Source: a virus. Taken from it: a stretch of DNA of 37,732 bases. Both the position numbers and the translations under genes were made by a program. Below the pieces are notes generated by a model that was not told the DNA's origin, did not search any database, and saw only the letters and a list, made by a program, of their open reading frames with translations. The stretch lies in the IMG/VR virus record IMGVR_UViG_3300033273_000108, positions 1 to 37,732 of that record, one strand, 5' to 3'. Every line of letters starts with the position of its first letter. Position 1 is the first letter of the stretch. Positions 1 through 37,732 of the stretch are shown piece after piece.

Positions 1-141
1 CAGGCCACCGATTTCATCCACCATGAATTCCAACGCCTAAACGGTTACCGCGTACTCAGCGACGCCATACACGACGCCCTGGTCAAAAAGCAGGGTATCA
101 TCAAGAGTTACTACAAGCGCTACCCCACCGCCAAGATTTAC
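1..141. repeat. Left copy of 141-bp terminal direct repeat
   Basis: Bases 1-141 are identical to 37592-37732. The portal frame continues through the join without interruption. A 141-bp overlap equals a common maximum k-mer used by short-read assemblers, so this is most likely the overlap of a circular assembly and not a biological terminal repeat. The non-redundant genome is then 37,591 bp. Confidence 0.95.
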
Positions 142-1788
142 ACGTTTACGGACCTGTCAGAGGACGAGCTGACACTGCTCACGAGCGACCCCGACGTGCA
201 GATCCTGGAGCAGGAAATGGAAATGCGCATGGAGATGGACGCGATGGGCATGGACATCGAAGCCCCGGTGTTCAGCGTTAAGATTTCGCGCACACAAATG
301 AAAGGCGAGCTTTGTCTGGAGAGCGTCCCACCAGAGGAGCTGTTCGTTAACCGTGACGCGCGCACCATGGAGGACGCCTACATAGTCGCGCACCGCACCG
401 ACATGCGTGCCGGGGATTTGATCCAGATGGGGTTCGACCCTGAAATCGTGCTTAACCTTGACGGGCTGGAAAGCGGCTCGGAGATCACTGAGGTTGAGGT
501 GTTTGCGCGCCAGGGATACGACGAGGATTTCGCTGATGAGAGCGAACAGGATCCCGCAATGAAAAACATCACCGTCACTGAGGCGTACATGCGCATGGAC
601 GTTGACGGGTCTGGCGTCCCGGTTTTGCACAAGTTCCTGTGCGGCGGCACCAAATACGAATTGCTGGATTTCGAGCCAGTCGACGACATTCCCCTGGTTA
701 AGCTGGAGATCGACCCGGAGCCACACAGCTTCTACGGTTCCAGCTTGGCTGAGCTGATCATTGAGGACCAGGACGCCAGCACGGCAATCCTGCGTGGGAT
801 CTTGGATAACGTGGCGTTAACCAACTCCCCTCGCCTGGGCTTCCTGGAGGGGTCCGTAAACGTGGACGACCTGATGAACGCCGAGATCGGCGGCTTGGTC
901 CGCATGCGCCAACCGGGAGCAATCCAGGATTTGGCGGTGCCGTTCACTGCCGGGCAGACACTCAGCGCGCTGACCTACATGGACAAGATGGTTGAGCAGA
1001 AAACGGGCGTCACGCAGAATATTGCGCTAAACCCTGACGCGCTGCAATCGACAACCAAGGCGGCAGTCACGGCGTCAGTCGAAGCGGCCGCGGGTCAGGT
1101 TGAGGTCATGGTGCGTAACCTGGCGGACGGCGTGCGTGACCTCTTCCGGTTGATGCTCAAGCTATCCCACAAGAACATGGACGAGGAGCGCATGATGCGC
1201 ATGAACGGCCAGTTCGTCCCGGTAGACCCGCGGGTCTGGGACGTGGGCATGGACATCACCATCAACGTGGGTCTGGGTACAGGTCGCGAGGATGAGCGCG
1301 TAGCGGCTCTACAACAGGCGCTACAGTTGCAAACGCAAGTTTACCAGCAATACGGCCCCATGAACGGTTTGGTGTCTCTGACCAACATCAGAAACACTCT
1401 GACGGATATGATGGCCGCGGCTGGCGTGCGCAACTCTGACAGATACTTTGCACCGATCAACCAGGAGATCGAGGCGCAGATGCTACAGCTCCAGCAAATG
1501 CAGCAACAACAGCTCGCGCAGCAACAACAGGATCCGAATGCGGCGTACCTACAAGCTGAGCAAATGAAAGCGCAGGCGAAGGTCAGCACCGACATGGCAA
1601 AACTACAGCTCGACGCGCAAAAGGCGATGGCCGAGGATGACCGCGAGCGTGACAAGATGGCCCAGGATTTATTGGTGGATGCAGCCAAGATCGCTGGCCA
1701 GTACGGCACGCAAGTCGACATCGCTCGGGTTAAGGCGGAGCAAGACAAGCTGCGCACCGTTGCCGGGATCGCTCAACAGGGCGCGTGA
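1..1788 (+). CDS. Portal protein (C-terminal part; N-terminus at 37301-37732)
   Basis: This is the dodecameric head vertex protein through which DNA is packaged and ejected. The frame is open from base 1. Joined to the fragment starting at 37301, it gives one 692-aa protein, a usual size for podophage portals. The C-terminal third is helical and very Gln/Met-rich (Q-runs coded near 1485-1535), followed by a charged coiled-coil-like tail, as seen in P22/SU10-type portals. It directly precedes the scaffold and capsid genes and follows the large internal virion protein, the usual head-gene order. The family call rests on overall pattern, length and position; I see no single diagnostic motif. There is no internal stop or frameshift. 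Methionines near 196 are internal. Confidence 0.85.
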   Translation, partial: QATDFIHHEFQRLNGYRVLSDAIHDALVKKQGIIKSYYKRYPTAKIYTFTDLSEDELTLLTSDPDVQILEQEMEMRMEMDAMGMDIEAPVFSVKISRTQMKGELCLESVPPEELFVNRDARTMEDAYIVAHRTDMRAGDLIQMGFDPEIVLNLDGLESGSEITEVEVFARQGYDEDFADESEQDPAMKNITVTEAYMRMDVDGSGVPVLHKFLCGGTKYELLDFEPVDDIPLVKLEIDPEPHSFYGSSLAELIIEDQDASTAILRGILDNVALTNSPRLGFLEGSVNVDDLMNAEIGGLVRMRQPGAIQDLAVPFTAGQTLSALTYMDKMVEQKTGVTQNIALNPDALQSTTKAAVTASVEAAAGQVEVMVRNLADGVRDLFRLMLKLSHKNMDEERMMRMNGQFVPVDPRVWDVGMDITINVGLGTGREDERVAALQQALQLQTQVYQQYGPMNGLVSLTNIRNTLTDMMAAAGVRNSDRYFAPINQEIEAQMLQLQQMQQQQLAQQQQDPNAAYLQAEQMKAQAKVSTDMAKLQLDAQKAMAEDDRERDKMAQDLLVDAAKIAGQYGTQVDIARVKAEQDKLRTVAGIAQQGA

Positions 1789-1797
1789 TTTCACCGA

Positions 1798-1836
1798 TTT
1801 TGGCGTAATCGCGTACCCTTGTGGTAATATTATACC
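1798..1836 (+). promoter_or_regulatory. Putative late promoter, shared-core type
   Basis: TTTTGG (1798-1803, -35-like TTGGCG) is followed after 19 bp by TAATAT (1825-1830) inside the core TGTGGTAATATTATACC. The same 17-bp core occurs at 21217-21234 and 29366-29382, each just ahead of a late gene. The core contains the palindrome TAATATTA and GGTA...TACC arms, so it could also be bound by a regulator. It lies between the portal stop and the next gene's start. Confidence 0.7.
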
Positions 1837-1859
1837 CAACAAGTGATTTGGGTATTCGA

Positions 1860-2102
1860 GTGAGTACAGACATCAGAATAACGGCCGACGAGGCCAAACG
1901 GTTAAAGAACGACACCGCGTTTCAGCGGTTCGTCAACAATGTTCGCGAGCGCCAAAAAGAGGTGTTCGTGACAAGCGCTGCCGAGGAAATTGAGCGGCGT
2001 GAAGAGGCGCACAGTATCATCCGTGCGTTAAACCTGATCGAGGTGAACCTTGACGCTGCAATTGCGGCAGAGACACTGCTAGATCGTAAACAAGGAAGTT
2101 AG
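1860..2102 (+). CDS. Small protein between portal and scaffold, unknown
   Basis: An 80-aa, charged, probably all-helical protein. I chose the GTG at 1860 because it falls just downstream of the promoter core. The in-frame GTG at 1821 lies inside the promoter itself. Position between portal and scaffold is where many podophages carry a short helical protein of unknown role. The sequence has an N-terminal stretch resembling DAFQ-type phage peptides and an acidic centre (EEIERREEAH), but no motif I can name. The stop is four bases before the scaffold GTG, so the two are probably co-translated. Function is not assigned; a head-assembly role is inferred from context only. Confidence 0.65.
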   Translation: MSTDIRITADEAKRLKNDTAFQRFVNNVRERQKEVFVTSAAEEIERREEAHSIIRALNLIEVNLDAAIAAETLLDRKQGS

Positions 2103-2106
2103 GACC

Positions 2107-3096
2107 GTGCAAACGACTGACCAATTAGACGCTGCCGTCGAGCAGCTCATACAAACACCAGACACTACCTCTGATGGTGACACGGGTTCCGACCCGGTAG
2201 ATTTGTTGGACCAAGTGATTGAGCCAACTCAGGAGACTGAGAGCGAAGAATTTGAGGAAGACGAAAACGAGGTAGACGAAAGCCCATCAGACAACATTGA
2301 ATTTGATGGCGAAGATGATGACAGCGACCTGGTAGAGGAAGTTGCTGAAACGGACAATCTCATCCCCGTTAAAGTTAACGGCAAAGAAGAGATGTGGACA
2401 CTGGATCAGCTTAAACAATCTGCGGCAGGCCAAGGGTACATCAACAAGAGAATGCAAGAGGTTGCGCAAGCTGAAAAGCAATACAAGGCGCAGGCTCAAG
2501 CATTAGCCCAGCAGCAAGAACAGGTGCTGGCGTTTTTCCAACAAGCGCAACAAAACGGGGTGCAGGCGCCTACCCCACCGTCAAAAGAGCTATTCGACAC
2601 GGATCCGATTGGATACATGGAGGCCAAGCTGCAATACGACGAGGCCAAGGCGCAATACGACACCCAGATGCAGCAAGTGCAGCAAATGAGGCAACAGCAA
2701 GCCGCTCAGCGTGAGCAGCAAGTTCAAGCCTTTACGCAGCAACAAGCTCAACTCCTCACCGAAAGACTGCCGGAAATCGCGGACCCTCAAAAGGGTGAAG
2801 CAATCAAGGCGGGCCTGATGGAGGTTGGTGATTACTACGGTTTCACCCAGGAGGAGCTGGCAGGCGTCCGTGACCATCGGTACATCTTGGCGATGTACGA
2901 CGCGATGCGTTATCGGCAGCTCGTCAACAAGCGCGGCAAGGCGACCTCACAACCAAACGAGAGCCTTACACCAGTGAAAGCTGGAGCGAAAAAACGTCGC
3001 AACCCTGGAAAAGCAGCAGCTCGCAAAACAGCGCAAACGCGCTTGCAGAAAAGTGGTTCGATCAATGACGCATTGAACCTGATCTTAGACAGCTAA
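2107..3096 (+). CDS. Capsid scaffolding protein
   Basis: A 329-aa protein directly upstream of the major capsid gene. It has the composition typical of phage scaffolds: an extremely acidic N-terminal 80 residues (many Glu/Asp), a long Gln/Ala-rich predicted coiled coil at about residues 110-220, and a very basic C-terminus (KAGAKKRRNPGKAAARK) that would bind the inner face of the capsid protein. The start is GTG at 2107 with AGGA a few bases upstream. The scaffold would template procapsid assembly and leave or be degraded on maturation. The gene ends 20 bp before the capsid start, which has its own AAAGGAG. The family call is by composition and position. Confidence 0.8.
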   Translation: MQTTDQLDAAVEQLIQTPDTTSDGDTGSDPVDLLDQVIEPTQETESEEFEEDENEVDESPSDNIEFDGEDDDSDLVEEVAETDNLIPVKVNGKEEMWTLDQLKQSAAGQGYINKRMQEVAQAEKQYKAQAQALAQQQEQVLAFFQQAQQNGVQAPTPPSKELFDTDPIGYMEAKLQYDEAKAQYDTQMQQVQQMRQQQAAQREQQVQAFTQQQAQLLTERLPEIADPQKGEAIKAGLMEVGDYYGFTQEELAGVRDHRYILAMYDAMRYRQLVNKRGKATSQPNESLTPVKAGAKKRRNPGKAAARKTAQTRLQKSGSINDALNLILDS

Positions 3097-3116
3097 CCCT
3101 TTGAAAGGAGCCTACT

Positions 3117-4067
3117 ATGGCACAGCCAAGTAACACATTTGACAGCTACGATGCTGTCGGCATCAAGGAAGACTTGAAAGACGTAATCTACAACATCTCT
3201 CCTGAAGAGACACCGTTCTACACCAAGTCTCGCAAGACAACCGCGTCAAACACTCTACACGAGTGGCAGACTGACAGCTTACGCGCGTCAGCCGCAAACG
3301 CGCACATTGAAGGTGACGCGACAACCGCGGAAGCACGCACAGCGACAACTCGCTTGGGCAATTACACGCAGATCTTTAAGAACGCTGTGGTCGTTCCAGA
3401 CACCGATGAGGGGCTGGACAAAGCGGGCCGCGCTCGTGAGATGGCGTATCAAATGCTGAAGGTCGCAAAAGAGCAAAAACTCGACATCGAGAAAGCTCTA
3501 TTCGACAATAATGCTCGTGTGGCGGGTAACTCAACGACAGCTCGCGAACTAGCGGGTGCGGGTGCTTGGGTTAACTCAAACACAGCAAACGTCGGCACAG
3601 GCGGTGCGGAGCCAACAGGCGACGGCACGGACGCGCGTACAGACGGCACACAAACAGCATTTGTTCAGGCTGACTTTGACAGCGTAATGCAGTCAATCTG
3701 GGAAGCTGGCGGCGTTCCAGATACTTGCTATCTGTCAGCGTTCCAAATGAATGCGGCGTTGTCGTTCACTGGTAACAACAACCAACGTGCGAACGTGGTT
3801 GCTGGTGACGAGCGTGTCGTTAACTCATTGTCAATTTATCTGACCCCATGGGGCCAGGTGGCATTCCAGCCATCACGTCAGTGTCGTTCACGCGACGTGT
3901 GGATCATGCAAGATGACATGTGGGAAATCGCAGTGTTGCGTCCTACAAAGAACGTCGCTCTTGCTAAAAATGGCGACAACACAACTCGCCAGGTGACCAC
4001 CGAATTGACCATGGTCTGTAAGAATGAGGCTGCAAACGGCCTGATCGCAGACTGCACAACATCATAA
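3117..4067 (+). CDS. Major capsid protein, SU10 type
   Basis: A 316-aa protein forming the icosahedral shell. It has the N-terminal pattern of the SU10-like/DUF5309 HK97-fold capsid family: AxSNTFxSYDxxGIxEDLxDVIYNISPxETPFxT, then a region of regular strands and a C-terminal TELTMVCKNEAANGLI tail. AAAGGAG lies 8 bp upstream of ATG 3117, and this should be among the strongest ribosome sites in the genome. The gene is followed by a GC-rich hairpin (4078-4101), expected where a highly expressed gene is insulated. It sits between the scaffold and small accessory head genes. Confidence 0.92.
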   Translation: MAQPSNTFDSYDAVGIKEDLKDVIYNISPEETPFYTKSRKTTASNTLHEWQTDSLRASAANAHIEGDATTAEARTATTRLGNYTQIFKNAVVVPDTDEGLDKAGRAREMAYQMLKVAKEQKLDIEKALFDNNARVAGNSTTARELAGAGAWVNSNTANVGTGGAEPTGDGTDARTDGTQTAFVQADFDSVMQSIWEAGGVPDTCYLSAFQMNAALSFTGNNNQRANVVAGDERVVNSLSIYLTPWGQVAFQPSRQCRSRDVWIMQDDMWEIAVLRPTKNVALAKNGDNTTRQVTTELTMVCKNEAANGLIADCTTS

Positions 4068-4077
4068 TTGATGCTTT

Positions 4078-4105
4078 TGAGGGGGCCACTCGGCCCCTTC
4101 ATTTA
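4078..4105 (+). terminator. Hairpin after the capsid gene
   Basis: A 10-bp stem with one G-U pair, TGAGGGGGCC (4078-4087) and GGCCCCTTCA (4092-4101), closes the tetraloop ACTC. Only a weak T-rich stretch (TTTAC) follows, so it may be a partial terminator or an mRNA-stabilizing hairpin that raises capsid expression over the downstream genes. Confidence 0.7.
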
Positions 4106-4129
4106 CAACTACTAGACACAAGGTGAGAC

Positions 4130-4411
4130 ATGGTAAAAATCATAGTAAATGTCGGGAACGTCTACACCTCTAAAGGCAAACTATTCAGAGGCGACACGGC
4201 GGATCTGCCGGAGACAGAAATCAACGAAATCAACGCCATCCGTGAGGACGCTTTGTCGAAGGTGCAAGCCAAGGCAGCTCCGAAGCGCGCACGCAAGGCG
4301 AACGGTCAGCTCCAGGCTGACGACCCCTCCACCCCGGACGTCAACGAGGCGTGGGCTGGAGGCAAGGCACCAGCAAAGAAAAAGGCGAAATCGAATGGCC
4401 GGGCAAAATAA
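4130..4411 (+). CDS. Small basic-tailed head-region protein
   Basis: A 93-aa protein. The first 35 residues (MVKIIVNVGNVYTSKGKLFRG...DLPE) read like a short beta-rich domain common after phage capsid genes. The remainder is a Lys/Ala/Arg-rich tail of low complexity. It follows the capsid terminator with a GGTGAG-type ribosome site. The position suggests a minor head or decoration role, but there is no recognizable domain. The stop overlaps the next start by 17 bp. Confidence 0.7.
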   Translation: MVKIIVNVGNVYTSKGKLFRGDTADLPETEINEINAIREDALSKVQAKAAPKRARKANGQLQADDPSTPDVNEAWAGGKAPAKKKAKSNGRAK

Positions 4412-4697
4412 TCAGATCGACGAAAAGGTCACGTTTGACGACGACCAGATGATCATTAAACGCACGTTCAGCATGGATGAGACGCTGAAGGATGCGCAGT
4501 ACGCCCGTGAGCGGTCCATGAACGCGTTTGCGTCGGACTGGAAGCACGTCGGCGACATACACCCGGCAATGCTTACAAACTGGCTCAAGGAGGCTGGCGT
4601 GAGCTGGAGCGACACCGAGGCCGTCAAGGATGTCATCAAGAAAAAGCTGATGTCCGGCGAATTCGCAAAACTACGAGACTGGGAGGGCACCTACTGA
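4395..4697 (+). CDS. Hypothetical 100-aa protein downstream of capsid
   Basis: Soluble, acidic, mainly helical protein without transmembrane segments. ATG 4395 was preferred to the longer frame starting at 4149, because the upstream part is only the shadow of the 4130 gene. It overlaps that gene by 17 bp, and its own stop overlaps the next ATG (TGATG), so translation is coupled in both directions. Notable segments are KVTFDDDQMIIKRTFSMDE at the start and W-rich ends (SDWKH, TNWLKEAGVSW, LRDWEGTY). No family recognized. It may belong to the head module or be the first gene of the lysis block. Confidence 0.7.
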   Translation: MAGQNNQIDEKVTFDDDQMIIKRTFSMDETLKDAQYARERSMNAFASDWKHVGDIHPAMLTNWLKEAGVSWSDTEAVKDVIKKKLMSGEFAKLRDWEGTY

Positions 4698-4891
4698 TGG
4701 ATAAGCGCACCGTGGCATCCGCTCACACTCGGATCGACAACATAGAGAAAGAGCTGGTCGCAGTAAAAACTGAGGTGCGGATTCAGTTCAAAGAGGTGTT
4801 TACCAGGGTAAAGCGCATCGAGAGCATCCTGGTCGCCGCGGCTGGCACCATTATCGCAATGCTCGTGGCGGTGCTGATGAAAATGGGGTGA
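4697..4891 (+). CDS. XhlA-like small membrane protein (holin accessory)
   Basis: A 64-aa protein with an N-terminal amphipathic coiled coil (about residues 5-42, with regular hydrophobic spacing) and one C-terminal transmembrane helix (ILVAAAGTIIAMLVAVLM). This architecture matches hemolysin XhlA-type proteins, which assist phage holins at the inner membrane. It opens a run of membrane genes that ends in the endolysin at 6194, supporting a lysis role. TGATG overlap with the preceding gene. The assignment is by architecture; a tail- or head-associated membrane protein cannot be excluded. Confidence 0.65.
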   Translation: MDKRTVASAHTRIDNIEKELVAVKTEVRIQFKEVFTRVKRIESILVAAAGTIIAMLVAVLMKMG

Positions 4892-4895
4892 TGCC

Positions 4896-5372
4896 ATGGA
4901 TCCGGTGAGCTGCGTTGCATTGGCCACAGGCGCTTTTAAGACGCTCCGCGCCGCCATATCTACCGGGAAGGACATTCAGTCTATGGGCGGCACCCTAGCG
5001 ACCTGGGGCAAGGCGTTCAGCGATTTCCAAAAGATAGAAGAGCGATCAAAGAACCCGCCCTGGTGGGAAAAGACGTTCAAAGGGTCAGACGAAGAAAACG
5101 CGGTTCTCATTTGGAACCAACGCCGTAAATTTGATGAAATGCGAAAATCCATCAAGGATGAAATTTCTTTCATTTACGGTCCCTCGGCATGGGAGGAGGT
5201 TTTGCGCATTGAGGCGGAGCAGCGCCGGATCCGCAAAGAGCAAGCCTACAAGAAACAAGAATTCATCGACAATTGCATCAACTGGACCGTCGGCATTGTG
5301 GCGTTCTTGGTGGGCGGCGTCATCCTGGCGTTCATGATTTGGTTGGTCGGCAAGGCCCGGGGGCGCTGGTAA
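4896..5372 (+). CDS. C-terminally anchored membrane protein, lysis region
   Basis: A 158-aa protein. Residues 1-50 are mixed and mildly hydrophobic. Residues about 50-120 are highly charged and helical (DEENAVLIWNQRRKFDEMRKS). A single strong transmembrane helix follows near residues 128-152 (GIVAFLVGGVILAFMIWLVG), ending in a short basic tail. The N-terminus has no typical signal peptide. It lies between an XhlA-like protein and two holin-like proteins. A spanin- or antiholin-like role is possible but not shown by any motif. The stop overlaps the next start (TAATG). Confidence 0.7.
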   Translation: MDPVSCVALATGAFKTLRAAISTGKDIQSMGGTLATWGKAFSDFQKIEERSKNPPWWEKTFKGSDEENAVLIWNQRRKFDEMRKSIKDEISFIYGPSAWEEVLRIEAEQRRIRKEQAYKKQEFIDNCINWTVGIVAFLVGGVILAFMIWLVGKARGRW

Positions 5373-5548
5373 TGATCTACGTTTTAGTCTTCATCCAATA
5401 CATGCCCACGGCGATGCTGAAATACTACCAGATCGGGCCGTCATACACGACGCTGGAAGAGTGCGAGCAGGAACGGCGTAAAGCCAAAGAAAACCTAATC
5501 ATCCACAACAGTCAGGCGGTCGCATGCCTTGAGGTTGCTGGAAATTAA
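5372..5548 (+). CDS. Small Cys-containing protein, unknown
   Basis: A 58-aa protein with a moderately hydrophobic N-terminus (MIYVLVFIQYMPTAML), then a short region with two cysteines about 25 residues apart (LEECEQERRKAKENL...AVACLEV). Layout and Cys spacing resemble the leftward product at 6618-6842, so they may be related. The hydrophobic start could be a signal or a buried strand. Start ATG 5372 overlaps the previous stop. Function unknown. Confidence 0.6.
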   Translation: MIYVLVFIQYMPTAMLKYYQIGPSYTTLEECEQERRKAKENLIIHNSQAVACLEVAGN

Positions 5549-5648
5549 ACCCGGCCGCTGGGCCGTATACGACAAGGCTGGGCGCGTGGTGATCATCACG
5601 ACCAGCAAGAGAATAGCGGAGGTTCTGCATGAACGAGTTAATACCTGA
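5535..5648 (+). CDS. Putative 37-aa protein with TTG start
   Basis: The frame reads LEIKPGRWAVYDKAGRV and then VIITTSKRIAEVLHERVNT before TGA. This is a well-balanced small-domain sequence and not a random shadow. It fills the otherwise empty gap between two genes, overlapping the upstream one by 14 bp and the downstream one by 20 bp. There is no ATG or GTG in a suitable place; TTG 5535 follows a GAGG. Strand-turn-strand-helix pattern predicted. Function unknown. Confidence 0.5.
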   Translation: MLEIKPGRWAVYDKAGRVVIITTSKRIAEVLHERVNT

Positions 5649-5856
5649 CAAGATGGCCTACCAGGTCAATAAGCGGCGCATGGCGTGGTCTGCGCTGGGC
5701 ATGATGATTATCACCACCATAGCGACGATTATCGACCCACAGAGGATGGCTGGCGCCGAGAGTGTACTGATGACCCAATACATCGCGTTGAGCGGCCTGG
5801 TGGGCGCTTATTTCGCGCTGAGCAAGGTCACAAGCAGCGGGAGTAGCAGCTCATGA
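5629..5856 (+). CDS. Holin-like protein with two transmembrane helices
   Basis: A 75-aa protein. It has a cytoplasmic basic N-terminus (KMAYQVNKRRMAW), a first transmembrane helix around residues 20-38 (LGMMIITTIATII), and a second around 46-65 (YIALSGLVGAYFALS). It ends in a serine-rich tail. Size and topology fit small phage holins, which make lesions that release or activate the endolysin. GGAGG lies upstream of ATG 5629. It overlaps the next holin-like gene by ATGA, and the endolysin follows two genes later. Confidence 0.7.
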   Translation: MNELIPDKMAYQVNKRRMAWSALGMMIITTIATIIDPQRMAGAESVLMTQYIALSGLVGAYFALSKVTSSGSSSS

Positions 5857-6197
5857 TCGGTCAAATCGTATCGGCCATTGGCGGTCTGGCCACGTCGTAC
5901 ATTGACGGAAAGACAGCTATTCAGAAAGCGAACGCGGAAATCAAGCTGAAGCAAGCGACAGGAGAAATTGACTGGGAGCAGGCGGCCATCGAGGCCAGTA
6001 AGGACAGTTGGAAAGATGAATTATGGACAATTGTTTTCGTGCTTATTCTTGCTGCTAATTTTATTCCCGCTCTTCAAGACACCATGGCGCGAGGATTTGC
6101 AAACCTTGAGACTACCCCCCTCTGGGTTCAGTGGGGCATGTATGCGTCGATTGCCGCCAGCTTTGGCATAAGAACCGTAAGAGGATTTAAGAAATGA
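5853..6197 (+). CDS. 3TM holin-like protein (GTA holin family)
   Basis: A 114-aa protein that begins MIGQIVSAIGGLATSYIDGKTAIQKA and has a charged helical segment with KQATGEIDWEQAAIEAS. Two hydrophobic stretches follow, at about 58-74 (LWTIVFVLILAANFIPAL) and 91-105 (VQWGMYASIAASFGI). The layout matches the family called holin of 3TMs for gene-transfer release, common in alphaproteobacterial phages and gene transfer agents. It is directly upstream of, and overlaps (ATGA), the endolysin gene. It is the better candidate for the main holin of the two in this cassette. Confidence 0.75.
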   Translation: MIGQIVSAIGGLATSYIDGKTAIQKANAEIKLKQATGEIDWEQAAIEASKDSWKDELWTIVFVLILAANFIPALQDTMARGFANLETTPLWVQWGMYASIAASFGIRTVRGFKK

Positions 6198-6652
6198 GTG
6201 AATTCAAACTAAGCCGCCGGAGCCTCGACAGGCTGACGGGCGTGGATGAGCGCATGGTCGCCGTGGTTAAGCACGCGATCACCGCCACCAAGACAGATTT
6301 CGGCGTTATTCAGGGTTTGCGCACCTTGGAGCAGCAAAAGGAGCTGGTCGCGAAGGGTGCCAGCCAAACGATGAAATCAAAGCACCTGGACGGCCTCGCT
6401 GTCGACCTGATGGCCTACATCAACGGCCGCGGATCCTGGGAGCTTAACCTATACGACGACCTGGCCGACGCCATGAAAGAGGGCGCGAACATGGTTGGCT
6501 GTAAGGTGCGCTGGGGCGCCGCCTGGCACATAGACAACATCGGTGACTGGGACGGCACCGCGGAGGACGCGATGAACGCCTACATCGACCTGCGTCGCTC
6601 CCAGTGTCGCCGACCGTTTATTGACGGTCCACATTTTGAGCTGATGGTCTGA
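6194..6652 (+). CDS. M15-family peptidase endolysin
   Basis: A 152-aa single-domain peptidoglycan peptidase of the VanY/L-Ala-D-Glu carboxypeptidase (M15) type. It carries the metal-site signature SKHLDGLAVDL with His64 and Asp71 as zinc ligands, and a second part DGPHFEL with His147 as the third ligand. R43 in GLRTLEQQ is the usual substrate-side arginine position. It cleaves the peptide stem of peptidoglycan to lyse the host. There is no signal peptide, so export depends on the adjacent holins. ATGA overlap with the holin gene. Its last 35 bp overlap, tail to tail, a gene on the other strand. Confidence 0.9.
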   Translation: MSEFKLSRRSLDRLTGVDERMVAVVKHAITATKTDFGVIQGLRTLEQQKELVAKGASQTMKSKHLDGLAVDLMAYINGRGSWELNLYDDLADAMKEGANMVGCKVRWGAAWHIDNIGDWDGTAEDAMNAYIDLRRSQCRRPFIDGPHFELMV

Positions 6653-6842
6653 GTTTAGGCCGGATGCTTTGCGACAGTTGCCCGGTGTTGATGCAGTACG
6701 CGTCGGCGCCGAGCATGTCGATCAGCGGCTCGTTTGCCCGGATCGCAACCTGGCATTGCTCCGAGGTTTCCAATAGGAACGTGCGTTCAATTGGGTGGCC
6801 CTGGATCGCATATGAAATCAGGAAAATGTGAAAAAATTGCAT
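6618..6842 (-). CDS. Small Cys-containing protein, end of leftward operon
   Basis: A 74-aa product starting at ATG 6842, which has AGGGAG 8 bp upstream; the longer in-frame start at 6902 has no such site. It has a hydrophobic N-terminus (MQFFHIFLISYAIQG), then ERTFLLETSEQCQVAIRA and DAYCINTGQ, with cysteines about 25 residues apart. The pattern resembles the rightward protein at 5372. The last 35 bp overlap the endolysin gene in the opposite orientation. Function unknown; the start could be a signal peptide. Confidence 0.6.
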   Translation of the reverse strand: MQFFHIFLISYAIQGHPIERTFLLETSEQCQVAIRANEPLIDMLGADAYCINTGQLSQSIRPKLRPSAQNVDRQ

Positions 6843-6877
6843 TTGTAGCTCCCTTGGTTTTTTAGTAAAAATTGCGG

Positions 6878-6950
6878 GCGGGCCACGGTGACGTAATAAC
6901 ATATGTATATACGTCCGCCAGAGCTATCCCCGACGCTAGTCGTGGCCCGC
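6878..6950. repeat. 10-bp perfect inverted repeat around a smaller dyad
   Basis: GCGGGCCACG at 6878-6887 is exactly complementary to CGTGGCCCGC at 6941-6950. The 53-bp interval holds a 24-bp imperfect palindrome centred on CATATG (6891-6914) and a small CGAC/GTCG stem. It fills the only gap between genes in this part of the leftward operon. On the minus strand it is followed by AATTTTT. It could be a structured RNA, an attenuator/terminator ahead of the 6842 gene, or a protein binding region. Confidence 0.6.
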
Positions 6951-6954
6951 ACGA

Positions 6955-7287
6955 TCACTTTGTATTTCGCGGCAACTTATGATCCCGGATGTATGTCTTG
7001 ATGGCTGGCTCAGTCAGCTCCAGGCAATACGCAATCGTGCTTACATTCATGCCGATCAGCATCATGCGGTTCACGATTTTTGCATTCTTTGGCATACGCA
7101 ACGGCACCGGGTGTCTCCTTCTCGTTGGCGATTTGGGGTGAGCCTTGTCGACGGCTTTCTGTTCCACCTTCTTTTTCAACTCTTGAAATTTCTTTTGATC
7201 GCGTTGCAGCTCGTGCATCGCGTCGAGTTCTTTCATGGTGGGCGGTCGACCTATCGTTTTTGTAAACGCGTCAACCAGTTTAACCAT
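6955..7287 (-). CDS. Helix-turn-helix protein, unknown target
   Basis: A 110-aa basic protein. The N-terminal half is helical and charged (GRPPTMKELDAMHELQRDQKKFQELKKKVEQK), then a basic linker (SPTRRRHP). A C-terminal helix-turn-helix-like segment lies at about residues 72-106 (VNRMMLIGMNVSTIAYCLELTEPAIKTYIRDHKLP), in the style of regulators that sense nothing and bind DNA through a short HTH. It overlaps the upstream gene by 8 bp. It is followed by the inverted repeat at 6878-6950, a possible target. Family unknown. Confidence 0.65.
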   Translation of the reverse strand: MVKLVDAFTKTIGRPPTMKELDAMHELQRDQKKFQELKKKVEQKAVDKAHPKSPTRRRHPVPLRMPKNAKIVNRMMLIGMNVSTIAYCLELTEPAIKTYIRDHKLPRNTK

Positions 7288-7528
7288 CGGCGGGCACCCA
7301 GTAAGCGACGTTGCGGTAAAACCGCTCCTCCAGGTAACCCTTGTCGCACAGCGATTTCACGAGCTTACGGGCGCCCTCACGGCCTGTGCGGGGCTTGCAC
7401 ACTTGCTTATCCCCTACCCGGCCGCTGCACATGTCCCGCAGTGACGGGGTCAGCGTTGGGTATTCTTTGTAAAACTCGATGATGTAGTCGTAGATTTCTT
7501 TTTGCGATTTGCTCATTGGGTATTTCAA
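7280..7528 (-). CDS. LexA-like winged-helix DNA-binding protein
   Basis: An 82-aa protein consisting only of a LexA N-terminal-like winged helix: SKSQKEIYDYIIEFYKEYP, TLTPSLRDMCS, then a recognition-helix region and ARKLVKSLCDKGYLEE with a beta wing. There is no protease domain, so it would not self-cleave. The start is uncertain. TTG 7528 overlaps the previous stop and has AAAGGG upstream. ATG 7516 gives the length typical of the LexA domain but lacks a ribosome site. Likely a transcription regulator of the phage; the target is unknown. Confidence 0.65.
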   Translation of the reverse strand: MKYPMSKSQKEIYDYIIEFYKEYPTLTPSLRDMCSGRVGDKQVCKPRTGREGARKLVKSLCDKGYLEERFYRNVAYWVPADG

Positions 7529-7794
7529 TGGACAATCCCTTTCACATACTCGACGTTCAAGCCGTCATCACTCAATGTAAAAACATGGTCACCAGTGCTG
7601 AGCTGGGCGATCTCCAACATGTTCATCCCCTCGCTCAACGCCTGCGCCGCGGCGTGCTTAAACGCTTCCCACTTACGAACCTCTGCCATGCAGATTGCCA
7701 GGTTTTCGGCTAAATCTAACAGGTTGTCTTCAAAGTCTTCTCGGAGTGTTTCGTTTTCAGCGTTTTCTTTGAACTTAATATCCCGGATAATCAT
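7525..7794 (-). CDS. Hypothetical acidic 89-aa protein
   Basis: Helical, acidic N-terminal half (ENAENETLREDFEDNLLDLAENLAICMAEVRKWEAFKHAA) and a C-terminal beta-type end (STGDHVFTLSDDGLNVEYVKG). No recognized domain. It is coupled by ATGA to the upstream membrane protein and by TTGA to the LexA-like gene. The function is not known. Confidence 0.65.
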   Translation of the reverse strand: MIIRDIKFKENAENETLREDFEDNLLDLAENLAICMAEVRKWEAFKHAAAQALSEGMNMLEIAQLSTGDHVFTLSDDGLNVEYVKGIVH

Positions 7795-7961
7795 TGGAAC
7801 AAGCCAACGAAAAACAGCCCGACAAAGAGCATTGCGAACAGGGATATGGCCCCTATCAGATCACCCAGTATTTCCAGTTTAGCCTGGTTAGACTGTTTTA
7901 GATTTCTGATGGGCCTGACGAAATAGGTATAATATATATTATACGAAAACGATTTTAGCAT
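7791..7961 (-). CDS. Small single-pass membrane protein
   Basis: A 56-aa protein from ATG 7961 with AAAGGAGG about 10 bp upstream. It has a Tyr-rich N-terminus (MLKSFSYNIYYTYFVRPIRN), a basic/polar middle, and one clear transmembrane helix at the C-terminus (GAISLFAMLFVGLFFVGLF). Its stop overlaps the next start by ATGA. Topology suggests an inner-membrane protein of the early operon, for example a superinfection-exclusion or inhibitor-type protein; that role is only a guess. The AT-rich TATAATATATATTATA lies within its codons. Confidence 0.65.
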   Translation of the reverse strand: MLKSFSYNIYYTYFVRPIRNLKQSNQAKLEILGDLIGAISLFAMLFVGLFFVGLFQ

Positions 7962-8021
7962 TGGACTGCGCCTCCTTTGTTTTTATAGCCTACACGCTTA
8001 TCGCGTTTTTTTCCAATTCCA

Positions 8022-8041
8022 GGTACATTTCTGCATGTACC
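8022..8041. repeat. Perfect 7-bp hairpin after the 8047 gene
   Basis: GGTACAT (8022-8028) and ATGTACC (8035-8041) form a perfect stem around TTCTGC, just past the stop of the leftward gene at 8047. No T-run follows on either strand, so it is not a classic terminator. The arms contain GGTAC, the core of the repeat array at 17749-17959. Confidence 0.6.
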
Positions 8042-8046
8042 AGATA

Positions 8047-8412
8047 CTACTCGTTCAGATCGTCTCTGCTTAACAGCTCGTCAAAGCCGTTGGTGTTTAG
8101 GTATCCCTTTCCGTAGTTGTGGTTGTATCCGCCACGCTCCGCGCCGCGTTCCCGCGGATCCGTCGGTGTCATGCGATTGACGGCGTTATTCATTTCCACA
8201 ATTAAACTCTGCGCGTAGAGCGTTTTGTCGGCGCCTCGCAGGCTGTTCGAGTTTCCGATTTCGTCCATGCGGTCGGCGTACTCTCTCATCACGCGCGCCA
8301 CCTTCTTGACGTGGTCTGGATGCCAAAGCGGGAAATCGACGCGTCGCTTAAACTTGAGTAAGCCGCGAGCCATCAGGCTGACCGTCGGGTTGTGTTTTCT
8401 TTTCTGTCTCAT
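8047..8412 (-). CDS. Hypothetical basic protein of the leftward operon
   Basis: A 121-aa protein with a very basic N-terminal 30 residues (MRQKRKHNP...LLKFKRRVDFP), a helical centre (HPDHVKKVARVMREYADRMDEIG), and a Gly/Asn/Tyr-rich C-terminal part (ERGGYNHNYGKGYLNTNGF). No family is recognized. The leader carries the element TAGACAGTAGGGAGACAGG immediately before ATG, similar to the leaders at 9797 and 11530. Confidence 0.65.
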   Translation of the reverse strand: MRQKRKHNPTVSLMARGLLKFKRRVDFPLWHPDHVKKVARVMREYADRMDEIGNSNSLRGADKTLYAQSLIVEMNNAVNRMTPTDPRERGAERGGYNHNYGKGYLNTNGFDELLSRDDLNE

Positions 8413-8429
8413 TCCTGTCTCCCTACTGT

Positions 8430-8894
8430 CTACTGCTTATCAATTTGCGGGAGGTTCGACAACGTCAACTGAGTTAACATAATTTGCCGGAATTTAACCC
8501 AATTCACATAACTTTCTGTCAAGTCACCTGACATTACGGAGACGTGCTTTTCGACGTAATCGACCAGGGCATCCATCAAAATTGGCGCAGCGCAAAACTT
8601 GCGTTTGATTTGCGAGATCCACCCGGCGTCCAGGCATTCGTTAACCATCACGCTCGCGGCCTGCCTGGTGATGAACAGCCTGTCGGCGATTTCGGTGCGC
8701 GTCACGCAGCGCTTTTCATATTTTGCCAGGCACATGACCCGGGCAAATGCGTTCCTGGTTGGCGTGCTGTTAAAGTAGCGCTGGATCTCCGTGCCCATGC
8801 GCATGCGGCGCTCCTCATGCAATGCGAGCTGGTGCCTGCAAAGCTCCTCCGCGTATTTGTGCATCAGCTCCCGTTCGACGTCTATGCAGTTCAT
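8430..8894 (-). CDS. MarR-like winged-helix protein
   Basis: A 154-aa protein with a helical N-terminus, then a winged helix at about residues 60-100. TRTEIADRLFITRQAASVMVNECLDAGWI gives the helix, recognition helix and start of wing typical of MarR-like domains. A helical C-terminal dimer-type region follows. It would bind DNA as a dimer, and a regulator of phage early genes is the simplest reading. ATGA overlap with the recombinase gene upstream, with AAGGAGGGAT as ribosome site. The ligand or target is unknown. Confidence 0.65.
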   Translation of the reverse strand: MNCIDVERELMHKYAEELCRHQLALHEERRMRMGTEIQRYFNSTPTRNAFARVMCLAKYEKRCVTRTEIADRLFITRQAASVMVNECLDAGWISQIKRKFCAAPILMDALVDYVEKHVSVMSGDLTESYVNWVKFRQIMLTQLTLSNLPQIDKQ

Positions 8895-9616
8895 TTATCC
8901 CTCCTTAATGCGATGTTCCGCACGGTGGACGCGTACCAGTTGCCTGTCGTGTCCCTGTTGTGTCTGGCGCGCTCTGACGGCGTGCTTACGTTTAATTTGT
9001 TTAAGTGCCGGGCAGTCGCCGAGTATCCCATGCCCTGCGCCAGGCAGCGCTGTATGAGAGGCCAAACCTCGTCGTCGCGTTGCCGAGCCAGTGCGGCCTG
9101 GGCGTCGTTGCCTACCCTGCCCGCGTCGCTGAGCTTGTCGTGGACGCCCAGCCGGGTGATTTTGCGGCCAGCCTTACTGGTGTACGCGCCGTCCTCCTCC
9201 AGCTTGCGCTTTATGTGGTCGATTGCGGCGCGGCTTTTCTCTGCAATGAAATTGCGTTGCTGGTCCGCGGCAGCGCTCAAGACATGCACGGATCCCTTAC
9301 TGATCAGCGGGTCGTCGGCGACCTTAATTTTCATGTCGTACATTTCGACCTGGTGTTTCAGCCAGGTAAGCGACTGCCACTTGCGGGGAAACATCCCCAC
9401 AGTCGACTGGACCGCGAACGTAGCGCTGTTTGTGCGGCAATGGCGGGTACACCGCTGCAACTCCTTTCGGTCACTCTGTTCGCGCTTCTCGTGGCCCTGC
9501 GCCTCCGTAAACCATCGGACCTCGACGTCTTCACCGTCAAACATCGCCTTGATGCCGCGACGCTGACGGTTTTGGTGGTCTTTCGACGCACCGAAAATAA
9601 ATGCTCCGACCTTCAT
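8891..9616 (-). CDS. Serine-recombinase family protein, catalytic site diverged
   Basis: A 241-aa protein. The C-terminal half matches alphaproteobacterial serine recombinases: HVLSAAADQQRNFIAEKSRAAI (long helix E), a linker with TRLG, an RDDEVWPLIQRCLAQG segment, then the Recombinase-type ARHLNKLNVSTPS and WYASTVRNI. In the N-terminal catalytic domain the usual YxRVS is replaced by FIFGAS, keeping Ser11 but losing the conserved Arg. The DRLAR motif reads GMFPR, keeping one Arg (R79). It could be a resolvase or integrase with unusual chemistry, or a DNA-binding protein derived from one. It starts one base after the stop of the preceding gene. No att site was identified. Confidence 0.75.
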   Translation of the reverse strand: MKVGAFIFGASKDHQNRQRRGIKAMFDGEDVEVRWFTEAQGHEKREQSDRKELQRCTRHCRTNSATFAVQSTVGMFPRKWQSLTWLKHQVEMYDMKIKVADDPLISKGSVHVLSAAADQQRNFIAEKSRAAIDHIKRKLEEDGAYTSKAGRKITRLGVHDKLSDAGRVGNDAQAALARQRDDEVWPLIQRCLAQGMGYSATARHLNKLNVSTPSERARHNRDTTGNWYASTVRNIALRRDK

Positions 9617-9617
9617 G

Positions 9618-9797
9618 TTATGCCCCCTTAATCTCGTAGCCGTCGCGCATTTTTAGTACGTGACCGAGCCAGCCGTATTCATTGTACGTCCCTAGTTTCT
9701 CCCGGACGGCGTACCTCACACACTGTTGCCAGGATCCGTAGAACATAGCCGCCTCCTCGTTTTTGTCTATAACCTTCCAAGTTGGTTGTTCCGTCAT
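9618..9797 (-). CDS. Hypothetical 59-aa protein
   Basis: Frame MTEQPTWKVIDKNEEAAMFYG followed by a helix SWQQCVRYAVREKLG and a C-terminal GHVLKMRDGYEIKGA. It starts at ATG 9797 behind AAGGGAGA, overlaps the upstream stop by ATGA and ends one base before the recombinase start. The mixture W-x-V-x-D, an aromatic helix and a C-terminal strand suggests a small folded domain. No family recognized. Confidence 0.65.
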   Translation of the reverse strand: MTEQPTWKVIDKNEEAAMFYGSWQQCVRYAVREKLGTYNEYGWLGHVLKMRDGYEIKGA

Positions 9798-9973
9798 CGC
9801 TTATCTCCCTTGTCTATTATGCGTATGACCCGGTGCCCGGACCCCTGGCATAGGTTGCATGTAAAATTTTGCAGCGTCTCTTGCTGGGCGTGAATGCTCC
9901 ACTCCCAGCTCTGCGTGTATCCCCTGCCCCGGCAAGCCCGGCAGAAATCATCTGGATCACTGAATGTGGTCAT
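9794..9973 (-). CDS. DnaJ-type zinc-finger mini-protein
   Basis: A 59-aa protein with two CxxCxGxG-type motifs, CRACRGRG near residues 11-18 and CNLCQGSG near residues 39-46. Together these can hold one zinc ion as in the cysteine-rich domain of DnaJ. There is no J domain. Such small zinc proteins occur in phages as single-domain adaptors that contact DNA or a host protein; which one is not visible here. It overlaps the preceding gene by 17 bp and the following one by ATGA, so it is translated as part of the leftward chain. Confidence 0.7.
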   Translation of the reverse strand: MTTFSDPDDFCRACRGRGYTQSWEWSIHAQQETLQNFTCNLCQGSGHRVIRIIDKGDKR

Positions 9974-10088
9974 TGGATGCCCTCTCGATTAACAGCCGCA
10001 CCTGGATTTTGGCGAACACCTCATCAAGGATGTCGTCCAGCTCATCGCGGGTCAGTGTTTTCCATTTCAAGACAAATTCTCGTTTCAT
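9957..10088 (-). CDS. Hypothetical 43-aa protein
   Basis: The frame MKREFVLKWKTLTRDELDDI followed by LDEVFAKIQVRLLIERAS and a short tail. ATG 10088 has a perfect AGGAGG 7 bp upstream and overlaps the previous stop (ATGA). A charged helical protein of unknown function. It is too short for most gene finders but is well supported by the ribosome site and tight packing. Confidence 0.65.
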   Translation of the reverse strand: MKREFVLKWKTLTRDELDDILDEVFAKIQVRLLIERASNDHIQ

Positions 10089-10390
10089 TGTTTTCCTCCT
10101 ACAATGTTGGCGTGCAGCTCGTTGGCCACCTTGGCCTGCGCGATCACGCGCTTCATTAAATCCTGCACATTTTTGTGATGGGCGACGATTTTATCGACAT
10201 TATCTTTTATGCGCAGCGCCTGCTCCAGGGCGTAGGCGTCGTTGTACATTTCCCCTTGAGATCGCGCGCAGTTATAGTCGTTGTTCGTAAACTCGTAGCC
10301 GACGTTCTGCTCGTGATCGAGCATGATCATGAACGTGCGCTCCAAGCTGTCGAGCGTATCGTCATCGAAATCTACTGGTTGCGCTGTCAT
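10085..10390 (-). CDS. Hypothetical helical 101-aa protein
   Basis: I chose ATG 10390 (MTAQPVDFDDDTLDSLERTF) because it overlaps the upstream stop by ATGA; the longer frame to 10477 lies inside the upstream gene. The product is acidic at the N-terminus and helical, with a heptad-like C-terminal half (IKDNVDKIVAHHKNVQDLMKRVIAQAKVANEL) that could form a coiled coil. Function unknown. Confidence 0.7.
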   Translation of the reverse strand: MTAQPVDFDDDTLDSLERTFMIMLDHEQNVGYEFTNNDYNCARSQGEMYNDAYALEQALRIKDNVDKIVAHHKNVQDLMKRVIAQAKVANELHANIVGGKQ

Positions 10391-10566
10391 TTGCTCACAC
10401 TTTCCACTGCTTGGCGTTTCGTTTTGTAAAATCCCCGGCAATAGTCCATGTCGTCGATTTTCTCGGTGACCATCCACTGCTTACCGTCCTTGATGAATTC
10501 AAGGCTGGCTGGAAACCAGGTGAGCCAAAAACGCCCATCAATTTGTTGTCTGTAAGTGTTGTCCAT
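10387..10566 (-). CDS. Hypothetical 59-aa protein
   Basis: ATG 10566 with AAGGAGG upstream gives MDNTYRQQIDGRFWLTWFP, a beta-rich, W/F-rich small domain (DGKQWMVTEKIDDMDYCRGFYKTKRQAVESV). The pattern of strand, strand, helix recalls small phage domains with an exposed aromatic face. Longer in-frame starts (10710) overlap the transglycosylase gene and lack a ribosome site. Function unknown. Confidence 0.65.
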   Translation of the reverse strand: MDNTYRQQIDGRFWLTWFPASLEFIKDGKQWMVTEKIDDMDYCRGFYKTKRQAVESVSK

Positions 10567-10577
10567 TTCATTCCTCC

Positions 10578-10673
10578 TTAGAATGGCGGCTCTTGGCCGG
10601 GTTGTGACGGGGTCCACACAACGCGCACCCCATGCATCTGGTAGATGTATTCTGTTAACACAGAGCTGAACAT
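10578..10673 (-). CDS. Putative 31-aa peptide gene
   Basis: ATG 10673 overlaps the stop of the transglycosylase gene (TGATG). The frame MFSSVLTEYIYQMHGVRVVW...PGQEPPF ends in a TAA that is part of the AAGGAGG of the next gene. It fills the gap precisely, and its coupling at both ends argues for translation. Function unknown; it may serve only to carry ribosomes across. Confidence 0.45.
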   Translation of the reverse strand: MFSSVLTEYIYQMHGVRVVWTPSQPGQEPPF

Positions 10674-11530
10674 CACTGCGCAGCCTGGCGACCGTCAATG
10701 CCAAGGTCATACAATTTGTACAACCAACGCTGACGGGCCACGCCCTCTGTGATTTGAGCTGGTGTCTCGATCTCCGCGCGCTCTACCATGTCGCAGCTCG
10801 CTACGATCTTGCCTGCCACACGCTGCGCCATGCGCTTGACGTGGCCCTCACCCTCCGCCTTGTAGCGGCAATGATTGACGGCGACGTTGGTGCTGTCTGA
10901 GCTGTCGAAATCGTATTTATGAGCTTGCGCCTGGGCGCGCATCATGTGGATCCATGGGCGGGCGTAAGCGCCAGTGTCGACCAGCTCGTCAATCGCGGCA
11001 AACGCAGCCTGGATGCGTTCGTCCCAGTGAGCTGTGCCGGGCGTCGCATATTCGCCTGAGCTGCCAAACGCGATGTAAGCAAACCCGCTCTCAACAAGGT
11101 ACTGCAAGCGGCTTAGCGGCTCGTGCATGTGCCACACTGGCATCAGGCGCTCGGTGGGCAATGAGCCTACGTTGTCCAACCAGTCCATGCACATAAAGTC
11201 ATGCATCAACTCGTCGTTCTGAGCTGCGTCACCGTCGATCACGTCAGGGATCACCGCCACGGCCTGCGGGCAACGCTCAAGGATGTCTGACGCCCACGCC
11301 GCGAAACCTTCCCAATACTCGTCATCCATTTGCTGGCCAGACATCCACGCCGAGAACGCGCCGTTGTCGACCAACAGGATTTCGTCCTCGCCTACAATGT
11401 CGATGATGTTGTCGAGCTGCTTACCAAGTTTTTTGCGGTTCCAATAGCTGACACAAAAGCTCGATCCTGCAAGCTCGTTAATCAAGTGCGCTGGTGTTAG
11501 TGGCGTTCCGTAAACTACACGTTTTTTCAT
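10673..11530 (-). CDS. DpdA-like tRNA-guanine transglycosylase-family protein
   Basis: A 285-aa TIM-barrel-type protein resembling phage DpdA/TGT paralogs, which exchange guanine for a 7-deazaguanine, in DpdA's case in DNA. Visible signatures are VDNGAFSAW (Asp55), VIPDVIDGD (Asp96), PVWHMHEPL (131-139), AFGSSGEY (154-161) and YDFDSSDST (Asp209/Asp212), the last at the place of the nucleophilic Asp. The Cys-rich zinc site of bacterial TGT is absent, as in several DpdA proteins. No preQ0 synthesis genes are present, so a 7-deazaguanine would have to come from the host. It is the first gene of the leftward operon, behind the palindromic operator. The substrate is inferred, not shown. Confidence 0.7.
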   Translation of the reverse strand: MKKRVVYGTPLTPAHLINELAGSSFCVSYWNRKKLGKQLDNIIDIVGEDEILLVDNGAFSAWMSGQQMDDEYWEGFAAWASDILERCPQAVAVIPDVIDGDAAQNDELMHDFMCMDWLDNVGSLPTERLMPVWHMHEPLSRLQYLVESGFAYIAFGSSGEYATPGTAHWDERIQAAFAAIDELVDTGAYARPWIHMMRAQAQAHKYDFDSSDSTNVAVNHCRYKAEGEGHVKRMAQRVAGKIVASCDMVERAEIETPAQITEGVARQRWLYKLYDLGIDGRQAAQ

Positions 11531-11560
11531 CTGTCTATCTCCTGTCTACCTTCTGTCTTC
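11531..11560 (-). promoter_or_regulatory. Leader with three AGACAG repeats before the DpdA-like gene
   Basis: On the minus strand the leader contains AGACAG three times, about 10 bases apart, interleaved with AGAAGG and AGGAGA ribosome-site-like stretches just before ATG 11530. Related leaders (TAGACA with AGGGAGA) precede the genes at 8412 and 9797. Confidence 0.45.
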
Positions 11561-11569
11561 TTCAATAAA

Positions 11570-11589
11570 GATATCACTGTGATATCACT
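11570..11589. promoter_or_regulatory. Palindromic operator between divergent early operons
   Basis: GATATCACTGTGATATC (11570-11586) is a perfect 8+1+8 palindrome. GATATCACT is also repeated directly 11 bp apart (11570 and 11581), and GTGATATCAC (11579-11588) is itself palindromic. It lies in the 115-bp gap between the leftward DpdA-like gene and the rightward ribbon-helix-helix gene. On the minus strand it fills the spacer between TTGTAA and a TATCTT-like box. This is a natural target for the adjacent ribbon-helix-helix protein. Confidence 0.75.
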
Positions 11590-11611
11590 TTACAAGTACC
11601 AGAGGTAATAT
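11583..11611 (+). promoter_or_regulatory. Putative rightward early promoter
   Basis: A TAATAT box (11606-11611, in GAGGTAATATTTT) lies 35 bp ahead of ATG 11646. The region 17 bp further upstream (TATCAC) is a poor -35 and overlaps the operator, so occupancy of the palindrome should block it. The box shares GGTAATATT with the late promoter core. Confidence 0.5.
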
Positions 11612-11645
11612 TTTTTAGAAGAGTAAACCGAGAGACGAGATTTAC

Positions 11646-11822
11646 ATGGAAAATCAACGAGTTGCGTTGTTCATCAGAATTGATGAGGGCGTAAAAAATC
11701 AGCTTGATAAAGCCGCAAAGGCCGACGGCAGATCGGTGGCGCGCTTTGTTGAGTACATCCTGAAACAAAATTTCGAGGTAGAAAATGAGCAGGACACCGA
11801 GCCAACGCGGGCGGTACGCTAA
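11646..11822 (+). CDS. Ribbon-helix-helix (Arc/CopG-type) regulator
   Basis: A 58-aa protein with the strand RVALFIRID, helix EGVKNQLDKAAKADG, and helix SVARFVEYILKQNF, the ordinary ribbon-helix-helix plan. Its acidic tail (EVENEQDTEPTR) runs into the next gene. Such proteins bind as dimers through the beta ribbon, often at short palindromes; the perfect palindrome 60 bp upstream is the obvious candidate. It is the first gene of the rightward operon and overlaps the nuclease gene by 38 bp. A role as autorepressor and switch between the two early operons is inferred. Confidence 0.75.
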   Translation: MENQRVALFIRIDEGVKNQLDKAAKADGRSVARFVEYILKQNFEVENEQDTEPTRAVR

Positions 11823-12360
11823 ACAGCGCGGCAGTAGTTTTGAACTGGATATCAGCCACCAGTTATTTGATGAGCTGGGAATCCACTTTCGGCGCAACCT
11901 GGAACAGGTCCGTACAGCCGGGTTGGGCGACCTACTGCCCGACACAAATGATTTCCCGTTTTCGCTCGAACTAAAGCGGCGGCAGAAGGGCGTCGGGATC
12001 CCGAGCGGAGCCTGGCAACAAGCCGTCACGGCGTCAGACATCAACCGCGGGATCTACCCGGCGGTCATCTATCGGTACGACCACAGGAAACCCCGCTGCG
12101 TCGTCGGGTTCGGCGCCATCGTCGAGAGCGAGACGGGCGGCAGAAACACAAACCACCACGACAAGGCAGACATCAGCTTCCCGCGGTTCTGCAAGCTGGT
12201 GAGAGAAATAATGGCATGGAGGGCAGACAATGAACGAGGAAATCAACCAGACAATGAGCCTGATCCGGCGGAACCTGGAGACGTTGAAAGACGATCTGAG
12301 GCGACCCCCGGAGCGGTGGACCTGTCGACAGCGCGTGGAAAATTGCGTGGCACTTCTTGA
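11785..12360 (+). CDS. PD-(D/E)XK nuclease, resolvase-like
   Basis: A 191-aa protein. Residues 12-80 hold the archaeal-resolvase-like core: Glu20 in GSSFELDISHQL, Asp49 in AGLGDLLP, and Glu62-Leu-Lys64 in PFSLELKRRQKG, then GAWQQA. This matches short phage Holliday-junction or branch nucleases of the PD-(D/E)XK superfamily. It would cut recombination or replication intermediates made by the RecE-like enzyme downstream. The last 45 residues are Pro/Glu/Asn-rich and overlap another frame (12230) with its own ribosome site, so they may be under little constraint. Confidence 0.75.
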   Translation: MSRTPSQRGRYAKQRGSSFELDISHQLFDELGIHFRRNLEQVRTAGLGDLLPDTNDFPFSLELKRRQKGVGIPSGAWQQAVTASDINRGIYPAVIYRYDHRKPRCVVGFGAIVESETGGRNTNHHDKADISFPRFCKLVREIMAWRADNERGNQPDNEPDPAEPGDVERRSEATPGAVDLSTARGKLRGTS

Positions 12361-12397
12361 CATGATGGAGCGCCAAATCACGGAGGCGGTGCAGTGA
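12230..12397 (+). CDS. Overlapping 55-aa helical protein
   Basis: ATG 12230 has GGAGGG 7 bp upstream. The product MNEEINQTMSLIRRNLETLK and onward is an amphipathic helical protein with two cysteines (WTCRQRVENCVALLD) and ends in GTGA, where the next gene begins. It overlaps the nuclease 3' end by 131 bp in a different frame. The regular heptad-like pattern is more protein-like than the nuclease tail. Function unknown. Confidence 0.65.
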   Translation: MNEEINQTMSLIRRNLETLKDDLRRPPERWTCRQRVENCVALLDMMERQITEAVQ

Positions 12398-13236
12398 CTG
12401 CGTCACCCTACACATTGCCGGAAGGAAACGTGCTGATCAGCTTTAGCGGCGGTCGTACCTCCGGGTACATGTTGCACCAAATATTGGAGGCCAACGACGG
12501 CCTGCCCGACCGAGCAAAAGTGACGTTCGCAAACACTGGCCGAGAGATGCCAGAGACACTGGATTTTGTGCATGAATGCGGCGAGCGTTGGGGCGTTCCT
12601 ATCACTTGGCTGGAATATACACGGCGAAACAAAAAGGTCGGCTTTGACGTCGTCAATCACAACAGCGCCGCGCGTAACGGAGAGCCATTTAAGGCGGCTT
12701 TGGAGCAACCCAAAATTTTACCAAACGTCCACCGTCGATTTTGCACGCAAGAATTGAAGGTCAAAACCATCAAGCGGTTCCTGGTGAAAGAAGGTTGGAA
12801 AAAATGGACGCAATGCATTGGGATCCGGGCAGATGAAAAGCGTCGCGTAAAAACATCGACGGAGAAACGCTGGGACAATTGGTATCCACTGAATGACGCA
12901 AACGCCACAAAGCAAACTGTCATGGAGTTTTGGAACAGCCAGCCGTTTGATTTGAGGCTTTGGGGCGCGAACGGCAGTACACCAAAAGGCAACTGCGACG
13001 GATGCTTTCTTAAATCAGAGGCAACCCTGGCAATGATGTGGCGCGAACACCCTGACCGCATGCAGTGGTGGGCAGACATCGAAAATTGGAAATCACAACA
13101 AATCGGAAAAGAGGCGCACTTTCACGCAACCCGTACATTCGAGGATTTAGGTCAATTTGTAGCGAAACAAGCTGACTGGATTTTCGATGACGAGGCGTTT
13201 TTGTGCCAGGCAGACGACGGAGAATGCACAGGATGA
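12394..13236 (+). CDS. PAPS-reductase-like PP-loop ATPase-family protein
   Basis: A 280-aa protein starting with GTG 12394, which overlaps the preceding TGA. The PP-loop SFSGGRTSGYM is at residues 16-26. RRFCTQELKVKTI (Cys117) matches the RxCTxxLK segment of phosphoadenosine phosphosulfate reductase-like proteins, followed by GIRADEKRR and a GNCDGCFLKSE site (Cys201, Cys204). Phages often carry such proteins without known substrate. Members of the wider group activate carbonyls or tRNA/DNA bases via adenylation and can transfer sulfur. The DpdA-like gene opening the divergent operon raises the possibility of a shared base-modification pathway; the link is contextual only. Confidence 0.75.
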   Translation: MTASPYTLPEGNVLISFSGGRTSGYMLHQILEANDGLPDRAKVTFANTGREMPETLDFVHECGERWGVPITWLEYTRRNKKVGFDVVNHNSAARNGEPFKAALEQPKILPNVHRRFCTQELKVKTIKRFLVKEGWKKWTQCIGIRADEKRRVKTSTEKRWDNWYPLNDANATKQTVMEFWNSQPFDLRLWGANGSTPKGNCDGCFLKSEATLAMMWREHPDRMQWWADIENWKSQQIGKEAHFHATRTFEDLGQFVAKQADWIFDDEAFLCQADDGECTG

Positions 13237-14057
13237 AACCAGGAATTTATCACGACATACCAAACGAGGATTATCACGCAGCGCCAGGGGTTAACGCGTC
13301 ATTCTTAAAGTCATGGATTAGCAAAAGCCCGTTACACGCTGAATATACACGAGGTTCCATCGGTCAGACTGTCGCCGACATCGGCACGGCAATCCATAGT
13401 GAGGCGCTGGAGCCCGAGCTGGGCAACGTCGTCGTCTCCGAGGAAAAGACGCGCGCCACCAAGGCATTCAAGGAGCATTACGAGCTGTGCAAGGCGCAGG
13501 GCAAGGTTCTGCTACCCCGCAAGGATTACGACAACGTAAAGAACGCCGTGCTGGGCATGTTGACCGACGACGGCGAAATCGTGGGCGGCCTGATGAACGA
13601 CCAGCATTGCGGCAAGTTGCTCAAGCAAAAAGACAAGATTTGCGAGGCGTCGATTTTTGTTGAGCACGAGCCGTCCGGGCTAATGCTCAAGTGTCGCCCC
13701 GACATCTACTCGCCTGAGCTGAAGGTCATGGGAGACGTAAAGAGCGCCCAGGACGCCAGCCCCCGCGGTTTCGGCAAGGCGATTTTCAAATTTGGATACC
13801 ACTTGCAGGCAGCTCACTATCTGCTCTGCGCACGCATTCTCGGCTGGGAGGTTAAGCACTGGGGCTTTCTGGCTGTAGAGAAGGAGCCACCCTACCCGGC
13901 TCACTTTCACACGCTCGACGACGAGGTTCTCGAATACGCCACGGGCGTCGTCGAAACCGCTCTCATGGAGGTCGCCGAGGCGCGTGAACACAAATCCTAC
14001 AGCACCCGCTGGGGATCCTACACGGTGCATTCATTACCCGAATATCTGGCAGACTAA
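13233..14057 (+). CDS. RecE-like 5'-3' exonuclease
   Basis: A 274-aa protein beginning GIYHDIPNEDYHAAPGVNAS, the N-terminal signature of exonuclease VIII/RecE-type phage exonucleases. It continues with SPLHAEYTRG, ADIGTAIHSEALEP (His/Glu of the active site), LKCRPDIYS, GDVKSAQDASP (the D...xK PD-(D/E)XK core) and HLQAAHYLL. It resects duplex DNA for single-strand annealing recombination. ATG 13233 was chosen for its ATGA overlap with the upstream stop. The ssDNA-binding protein follows 10 bp later, the usual partner. Confidence 0.85.
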   Translation: MKPGIYHDIPNEDYHAAPGVNASFLKSWISKSPLHAEYTRGSIGQTVADIGTAIHSEALEPELGNVVVSEEKTRATKAFKEHYELCKAQGKVLLPRKDYDNVKNAVLGMLTDDGEIVGGLMNDQHCGKLLKQKDKICEASIFVEHEPSGLMLKCRPDIYSPELKVMGDVKSAQDASPRGFGKAIFKFGYHLQAAHYLLCARILGWEVKHWGFLAVEKEPPYPAHFHTLDDEVLEYATGVVETALMEVAEAREHKSYSTRWGSYTVHSLPEYLAD

Positions 14058-14067
14058 GGAGATAAAT

Positions 14068-14715
14068 ATGGACTTCAGATTAACCAACGTGGAAGCGCTC
14101 TGGCCCAAGCTGGACCGTGCCTACAAATTTGACGCGGCGCAAAACCGCAGCGTGCCGTGCGACGCCACGGATCCCGACGGATCCTACGAGCTGCACATTG
14201 TCGTGACCGAGGACCAGGCAAAGGAACTCGCAGGCAAAATGCGCACCGCGTTTAACGAAAGCGAAAAGGTCAAAGGCAAAACCTGGGACGTCAAATCGCT
14301 CGACGACATCCCCAGCTTTACCCGTGACGAGGGTGCGTGGCGCATCAAGACCAGCAAAAAGACGTACAGCGACGCCACCAGCAAGCCGCGGCAGTTCATG
14401 CAGGACGGCACCAAGGCCGCGGATGACTTCCAGCTCACCACTGGCAGCAAAATCCACGTCATGATCCGCATCGCGCCTTGGGCCTACGCAGGCAAGGTCG
14501 GCGTCTCACTGCGTCCCGAGGGCGTCATGGTCGTTGACCTGGCGGAGCGCAAGGATCCACCCGCGGACACCATGTTCGGCGACCTGGTGCAAAACGACAG
14601 CCCGTTCGCTGACCTAACGCCGAGCGCACCGAAGCCCGAGGATGACGACCCGTTTGGCCTGCCTGATGTACCCGCAAAGCAGACCAACGACCTAGACGAC
14701 GAAATCCCGTTTTAA
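14068..14715 (+). CDS. ssDNA-binding-like protein (DUF2815-type)
   Basis: A 215-aa protein of the type found beside phage RecE-like exonucleases. A beta-rich N-terminal domain (residues 1-150) contains LTNVEALWPKLDRAYKFD, WRIKTSKKTY and GSKIHVMIRIAPWAY. An acidic, disordered linker follows, and the C-terminus ends in DDEIPF, resembling the DDDIPF tail of SSB that recruits partner proteins. It is likely to coat single strands during replication and recombination. AAGGAG precedes ATG 14068. Whether it also anneals strands is not visible. Confidence 0.75.
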   Translation: MDFRLTNVEALWPKLDRAYKFDAAQNRSVPCDATDPDGSYELHIVVTEDQAKELAGKMRTAFNESEKVKGKTWDVKSLDDIPSFTRDEGAWRIKTSKKTYSDATSKPRQFMQDGTKAADDFQLTTGSKIHVMIRIAPWAYAGKVGVSLRPEGVMVVDLAERKDPPADTMFGDLVQNDSPFADLTPSAPKPEDDDPFGLPDVPAKQTNDLDDEIPF

Positions 14716-14729
14716 AAAGGATGTGAGGC

Positions 14730-15833
14730 ATGAACATTCTGAGACGTTTATACAACTGGTTTGCGAGGCTTCTTTGGAGGCCCGCAGCGCCAGCTCAAAA
14801 AACAAAGCGCAAGCCTACTAAAAGACGCGAAAAGCAACACTACGGCGCGCATTACTACCTGTCAGACCTACTCGATAACATCGAGAACGCGTTTGGCGCC
14901 ATGGACGGCCTGAAAAAGGCTGACAAGCGGCTGTACAAGGTATTCAGCAAGGTCGCCTGCCACGTCAGCGATGACAACCTGGTGGTGCGTGACGGATACG
15001 AAAACCATTGGCAGATCGACGTCAACGACATCCCGGCCTACGGCTGCGCATACCTACAAAACACGGATCGCAACCGCAAAGCGGAGGACACGGGGCACGA
15101 CAAGATTTGGCCCACCATGATTTTCTTTCGGCGGATCAAGCGGCCATTCAACGTGCAGCCCACCAACAACATCACGCTGGAGATCGGTTTCGTGTTTCAC
15201 AGCGAGCGTGACAAAATCGCGATGACAGACATTTTCTACGCCCAAGTAGACGAGGATGGCACCGTCGAGCCACTGAAATCACTGACGCAAGAAAACGTGC
15301 GCTTGAAGGGCCACCAGAGCTTTGTGCGCACGCGCTGGAAATACCCAGAACACCTGGCGCAGCATTGCCACCAGGAAAACATGAGCATGAACGAGTACGT
15401 CAGCTTTGCGCTGTGGAGCGCGGTGAACATGTGCCTGGCGTCAGACCAGGGGATTCAGGTGCGCGTCGGTAAGGGTCGCCGCCGCATCACGTTCGCCATC
15501 GACATGCTGCGCACGCCGTACTTTTTCAGCGATCGAGACAAGGTCGTCAACGAGAACGGCCAAACCAAGCGCATATTCCACATTGTCAGGACGCATGAGC
15601 GCACCATGGCAAGCGGTGAAAAGAAAATTATAAAGAGCCACACGAAGGGGCTGCGCAAGTTCACCTGGAACGGTTACGGCGTAAACATCATCCTGCCCGG
15701 CAAGCACGGCAACTCGATCAACGCCTGGTCCGGCGACGCAGTCATGCACGACGACCGCGCGCCAATCCCAGACAACTTTATGTGCGAAACCGAGGTTTCT
15801 GAAAGATTTGGAAAATGGCTGGATCACGCATGA
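14730..15833 (+). CDS. Unknown 367-aa protein of the replication module
   Basis: I do not recognize this protein. It begins with a basic amphipathic helix (MNILRRLYNWFARLLWRP) and a Lys/Arg/Thr-rich linker. A long mixed alpha/beta region follows, with clusters such as ACHVSDDNLVVRDGYENHWQ, PTNNITLEIGFVFHSERDK and KGRRRITFAIDML, and a C-terminal HGNSINAWSGD stretch. No Walker or nuclease motif is evident. It lies between the ssDNA-binding protein and the primase-helicase, overlapping the latter by ATGA. A role in replication initiation or loading is possible but is inferred only from position. Confidence 0.8.
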   Translation: MNILRRLYNWFARLLWRPAAPAQKTKRKPTKRREKQHYGAHYYLSDLLDNIENAFGAMDGLKKADKRLYKVFSKVACHVSDDNLVVRDGYENHWQIDVNDIPAYGCAYLQNTDRNRKAEDTGHDKIWPTMIFFRRIKRPFNVQPTNNITLEIGFVFHSERDKIAMTDIFYAQVDEDGTVEPLKSLTQENVRLKGHQSFVRTRWKYPEHLAQHCHQENMSMNEYVSFALWSAVNMCLASDQGIQVRVGKGRRRITFAIDMLRTPYFFSDRDKVVNENGQTKRIFHIVRTHERTMASGEKKIIKSHTKGLRKFTWNGYGVNIILPGKHGNSINAWSGDAVMHDDRAPIPDNFMCETEVSERFGKWLDHA

Positions 15834-17773
15834 CAGATTTCCCCAAACCATACTGGGCGGAGTGGTCAGACCGTATCATCACTCGATACGATCTCCGTGA
15901 GGGGCCGAAGGGTGAATTCCACGGCTCCTGTCCACACTGCGGGCACAACGACTGGCCCAGCACCCGGTTTTGGATCAACGAGAAAGACGGGATGGTGAAA
16001 TTCAATTGCAGGCAATGCAACGATTTCACCAGCATCGTCCAAATTTTAGAAGAGGATGGAGTTTGGCCAGTAGCCGTGGCCAGCTCCAAGGCAGTCAACG
16101 TGGGCGTCACGGCAAGCGATTTTGACAACATCGTGCCAATGCCAAAGCCCGTCAAAAAAGATAAGCCACCCGAGCAGTTCGACCCGTTCACGCCGTACCA
16201 CGAGCGCAAGGGCGTCGAGCTGATCGGCGCGGTTCTGGAAAAGACTGACGTCGTCGTGAAGCTCTACAACACGGAGCGCCAACAGGTGGGCCAGCAACGG
16301 ATCCAACCCAACGGCGACAAGCGGTTCAACACCGGGCTGAACAAGGAGGGCGGCGTGTTCGGCGTCGTCGGAAGGTTTAACCCAGAAAACCCGGGCACCG
16401 TTTGGTTGGCGGAGGGCTGGGCGACGTGCGTGTCAGTACACATGGCGCTCGACAAGCAGCTCCCGGTCATATTCGCGCTGGACAAAAACAACATCCAGAC
16501 AGTCGTCGACGCCCTGACCTTACAATGGCCAGACATTGACATACGCATCGCGGCCGACAACGACGCCAACAACGGCGGGCAGGAAGCCGCGCAAAAGACT
16601 GGACTGCCCTGGACGGCGCCAGCACTGCCGGACACCGACTGGAACGACGTCCACGCTACGCTGGGCCTCTCCGCCGTCAAGCAGGGTCTGACGCAGCTCA
16701 AAAGCCCAGAGAGCCTCCTGGACGAGCTTGTGTGGATCGGTGACGCCGCCCCGGTGCTGAAATCAAACTACCTCATCAAGGGGTGGATCGGCAGGCAACA
16801 AATGGCGGTGCTGTACGGCCAATCCAACACAGGTAAATCATTCCTGATGCTGGACATGGCGTACCACGTCGCGGCGGGCCGACCCTGGCACGATAACAAG
16901 GTGCAGCAAGGCGTGGTGCTTTACCTCGCCGCGGAGGGCGGTCACGGGTATCTCAACAGAGCCAAGGCAATCGCGGACCACTACGGCGACACAGACGTGC
17001 CGCTGGCCGTGCGTCCCTGCCCGGTCAACTTGCTGGATCCCGAGGCGGACCTACCAAAGCTCCGACAGCTCATTGACCTAGTCAAAGACAAGCACGGAAA
17101 AATTGAGCTGATCGTGGTGGACACGTTATCGCGCGCCCTGGCAGGCGGTAACGAAAACGGACCCGAGGATATGACGGCGTACATAAGCAACGCCGACGCA
17201 CTCAGGGATCACGCCCAGGCGACCGTCGTGACGGTGCATCACTCAGGCAAGGCAGACAACGGCGCGAGGGGCCACAGCTCACTCAGAGCCGCAACGGACA
17301 CCGAAATTGAGCTGCGGGTCGACGAAGACGCCGGGATCCGCTTTGCGAAAGCCACCAAGCAACGAGACATCGAGAGCGGCAAGGAATTCGCGTTCGAGCT
17401 GAAAGCGGTCGAGCTGGGGTGCGACGAGGACGGCGACCCGGTCACGAGCTGCTACATCACGCCAGCGGATGACGAGCGCGTCAGCGAGGCCACCACAAAG
17501 CTAAGCCCCAACGAAAGACTGATTGAGCAATGCTTCACGCAGTTGTGGGGCGAGCAGATCGGCGGGCCAAACCCTGGCGGCACGGGATACCCAGAGACGG
17601 GCACGCGGTGGACTATAAACGAGGACCAACTGCGGGAACATTTCTACGGACGGTCGACGGCCACCAACAAACGACAGGCGTGGCAGCGGGCTATCGACGG
17701 GCTACTCAAGAAAGGCGAAATGGCCAAAAACGACGGGTTTTTCTGGCTGGTACGCCAAAAGTACAAATTGTAG
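15830..17773 (+). CDS. Primase-helicase (zinc finger, Toprim, RecA-like)
   Basis: A 647-aa protein. Zinc ribbon: Cys34, Cys37, Cys60 and Cys63 (CPHCGHND...NCRQC). Toprim: EGWATC with Glu195 and ADNDANNGG with Asp243/Asp245. RecA-like/AAA_25 motor: GQSNTGKS (Walker A, 330-337), IVVDTLSRAL with Asp431 (Walker B) and VHHSGK. It should prime and unwind DNA at the fork. ATG 15830 overlaps the previous stop; ATG 15815, five codons earlier, is the alternative. The C-terminus carries a winged-helix-like LLKKGEMAKNDGFFWLV. Its last codons already hold one copy of the GGTACGC repeat of the array that follows. Confidence 0.88.
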   Translation: MTDFPKPYWAEWSDRIITRYDLREGPKGEFHGSCPHCGHNDWPSTRFWINEKDGMVKFNCRQCNDFTSIVQILEEDGVWPVAVASSKAVNVGVTASDFDNIVPMPKPVKKDKPPEQFDPFTPYHERKGVELIGAVLEKTDVVVKLYNTERQQVGQQRIQPNGDKRFNTGLNKEGGVFGVVGRFNPENPGTVWLAEGWATCVSVHMALDKQLPVIFALDKNNIQTVVDALTLQWPDIDIRIAADNDANNGGQEAAQKTGLPWTAPALPDTDWNDVHATLGLSAVKQGLTQLKSPESLLDELVWIGDAAPVLKSNYLIKGWIGRQQMAVLYGQSNTGKSFLMLDMAYHVAAGRPWHDNKVQQGVVLYLAAEGGHGYLNRAKAIADHYGDTDVPLAVRPCPVNLLDPEADLPKLRQLIDLVKDKHGKIELIVVDTLSRALAGGNENGPEDMTAYISNADALRDHAQATVVTVHHSGKADNGARGHSSLRAATDTEIELRVDEDAGIRFAKATKQRDIESGKEFAFELKAVELGCDEDGDPVTSCYITPADDERVSEATTKLSPNERLIEQCFTQLWGEQIGGPNPGGTGYPETGTRWTINEDQLREHFYGRSTATNKRQAWQRAIDGLLKKGEMAKNDGFFWLVRQKYKL

Positions 17774-17959
17774 GAGGGCGTACCAGGTGTACCAAAAAAC
17801 GCTTTTACATAAGATACTGAAAAGAATAGCTAAAATTGCACAGGTGGTACGCTCTGGTACGCTTTGGTACGGTAAATGGTACGGGGCGACACTTAGCGTA
17901 CCATACGTACCATCACCCGTAGGGGGTGGTACGGTGGTACGGTCGATGACTGGTACGCT
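17749..17959. repeat. GGTACG iteron array, candidate replication origin
   Basis: Twelve copies of a GTAC-centred motif in about 210 bp. Direct GGTACG at 17749, 17846, 17856, 17866, 17878, 17928, 17936 and 17952. Inverted GTACC-type at 17778-17784, 17787-17793, 17895-17902 and 17906-17911. Three copies sit on an exact 10-bp period. Between the first inverted pair and the direct block is an AT-rich stretch (17791-17842) like an unwinding element. The array starts in the last codons of the primase-helicase gene and fills the 201-bp gap to the next gene. Iteron plus AT-rich layout suggests an origin; a multi-site operator is the alternative. Confidence 0.8.
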
Positions 17960-17974
17960 GTGCTGGAGGTCAAG

Positions 17975-18199
17975 ATGACTGACCGGGAGCGGATCCTTCA
18001 GCACGTCTGGCGGGCAAAAGATTACGCCGACATGGGGGAGAAAGATTTTAACCGAGTGATCAACGAAATTACCTCTTTGGAGGAGTTAGAGGCCGTGGCC
18101 AATCGGAGAAAGCATCTCCGGGCGCCGCACCTGAAGAAATGGAACCAGTGGCAACGAGACGCAATCCTGCGGAGGCAATGGGAGCTGAAGCATGGATGA
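17975..18199 (+). CDS. Hypothetical 74-aa protein next to the iterons
   Basis: ATG 17975 has GGAGG upstream. The product (MTDRERILQHVWRAKDYADM) is a charged, Trp-rich helical protein, with a basic stretch VANRRKHLRAPHLKKWNQWQRDAILRRQWE at its end that could contact nucleic acid. The immediate position behind the repeat array makes it one candidate for the array-binding protein, but no known DNA-binding fold is evident. It overlaps the next gene by 8 bp. Confidence 0.65.
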   Translation: MTDRERILQHVWRAKDYADMGEKDFNRVINEITSLEELEAVANRRKHLRAPHLKKWNQWQRDAILRRQWELKHG

Positions 18200-18521
18200 G
18201 GAACTACTCAGGCAGCGCATGATGGAATTCGAGAGGCGACGAGCTGAGCTGGGATTGAGGGCTGCCCTGCCGGATGACAAGCGACGCAGGGTGTGGCGTG
18301 AGCCGCTGACGAAATACGAGCTGCACGTCCTGACGTTCATGCGGGAGCAAGGCACGATGACTGCCGAGGATCTCGCCGGGGCAATGGATGAGGAGCTGGA
18401 TGAAATACGCAAGACGCTGCTCAGCCTGATCGACAGGGAGTACGTCAAGGTGATTAGCAACAACGGATATGCAAAATACAAAGCGAGGACAAAAGATGAA
18501 TTACGAGACGATCTTAGGTAA
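18192..18521 (+). CDS. Putative winged-helix protein
   Basis: A 109-aa protein. A basic helical N-terminus (EELLRQRMMEFERRRAELGL) is followed by a winged-helix-like segment, LTKYELHVLTFMREQGTMTAEDLAGAMDEELDEI and LLSLIDREYVKVISNNGYAKY, in which a helix pair and wing can be traced. It would bind DNA, and given the neighbouring array it is another candidate iteron-binding or regulatory protein. The first eight bases overlap the upstream gene and the last 26 bp the downstream one. Confidence 0.6.
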   Translation: MDEELLRQRMMEFERRRAELGLRAALPDDKRRRVWREPLTKYELHVLTFMREQGTMTAEDLAGAMDEELDEIRKTLLSLIDREYVKVISNNGYAKYKARTKDELRDDLR

Positions 18522-18801
18522 GGCCGCGGGGATCCTGAAAGAACGCGAAGGAAGCTACGGAGACGCCGCACAGATGCACCAAACGATCTGCGACAGGTGG
18601 AACAGCGTGCTGCGCGGTAAGCTCGCTCCAGGGGCGTCCCTGACGGCTTACGACGTGGCGCGGATGATGTCGGAGCTGAAAGCTGCCCGGGTGGATGACA
18701 ACGGGTTCCATGAGGACAGCATCATTGACCAGATAAACTACCTGGTGATCGCGTACCGCTTGGCGGGCGAGGATGCACAGATTTTTGATTGGGACGAATA
18801 G
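18496..18801 (+). CDS. DUF6378-like phage protein
   Basis: A 101-aa helical protein of a family common in phages: ETILGKAAGILKEREGSYGD, then HQTICDRWNSVL and LTAYDVARMMSELKAARV, with HEDSIIDQINYLVIAYRL. The SYGD, RMMSELKAAR and EDSIIDQINY segments are the recognizable parts. The biochemical role is not known; a nucleotide-binding or MazG-like helical fold has been suggested for such short proteins. It ends the rightward early operon. ATG 18496 was chosen because GAGG lies upstream. Confidence 0.75.
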   Translation: MNYETILGKAAGILKEREGSYGDAAQMHQTICDRWNSVLRGKLAPGASLTAYDVARMMSELKAARVDDNGFHEDSIIDQINYLVIAYRLAGEDAQIFDWDE

Positions 18802-19300
18802 ATGGGGTACATTGGTCATGCATAGACGTCTCTCTATGTTTGCCTCACTGGATCTGACGCGGGTACTGTTAGGTCCAGCCTGGAGTTTACCATCTCTCCC
18901 TGTGGATGCTCCAACTGGCGGCGCTTGTTATTCCTCCCTTACACTGGACAGGCGTCGCCTCTTTTACCGCGCTGTGAGACACTGGCGACAAGCTCGCGCG
19001 CGCACGCGAGGGACGAGTGATATGCATTTGGCGCATAGATGTCGCACTCGCAGAAACGCCGATAATTTCACGTTTAGCCATGCGCTCTCGTCAAACCGTA
19101 ATGATATCAATGGGTTACGGGGTGTCAAAAAGTCGTATAACGTGAATTATGTTAAATTATTGCGGAAAAAGCGCAAAATACCCCCCCCCGGCCCCGGCCG
19201 ACCCCGGGGTAGTGCTTGTGCAAGATCACACACACGTTCCCCTCAAAATTTTGCCCCCCGGCACCCCCCTATCGTACAATTAGTCCAACGGAGAAAAACT
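18802..19300. other. Non-coding region before terS, candidate packaging site
   Basis: No well-supported gene in 499 bp. It holds a 6-bp hairpin CATAGA/TCTATG (18821-18838), a CTCGCG/CGCGAG hairpin (18993-19010), the palindrome TGATATCA (19102-19109, core of the 11570 operator) and an AT-rich stretch (19131-19165). Nine C residues (19181-19189) run into a GC-rich block, with the perfect palindrome ACCCCGGGGT at 19201-19210. The phage's pac or cos site would be expected here, beside the terminase genes. Confidence 0.55.
19249..19280 (+). promoter_or_regulatory. Putative late promoter before terS
   Basis: TTTTGC (19249-19254, TTGCCC as -35) is separated by 18 bp from TACAAT (19275-19280). ATG of terS lies 20 bp further. 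It shares the TTTTGG/C start with the promoters at 1798, 21198, 25928 and 29346 but not their strong TAATAT core. Confidence 0.55.
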
Positions 19301-19810
19301 ATGGCAGGACGACCAAAACGCAAAGCAGCCTTGGCCACCATCGAGAACAACGGCGGCGTGCAATACCTCACTGAGTTTCTTTTGTCGGGCGGCACCATAA
19401 CGCAGCTCGCAGTCGAACTAAAGATGGACCGCGGATACCTTCATCGGATCCTGAAGGACCACCCCGAGTACAGCGCCGCACTTGAGGCCGCACGGATGGA
19501 AGCGGCGGACGCCCACGCGGAGGCTGGATTTGAGATCATGCGACGCCTGCGTGCCGAGCGTAAACACGAGCGCGACACGGCGAAGGAGGGTTCCCGCGCG
19601 GCTGAGCTTTCGGCGCTGGACGTGAGTATTGCGAAGGAGGAGGCCCAGCAGCATCGGTTTATCGCGCAGGCGTGGAACCAGCAGCGGTACGGGTCGCAGA
19701 ACAACCAGACGCACGTCACGGTCAACCTGGGTGACATGCATTTGGACGCCCTGAAAAAAATGAAAACCGTGCGTGAGACGCAGCCGAAGGTGATCGACCA
19801 TGACGAATAA
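19301..19810 (+). CDS. terS: Terminase small subunit
   Basis: A 169-aa protein. A short basic N-terminus (MAGRPKRKAALA) leads to a helix-turn-helix (GGTITQLAVELKMDRGYLHRILKDHPEY), the region that reads the packaging site. A long coiled-coil oligomerization segment (AEAGFEIMRRLRAERKHERDTAKEG) and a C-terminal part with NLGDMHLDAL follow. It recognizes viral DNA and hands it to the large subunit. The frame is open far upstream, but ATG 19301 has a promoter and GGAG close before it. It overlaps terL by 11 bp. Confidence 0.85.
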   Translation: MAGRPKRKAALATIENNGGVQYLTEFLLSGGTITQLAVELKMDRGYLHRILKDHPEYSAALEAARMEAADAHAEAGFEIMRRLRAERKHERDTAKEGSRAAELSALDVSIAKEEAQQHRFIAQAWNQQRYGSQNNQTHVTVNLGDMHLDALKKMKTVRETQPKVIDHDE

Positions 19811-21197
19811 CTTTATGGAGGAATTTACCCAGGCGTACTACGACGACCCGGTGCGTTTTGTGCGTGAGATGCTGGGCGCGGAGCCGTATGAGTATCAGCG
19901 TGAATTCTTGGAGGCACTGGCGCGCAACGAGCGTAAGATGTCTGTGAAATCTGGGCACGGCACGGGTAAATCCACGACGGCGTCCTGGGCGATGCTGTGG
20001 TTTTTGTTGCTGAGATACCCGGTGAAGGTCGTCGTGACGGCCCCCACGTCCAGCCAGTTGTTTGACGCGATGTTCGCTGAGCTGAAGCGGTGGATCAATG
20101 AGTTGCCCAAGGAGTTGCAGGAGCTGTTGAACGTGAAATCTGACCGCGTCGAGCTTTTGCGTGCCCCGGCGGAGGCTTTCATCTCTTGCAGGACCGCTCG
20201 TGCGGAGACGCCGGAAGCTCTGGCCGGGGTACACTCGGACAACGTGTTGCTGATTGTCGACGAGGCGTCGGGCGTGCCGGAACAGGTGTTCGAGGCTGCG
20301 GCTGGGTCCATGTCGGGCCACAACGCGACGACGTTGATGTTGAGCAACCCCACCCGGTCCAGCGGCACGTTTTTCGAGAGCCACAACCGGATGGCGAATT
20401 CTTGGTGGACCCGGACGTGGAGCTGCGAGGACAGCCCGCTGGTGAGCGATGAGTTTGTGGAGGAGATGCGCCTGCGCTACGGCGAGGAGAGCAACGCGTT
20501 CCGCGTGCGTGTGCTGGGTCAGTTCCCGCTGTCCGACGATAACACGATCATTCCGTTTCACCTGGTGGAGGCCGCGCAGCATCGCGACATTGTGGTGGCG
20601 GACGAGACGGACGTTGTGTGGGGTTTGGACGTGGCACGTTTCGGAAGTGATGCGACGGCGTTGTGCAAGCGGCAAGGCCCGGTGGTCACTGAGCTGCGCT
20701 CCTGGCGCGGGTTGGACCTGATGCAGACGACGGGCCGCGTGGTGGCGGAATACGAAGCGCTGCCCCCGTCAAAGCGCCCCACGGAAATCCTGGTGGACAG
20801 CATTGGCGTGGGGTCCGGCGTGGTTGACCGTTTGCGTGAGCTGGATTTGCCTGTGCGCGGCATTAATGTGGCGGAAAGCCCGTCCATGGGTGACACCTAC
20901 ATGAATTTGCGGTCTGAGCTGTGGTTCAAGTGCAAGGCGTGGTTGGAGGATCGCTCGTGCAAGCTGCCGAAGGATGACCAATTGCAGGCGGAGCTGACGG
21001 CGATACGCTACAGCTTTACCTCGTCCGGCAAGATGAAAGCGGAGAGTAAGGATGAGATGCGCAGGCGCGGCGTGGGGTCGCCTGACTTGGCCGACGCGTT
21101 GTGCCTGACGATGGCGTCCGACGCGGCCACCGCGCAGAGCGGCACGTTCAAATCTTTCCGTGGTGAGCTGAGGCGTGGGATGCGCGGCATCGCGTAA
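19800..21197 (+). CDS. terL: Terminase large subunit
   Basis: A 465-aa packaging motor. ATPase: Walker A SGHGTGKS (51-58), TAPTSSQL segment, Walker B LLIVDE (Asp154, Glu155) and coupling motif near LSNPTRSSGTF. Nuclease: WGLDVARFGSDA with Asp277, ILVDSIGVGSGVVDRL with Asp333, and a final DLADALCL aspartate. These are the three acidic residues of the RNase H-like headful nuclease. It cuts concatemers and pumps DNA into the prohead through the portal. The ATG overlaps terS. No active-site residue appears lost. Confidence 0.93.
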   Translation: MTNNFMEEFTQAYYDDPVRFVREMLGAEPYEYQREFLEALARNERKMSVKSGHGTGKSTTASWAMLWFLLLRYPVKVVVTAPTSSQLFDAMFAELKRWINELPKELQELLNVKSDRVELLRAPAEAFISCRTARAETPEALAGVHSDNVLLIVDEASGVPEQVFEAAAGSMSGHNATTLMLSNPTRSSGTFFESHNRMANSWWTRTWSCEDSPLVSDEFVEEMRLRYGEESNAFRVRVLGQFPLSDDNTIIPFHLVEAAQHRDIVVADETDVVWGLDVARFGSDATALCKRQGPVVTELRSWRGLDLMQTTGRVVAEYEALPPSKRPTEILVDSIGVGSGVVDRLRELDLPVRGINVAESPSMGDTYMNLRSELWFKCKAWLEDRSCKLPKDDQLQAELTAIRYSFTSSGKMKAESKDEMRRRGVGSPDLADALCLTMASDAATAQSGTFKSFRGELRRGMRGIA

Positions 21198-21234
21198 TTT
21201 TGGGCCTCCGAGAGCTGTGTGGTAATATTATACC
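21198..21234 (+). promoter_or_regulatory. Putative late promoter, shared-core type
   Basis: TTTTGG (21198-21203, -35 TTGGGC), 17-bp spacer, TAATAT (21223-21228) in the core TGTGGTAATATTATACC. It begins at the terL stop and would start RNA about 20 bp ahead of ATG 21255. Confidence 0.75.
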
Positions 21235-21254
21235 AACACATTTTGGAGGTCATT

Positions 21255-21668
21255 ATGGCGGACATGCAATCACTGATGGCGATGGTGCAGCGCCTGGAGA
21301 GCCAGGGCGTTGACGTCATGGGTTTGTTGCAGGGTGCGGCCATGGGTGGCGCGGGTTCTATGGGATCCGGTGCAACCACGGCTGGCGAAGAATTTAGGGG
21401 TCGTTTTGGTCCGCGCAGCGACGTTGAGGATGATATGTTCATGGGTCGCCGCATGCGGCCGATGGAACCCTTCACGGGACCAGGCCCGGGCGCCGTGGTA
21501 ACCGAGCAAGAGATAGCCGCTCGTTTGGCTGCGCGTGACCGCGGCAAGATGCCGTCGTACATGCAAAGCACGCTGGACCGCCTGATGCGCGAAAGCGGCA
21601 ACGTGACTGGCACCCGCCCCGTGCGGCCGATGCCGCCAGGAATTCTTAAATTGTTAGGAGGAATGTAA
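21255..21668 (+). CDS. Small Gly/Met-rich protein after the late promoter
   Basis: A 137-aa protein with GGAGG upstream of ATG 21255. Its composition is unusual: Met/Gly/Ala-rich (MQSLMAMVQRLESQGVDVMG, LLQGAAMGGAGSMGSG), then Arg/Pro-rich (MGRRMRPMEPFTGPGPGA) and a helical end (MQSTLDRLMRES). It looks flexible and could be a virion or scaffold-like component. Start codon clear from the ribosome site and promoter; function unknown. The stop overlaps the next start (TAATG). Confidence 0.7.
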   Translation: MADMQSLMAMVQRLESQGVDVMGLLQGAAMGGAGSMGSGATTAGEEFRGRFGPRSDVEDDMFMGRRMRPMEPFTGPGPGAVVTEQEIAARLAARDRGKMPSYMQSTLDRLMRESGNVTGTRPVRPMPPGILKLLGGM

Positions 21669-21754
21669 TGGCGATGAAACCTTGCAAGGGTTGCCCCACC
21701 CCCGCGGCTTGTAAGCGTGCCGGGCAGTGTCTCGGTAAGAAGTATGGCAAGTAA
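21668..21754 (+). CDS. 28-aa four-cysteine basic peptide
   Basis: Frame MAMKPCKGCPTPAACKRAGQ followed by CLGKKYGK. Cysteines at residues 6, 9, 15 and 21 with many Lys/Arg residues resemble a minimal zinc knuckle. It has GGAGG before it and overlaps the neighbours at both ends. A nucleic-acid-binding role is plausible from charge alone. Confidence 0.6.
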   Translation: MAMKPCKGCPTPAACKRAGQCLGKKYGK

Positions 21755-21926
21755 ACCTAAAAAGGGCTTGTGGGACAACATTCACGCCAAACGCAAGCGC
21801 ATCAAGGCCGGATCCGGCGAACGCATGCGCAAGCCCGGCGAAAAGGGTGCCCCCACGGCAAAGGCGTTACGCGAGAGCGCAAAACCAAAAGCGAAGCCAA
21901 AGTCGAAGAGTAAGAGGAAAAAGTGA
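21744..21926 (+). CDS. 60-aa Lys/Arg-rich protein
   Basis: From ATG 21744: MASKPKKGLWDNIHAKRKRI and onward to a tail of KPKAKPKSKSKRKK. About 40% of residues are basic, with a short WDNIHAKRKR start seen in other small marine phage proteins. It overlaps the preceding gene by 11 bp. The strong positive charge suggests packaging with DNA, binding RNA or attaching to the head. Function unknown. Confidence 0.6.
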   Translation: MASKPKKGLWDNIHAKRKRIKAGSGERMRKPGEKGAPTAKALRESAKPKAKPKSKSKRKK

Positions 21927-21976
21927 TGCCAGGATACCACAAGGGCAAGAAAAAAGGCGGCGGCAAGAAAAAGTAA
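21926..21976 (+). CDS. 16-aa basic micro-gene
   Basis: MPGYHKGKKKGGGKKK between stop-start overlaps TGATG (21924) and TAATG (21974). It is too small for any gene finder, but it exactly bridges two overlapping genes and its sequence follows the basic style of the neighbours. AGAGGAAAAA lies upstream. Translation is inferred, not shown. Confidence 0.45.
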   Translation: MPGYHKGKKKGGGKKK

Positions 21977-22194
21977 TGCCAACCAAACGCAAAAAGGTGC
22001 CCGCGTCCAAAAAGTACGCCGACGGCACCACCTACAAGGACAGCGACGGGAAAACGCACAAGCGGATCTCCCGGCCTGGCACAAAGCGTGGCGACGCGTA
22101 TTGCGCGCGCACAGTAAGTCAAAAGCGTACCCCAAAGGTACGGGTCCGGCGCAAGGCGTGGGGCTGTAGCGGTAAGAAGAGCGTGAAGAGATAA
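21976..22194 (+). CDS. 72-aa basic protein
   Basis: MPTKRKKVPASKKYADGTTY and onward. It is Lys/Arg-rich with two cysteines (AYCARTVS, AWGCSGKK). The middle TYKDSDGKTHKRISRPGTKRGDAYC is more structured than the rest. The frame is open further upstream, but ATG 21976 is in the stop-start chain. It ends one base before the next ATG. Function unknown; similar in type to the two genes before it. Confidence 0.65.
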   Translation: MPTKRKKVPASKKYADGTTYKDSDGKTHKRISRPGTKRGDAYCARTVSQKRTPKVRVRRKAWGCSGKKSVKR

Positions 22195-22195
22195 C

Positions 22196-23461
22196 ATGGG
22201 TAAAATTGATTTAGGCGTCGACACGTTATTGGGCATGGTGGGCAAGGCTCCCGGCAGCGATCCTCGTTATCGCGGCGTCGCGCCTAATCGCTCGGATTTT
22301 ACGTTCATGCGCTACAAGCCAGGCAAGCTGCCGCCGCGCCTAGAGAAATCGTTGACTGCGTTGCGGGATCCAAACAACCCAATGCGCCAGGACATGCTGA
22401 GCAGCATCGAAGCTGGCCTGGAGGTCGGCGAGGATTGGTATAACACCGAGGAACTGCGTGACTGGTTCATTGCCGGGTACGGCGAGGAAGAGGGCCACCG
22501 TCAGTGGGCTGAGTTTCTTGACCTGGTTGGCGCGACGTCTCCCGGATCCAAGGTTCCGCCCAACATCGGCAACGCGTCCGCGGTGCGAAATCGCATGTAC
22601 ACCGACCCGGAGTACATGGAGGAGCTGCAAAACCTAGAAACACTCGCGGACGGCCGCGCGTTGGCCAAGGGTCGCGAGAAAGGCTACGGCCACAAGACTG
22701 CGGGCTTGCAGGAAATGATTGCTGGGCGCCAAGTGCAGGGCCAGTGGGACGCAAGCGCCGAGCCTGGGGTGTCTGGCACGAAATCGTCCATGGTCGACAA
22801 CCCCAAGCCAAAGGGTTTCACGCAATCACTGAAGGGTTCCGAGAAAAACATTGCCGCGGATTTGCACTTCACGCGTTATTTTGGCATGGCCTCGATGGAT
22901 CCTGACTGGTTAGCGGTCGCGGGCACTGAGGTTGGCCAGGATTTTGCTGACGAAATTTTGAGTAAATACCCGGCAGCTAAAAAATACTTTTCGACGAACA
23001 AAATGGGCAAGCCCGCGTTTAACCCTAAAGCGGCGGTCAAGGATGGCGTCGTGCCAATCGAGGAAATCGCGGATAACCCGGTTGTCTGGTCGCAAAAGCC
23101 AAACGACAACGAATACGGCGCCATGGAAGACTTTATGTTTGAGCTGGGCCAGGAGCTTGGTTTGACGGGTCCACAGGTCCAGGCGGCGCTCTGGATGGGC
23201 GCGGCACGCAAGACTGGCGTCGACCCCACCAGCCAAACCACGTTCATGGGTGCCATTCGTGATCGCGCGGATATCCAGGCGAAAAAGCGCGGCACGACAC
23301 GCGAACAGGTGCTGTACGATTTCATCATGAATAAGGGTTTGCTGGCGGTCCCAGCCGCGGCTCCGTTGGGCGTGCTTGGCATGGCGGGCAGCGGAGGTCA
23401 GGCGCAGGCGTCTACACCCAGCGAAATGGAAATCATGAGATACCTGGAGAGCGTGCGATGA
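22196..23461 (+). CDS. Putative virion protein, DUF7178-like region
   Basis: A 421-aa protein. The N-terminus is small and mobile (MGKIDLGVDTLLGMVGKAPGS). The middle contains a W-rich helical domain (EELRDWFIAGYGEEEGHRQWAEFL). The C-terminal third has ELGLTGPQVQAALWMGAARKTG, a phrase seen in phage polyvalent/DUF7178 proteins. The tail is AAAPLGVLGMAGSGG and a final EIMRYLESVR. It follows terminase and precedes the adaptor, so it is probably packaged or a head-vertex protein. ATGA overlap with the next gene. Family match is tentative. Confidence 0.6.
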   Translation: MGKIDLGVDTLLGMVGKAPGSDPRYRGVAPNRSDFTFMRYKPGKLPPRLEKSLTALRDPNNPMRQDMLSSIEAGLEVGEDWYNTEELRDWFIAGYGEEEGHRQWAEFLDLVGATSPGSKVPPNIGNASAVRNRMYTDPEYMEELQNLETLADGRALAKGREKGYGHKTAGLQEMIAGRQVQGQWDASAEPGVSGTKSSMVDNPKPKGFTQSLKGSEKNIAADLHFTRYFGMASMDPDWLAVAGTEVGQDFADEILSKYPAAKKYFSTNKMGKPAFNPKAAVKDGVVPIEEIADNPVVWSQKPNDNEYGAMEDFMFELGQELGLTGPQVQAALWMGAARKTGVDPTSQTTFMGAIRDRADIQAKKRGTTREQVLYDFIMNKGLLAVPAAAPLGVLGMAGSGGQAQASTPSEMEIMRYLESVR

Positions 23462-24132
23462 CACCAGAAGAGCGGATCCGTGCGAAGGTCGCCGGGCTAA
23501 AGCAAAACCAAACGCAACGCCAAAGCGAAAAGCTGCGCAACGATTACTCGAACGCCGTCGGCGTGGGCAACGAGGCGTATGAGATGAACACGCCGCGCAC
23601 CCCTGCCCCCAACGCCCGTGGTCGCAATCGTGGCCGCACCGTTGAGCCTGGCTACAAATACAGCGACGAGGTTTTGCAGGCCGCGATGGACCAGGCAAAC
23701 ACCGACAACGCGATCATGAACGAAATTTTCTATAAAACCTTGCGGCAGACGGGCAACCCCGACCTGGCGACCGCTGCGGCAAACGCGGCGAGCTTTACGC
23801 CTGGCGTGGGCACCATGATCGGTTTTGAGGACGCCTACCGCGCAGCCGCCGATATACCTGACGCGTACCGTGAGGGTGATTACATGGGCATGGCTAAGAA
23901 TGCTGGCATGGCGGCGATGGGCGTGGCGGATGCCGCCCTCACGTTGGCACCGTTTGCCAAGCAGGCGGTTCGAGGTGCGCGCGCGTTACCGAGTGCAATG
24001 CGCACGGCGGGCGACGCCGCATCCCGCGCCACGTTTGCCATAGATGATTTTATGGCCCCTCGTCCGCCAAAACAAAACCAATCAGCTCTATTCAATGAGG
24101 TGGCGCGCTACCTCGAAAGCCGAGGTAACTAA
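23458..24132 (+). CDS. Hypothetical structural protein, 224 aa
   Basis: Basic, Gln/Asn-rich N-terminus (MTPEERIRAKVAGLKQNQTQ), a helical centre (DNAIMNEIFYKTLRQTG), a Gly/Ala-rich amphipathic stretch (MGMAKNAGMAAMGVADAALTLAPFAKQA) and a C-terminal FNEVARYLESRGN. The ending resembles the end of the preceding protein. The Gly/Ala-rich helix could insert into membrane, as in ejection proteins. No domain recognized. It overlaps both neighbours. Confidence 0.6.
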   Translation: MTPEERIRAKVAGLKQNQTQRQSEKLRNDYSNAVGVGNEAYEMNTPRTPAPNARGRNRGRTVEPGYKYSDEVLQAAMDQANTDNAIMNEIFYKTLRQTGNPDLATAAANAASFTPGVGTMIGFEDAYRAAADIPDAYREGDYMGMAKNAGMAAMGVADAALTLAPFAKQAVRGARALPSAMRTAGDAASRATFAIDDFMAPRPPKQNQSALFNEVARYLESRGN

Positions 24133-24752
24133 TGGCGATAACGACATACGCTGAGCTGCAAAGCTCGATCACCGACTTTCTCAACCGCGACGACCTCGAC
24201 ACCGTTGCGCCTGATTTCATCACGCTTGCCGAGGCTGACCTGTCACGCAAAATCCGGCATTGGCGCATGGAGGGCCGCGCGACGGCTCAGATCGACACGC
24301 AATACAGCGCGATCCCGGCCGATTTTTTGGAGGTCATCACGTTCCACATTACGTCGGGCAACTTGCGTCCGCTTGAGCTGATCAGCCAGGCCGAGATGTT
24401 GCAGCGTCGGTACGAAAATTTGGACACCTCTGGGCGTCCGGCGTACTACGCGATCACCGCGGGCGAAATCGAGGTTTACCCGTCGCCTGATGGGACGTAT
24501 GAAACCGAGCTTTACTACTACAAGCGCATCGACGCGCTGAGCGACAGCAACACGTCAAATTGGTTGCTACAGTATTTCCCGGACGCCTACCTTTACGGCG
24601 CCCTGGTCCACTCTGCCCCCTACCTCAAGGATGACGCGCGTATCCAGGTTTGGGCATCTCTTTACGCGCAAGCAATCGCCTCCATTAATGGTGAAAGCGA
24701 GGCATCTAAGTTTGGCGGTTCCGGCCGTCGCATGAAAATAAGGGCGTACTGA
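24132..24752 (+). CDS. Head-tail adaptor, SU10 type
   Basis: A 206-aa protein starting TTYAELQSSITDFLNRDDLD, the pattern of the SU10-type adaptor family that attaches to the portal ring. It continues with FITLAEADLSRKIRHWRME, IPADFLEVITFHI, and the LYYYKRIDALSDSN and YLYGALVHSAPYLKDDARIQVWASLYAQAI helices. It forms the dodecameric collar that joins the tail nozzle to the head. The ATG overlaps the previous stop (TAATG). Consistent with the SU10-type capsid protein. Confidence 0.85.
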   Translation: MAITTYAELQSSITDFLNRDDLDTVAPDFITLAEADLSRKIRHWRMEGRATAQIDTQYSAIPADFLEVITFHITSGNLRPLELISQAEMLQRRYENLDTSGRPAYYAITAGEIEVYPSPDGTYETELYYYKRIDALSDSNTSNWLLQYFPDAYLYGALVHSAPYLKDDARIQVWASLYAQAIASINGESEASKFGGSGRRMKIRAY

Positions 24753-24753
24753 C

Positions 24754-25140
24754 ATGAGCTTTTCAAATACATTCGAGACACACGTTCTCAACTACGTTTT
24801 CACATCAACATCCGTTACCCGGCCGACAGCCTGGTATTTGGCGTTGTTTACATCAAACCCAGCGGAAGACGCGAGTGGCACTGAGGTCAGCACCTCCGGC
24901 ACTGCATACGCGCGTCAATCGGCGACGTTTACGGTTTCCGGCAACACGGCGTCCAACAGCGCGGCGATTGAATTCCCGACAGCGACGGCGTCGTTTGGCA
25001 CCGTTTCACACGTCGGCGTGTTTGACGCGTCAACTGGCGGCAACCTGATTGCCTACTCGGCGTTGGACACCAGTAAGGCTATAAGCACGGGCGACGTGTT
25101 CCGCGTGCCATCCGGTGACCTAGATATCACGCTAGACTAA
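24754..25140 (+). CDS. Virion protein of the Gp80/tail-fibre-domain type
   Basis: A 128-aa, beta-rich protein. TFETHVLNYVFTSTSVTRP, TAWYLALFTSNPAEDASGTE and AYARQSATFTV are the recognizable pieces of the small phage structural domain (Gp80-like). The C-terminal half is a repetitive beta sandwich. It would sit at the tail or on fibres. Its stop overlaps the next start (TAATG). Confidence 0.75.
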   Translation: MSFSNTFETHVLNYVFTSTSVTRPTAWYLALFTSNPAEDASGTEVSTSGTAYARQSATFTVSGNTASNSAAIEFPTATASFGTVSHVGVFDASTGGNLIAYSALDTSKAISTGDVFRVPSGDLDITLD

Positions 25141-25925
25141 TGACTGTTTACCGCTCCGCATACGGCGACGCGCTCTACGGCCAGAATACCTTTGGTTTGT
25201 CTGGCTCAACGGTTGACGCAACGGCGACGGCATCCATTGCCGCCAGCTCAACTGCGTCGGCCCAGCGCGTCAAAGATGGAGCGGGGACGTCCACCCCGGC
25301 GCTGGCTGGATCCGCGGCTGCGGCACGCACGCGAAACGTATCCACGACCAGCTCACCCGCCCTTTCCGGGTCAGCAAGCGGCAACCTCGTTTTGCTGGGT
25401 TCGGCCACGGCGTCGGTCAGCTCATCGGCGAGCGTCGCATCCACGGACATTCTGATCGACGGATCCGCAACGATTTCGCTGCAAAACGTCGTCGTTTCAA
25501 TTGCGGAGGAGTATACCGCGGCGGATGGGTATCGCCCAGGCTACGGGCAGCGGACCTACGGCACGCAAATTTACGGACGCAACGACAGCGTCGAGGCTGG
25601 CACGGCGACCATTGCGGCTGCGTTGTCTGTCACGACGGCTTACGAGCGTAAGCGCGATGCGTCGGCAACGATTTCCGCGACGGCATCGGGCACGGCGTCT
25701 GGCGTATTTACGGTGGTTGGCGCGGCGACCATTTCCGCGTCACTGTCTTTGACTGGCAGTTTCCAGAGGGTCCGCCTGGCGTCGTCAACGTCAACGATTG
25801 CGCTGTCAATTGCGGCGAGCGGTATTGAGAAATGGGAACCAGTCGACGCGGTCACCGACACCTGGACACCAGTCGCCGCGACGTCGGAAACCTGGACCTC
25901 GGTTACCTGGTCACGCGCCGCATAG
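25140..25925 (+). CDS. Ala/Ser/Thr-repeat virion protein
   Basis: A 261-aa low-complexity protein. It opens with SAYGDALYGQNTFGLSG and repeats the theme near the middle (GYGQRTYGTQIYG). Between and after these are about 30-residue imperfect repeats rich in Ala, Ser and Thr (ATASIAASSTASAQRVKDGA, SATASVSSSASVAS). The end carries three W-T-x-V phrases (EKWEPVDAVTDTWTPVAATS). It is probably a beta-repeat fibre or tail spike support protein. Host binding is inferred from position next to the fibre genes. Confidence 0.7.
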   Translation: MTVYRSAYGDALYGQNTFGLSGSTVDATATASIAASSTASAQRVKDGAGTSTPALAGSAAAARTRNVSTTSSPALSGSASGNLVLLGSATASVSSSASVASTDILIDGSATISLQNVVVSIAEEYTAADGYRPGYGQRTYGTQIYGRNDSVEAGTATIAAALSVTTAYERKRDASATISATASGTASGVFTVVGAATISASLSLTGSFQRVRLASSTSTIALSIAASGIEKWEPVDAVTDTWTPVAATSETWTSVTWSRAA

Positions 25926-25927
25926 AA

Positions 25928-25957
25928 TTTTGGCCGTGCGCGGCACTTGTGCAATAC
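25928..25957 (+). promoter_or_regulatory. Putative late promoter before the fibre gene
   Basis: TTTTGG (25928-25933, -35 TTGGCC), 16-bp spacer, CAATAC (25952-25957) within TTGTGCAATACTGG, a weaker version of the shared TGTGGTAATATT core. The gene start is 80 bp further, leaving a leader of about 70 bases. Confidence 0.55.
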
Positions 25958-26036
25958 TGGCGTTAACGAGCCAGGTCGCTTGTTCTCCCCCACATTTTGG
26001 AAGACGTGCGCCCGGCAGTAAAAGCAGGAGATTAGC

Positions 26037-26771
26037 ATGCCCACAACGACAACCAACTACAGTTTCAATAAGCCAACCGTCGGCGGTGACGAAGACGCAT
26101 GGGGTGGCTACCTAAACGGCAACTGGGACACGCTCGATGCGCTTTTGGGTGGGGTCACAAACGCCGAGCTGTCAATCCTCGATGGCGCGACTATCACGAC
26201 GGCCGAGCTGAATATTCTGGATGGCGTCACGGCGACAGCGACGGAGTTGAATACGTTGGACGGCATCACCGCGACTGTGAGTGAGTTAAATACGTTGGAC
26301 GGCATTACTGCGACCGTGACTGAACTGAACTACACCGACGGAGTTACGTCTAACATCCAAACGCAATTGGATGCGAAGGTAGGTTCCAGCTATACGGGCG
26401 ACGTTGATATTACTGGCGAGCTTGTCGTCGATAGCTACAACGAAACTTACGCGGCGGTCACGTCATCCTCCAACGCCACCACGGTGGACTGTGAGGCGGG
26501 TAACGCATTCAGCCACACACTGACAGAGAACACCACGTTCACGTTCTCTAACCCCCCTGCCAGCGGCACTGCGTACAGCTTTAGCATCGAAATTATCCAG
26601 GACAGCTCAGCCTCCGGGTACACGGTCACCTGGCCAACCTCTGTTGACTGGCCGAGCGCGACAGCTCCGACACTGACAGCGACTGCGTCAGCCAAGGATG
26701 TCTTTGTGTTCTACACCCGCGACGGCGGGACAAACTGGTACGGGTTCACCGCGGGTCAGGCATTGGGGTAA
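26037..26771 (+). CDS. Tail fibre protein with LDG repeats
   Basis: A 244-aa protein. The N-terminus (TTTTNYSFNKPTVGGDEDAW) is the usual attachment end of short fibres, followed by GGYLNGNWDTLDALL. Residues 43-107 contain five 13-residue repeats of the form ELNTLDGITATV, typical of trimeric beta fibre shafts. The remainder (FSHTLTENTTFTFSNPPASG and after) is a beta sandwich. It attaches distal receptor-binding domains to the tail. A promoter precedes it; the large AT-rich tail protein follows directly. Confidence 0.85.
   Translation: MPTTTTNYSFNKPTVGGDEDAWGGYLNGNWDTLDALLGGVTNAELSILDGATITTAELNILDGVTATATELNTLDGITATVSELNTLDGITATVTELNYTDGVTSNIQTQLDAKVGSSYTGDVDITGELVVDSYNETYAAVTSSSNATTVDCEAGNAFSHTLTENTTFTFSNPPASGTAYSFSIEIIQDSSASGYTVTWPTSVDWPSATAPTLTATASAKDVFVFYTRDGGTNWYGFTAGQALG
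26163..26357 (+). repeat. Five 39-bp tandem coding repeats
   Basis: Five consecutive 13-codon units of the tail fibre gene, each reading x-E-L-N/S-x-L/T-D-G-x-T-x-x-x. At DNA level the units share GAGTTGAATACGTTGGACGG-type wording, with wobble differences. Not a CRISPR: no spacers, and it is in frame with the fibre. Confidence 0.85.
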
Positions 26772-26774
26772 GTT

Positions 26775-28760
26775 ATGGCGACTAAGAAAAAATTACTGGA
26801 AGCCGCGGCAGGATCCGCTGGCGGTGGTGCTGCCCTGAATATTGAAGATGTGTTCAGCGCTTATTTGTATGAGGGGAATGGCACATCACAAACGATCACG
26901 AACGGAATTGACCTAAGTGGCGAAGGTGGAGCCGTTATCTTCAAGAGTAGAACAACAACAGAAGATTGGCATACATACGACACTCAACGTGGTACTGGCA
27001 AACGTATTGCTTTGAACCAAACAACTGCACAGTATAGTGGTTCAGCCACATATGGCCTTACAGCATTTAACTCTGATGGTTTTTCTGTTGGCACTACTGG
27101 TGCGGTTAATGGCAACGGTATTAATCTAGCCACTTATACATTCCGCAAAGCCCCTAAGTTCTTTGATGTGGTGACATGGACTGGATCGGGAAGCACCCAA
27201 AGTATATCTCACAATCTTGATTCACAGATAGGTTTTATGGCTGTTAAAGCTACATCTTATGCAGACAACTGGTATGCATTCCATAGGCAAATGGCAAATC
27301 CATATTCTTATACTCAACCTTATTTGCGGTTAAATGGTGATTTTAGTGTCGGCAGCTTGGGAGACTTTGGGACTTCTGTTAATCTAAGTAACACTTCTAG
27401 TTTCCAAGTTTCTGGAAATATAAATTTAAATGGCGTTACCTACGTCGCCTACCTATTCGCCCACAACAACGGTGACGGTGAGTTTGGCCCAGATGCAGAC
27501 CAAGATATTATCAAATGTGGGAGTTATGCGGGCAATGGTTCTGCTGATGGAAACTTTGTAGATTTAGGCTTTGAGCCTCAATGGGTGATGGTAAAGAGGG
27601 CAGATGCGGGCGCAGAAAATTGGGCTGTATTTGATAATATGCGTTTTATGGTTGACTCATACGGTACTTCAAACAACGGTAAAATGTTAAAACCAAATAA
27701 TTCTCAAACAGAAGAAGGCGCAGGGTTTGCGGACATTTTGCCAACAGGATTTAAACTTAGTCGCAATGAGGGGGTCACTAACCAAAGCGGCGGCACTTAC
27801 ATCTACATAGCCATACGCCGTGGCCCAATGGCGGTGCCTGAGAGTGCGACTGATGTGTTTGAAGCAAATTCCCCTGCGGGTTCTAGTTCAACTACTTTTA
27901 AAAGCGGCAATACGTCAGGCAGTTTGCTTACAGACTTTGTCATTGGGAAGCCAAGGATAGGCTCGGCAGGGTATGGTTGGCTTTCTTCATCGAGGCTAAA
28001 TCAAAAAATATTGTATCCTCATCTCACCGCTGCGGAAGAAGGAAGTGCATCGCAATTTATAGGTTTTGATACGCAATCTGGTATTAATTGGAATAGTGAC
28101 TGGGTCACAACAAATGACAGTGAATACCTAACGTATCACTGGAAACGTGCACCTTCCTTCTGTGATGTCGTTACTTACACGGGGAACGCAACAGCAGGAC
28201 GTACTGTAAGCCATAACCTTGGTGTTGCGCCTGAGATGATCTGGGTGAAGCAGCGAGATGTGTCTAGGAACTGGACTTGTTATTTTGAGACTTTAGGCAC
28301 TGGTGTAGTTATCAAATTAAATGACACCACCGCTGCTCAAAGTAAAACCCAACGATTTGATACCGCCCCGACAGATAGTGTTTTTTATCTTGGCAATGAC
28401 ACTGATGTAAATAGTTCTGGTGGTGAATACATAGCCTATCTATTCGCCTCACTTGATGGCATATCCAAGGTGGGGAGTTATACTGGGACAGGTTCTAGCA
28501 TAAACATTGACTGTGGATTTAGCAGTGGTGCTAGGTTTGTTTTGATTAAGCGCACTGATAGCGCTGGTGCTTGGTGGGTTGTAGATACTGAAAGGGGTAT
28601 CGTTTCTGGGAATGATCCACTTTTGAGATTGAATACAACTGATGCGGAATATACAGGTTCTGATGTTATTGACCCATATAGTTCTGGATTTACAGTAGTC
28701 ACTTCAAGTGGAGACTTTAACACATCAGGTGGCACCTACATCTTCTACGCAATCGCATAA
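26775..28760 (+). CDS. Large tail/receptor-binding protein (DUF7483-type), AT-rich
   Basis: A 661-aa protein built of about four to five repeats of roughly 90-110 residues. Each has phrases like VVTYTGNATAGRTVSHNLG, MIWVKQRD, LLRLN and SGGTYIYIAIR or AYLFA, as in DUF7483-type tail proteins of marine phages. The C-terminal copy ends YIFYAIA at the stop. From about 26860 the codons are clearly AT-rich, unlike all neighbouring genes, and there is no GGATCC site between 26811 and 29731. This is likely the host-recognition protein and recently acquired. It is the downstream partner of the 26037 fibre. Confidence 0.8.
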   Translation: MATKKKLLEAAAGSAGGGAALNIEDVFSAYLYEGNGTSQTITNGIDLSGEGGAVIFKSRTTTEDWHTYDTQRGTGKRIALNQTTAQYSGSATYGLTAFNSDGFSVGTTGAVNGNGINLATYTFRKAPKFFDVVTWTGSGSTQSISHNLDSQIGFMAVKATSYADNWYAFHRQMANPYSYTQPYLRLNGDFSVGSLGDFGTSVNLSNTSSFQVSGNINLNGVTYVAYLFAHNNGDGEFGPDADQDIIKCGSYAGNGSADGNFVDLGFEPQWVMVKRADAGAENWAVFDNMRFMVDSYGTSNNGKMLKPNNSQTEEGAGFADILPTGFKLSRNEGVTNQSGGTYIYIAIRRGPMAVPESATDVFEANSPAGSSSTTFKSGNTSGSLLTDFVIGKPRIGSAGYGWLSSSRLNQKILYPHLTAAEEGSASQFIGFDTQSGINWNSDWVTTNDSEYLTYHWKRAPSFCDVVTYTGNATAGRTVSHNLGVAPEMIWVKQRDVSRNWTCYFETLGTGVVIKLNDTTAAQSKTQRFDTAPTDSVFYLGNDTDVNSSGGEYIAYLFASLDGISKVGSYTGTGSSINIDCGFSSGARFVLIKRTDSAGAWWVVDTERGIVSGNDPLLRLNTTDAEYTGSDVIDPYSSGFTVVTSSGDFNTSGGTYIFYAIA

Positions 28761-28787
28761 TCAAACTCATATGAAAGGATCAATCTA

Positions 28788-29297
28788 ATGAGTGAATACA
28801 GAAACAGAACAACAGGCGAAGTTAAAACGCAAGGGCAGTGGCGGCAAGAGTTCGCCAACATGTCCTTGCCTCGCGTATGGAAAGCGGCGACCCTCGATGC
28901 ACTAGACCTGGACCCCGTACTACGCAGCCCAGCGGCTACCGTGGGCGACTATCAGGTGTCGGTGCGTGACGGCGTAGTTCAGGACGCAAATGGAAACTGG
29001 GTGGAAAACTACGTTGCCCGTGACATGTTCGCAGACACCACAGAGGATGGCGTTACGACAACCAAGGCGGAACATGAGGCGGCTTATCAGGCAACGCTGG
29101 ATGCGGAAGTTGCTGCGAGCCATCGCATCACACGCAATAAGCTATTGGCTGACAGCGACTGGACGCAAATGAACGACAGCCCACTGTCAAACGAAGACAA
29201 GACGGCCTGGGCGGTTTACAGATCCGAGCTGCGAAATCTGCCGGACGACGCGGCGTGGCCAAATTTATCAGACGAAGACTGGCCAGTTGCGCCTTAA
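28788..29297 (+). CDS. Tail fibre assembly chaperone-like protein
   Basis: A 169-aa protein. Its C-terminal part, RNKLLADSDWTQMNDSPLSN with KTAWAVYRSELRNLPDDAAWP, is the signature of the phage tail assembly chaperone family, encoded next to fibres. The N-terminus is beta-rich (YRNRTTGEVKTQGQWRQEF). It may help fold or trimerize the fibre upstream or be attached to it. It ends just before the terminator at 29326. AAAGGATC lies upstream of ATG 28788. Confidence 0.8.
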   Translation: MSEYRNRTTGEVKTQGQWRQEFANMSLPRVWKAATLDALDLDPVLRSPAATVGDYQVSVRDGVVQDANGNWVENYVARDMFADTTEDGVTTTKAEHEAAYQATLDAEVAASHRITRNKLLADSDWTQMNDSPLSNEDKTAWAVYRSELRNLPDDAAWPNLSDEDWPVAP

Positions 29298-29325
29298 ATG
29301 TACAACCACCAGACACTAAAGCATT

Positions 29326-29349
29326 GGACGGCCGCTGCGCCGTCCTTTT
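29326..29349 (+). terminator. Rho-independent terminator after the fibre block
   Basis: GGACGGC (29326-29332) and GCCGTCC (29339-29345) form a perfect 7-bp stem with loop CGCTGC, followed at once by TTTT (29346-29349). The same four T's start the promoter of the next gene. Confidence 0.85.
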
Positions 29350-29382
29350 GCGTTCCCACCCTTATGTGGTAATATTATACCC
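29346..29382 (+). promoter_or_regulatory. Putative late promoter, shared-core type
   Basis: TTTTGC (29346-29351, -35 TTGCGT), 16-bp spacer, TAATAT (29370-29375) in the core TGTGGTAATATTATACC. It restarts transcription after the terminator, about 24 bp before ATG 29406. Confidence 0.75.
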
Positions 29383-29405
29383 ATAGCTATTAACGTGAGG
29401 CATGC

Positions 29406-30887
29406 ATGTCTTTAATTGACCTCAACATCCCGCCGGGCGTCTATCGGAATGGCACTGACTTGCAGGGTCAGGGACGCTGGCGAGACGCAAACCTTGTGCG
29501 TTGGCACGACGGGTTGATGCGCCCAATTGGCGGCTGGCGTACACGCTCACAAACGGCGGGCGCAAACAAGCTCCGCGGCATGATCGCCTGGACGGATAAC
29601 GACGCCGACCGATACATGGCTGCGGGGTCATACAACAAGCTCTACGCTTACAGCTCTGGTGGCACGCAATACGATATCACTCCCACGGGCATTTCCGCCG
29701 GGCGTGAGGACGCGTCCGCGTTTACGGCATACGGATCCGGTTTCCACGGCAAGCTCGCTTACGGCGTACAACGACCAGACACTACTAACATCCTGCCCGC
29801 CACGGTTTGGCACTTGCAAACCTGGGGCGAATACTTGCTGGCCTGCAACTCAGACGACGGCAAGATTTACGAGTGGCAGCTCAACACCGGGACGGCCGCG
29901 GCCCAGCTTTCAAACGCCCCGGTCGACAACCAGGCAATCGTCGTGACTGAGGAGCGGTTTGTGTTCGCGCTTGGCGCTGGCGGCAACCCACGCAAGGTTC
30001 AGTGGAGCGACCGTGAAGACAACACAACCTGGACTGCGGCGGCGACCAACGAGGCTGGCGACCTGGAGCTGAACACCTCCGGTAAAATCATGCAGGGCGT
30101 GAACGTGCGCGGCCAGACGCTTATTCTGACCACCAGGGACGCCCACGCAGCGACGTATCAGGGTCCGCCCTACGTCTACGGCATAGAGCGCGTCGGCACG
30201 TCCTGTGGGGTCGCCTCCACGCTGTCCTGTGTCGTTGTCGATGAGGGCGCCGTGTGGATGGGCGTGAATTCGTTTTTCATTTACAACGGCAGCTCGGTCA
30301 CTGAACTGAACAGCGAGGTGTCAGATTACGTTTTTAACGACATCAACCGGGCGCAAATCTCAAAGGTGTTCGGCGTGTCCAACAGCCTCTACAACGAAAT
30401 CTGGTGGTTCTACCCGTCATCCAGCTCGCTGGAAAATGATCGCTACGTCGTTTACAACTACTCTGAAGGGACATGGATGATCGGCGAGCTTGCCCGCACC
30501 GCGGGGGCTGATCGTGGCGCGTTCCGCCAGCCTATGTTTGCGAGTGCAGACGACAACCACATTTACGAACACGAGGTCGGTTTCGATTACGGATCCTTGA
30601 CTCCATACGCCGAGACTGGGCCGTTCCGCATCGGCAGCGGCGACAGCGTGGTTAGCGTCGTTGAGCTGATCCCGGATGAGAAAAACCAAGGCGACGTGAA
30701 CGCCACGTTCAAAACCAGGTTTTACCCCAACGGCACGGAGCGGTCATACGGCCCCTACACCCTGACAAACCCAACCAGCGTCAGGTTTACCGGGCGTCAG
30801 GTGCGGATGCGCGTGGAGGGTCAACAGCTCTCTGACTGGCGCGTGGGCATCAACCGCGTCGACGCAATACCTGGGGGTCGCCGATGA
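29406..30887 (+). CDS. Tail nozzle/stabilization-type protein
   Basis: A 493-aa protein starting SLIDLNIPPGVYRNGTDLQG, then GRWRDANLVRWHDGLMRPIGGW. This opening is widespread in podophage proteins related to P22 gp10-like DNA-stabilization or tail nozzle proteins. It continues as repeated beta blades with WSDREDNTTW and GPPYVYGIERVGTSCGVAS, ending in RMRVEGQQLSDWRVGINRVD. It should close the head-tail channel beneath the adaptor. It is first in its transcription unit and overlaps the next gene by ATGA. Confidence 0.8.
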   Translation: MSLIDLNIPPGVYRNGTDLQGQGRWRDANLVRWHDGLMRPIGGWRTRSQTAGANKLRGMIAWTDNDADRYMAAGSYNKLYAYSSGGTQYDITPTGISAGREDASAFTAYGSGFHGKLAYGVQRPDTTNILPATVWHLQTWGEYLLACNSDDGKIYEWQLNTGTAAAQLSNAPVDNQAIVVTEERFVFALGAGGNPRKVQWSDREDNTTWTAAATNEAGDLELNTSGKIMQGVNVRGQTLILTTRDAHAATYQGPPYVYGIERVGTSCGVASTLSCVVVDEGAVWMGVNSFFIYNGSSVTELNSEVSDYVFNDINRAQISKVFGVSNSLYNEIWWFYPSSSSLENDRYVVYNYSEGTWMIGELARTAGADRGAFRQPMFASADDNHIYEHEVGFDYGSLTPYAETGPFRIGSGDSVVSVVELIPDEKNQGDVNATFKTRFYPNGTERSYGPYTLTNPTSVRFTGRQVRMRVEGQQLSDWRVGINRVDAIPGGRR

Positions 30888-31246
30888 CAGCTCAGTATTC
30901 AGCGCCAGAGCCATACGGAAACGACTGGAGAACCTGGGCGCGCAGGCTGAATGTATTTTTAAACACGACCCAAGCGACCCTGGTGCAACAGACAGGCGAT
31001 GAGAGCGCCTCTGAGGACGGTGTCATCATGTTTGACAGGGCAACTGCCCGGCCAGTGATTTCGCAGTCTGGCGCGTTCAATGAGGTCGTCGTCAAGCAAT
31101 CCGCCCCGGCATCGAGCGTGGGCGCGTCCGGCGACATTGCCGGGATGGTGAGCTGGGACGCCAACTACATCTACGTCTGCACCGCGGCGTATGACGGGAC
31201 GGCCAACATATGGAAGCGCGTGGCGCTCACTGGGGGTGCGTGGTGA
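30884..31246 (+). CDS. Small virion protein, 120 aa
   Basis: The first 55 residues (APEPYGNDWRTWARRLNVFL, TGDESASEDGVIMFD) are of a type found in tail-region phage proteins, and the rest is a beta domain with MVSWDANYIYVCTAAYDGTA and IWKRVAL. The latter resembles the short beta-strand caps seen on fibre and nozzle proteins. It overlaps the upstream gene by ATGA and the next by TGATG. A tail or nozzle accessory role is inferred. Confidence 0.7.
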   Translation: MTAQYSAPEPYGNDWRTWARRLNVFLNTTQATLVQQTGDESASEDGVIMFDRATARPVISQSGAFNEVVVKQSAPASSVGASGDIAGMVSWDANYIYVCTAAYDGTANIWKRVALTGGAW

Positions 31247-31605
31247 TGCACCCAGAATTCGAGCGCTGCCGTCCACACATTGAAGCCGCCCTGAAATACA
31301 CCGGGGGCACGCACGACATCATCGACATTTACGAGGGGCTGTACAAAGGGACCATGCAATTGTGGCCCGCGGAGAAGAGTTGCCTCGTCACTGAAATCAT
31401 CGCTTACCCGAAAAAGAAGGTGCTGAACATCTTTCTTGGCGGGGGCGATCTCACCGAAATTTTAAGCATGCACGACGACGTGATAAATTGGGCGAAAGAG
31501 CAAGGCTGCGAAGCGCTCAACATGACTGGCCGTTTCGGATGGAAGAAACCACTAGCCGCGCACGGATGGGAGCCTATGCATTCATCCTACGTTAAGGAGA
31601 TATAA
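31246..31605 (+). CDS. GNAT-like protein of the tail module
   Basis: A 119-aa protein beginning MHPEFERCRPHIEAALKYTG. Segments MQLWPAEKSCLVTEIIAYPKKKVLNIFLGGG, HDDVINWAKEQGCEALNMTG and RFGWKKPLAAHGWE have the strand-helix order of a small acetyltransferase-like fold, with GRFGW at the usual Gly/aromatic end. Similar proteins are common in phages with unknown substrate. The shorter start (ATG 31246) overlaps the preceding stop. Catalysis is not evident from motifs. Confidence 0.65.
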   Translation: MHPEFERCRPHIEAALKYTGGTHDIIDIYEGLYKGTMQLWPAEKSCLVTEIIAYPKKKVLNIFLGGGDLTEILSMHDDVINWAKEQGCEALNMTGRFGWKKPLAAHGWEPMHSSYVKEI

Positions 31606-31606
31606 A

Positions 31607-33004
31607 ATGGGTAAAGGCGGATCATCAACCTCAGTAGAGATCCCGGAGTATATTGAGGACGCGGCAAAAAAGAACCTGACGCGAGCTGACAAGATTAGCG
31701 CGCTGGGATCCGTGCCTCTGTCGTTCGGCCCTACCGCCGCGGCGTTCACGCCAATGCAGACGTCGGCATTTACAAACACCGCGGACCAAGCGATGTCGTT
31801 TGGTTTGAACGCGCCCACCGGGGATGCGGCGATGTATGGAGGCATGGACGCACCGACGACCTACGCAAACGGCATATCGGCGTACAGCGCCGCGCCTTTG
31901 TATAACAACATTATGGATGAGTTTGCGGCGGCGCGCCCAGGTCAAAAGGCATATATCGACAGCTTTTTTATTGATCCGTTCACTGGCGCGGCCGGGTATA
32001 ACGTCGGCGATCCAATTGATTACACGACGTACGCGAATACGTCGACGAATACGAATACTGGCGGCGGATCTGATGGTGGCGGTGGCGGTAATGATGGTGG
32101 TGGCGGTACAAACGTAATATCTACCGTTCCTGATGATCAAAGCACGGGCAACTTTTACCAGGACAATCAGCTTTACAATCCAGACATTGATTACACCGAC
32201 GCATATGTGGCGAGTAATAATCAGATTGTCGGCACGCTGGATCCTAGCGATACAAACCTACAGATCATGGAAGACGAGTACGGCATTGACCCGGGTTTCT
32301 ACACGGATCCCGACAATCCAATCTACTCATCGTCAGATTTTGAACTGGGTTCATCAACGCAGGGCACGGATTACACCGTGTATAATACTAACAACGATGA
32401 CCATAGCCCGACTTCACCAAATCAAACCGCGACAAATAATTATGGGTCAACCGTTTCCGTTGGCTATGGCGTTGGCCAGGTTGATCCGGGTTTGGCGGCA
32501 GCGGCGGGTTACGACACAGACACCCCGCCCCCAGGCGTAGTTGGCAACAACGACAGCGGGTCAAACAGTTTTGCACAAACAATGGCAAACCTAGCAACGC
32601 CCAACGACGGCACGTCATACGTCGATGGCGTTTTGGTTTACGACAACGACAGCGGCGGGTCGGACGACGGCGGCGGGTCAAGCGACAGCGGCTCCGACGA
32701 CGATTGCGTGATCGCCACGCACGCCGTCGCATCCGGCGGCTTTACACCCAACATGAAGCGCGAGGCCGTCGTGTGGTGCATGCACAAGCTGCATGATCGC
32801 TGGTGGGGTGAGGCCGTGCGCCGCGGGTATCGTTACCTGGGACGCAAAAAGATTGAGCAAGGCAAGGCGCGCGAGCATTACGCCGAGTTCCGTCGGTACA
32901 TAGATTTCGCATCCGGCAAGCGACGCACGCTGCGCGGGGCGCTGACATTCACACTACGCACGGCGCAATTCTTTGCGGTCGGTTTAATTAGGAAGGACGC
33001 TTAA
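31607..33004 (+). CDS. Internal virion protein with C-terminal CxIAT domain
   Basis: A 465-aa protein. N-terminus GGSSTSVEIPEYIEDAAKKN with AFTPMQTSAFTNTADQAMSF. The centre is Gly/Asp/Ser/Asn-rich (GGGSDGGGGGNDGGGG). From about residue 365 comes a compact domain, CVIATHAVASGGFTPNMKRE through VWCMHKLHDRWWGEAVRRGYR to FRRYIDFASGKRR. The CVIAT start recalls CFI-box-like domains. It begins the internal-protein block and starts two bases after the upstream stop. Likely ejected or head-internal; the role of the C-domain is unknown. Confidence 0.65.
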   Translation: MGKGGSSTSVEIPEYIEDAAKKNLTRADKISALGSVPLSFGPTAAAFTPMQTSAFTNTADQAMSFGLNAPTGDAAMYGGMDAPTTYANGISAYSAAPLYNNIMDEFAAARPGQKAYIDSFFIDPFTGAAGYNVGDPIDYTTYANTSTNTNTGGGSDGGGGGNDGGGGTNVISTVPDDQSTGNFYQDNQLYNPDIDYTDAYVASNNQIVGTLDPSDTNLQIMEDEYGIDPGFYTDPDNPIYSSSDFELGSSTQGTDYTVYNTNNDDHSPTSPNQTATNNYGSTVSVGYGVGQVDPGLAAAAGYDTDTPPPGVVGNNDSGSNSFAQTMANLATPNDGTSYVDGVLVYDNDSGGSDDGGGSSDSGSDDDCVIATHAVASGGFTPNMKREAVVWCMHKLHDRWWGEAVRRGYRYLGRKKIEQGKAREHYAEFRRYIDFASGKRRTLRGALTFTLRTAQFFAVGLIRKDA

Positions 33005-33005
33005 T

Positions 33006-33722
33006 ATGGCAGGCCAAGGATCCAAAGGCGGCGGAGCTGTCGTCCCAATTCAAAATCAGCAAAACGCGTATCAGCCGATGAACGTGAACCAAGCGGCGGC
33101 AACCGGGTTGCAGAACGCAATGGGCGCCACCCAGGCGGCGGTCGCTGCGCCACTGAACGTCGGGGCGTACATGAACCCCTACCAGCAAGAGGTCATCGAC
33201 CGCACGCAGGCTGACATCGAGCGTCAGCGTCAAATGGCGATGAACACAATGGGCGCGCAGGCTGAGCGAGCGAATGCGTTTGGAGGATCACGTCAGGGCG
33301 TCGCGGAGGGCGTGACCAACGCCGAGTACGGACGCATGGCGGCGAACGCGATCGCACCGATGCGCATGCAAGGCTACAACACCGCGATGACGCAAGCGAT
33401 GAACGACCGGGCGGCTCGATTGGGTGCGGCGTCGCAGCTCGGCTCCATGGCGGGTCAGGCGTTCAACACTGGCAGAGCGATCAACCAGGATATGATGGCG
33501 CAGGGTCTGATGCAGCAAGGCTTGCAGCAACAGCTCATCGACGCCGCACGCGGAGATTTCGCACGCTACGCAAGCAGCCCGCAGGACAGCCTCAACGCAC
33601 CGTTGGCGGCGCTGGGTGTCGCGCAACAAGGCGGAGCGCAAACGCAAACAACAACAAACAACCCAGGCATTCTCGGCACGCTCGGCGCGCTGAAATACTT
33701 GGGAATGCCATTCCCGTTTTAA
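33006..33722 (+). CDS. Ejection-type internal virion protein
   Basis: A 238-aa, Gln/Ala/Met-rich helical protein. MNPYQQEVIDRTQADIERQR and ERANAFGGSRQGVAEGVTNA is the recognizable phrase of internal core or ejection proteins of short-tailed phages. The remainder is low-complexity helix. The Met/Gln/Ala composition suits proteins that unfold, pass through the tail and refold in the envelope. It starts one base after the upstream stop and precedes the SleB gene by 9 bp. Confidence 0.75.
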   Translation: MAGQGSKGGGAVVPIQNQQNAYQPMNVNQAAATGLQNAMGATQAAVAAPLNVGAYMNPYQQEVIDRTQADIERQRQMAMNTMGAQAERANAFGGSRQGVAEGVTNAEYGRMAANAIAPMRMQGYNTAMTQAMNDRAARLGAASQLGSMAGQAFNTGRAINQDMMAQGLMQQGLQQQLIDAARGDFARYASSPQDSLNAPLAALGVAQQGGAQTQTTTNNPGILGTLGALKYLGMPFPF

Positions 33723-33731
33723 GGTAATACA

Positions 33732-35330
33732 ATGAACCTGACCGACAGAGAATTACTAGCAAGAACCATCATGGCGGAGGCCGGAAACCAAGGCCCAATC
33801 GGCATGATGGGCGTCGGCTCTGTCATTATGAACCGCCTGCAAAATCCTAGCTACGGCAACGATTTCACAAGCGTCATTCTACAGCCGGGTCAATTCTCTG
33901 CCTGGAATTCCGTGACGGGCTACGCTGGCGGGCAGCAAGGCCAGGACATGAGTAAGATCCAACCTAGCGAGCAAGCCTACATGGTTGCGGATCAGATCCT
34001 GGCTGGCAACTACAACGACCCCACGGGCGGCGCGACGCATTACTACAACCCGCGGATCTCCAACCCAAACTGGGGGCAACGGTCCGGCGGCGAGTGGCAG
34101 CAAATTGGCGCTCACCTATTCGGCGTGCCCGGCAAGAAAGACCCTACGAGGATAAGCACAATGAACGCAAACAACGCACCACTGAACGCAATACCTAGCA
34201 TGGGTCCAGTCACACAAAGTAACGCGCAACCCAAAGCCAACCCCCAGGCAAAGCCGCCACGACGCGGTTTGTTTGATTTCTTAGGCAAGGCAGTCGGCGG
34301 GACGTTTGGCGGTCTGAAGGGCGCGCTAGACGGGTCCGACCCTGACAAATCTGATCGCTTAGCAATTGCGTTAATGTCTCTGTCGGGCAACCCAAAGCAG
34401 TTGCAGCCGTTGATGCAGATGGCGGCAAACGACATCCAGGAGCGCAAGAAGCTGCGCACGCAGAATAAAACAATTGAATATCTAAAGACTGTCGACCCTG
34501 AGTTGGCGCGAATGGCTGAGCAAAACCCAAGCATGGTCGGTAACATAATGTCGGCGTTGGCCAGCAAGAAATTAAGCGGCAAAGGCGGCGATCTCGTCAC
34601 CGCGGCGCAATTGCGTGAGATGTTCCCAGGTCAGGAAATCAAGGATGGCCTGTACAACCTGAAATACGAAAACGGCAAGGTCGTTGGAGCGACGAAAGTC
34701 GGCGGTGGCGGCATCAATATGCCGGGTGAACTAGATCCATTCACAAAGAAAAGCATGGAAAAAATTGCTGGCGATTTTGCGGACATGTCTAAGCAGGGCA
34801 TGGCGGCGCGAACAGCGCTCGGTCAGGTGCAAATGCTGGATCGCTTGTTGGGTGATACCGAGACTGGATTTGGCGCGGGCTTAAAGCAGTTTGCGTTTGA
34901 TACGTTTGGCATTGACGTTCGCGATGACGCAGCTATCGCAGCCAACGCAATCATCAGCCAGCTTGTGCCTCAACAGCGTCCGCCGGGCACTGGTCCGATG
35001 TCTGACGCTGACTTAGCGCTATTCAAAAACTCACTACCATCAATCGCGTCTCGCCCTGGCGGCAACCAGATCATCATCGAGACGATGAAGTCGATTGCGC
35101 AATACCAGTACGAGGTCGGCCAGATTGCGAACAAGGCGCTAACCAACAAAGACTACACGCCTGAGATGGCATACGCCGATATGAACAAGTTGGCCGATCC
35201 GCTCTCCCGTGCGTTTGCTTACATGGATGCGCAGGGTCTTGGCAAAGGCGGCAGCGGCGCGCCTCGTGAAATGTCAGAGGATGAAAAAGAAGCATATCGC
35301 GTGCTTGGTATACCGATCCCAGGAGAATAA
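33732..35330 (+). CDS. Virion-associated SleB-type wall hydrolase and internal protein
   Basis: A 532-aa protein. Residues 1-135 form a SleB/cell wall hydrolase-2 domain: TDRELLARTIMAEAGNQGP (catalytic Glu16), NRLQNPSYGNDFTSVILQPG, QFSAW, and THYYNPRISNPNW. This opens a local hole in peptidoglycan at infection. The rest is helical with basic and Gly-rich stretches (RRGLFDFLGKAVGGTFGG; LPSIASRPGGNQIIIETMKS) and resembles internal virion proteins. Fusion of the wall hydrolase to an ejection protein is known from several podophages. It precedes the largest internal protein by 2 bp. Confidence 0.85.
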   Translation: MNLTDRELLARTIMAEAGNQGPIGMMGVGSVIMNRLQNPSYGNDFTSVILQPGQFSAWNSVTGYAGGQQGQDMSKIQPSEQAYMVADQILAGNYNDPTGGATHYYNPRISNPNWGQRSGGEWQQIGAHLFGVPGKKDPTRISTMNANNAPLNAIPSMGPVTQSNAQPKANPQAKPPRRGLFDFLGKAVGGTFGGLKGALDGSDPDKSDRLAIALMSLSGNPKQLQPLMQMAANDIQERKKLRTQNKTIEYLKTVDPELARMAEQNPSMVGNIMSALASKKLSGKGGDLVTAAQLREMFPGQEIKDGLYNLKYENGKVVGATKVGGGGINMPGELDPFTKKSMEKIAGDFADMSKQGMAARTALGQVQMLDRLLGDTETGFGAGLKQFAFDTFGIDVRDDAAIAANAIISQLVPQQRPPGTGPMSDADLALFKNSLPSIASRPGGNQIIIETMKSIAQYQYEVGQIANKALTNKDYTPEMAYADMNKLADPLSRAFAYMDAQGLGKGGSGAPREMSEDEKEAYRVLGIPIPGE

Positions 35331-35332
35331 AT

Positions 35333-37288
35333 ATGGCAGATCAAACCTACGCAGAAGCAGACCAAATTCTGAATGCCATAACAGTGCTGGAGAAAATGGA
35401 AAGCAACGGCACCATTACGGAGGCTGGGCAAAAATATCTGGATGAAGCCCGCGCAAAGCGCAAGCCAGCCGAGCAAGTCAAAGCGGAAACTATTGCAACC
35501 TACCGGGGCTTGCAGTCAGGCATCACCCTGCGTCTCGCTGACGAGGCGCGCGGCGCTTACGAGATGGCCAACGTGCTACTGAAGGGCGGCGACATGGCTG
35601 GCGCGCGGGAAGCGTACAAGGTGCATCGCGATTTAATCCGTTTGAAGGATGAAGCGGCAAAGCTAGTCGCCCCCGATAAATTTGCGAAGGGTGACGCGGC
35701 CGGGCAATTCGCTGGCGTGGCGATGCCCGCGTTTGGCATGCAGCGCATTGTCCAAGGATTAACCAAAGCGAAGCAAGTTTTAGCGGGGCTTGGCACTGGC
35801 GCGACCGCATCGGCGCTGCCTGAATTTGCGGGTGGTGAGGGTGGATTTACCAATCGTTTAAGTGAGGTTTCCCCGACAGGCGCAGCCATTAGCGGAACCA
35901 TTGGCGCTGCCGCTCCTATAGCCGGGGCGCTTACACAGAATACACTGCGCGGCGTGAAAAACATTGTGCGTGGCGGTCAGGAAGGTTTCAGCGGATCCGC
36001 CCTGCGCACCGTGGGTAAAAAGGTCGACAGCGCACAGAATTCCGGCCAGGAGATACGGGAATACCTGGCAAGCCTCGGCGACGAGGGTATGATTGCAGAT
36101 ATCCCAGGAAGCCCACGCGGTCAGGCGCAGGCGTTGGCCACCATGCAAGGTGAAGGTGCGGACGTGCTGCGCACACGCATTGAGAACCGTGCCGCGGGCG
36201 CTGGCGAGCGTGTTGAGGACGTTATGACGTCACAGATCGACGCGCCTAATGCGGGCTTTGACGAAAAGATTGCACAGAAAGCTGAGCGCACCGACGTGAT
36301 TAGCCCCATGTACGAGGCGGCGACGCAAAGCGACAAGATGTTTGACGTCGATACAATCCGCAGCGCGCTCGTTCTTTACGGTGGTCAGGTCGGCAAGGCG
36401 TCACGCAAGCAGATGAACGCACTACTGAAGGATCTAGGCAAGGACGGACCAATAAGCGCAGAGAAACTGCACAACGTGCGTTCCGAGTTAAGCGCCGTAA
36501 TATTTGAGAACAAGGGCAAGCCAGCCGCGGTAAATTTGCGGCCATTTCTGACGGCAATAGATGACAAGCTCGATGAGATTGACGGATACGCCGCCGCGCG
36601 CAGCAAGTTTGCAGACAGCTCAGCAATAGATCGCGCAGTCGATAACGGCGTAAAAATCTTTTCTGGCGGGCGCATCAGCTCAGTTAGCCCAAAGCAATTG
36701 GAAACCATGCTGGCGCAGATGACTGATTTCGAGCGTGAAGCATTCAAGAAAGGTGCCCGGGATTACATCGGCGCCCTGATGGGCACATCACGCAACGACG
36801 CCGCGGCCGCGTGGGGTGAATTCGCGAAAGGCTGGAACGCTGAAAAGCTCAAAATGATCATTGGTGACGACGCTGCCAAAGAGGTTACGCGTCGCCTGTT
36901 CGCAGAAAAGATGTTCAGCGAGACGCGCTCGGATGTCTTGAAAGGCTCACAGACGCAGTTCCGCCAAGAGGGTGCCGCCAGCCTTGGAGACATTAGAGAG
37001 CCTGACACAATGAATGCGCCGTCGCCAATCGCACGCGCTAAATCGAAGCTGTTTGACGAGCCAGTCAACGCATTGATCAACGAGATTGTCTACGGATCCC
37101 GGACGTCAAACCTTAACCGTCAGATCGGCGAGCTGCTCACCTTGCAGGGGCCGCAACGGGATAGGGTCATTGAGGTGCTGTTCGATGAGGCGCAGCGCAT
37201 GAAAAACCCAACACGCAGAGAAAAGATCCTGAACGCTCTGACATCGGCTGGGGTCACAACATACGGGTCAACTGTCGGCCAGGAATAA
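35333..37288 (+). CDS. Large internal (ejection) virion protein
   Basis: A 651-aa protein, largely helical and rich in Ala, Lys, Glu and Asp. It has segments LEKMESNGTITEAGQKYLDE, a Gly/Ala-rich hydrophobic stretch (SPTGAAISGTIGAAAPIAGA) that could enter a membrane, and a long charged helical C-terminal half (RSKFADSSAIDRAVDNGVKI; RRLFAEKMFSETRSDVLKGS). Position directly upstream of the portal, after two other internal proteins, is typical for the large core protein of podophages. There is no lytic or polymerase motif. The role is inferred from order and composition. Confidence 0.75.
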   Translation: MADQTYAEADQILNAITVLEKMESNGTITEAGQKYLDEARAKRKPAEQVKAETIATYRGLQSGITLRLADEARGAYEMANVLLKGGDMAGAREAYKVHRDLIRLKDEAAKLVAPDKFAKGDAAGQFAGVAMPAFGMQRIVQGLTKAKQVLAGLGTGATASALPEFAGGEGGFTNRLSEVSPTGAAISGTIGAAAPIAGALTQNTLRGVKNIVRGGQEGFSGSALRTVGKKVDSAQNSGQEIREYLASLGDEGMIADIPGSPRGQAQALATMQGEGADVLRTRIENRAAGAGERVEDVMTSQIDAPNAGFDEKIAQKAERTDVISPMYEAATQSDKMFDVDTIRSALVLYGGQVGKASRKQMNALLKDLGKDGPISAEKLHNVRSELSAVIFENKGKPAAVNLRPFLTAIDDKLDEIDGYAAARSKFADSSAIDRAVDNGVKIFSGGRISSVSPKQLETMLAQMTDFEREAFKKGARDYIGALMGTSRNDAAAAWGEFAKGWNAEKLKMIIGDDAAKEVTRRLFAEKMFSETRSDVLKGSQTQFRQEGAASLGDIREPDTMNAPSPIARAKSKLFDEPVNALINEIVYGSRTSNLNRQIGELLTLQGPQRDRVIEVLFDEAQRMKNPTRREKILNALTSAGVTTYGSTVGQE

Positions 37289-37300
37289 GGATAAGCGACG

Positions 37301-37732
37301 ATGGAATTAGAACCAAAGAGCAGAGAAGAAATTGAAAGCATCGTCCAGGACGCCATCCAGAACGCGGTGGATTTCGTCGAAAGCGAGATCAGCGACGACA
37401 GGATCAAGGCGCAGCGCTACATGGATGGCGAGGTCGACATCGGATACGAGGACGGCCGCAGCAAGGTAGTCGCCACCAAGGTGCGTGACGTCGTGCGGGC
37501 CGTTAAGCCCAGCATCATGCGGGTGTTTCTCAGCACTACCAAGCCAGTTGAGTTCGTACCGAAGGGGCCGGAGGACGTCGCAATGGCCGAGCAGGCCACC
37601 GATTTCATCCACCATGAATTCCAACGCCTAAACGGTTACCGCGTACTCAGCGACGCCATACACGACGCCCTGGTCAAAAAGCAGGGTATCATCAAGAGTT
37701 ACTACAAGCGCTACCCCACCGCCAAGATTTAC
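37301..37732 (+). CDS. Portal protein (N-terminal part; continues at base 1)
   Basis: First 144 codons of the portal gene. ATG 37301 with GATAAGCGACG upstream gives MELEPKSREEIESIVQDAIQ, then EISDDRIKAQRYMDGEVDIG and VVATKVRDVVRAVKPSIMRV. The pattern is that of podophage portals with an amphipathic N-terminus. The frame is open to the window end and joins the start of the window in phase at the 141-bp overlap. The whole gene is 2,079 bp and 692 aa. Confidence 0.85.
   Translation, partial: MELEPKSREEIESIVQDAIQNAVDFVESEISDDRIKAQRYMDGEVDIGYEDGRSKVVATKVRDVVRAVKPSIMRVFLSTTKPVEFVPKGPEDVAMAEQATDFIHHEFQRLNGYRVLSDAIHDALVKKQGIIKSYYKRYPTAKIY
37592..37732. repeat. Right copy of 141-bp terminal direct repeat
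   Basis: Identical to bases 1-141. Removing one copy gives the circular 37,591-bp genome. Confidence 0.95.

Follow-up and report, generated by a model that had tools for sequence, protein, structure and literature searches.

A repeat array directly downstream of a gene for a fused primase-helicase is, in our reading, the replication origin of the marine phage carrying it, and the enzyme encoded upstream of the array is the protein that reads it. We put the probability of this joint reading, which is based on sequence comparison and on analogy with known systems, at about 0.87. The original prediction had likewise proposed a phage origin bound by a protein encoded nearby. Its first half was retained, since the iteron array, the AT-rich segment and a layout conserved among relatives most resemble an initiator-dependent origin; the binders that it proposed were not. 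The features discussed are given below in the coordinates of the window, by which we mean the whole stretch of 37,732 nucleotides that was analysed.

15815..17773, + strand: fused replication protein of 652 aa with a Toprim-type primase, a RepA/RecA-fold hexameric helicase (residues ~301-545) and a C-terminal winged helix (Pfam, PDB profile, alignments)
17450..17770, + strand: predicted C-terminal winged-helix domain, residues 546-652, proposed iteron reader (AlphaFold, weak PDB matches, covariation with the word)
17660-17662, + strand: codon of A616, just ahead of the recognition helix
17669..17713, + strand: predicted recognition helix, residues 619-633 (helix 74-88 of the AlphaFold model, helix 3)
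17672-17674, + strand: codon of R620, at the start of helix 3, proposed partner of word base 6
17748..17753, + strand: direct TGGTAC in the final primase-helicase codons
17780..17794, - strand: first inverted pair (17780-17785 and 17789-17794)
17795..17842, no strand: AT-rich segment, candidate unwinding element
17845..17882, + strand: four-copy direct block (17845, 17855, 17865, 17877), with a spacing conserved in relatives
17898..17912, - strand: second inverted pair (17898, 17907)
17913..17926, no strand: central palindrome (here CCCGTAGGG), with pairing kept through changes
17927..17956, + strand: last direct copies (17927, 17935, 17951)
17975..18199, + strand: small protein that some members of the family have after the array, retained where the word switches

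The array in the window holds eight direct copies of GGTACG on the + strand (17749, 17846, 17856, 17866, 17878, 17928, 17936 and 17952) and four inverted copies (CGTACC at 17779, 17897 and 17906, TGTACC at 17788), in the numbers that had been predicted, and the copies at 17846, 17856 and 17866 indeed follow an exact 10-bp period. The repeat unit is better described as TGGTAC(G), and 12 of the 19 occurrences of TGGTAC in the window fall in 17748-17956 (~210 bp). From left to right the order is one direct copy, two inverted copies, the AT-rich segment, four direct copies spaced 10-10-12 bp, two inverted copies 9 bp apart, the palindrome and three direct copies. The array was correctly said to start within the final primase-helicase codons, the first copy lying inside codons 645-647 (the stop codon ends at 17773). 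The segment 17791-17842, described earlier as AT-rich, has an AT content of 71% as compared to 44% for the window, and 0.2% of 52-bp stretches are equally AT-rich. Short direct repeats at approximately helical spacing next to an AT-rich segment, as expected of an iteron-type origin, are thus present. When repeated 7-mers were counted per 240-bp stretch, 11 copies were found at the array and at most 4 elsewhere in the window, which contained no second array by this count. The top 6-mer reached at most 5 copies in shuffles of the 360-bp region as compared to 12 observed. No DnaA box (TTATCCACA, up to one mismatch) was found near the array and a DnaA-dependent origin was rejected for that reason; such boxes are present in many initiator-dependent origins, not in all.

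The primase-helicase matched Pfam family AAA_25 (E=5.5e-39) and, just under the cut-off, Toprim_3, with no other family found, and its PDB profile match was RSF1010 RepA (1g8y). Relatives of the enzyme in isolates are annotated as 'helicase RepA family protein'. The C-terminal 107 residues were modeled by AlphaFold with a mean pLDDT of 86.7 and an order of elements, H-E-H-H-E-E, that corresponds to a winged helix. Comparison of this domain with PDB folds gave generic winged-helix matches only, which were statistically weak, and a sequence search with it returned no named relative. Among relatives the N-terminal primase part is of clearly different types, and the helicase, the C-terminal domain and the array remain together. 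At least three unrelated-looking N-terminal primase modules were seen joined to the same helicase and winged helix (window 15815-16700 and relatives).

A single IMG/VR scan with the primase-helicase yielded 80 loci of 45-99% identity. Many contigs are represented more than once, under different locus numbers, and only distinct rows were counted in association tests. In nearly all of these first 80 relatives with enough DNA the array directly follows the helicase gene. The top 6-mer after the stop codon mostly occurred in 8-14 copies versus null maxima of 4-7 (80 loci); by this count the arrays of L003, L011, L019 and L028 were weaker. In L011 most of the array is missing (around 1454-1550), exactly between two direct copies, with the helicase C-terminus intact. 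This is either a natural deletion between repeats or an assembly collapse, misassembly at repeats being possible in metagenomic contigs. The layout is nearly fixed among relatives and consists of two inverted copies, the AT-rich gap, four direct copies (10-10-12 bp), two inverted copies, the palindrome and two or three direct copies. The word in this layout is replaced wholesale, with TGGTAC, TGTTAC, TGGTAT, TCCTCC, TCCGAC, TCATAC, TTCTAC, TTACAC, TCACAT, TAGGAC, TGTAGT, TTATAC and others adding up to at least 15 types. The expectation that the repeats are conserved in related phages was thus borne out for the layout only, the word being lost in close relatives and replaced by another in the same layout.

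Arrays were also found in isolates, namely Roseobacter phages CRP-831, CRP-821, CRP-811 and CRP-406, Alteromonas phage PB15, Idiomarinaceae phage 1N2-2, Salicola phage CGphi29, Rhizobium phage 16-3 and Escherichia phage Haito_Bas83. The word is TTATAC in CRP-831 and TGTAGT in CRP-811. The array of Haito_Bas83 (L382, 4740-4960), whose host is the laboratory strain E. coli K-12, follows the helicase-primase gene and is built from GCGGGAC. Many prophage-like helicase genes of alphaproteobacteria are followed by arrays as well. Among prophage-like loci with more distant RepA-type helicases (L170-L229) the words often end in ACA (CGGGACA, CCGGACA, CGTGACA). No array was found in the stretch read of E. 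coli phage Bas76 and Salmonella phage Sp4, which have more distant helicases, or in the DNA examined of L311 and L167. L311, L167 and the reduced array of L011 count against our reading.

Two close relatives act as natural controls for the exchange of the word. The enzymes of L002 and L003 are 97% and 96% identical to that of the window, yet their arrays use other words. Residues 546-652 hold 14 of the 20 amino acid differences from the window in L002 and 21 of 28 in L003, as compared to 1 of 5 and 1 of 7 in the same-word relatives L001 and L008. At the DNA level the divergence of L002 and L003 from the window peaks from -300 to +200 bp around the stop codon and is at background on both sides. 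With the differences concentrated in the winged helix and the array, it seems that these two are altered or transferred together. Since the first copy of the array is coding sequence, the word switch in L002 also changed V646 to leucine.

The relation between word and protein can be followed to single residues. The residue at position 620 is R, K or H where word base 6 is C and S, N, D, T or A where it is not (91 sequences), and 620 is the sole column of 350 that separates the two classes in these 91 rows; the next best column makes 14 errors. In a set of 56 relatives, among which 15 words occur, all 35 enzymes with R, K or H at 620 had a word with C at base 6, and all 21 with N, S, D or T had one with T there. 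In 35 held-out loci C stood at base 6 in a fraction of 0.92 of the copies (0.75-1.0) when residue 620 was R, and of 0.12 (0-0.45) when it was S or A. Parsimony on a helicase-core tree gave 14 changes each for word base 6 and residue 620, with the residue separating the two classes of word at all 14 switches. Those independent pairs that fall on supported branches were concordant in 10 of 10 cases (sign test p=0.002). The register of the word was set by eye in divergent families. Where the core is the same (TTATA, TCGTA or TGGTA) the sixth base still follows residue 620, so that the register is not in doubt there. Within the clade of the window, 620 ranked first of those columns from which base 6 is fully predicted, and column 616 is the only one to do this for base 3. 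A general rule connecting 616 to base 3 was rejected; it was valid in the first set, and at least one of the held-out loci (L331) breaks it. The replacement of the word in step with the DNA-reading tip of the primase-helicase makes this enzyme very probably the reader, and from the covariation we infer that its winged helix binds the array directly.

The array might instead be an operator at which the primase-helicase or a partner controls the downstream genes or its own operon, with replication starting elsewhere. It does lie between two genes on the same strand, and autoregulation is common among initiators. However, neither a sigma-70-like promoter on the + strand nor a terminator-like site of note was found at the array, and an intrinsic terminator or promoter was rejected as its identity. 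The genes that follow the array differ between families while its layout stays constant. Furthermore, a group of relatives of 43-45% identity has no array adjoining the helicase gene, and in four such records that were read nearly whole (L384-L391; G001-G004) an array of the same style and layout occurs 5-6 kb from that gene, with base 6 as expected, by eye, from residue 620. Such displacement favors an origin over an element bound to the place where the primase gene ends. We consider a purely regulatory role improbable, although it is the strongest of the alternatives.

A still smaller chance remains for another reader, that is one of three neighbours (of 79, 109 and 367 aa), some other protein of the phage or a factor from the host. 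The proteins at 17975, 18192 and 14730 were the binders named in the original prediction, and all three were rejected in view of their absence from most or all relatives and the near constancy of the two small ones across word switches. Among relatives with enough room for the gene in question, 39 of 85 have the 79-aa protein and 26 of 78 the 109-aa protein. None of 52 has the 367-aa protein encoded at 14730, which is missing even in the 99% identical L001. Both the 79-aa and the 109-aa protein are almost unchanged in L002 and L003 despite the switched words. The small protein encoded at 17975..18199 is unlikely to set the specificity of the array, as it is retained when the word switches. Turnover that keeps pace with a residue of a phage protein would be left unexplained by a host factor. 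What speaks for a neighbour is that a 79-aa-like protein follows the array in several relatives and, judged by sequence, apparently also where the array is displaced. In those four records the array is followed by a small protein that resembles the 79-aa protein of the window (ELEGFANRR motif), and it is possible that proteins of this kind are a further replication partner.

The center of the array is itself conserved in form. The inverted pair spaced by 9 bp, the palindrome CCCGTAGGG and the following direct pair make up one symmetric unit, which the original prediction had not pointed out. In relatives the palindrome between the inverted and the direct pair is usually CCTTTAGG, CCTATAGG or CCTTAAGG. 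Its arms vary and their pairing is kept, with 174 of 200 cells paired as compared to a mean of 105 and a maximum of 130 after shuffling; that of the window is among the less perfect, with 3 of 5 pairs. The palindrome may form a hairpin or cruciform, or may be a symmetric center for opposed rings. Least probable of all is that an RNA or single-strand structure holds the copies in step through pairing: inverted copies can indeed pair with direct ones and the palindrome keeps its pairing, but direct copies outnumber inverted ones about 2:1, their unpaired surplus changes too, the covariation with residue 620 is beyond the reach of pairing and no match was found in Rfam, and an RNA element was rejected on these last two grounds.

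The source record is an IMG/VR virus contig that encodes a portal and capsid of SU10 type. A Gp2.5-like SSB and an exonuclease are encoded upstream of the primase-helicase, and no DNA polymerase of family A or B was found in the record, in agreement with what had been predicted. The 367-aa protein (14730-15833), which has no Pfam or PHROG match, sits between the SSB and the primase-helicase. An exact 141-bp direct repeat occurs at both termini of the window (1-141 and 37592-37732), which is therefore probably a complete, circularly closed genome. At 8891-9616 on the - strand weak serine recombinase/resolvase matches were found, below the Pfam cut-offs, suggesting that the phage may be temperate or may carry a mobile gene. 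A check for a switch of GC skew at the array had also been suggested. The third-position GC skew of same-strand genes changes from -0.08 to +0.14 at the array and fades after ~4 kb, and skew was higher on the right than on the left in only 54 of 80 partly redundant loci. This agrees weakly with an origin at the array; the shift is local only and was rejected as proof of one.

The examples of SaPI Rep and P4 alpha allow origin function, self-loading and an order of events to be proposed by analogy, and the position and conservation of the array also point to origin function. The C-terminal winged helix would bind the TGGTAC iterons through its recognition helix, and several copies, which the 10-bp period places on the same face of the DNA, would assemble the RepA-type helicase there. 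Opening of the DNA would follow, either in the AT-rich segment or at the central palindrome, after which the helicase ring would load itself at the array and the fused primase would begin synthesis using the polymerase of the host. It may be that the direct block and the inverted/palindrome/direct unit receive rings that face opposite ways. A wider proposal, to which we give even odds, is that phages widely use a type of replicon whose initiator is the primase/RepA-helicase/winged-helix fusion protein itself. Specificity would diversify constantly by exchange and mutation of a cassette of winged helix and array at fixed layout, giving non-interchangeable origins with a partly readable code from amino acid to base and a palindrome that seats opposed rings.

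To our knowledge, replication origins are not known for most environmental phages. Here a probable origin and its proposed reader are recognizable from sequence alone, since the word and the reading helix vary jointly within a conserved layout. The numerous word-helix pairs found in nature are a ready data set on how initiators change DNA specificity, in which the near-identical phages with switched words serve as controls. If the proposal is true, co-infecting phages or parasites would have origins that cannot be interchanged. Competition between co-infecting phages, satellites that borrow machinery and nucleases aimed at origins are candidate drivers of the turnover. Odn is a nuclease of this kind, aimed at PLE origins (PMC8263062).

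Neither an origin nor iterons are mentioned in the paper describing the CRP phages, and a literature search found no report of such an array in these phages, which is weak evidence as the search was incomplete. Several known systems share parts of the arrangement. In IncQ plasmids such as RSF1010, replication from oriV uses the RepA helicase, the RepB' primase and RepC, a separate protein that reads iterons of ~20 bp. The phage enzyme is homologous to RSF1010 RepA (1g8y) over the RecA-fold helicase core, and both systems have iterons and an AT-rich segment. In contrast to IncQ the reader is fused and the word measures 6-8 bp; no conserved candidate for a separate RepC-like initiator was found next to the array in relatives. 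In P4 alpha, from a satellite phage, a single chain that acts on short repeated sites (ori/crr) carries the primase, the helicase and a winged helix for reading the origin, as proposed here, but its helicase is SF3-type and no sequence match was found between its C-terminal domain and that of the phage enzyme. This primase-helicase fusion has been described (PMC7145576).

According to PMC7581432, which cites Ubeda 2007, the C-terminal domain of Rep from SaPIs, the staphylococcal pathogenicity islands, reads iterons directly downstream of its own gene. Both SaPI Rep and SCCmec Cch2 are presented there as self-loading initiator helicases with a C-terminal domain for short iterons just downstream. 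The position of the array just after the gene and the covariation fit a reader of this type, which would bind the array in the same manner. The SaPI and SCCmec helicases are of the DUF927 or D5/primase-C-terminal kind, whereas the phage enzyme has AAA_25, a RepA-type RecA fold, with a near-threshold Toprim_3 and the RSF1010 RepA match. The phage system further differs in its exchangeable primase modules, its occurrence in phages rather than satellites or cassettes, its layout and its central palindrome. In the PLE satellites of Vibrio phages covariation of initiator and ori, with module exchange, has been described for two types (PMC8263062). PLE RepA is a RepA_N-type initiator without helicase or primase that uses ~30-bp iterons in two ori types, in contrast to the at least 15 word types, fixed layout and residue-to-base correspondence found here. 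With a helicase homologous to RSF1010 RepA and not to those of SaPI/SCC or P4, the phage enzyme falls outside these families, though it appears to work alike. The best reading is that the fused primase/RepA-type helicase/winged-helix protein would be its own initiator, as SaPI Rep and P4 alpha are, with a different helicase fold.
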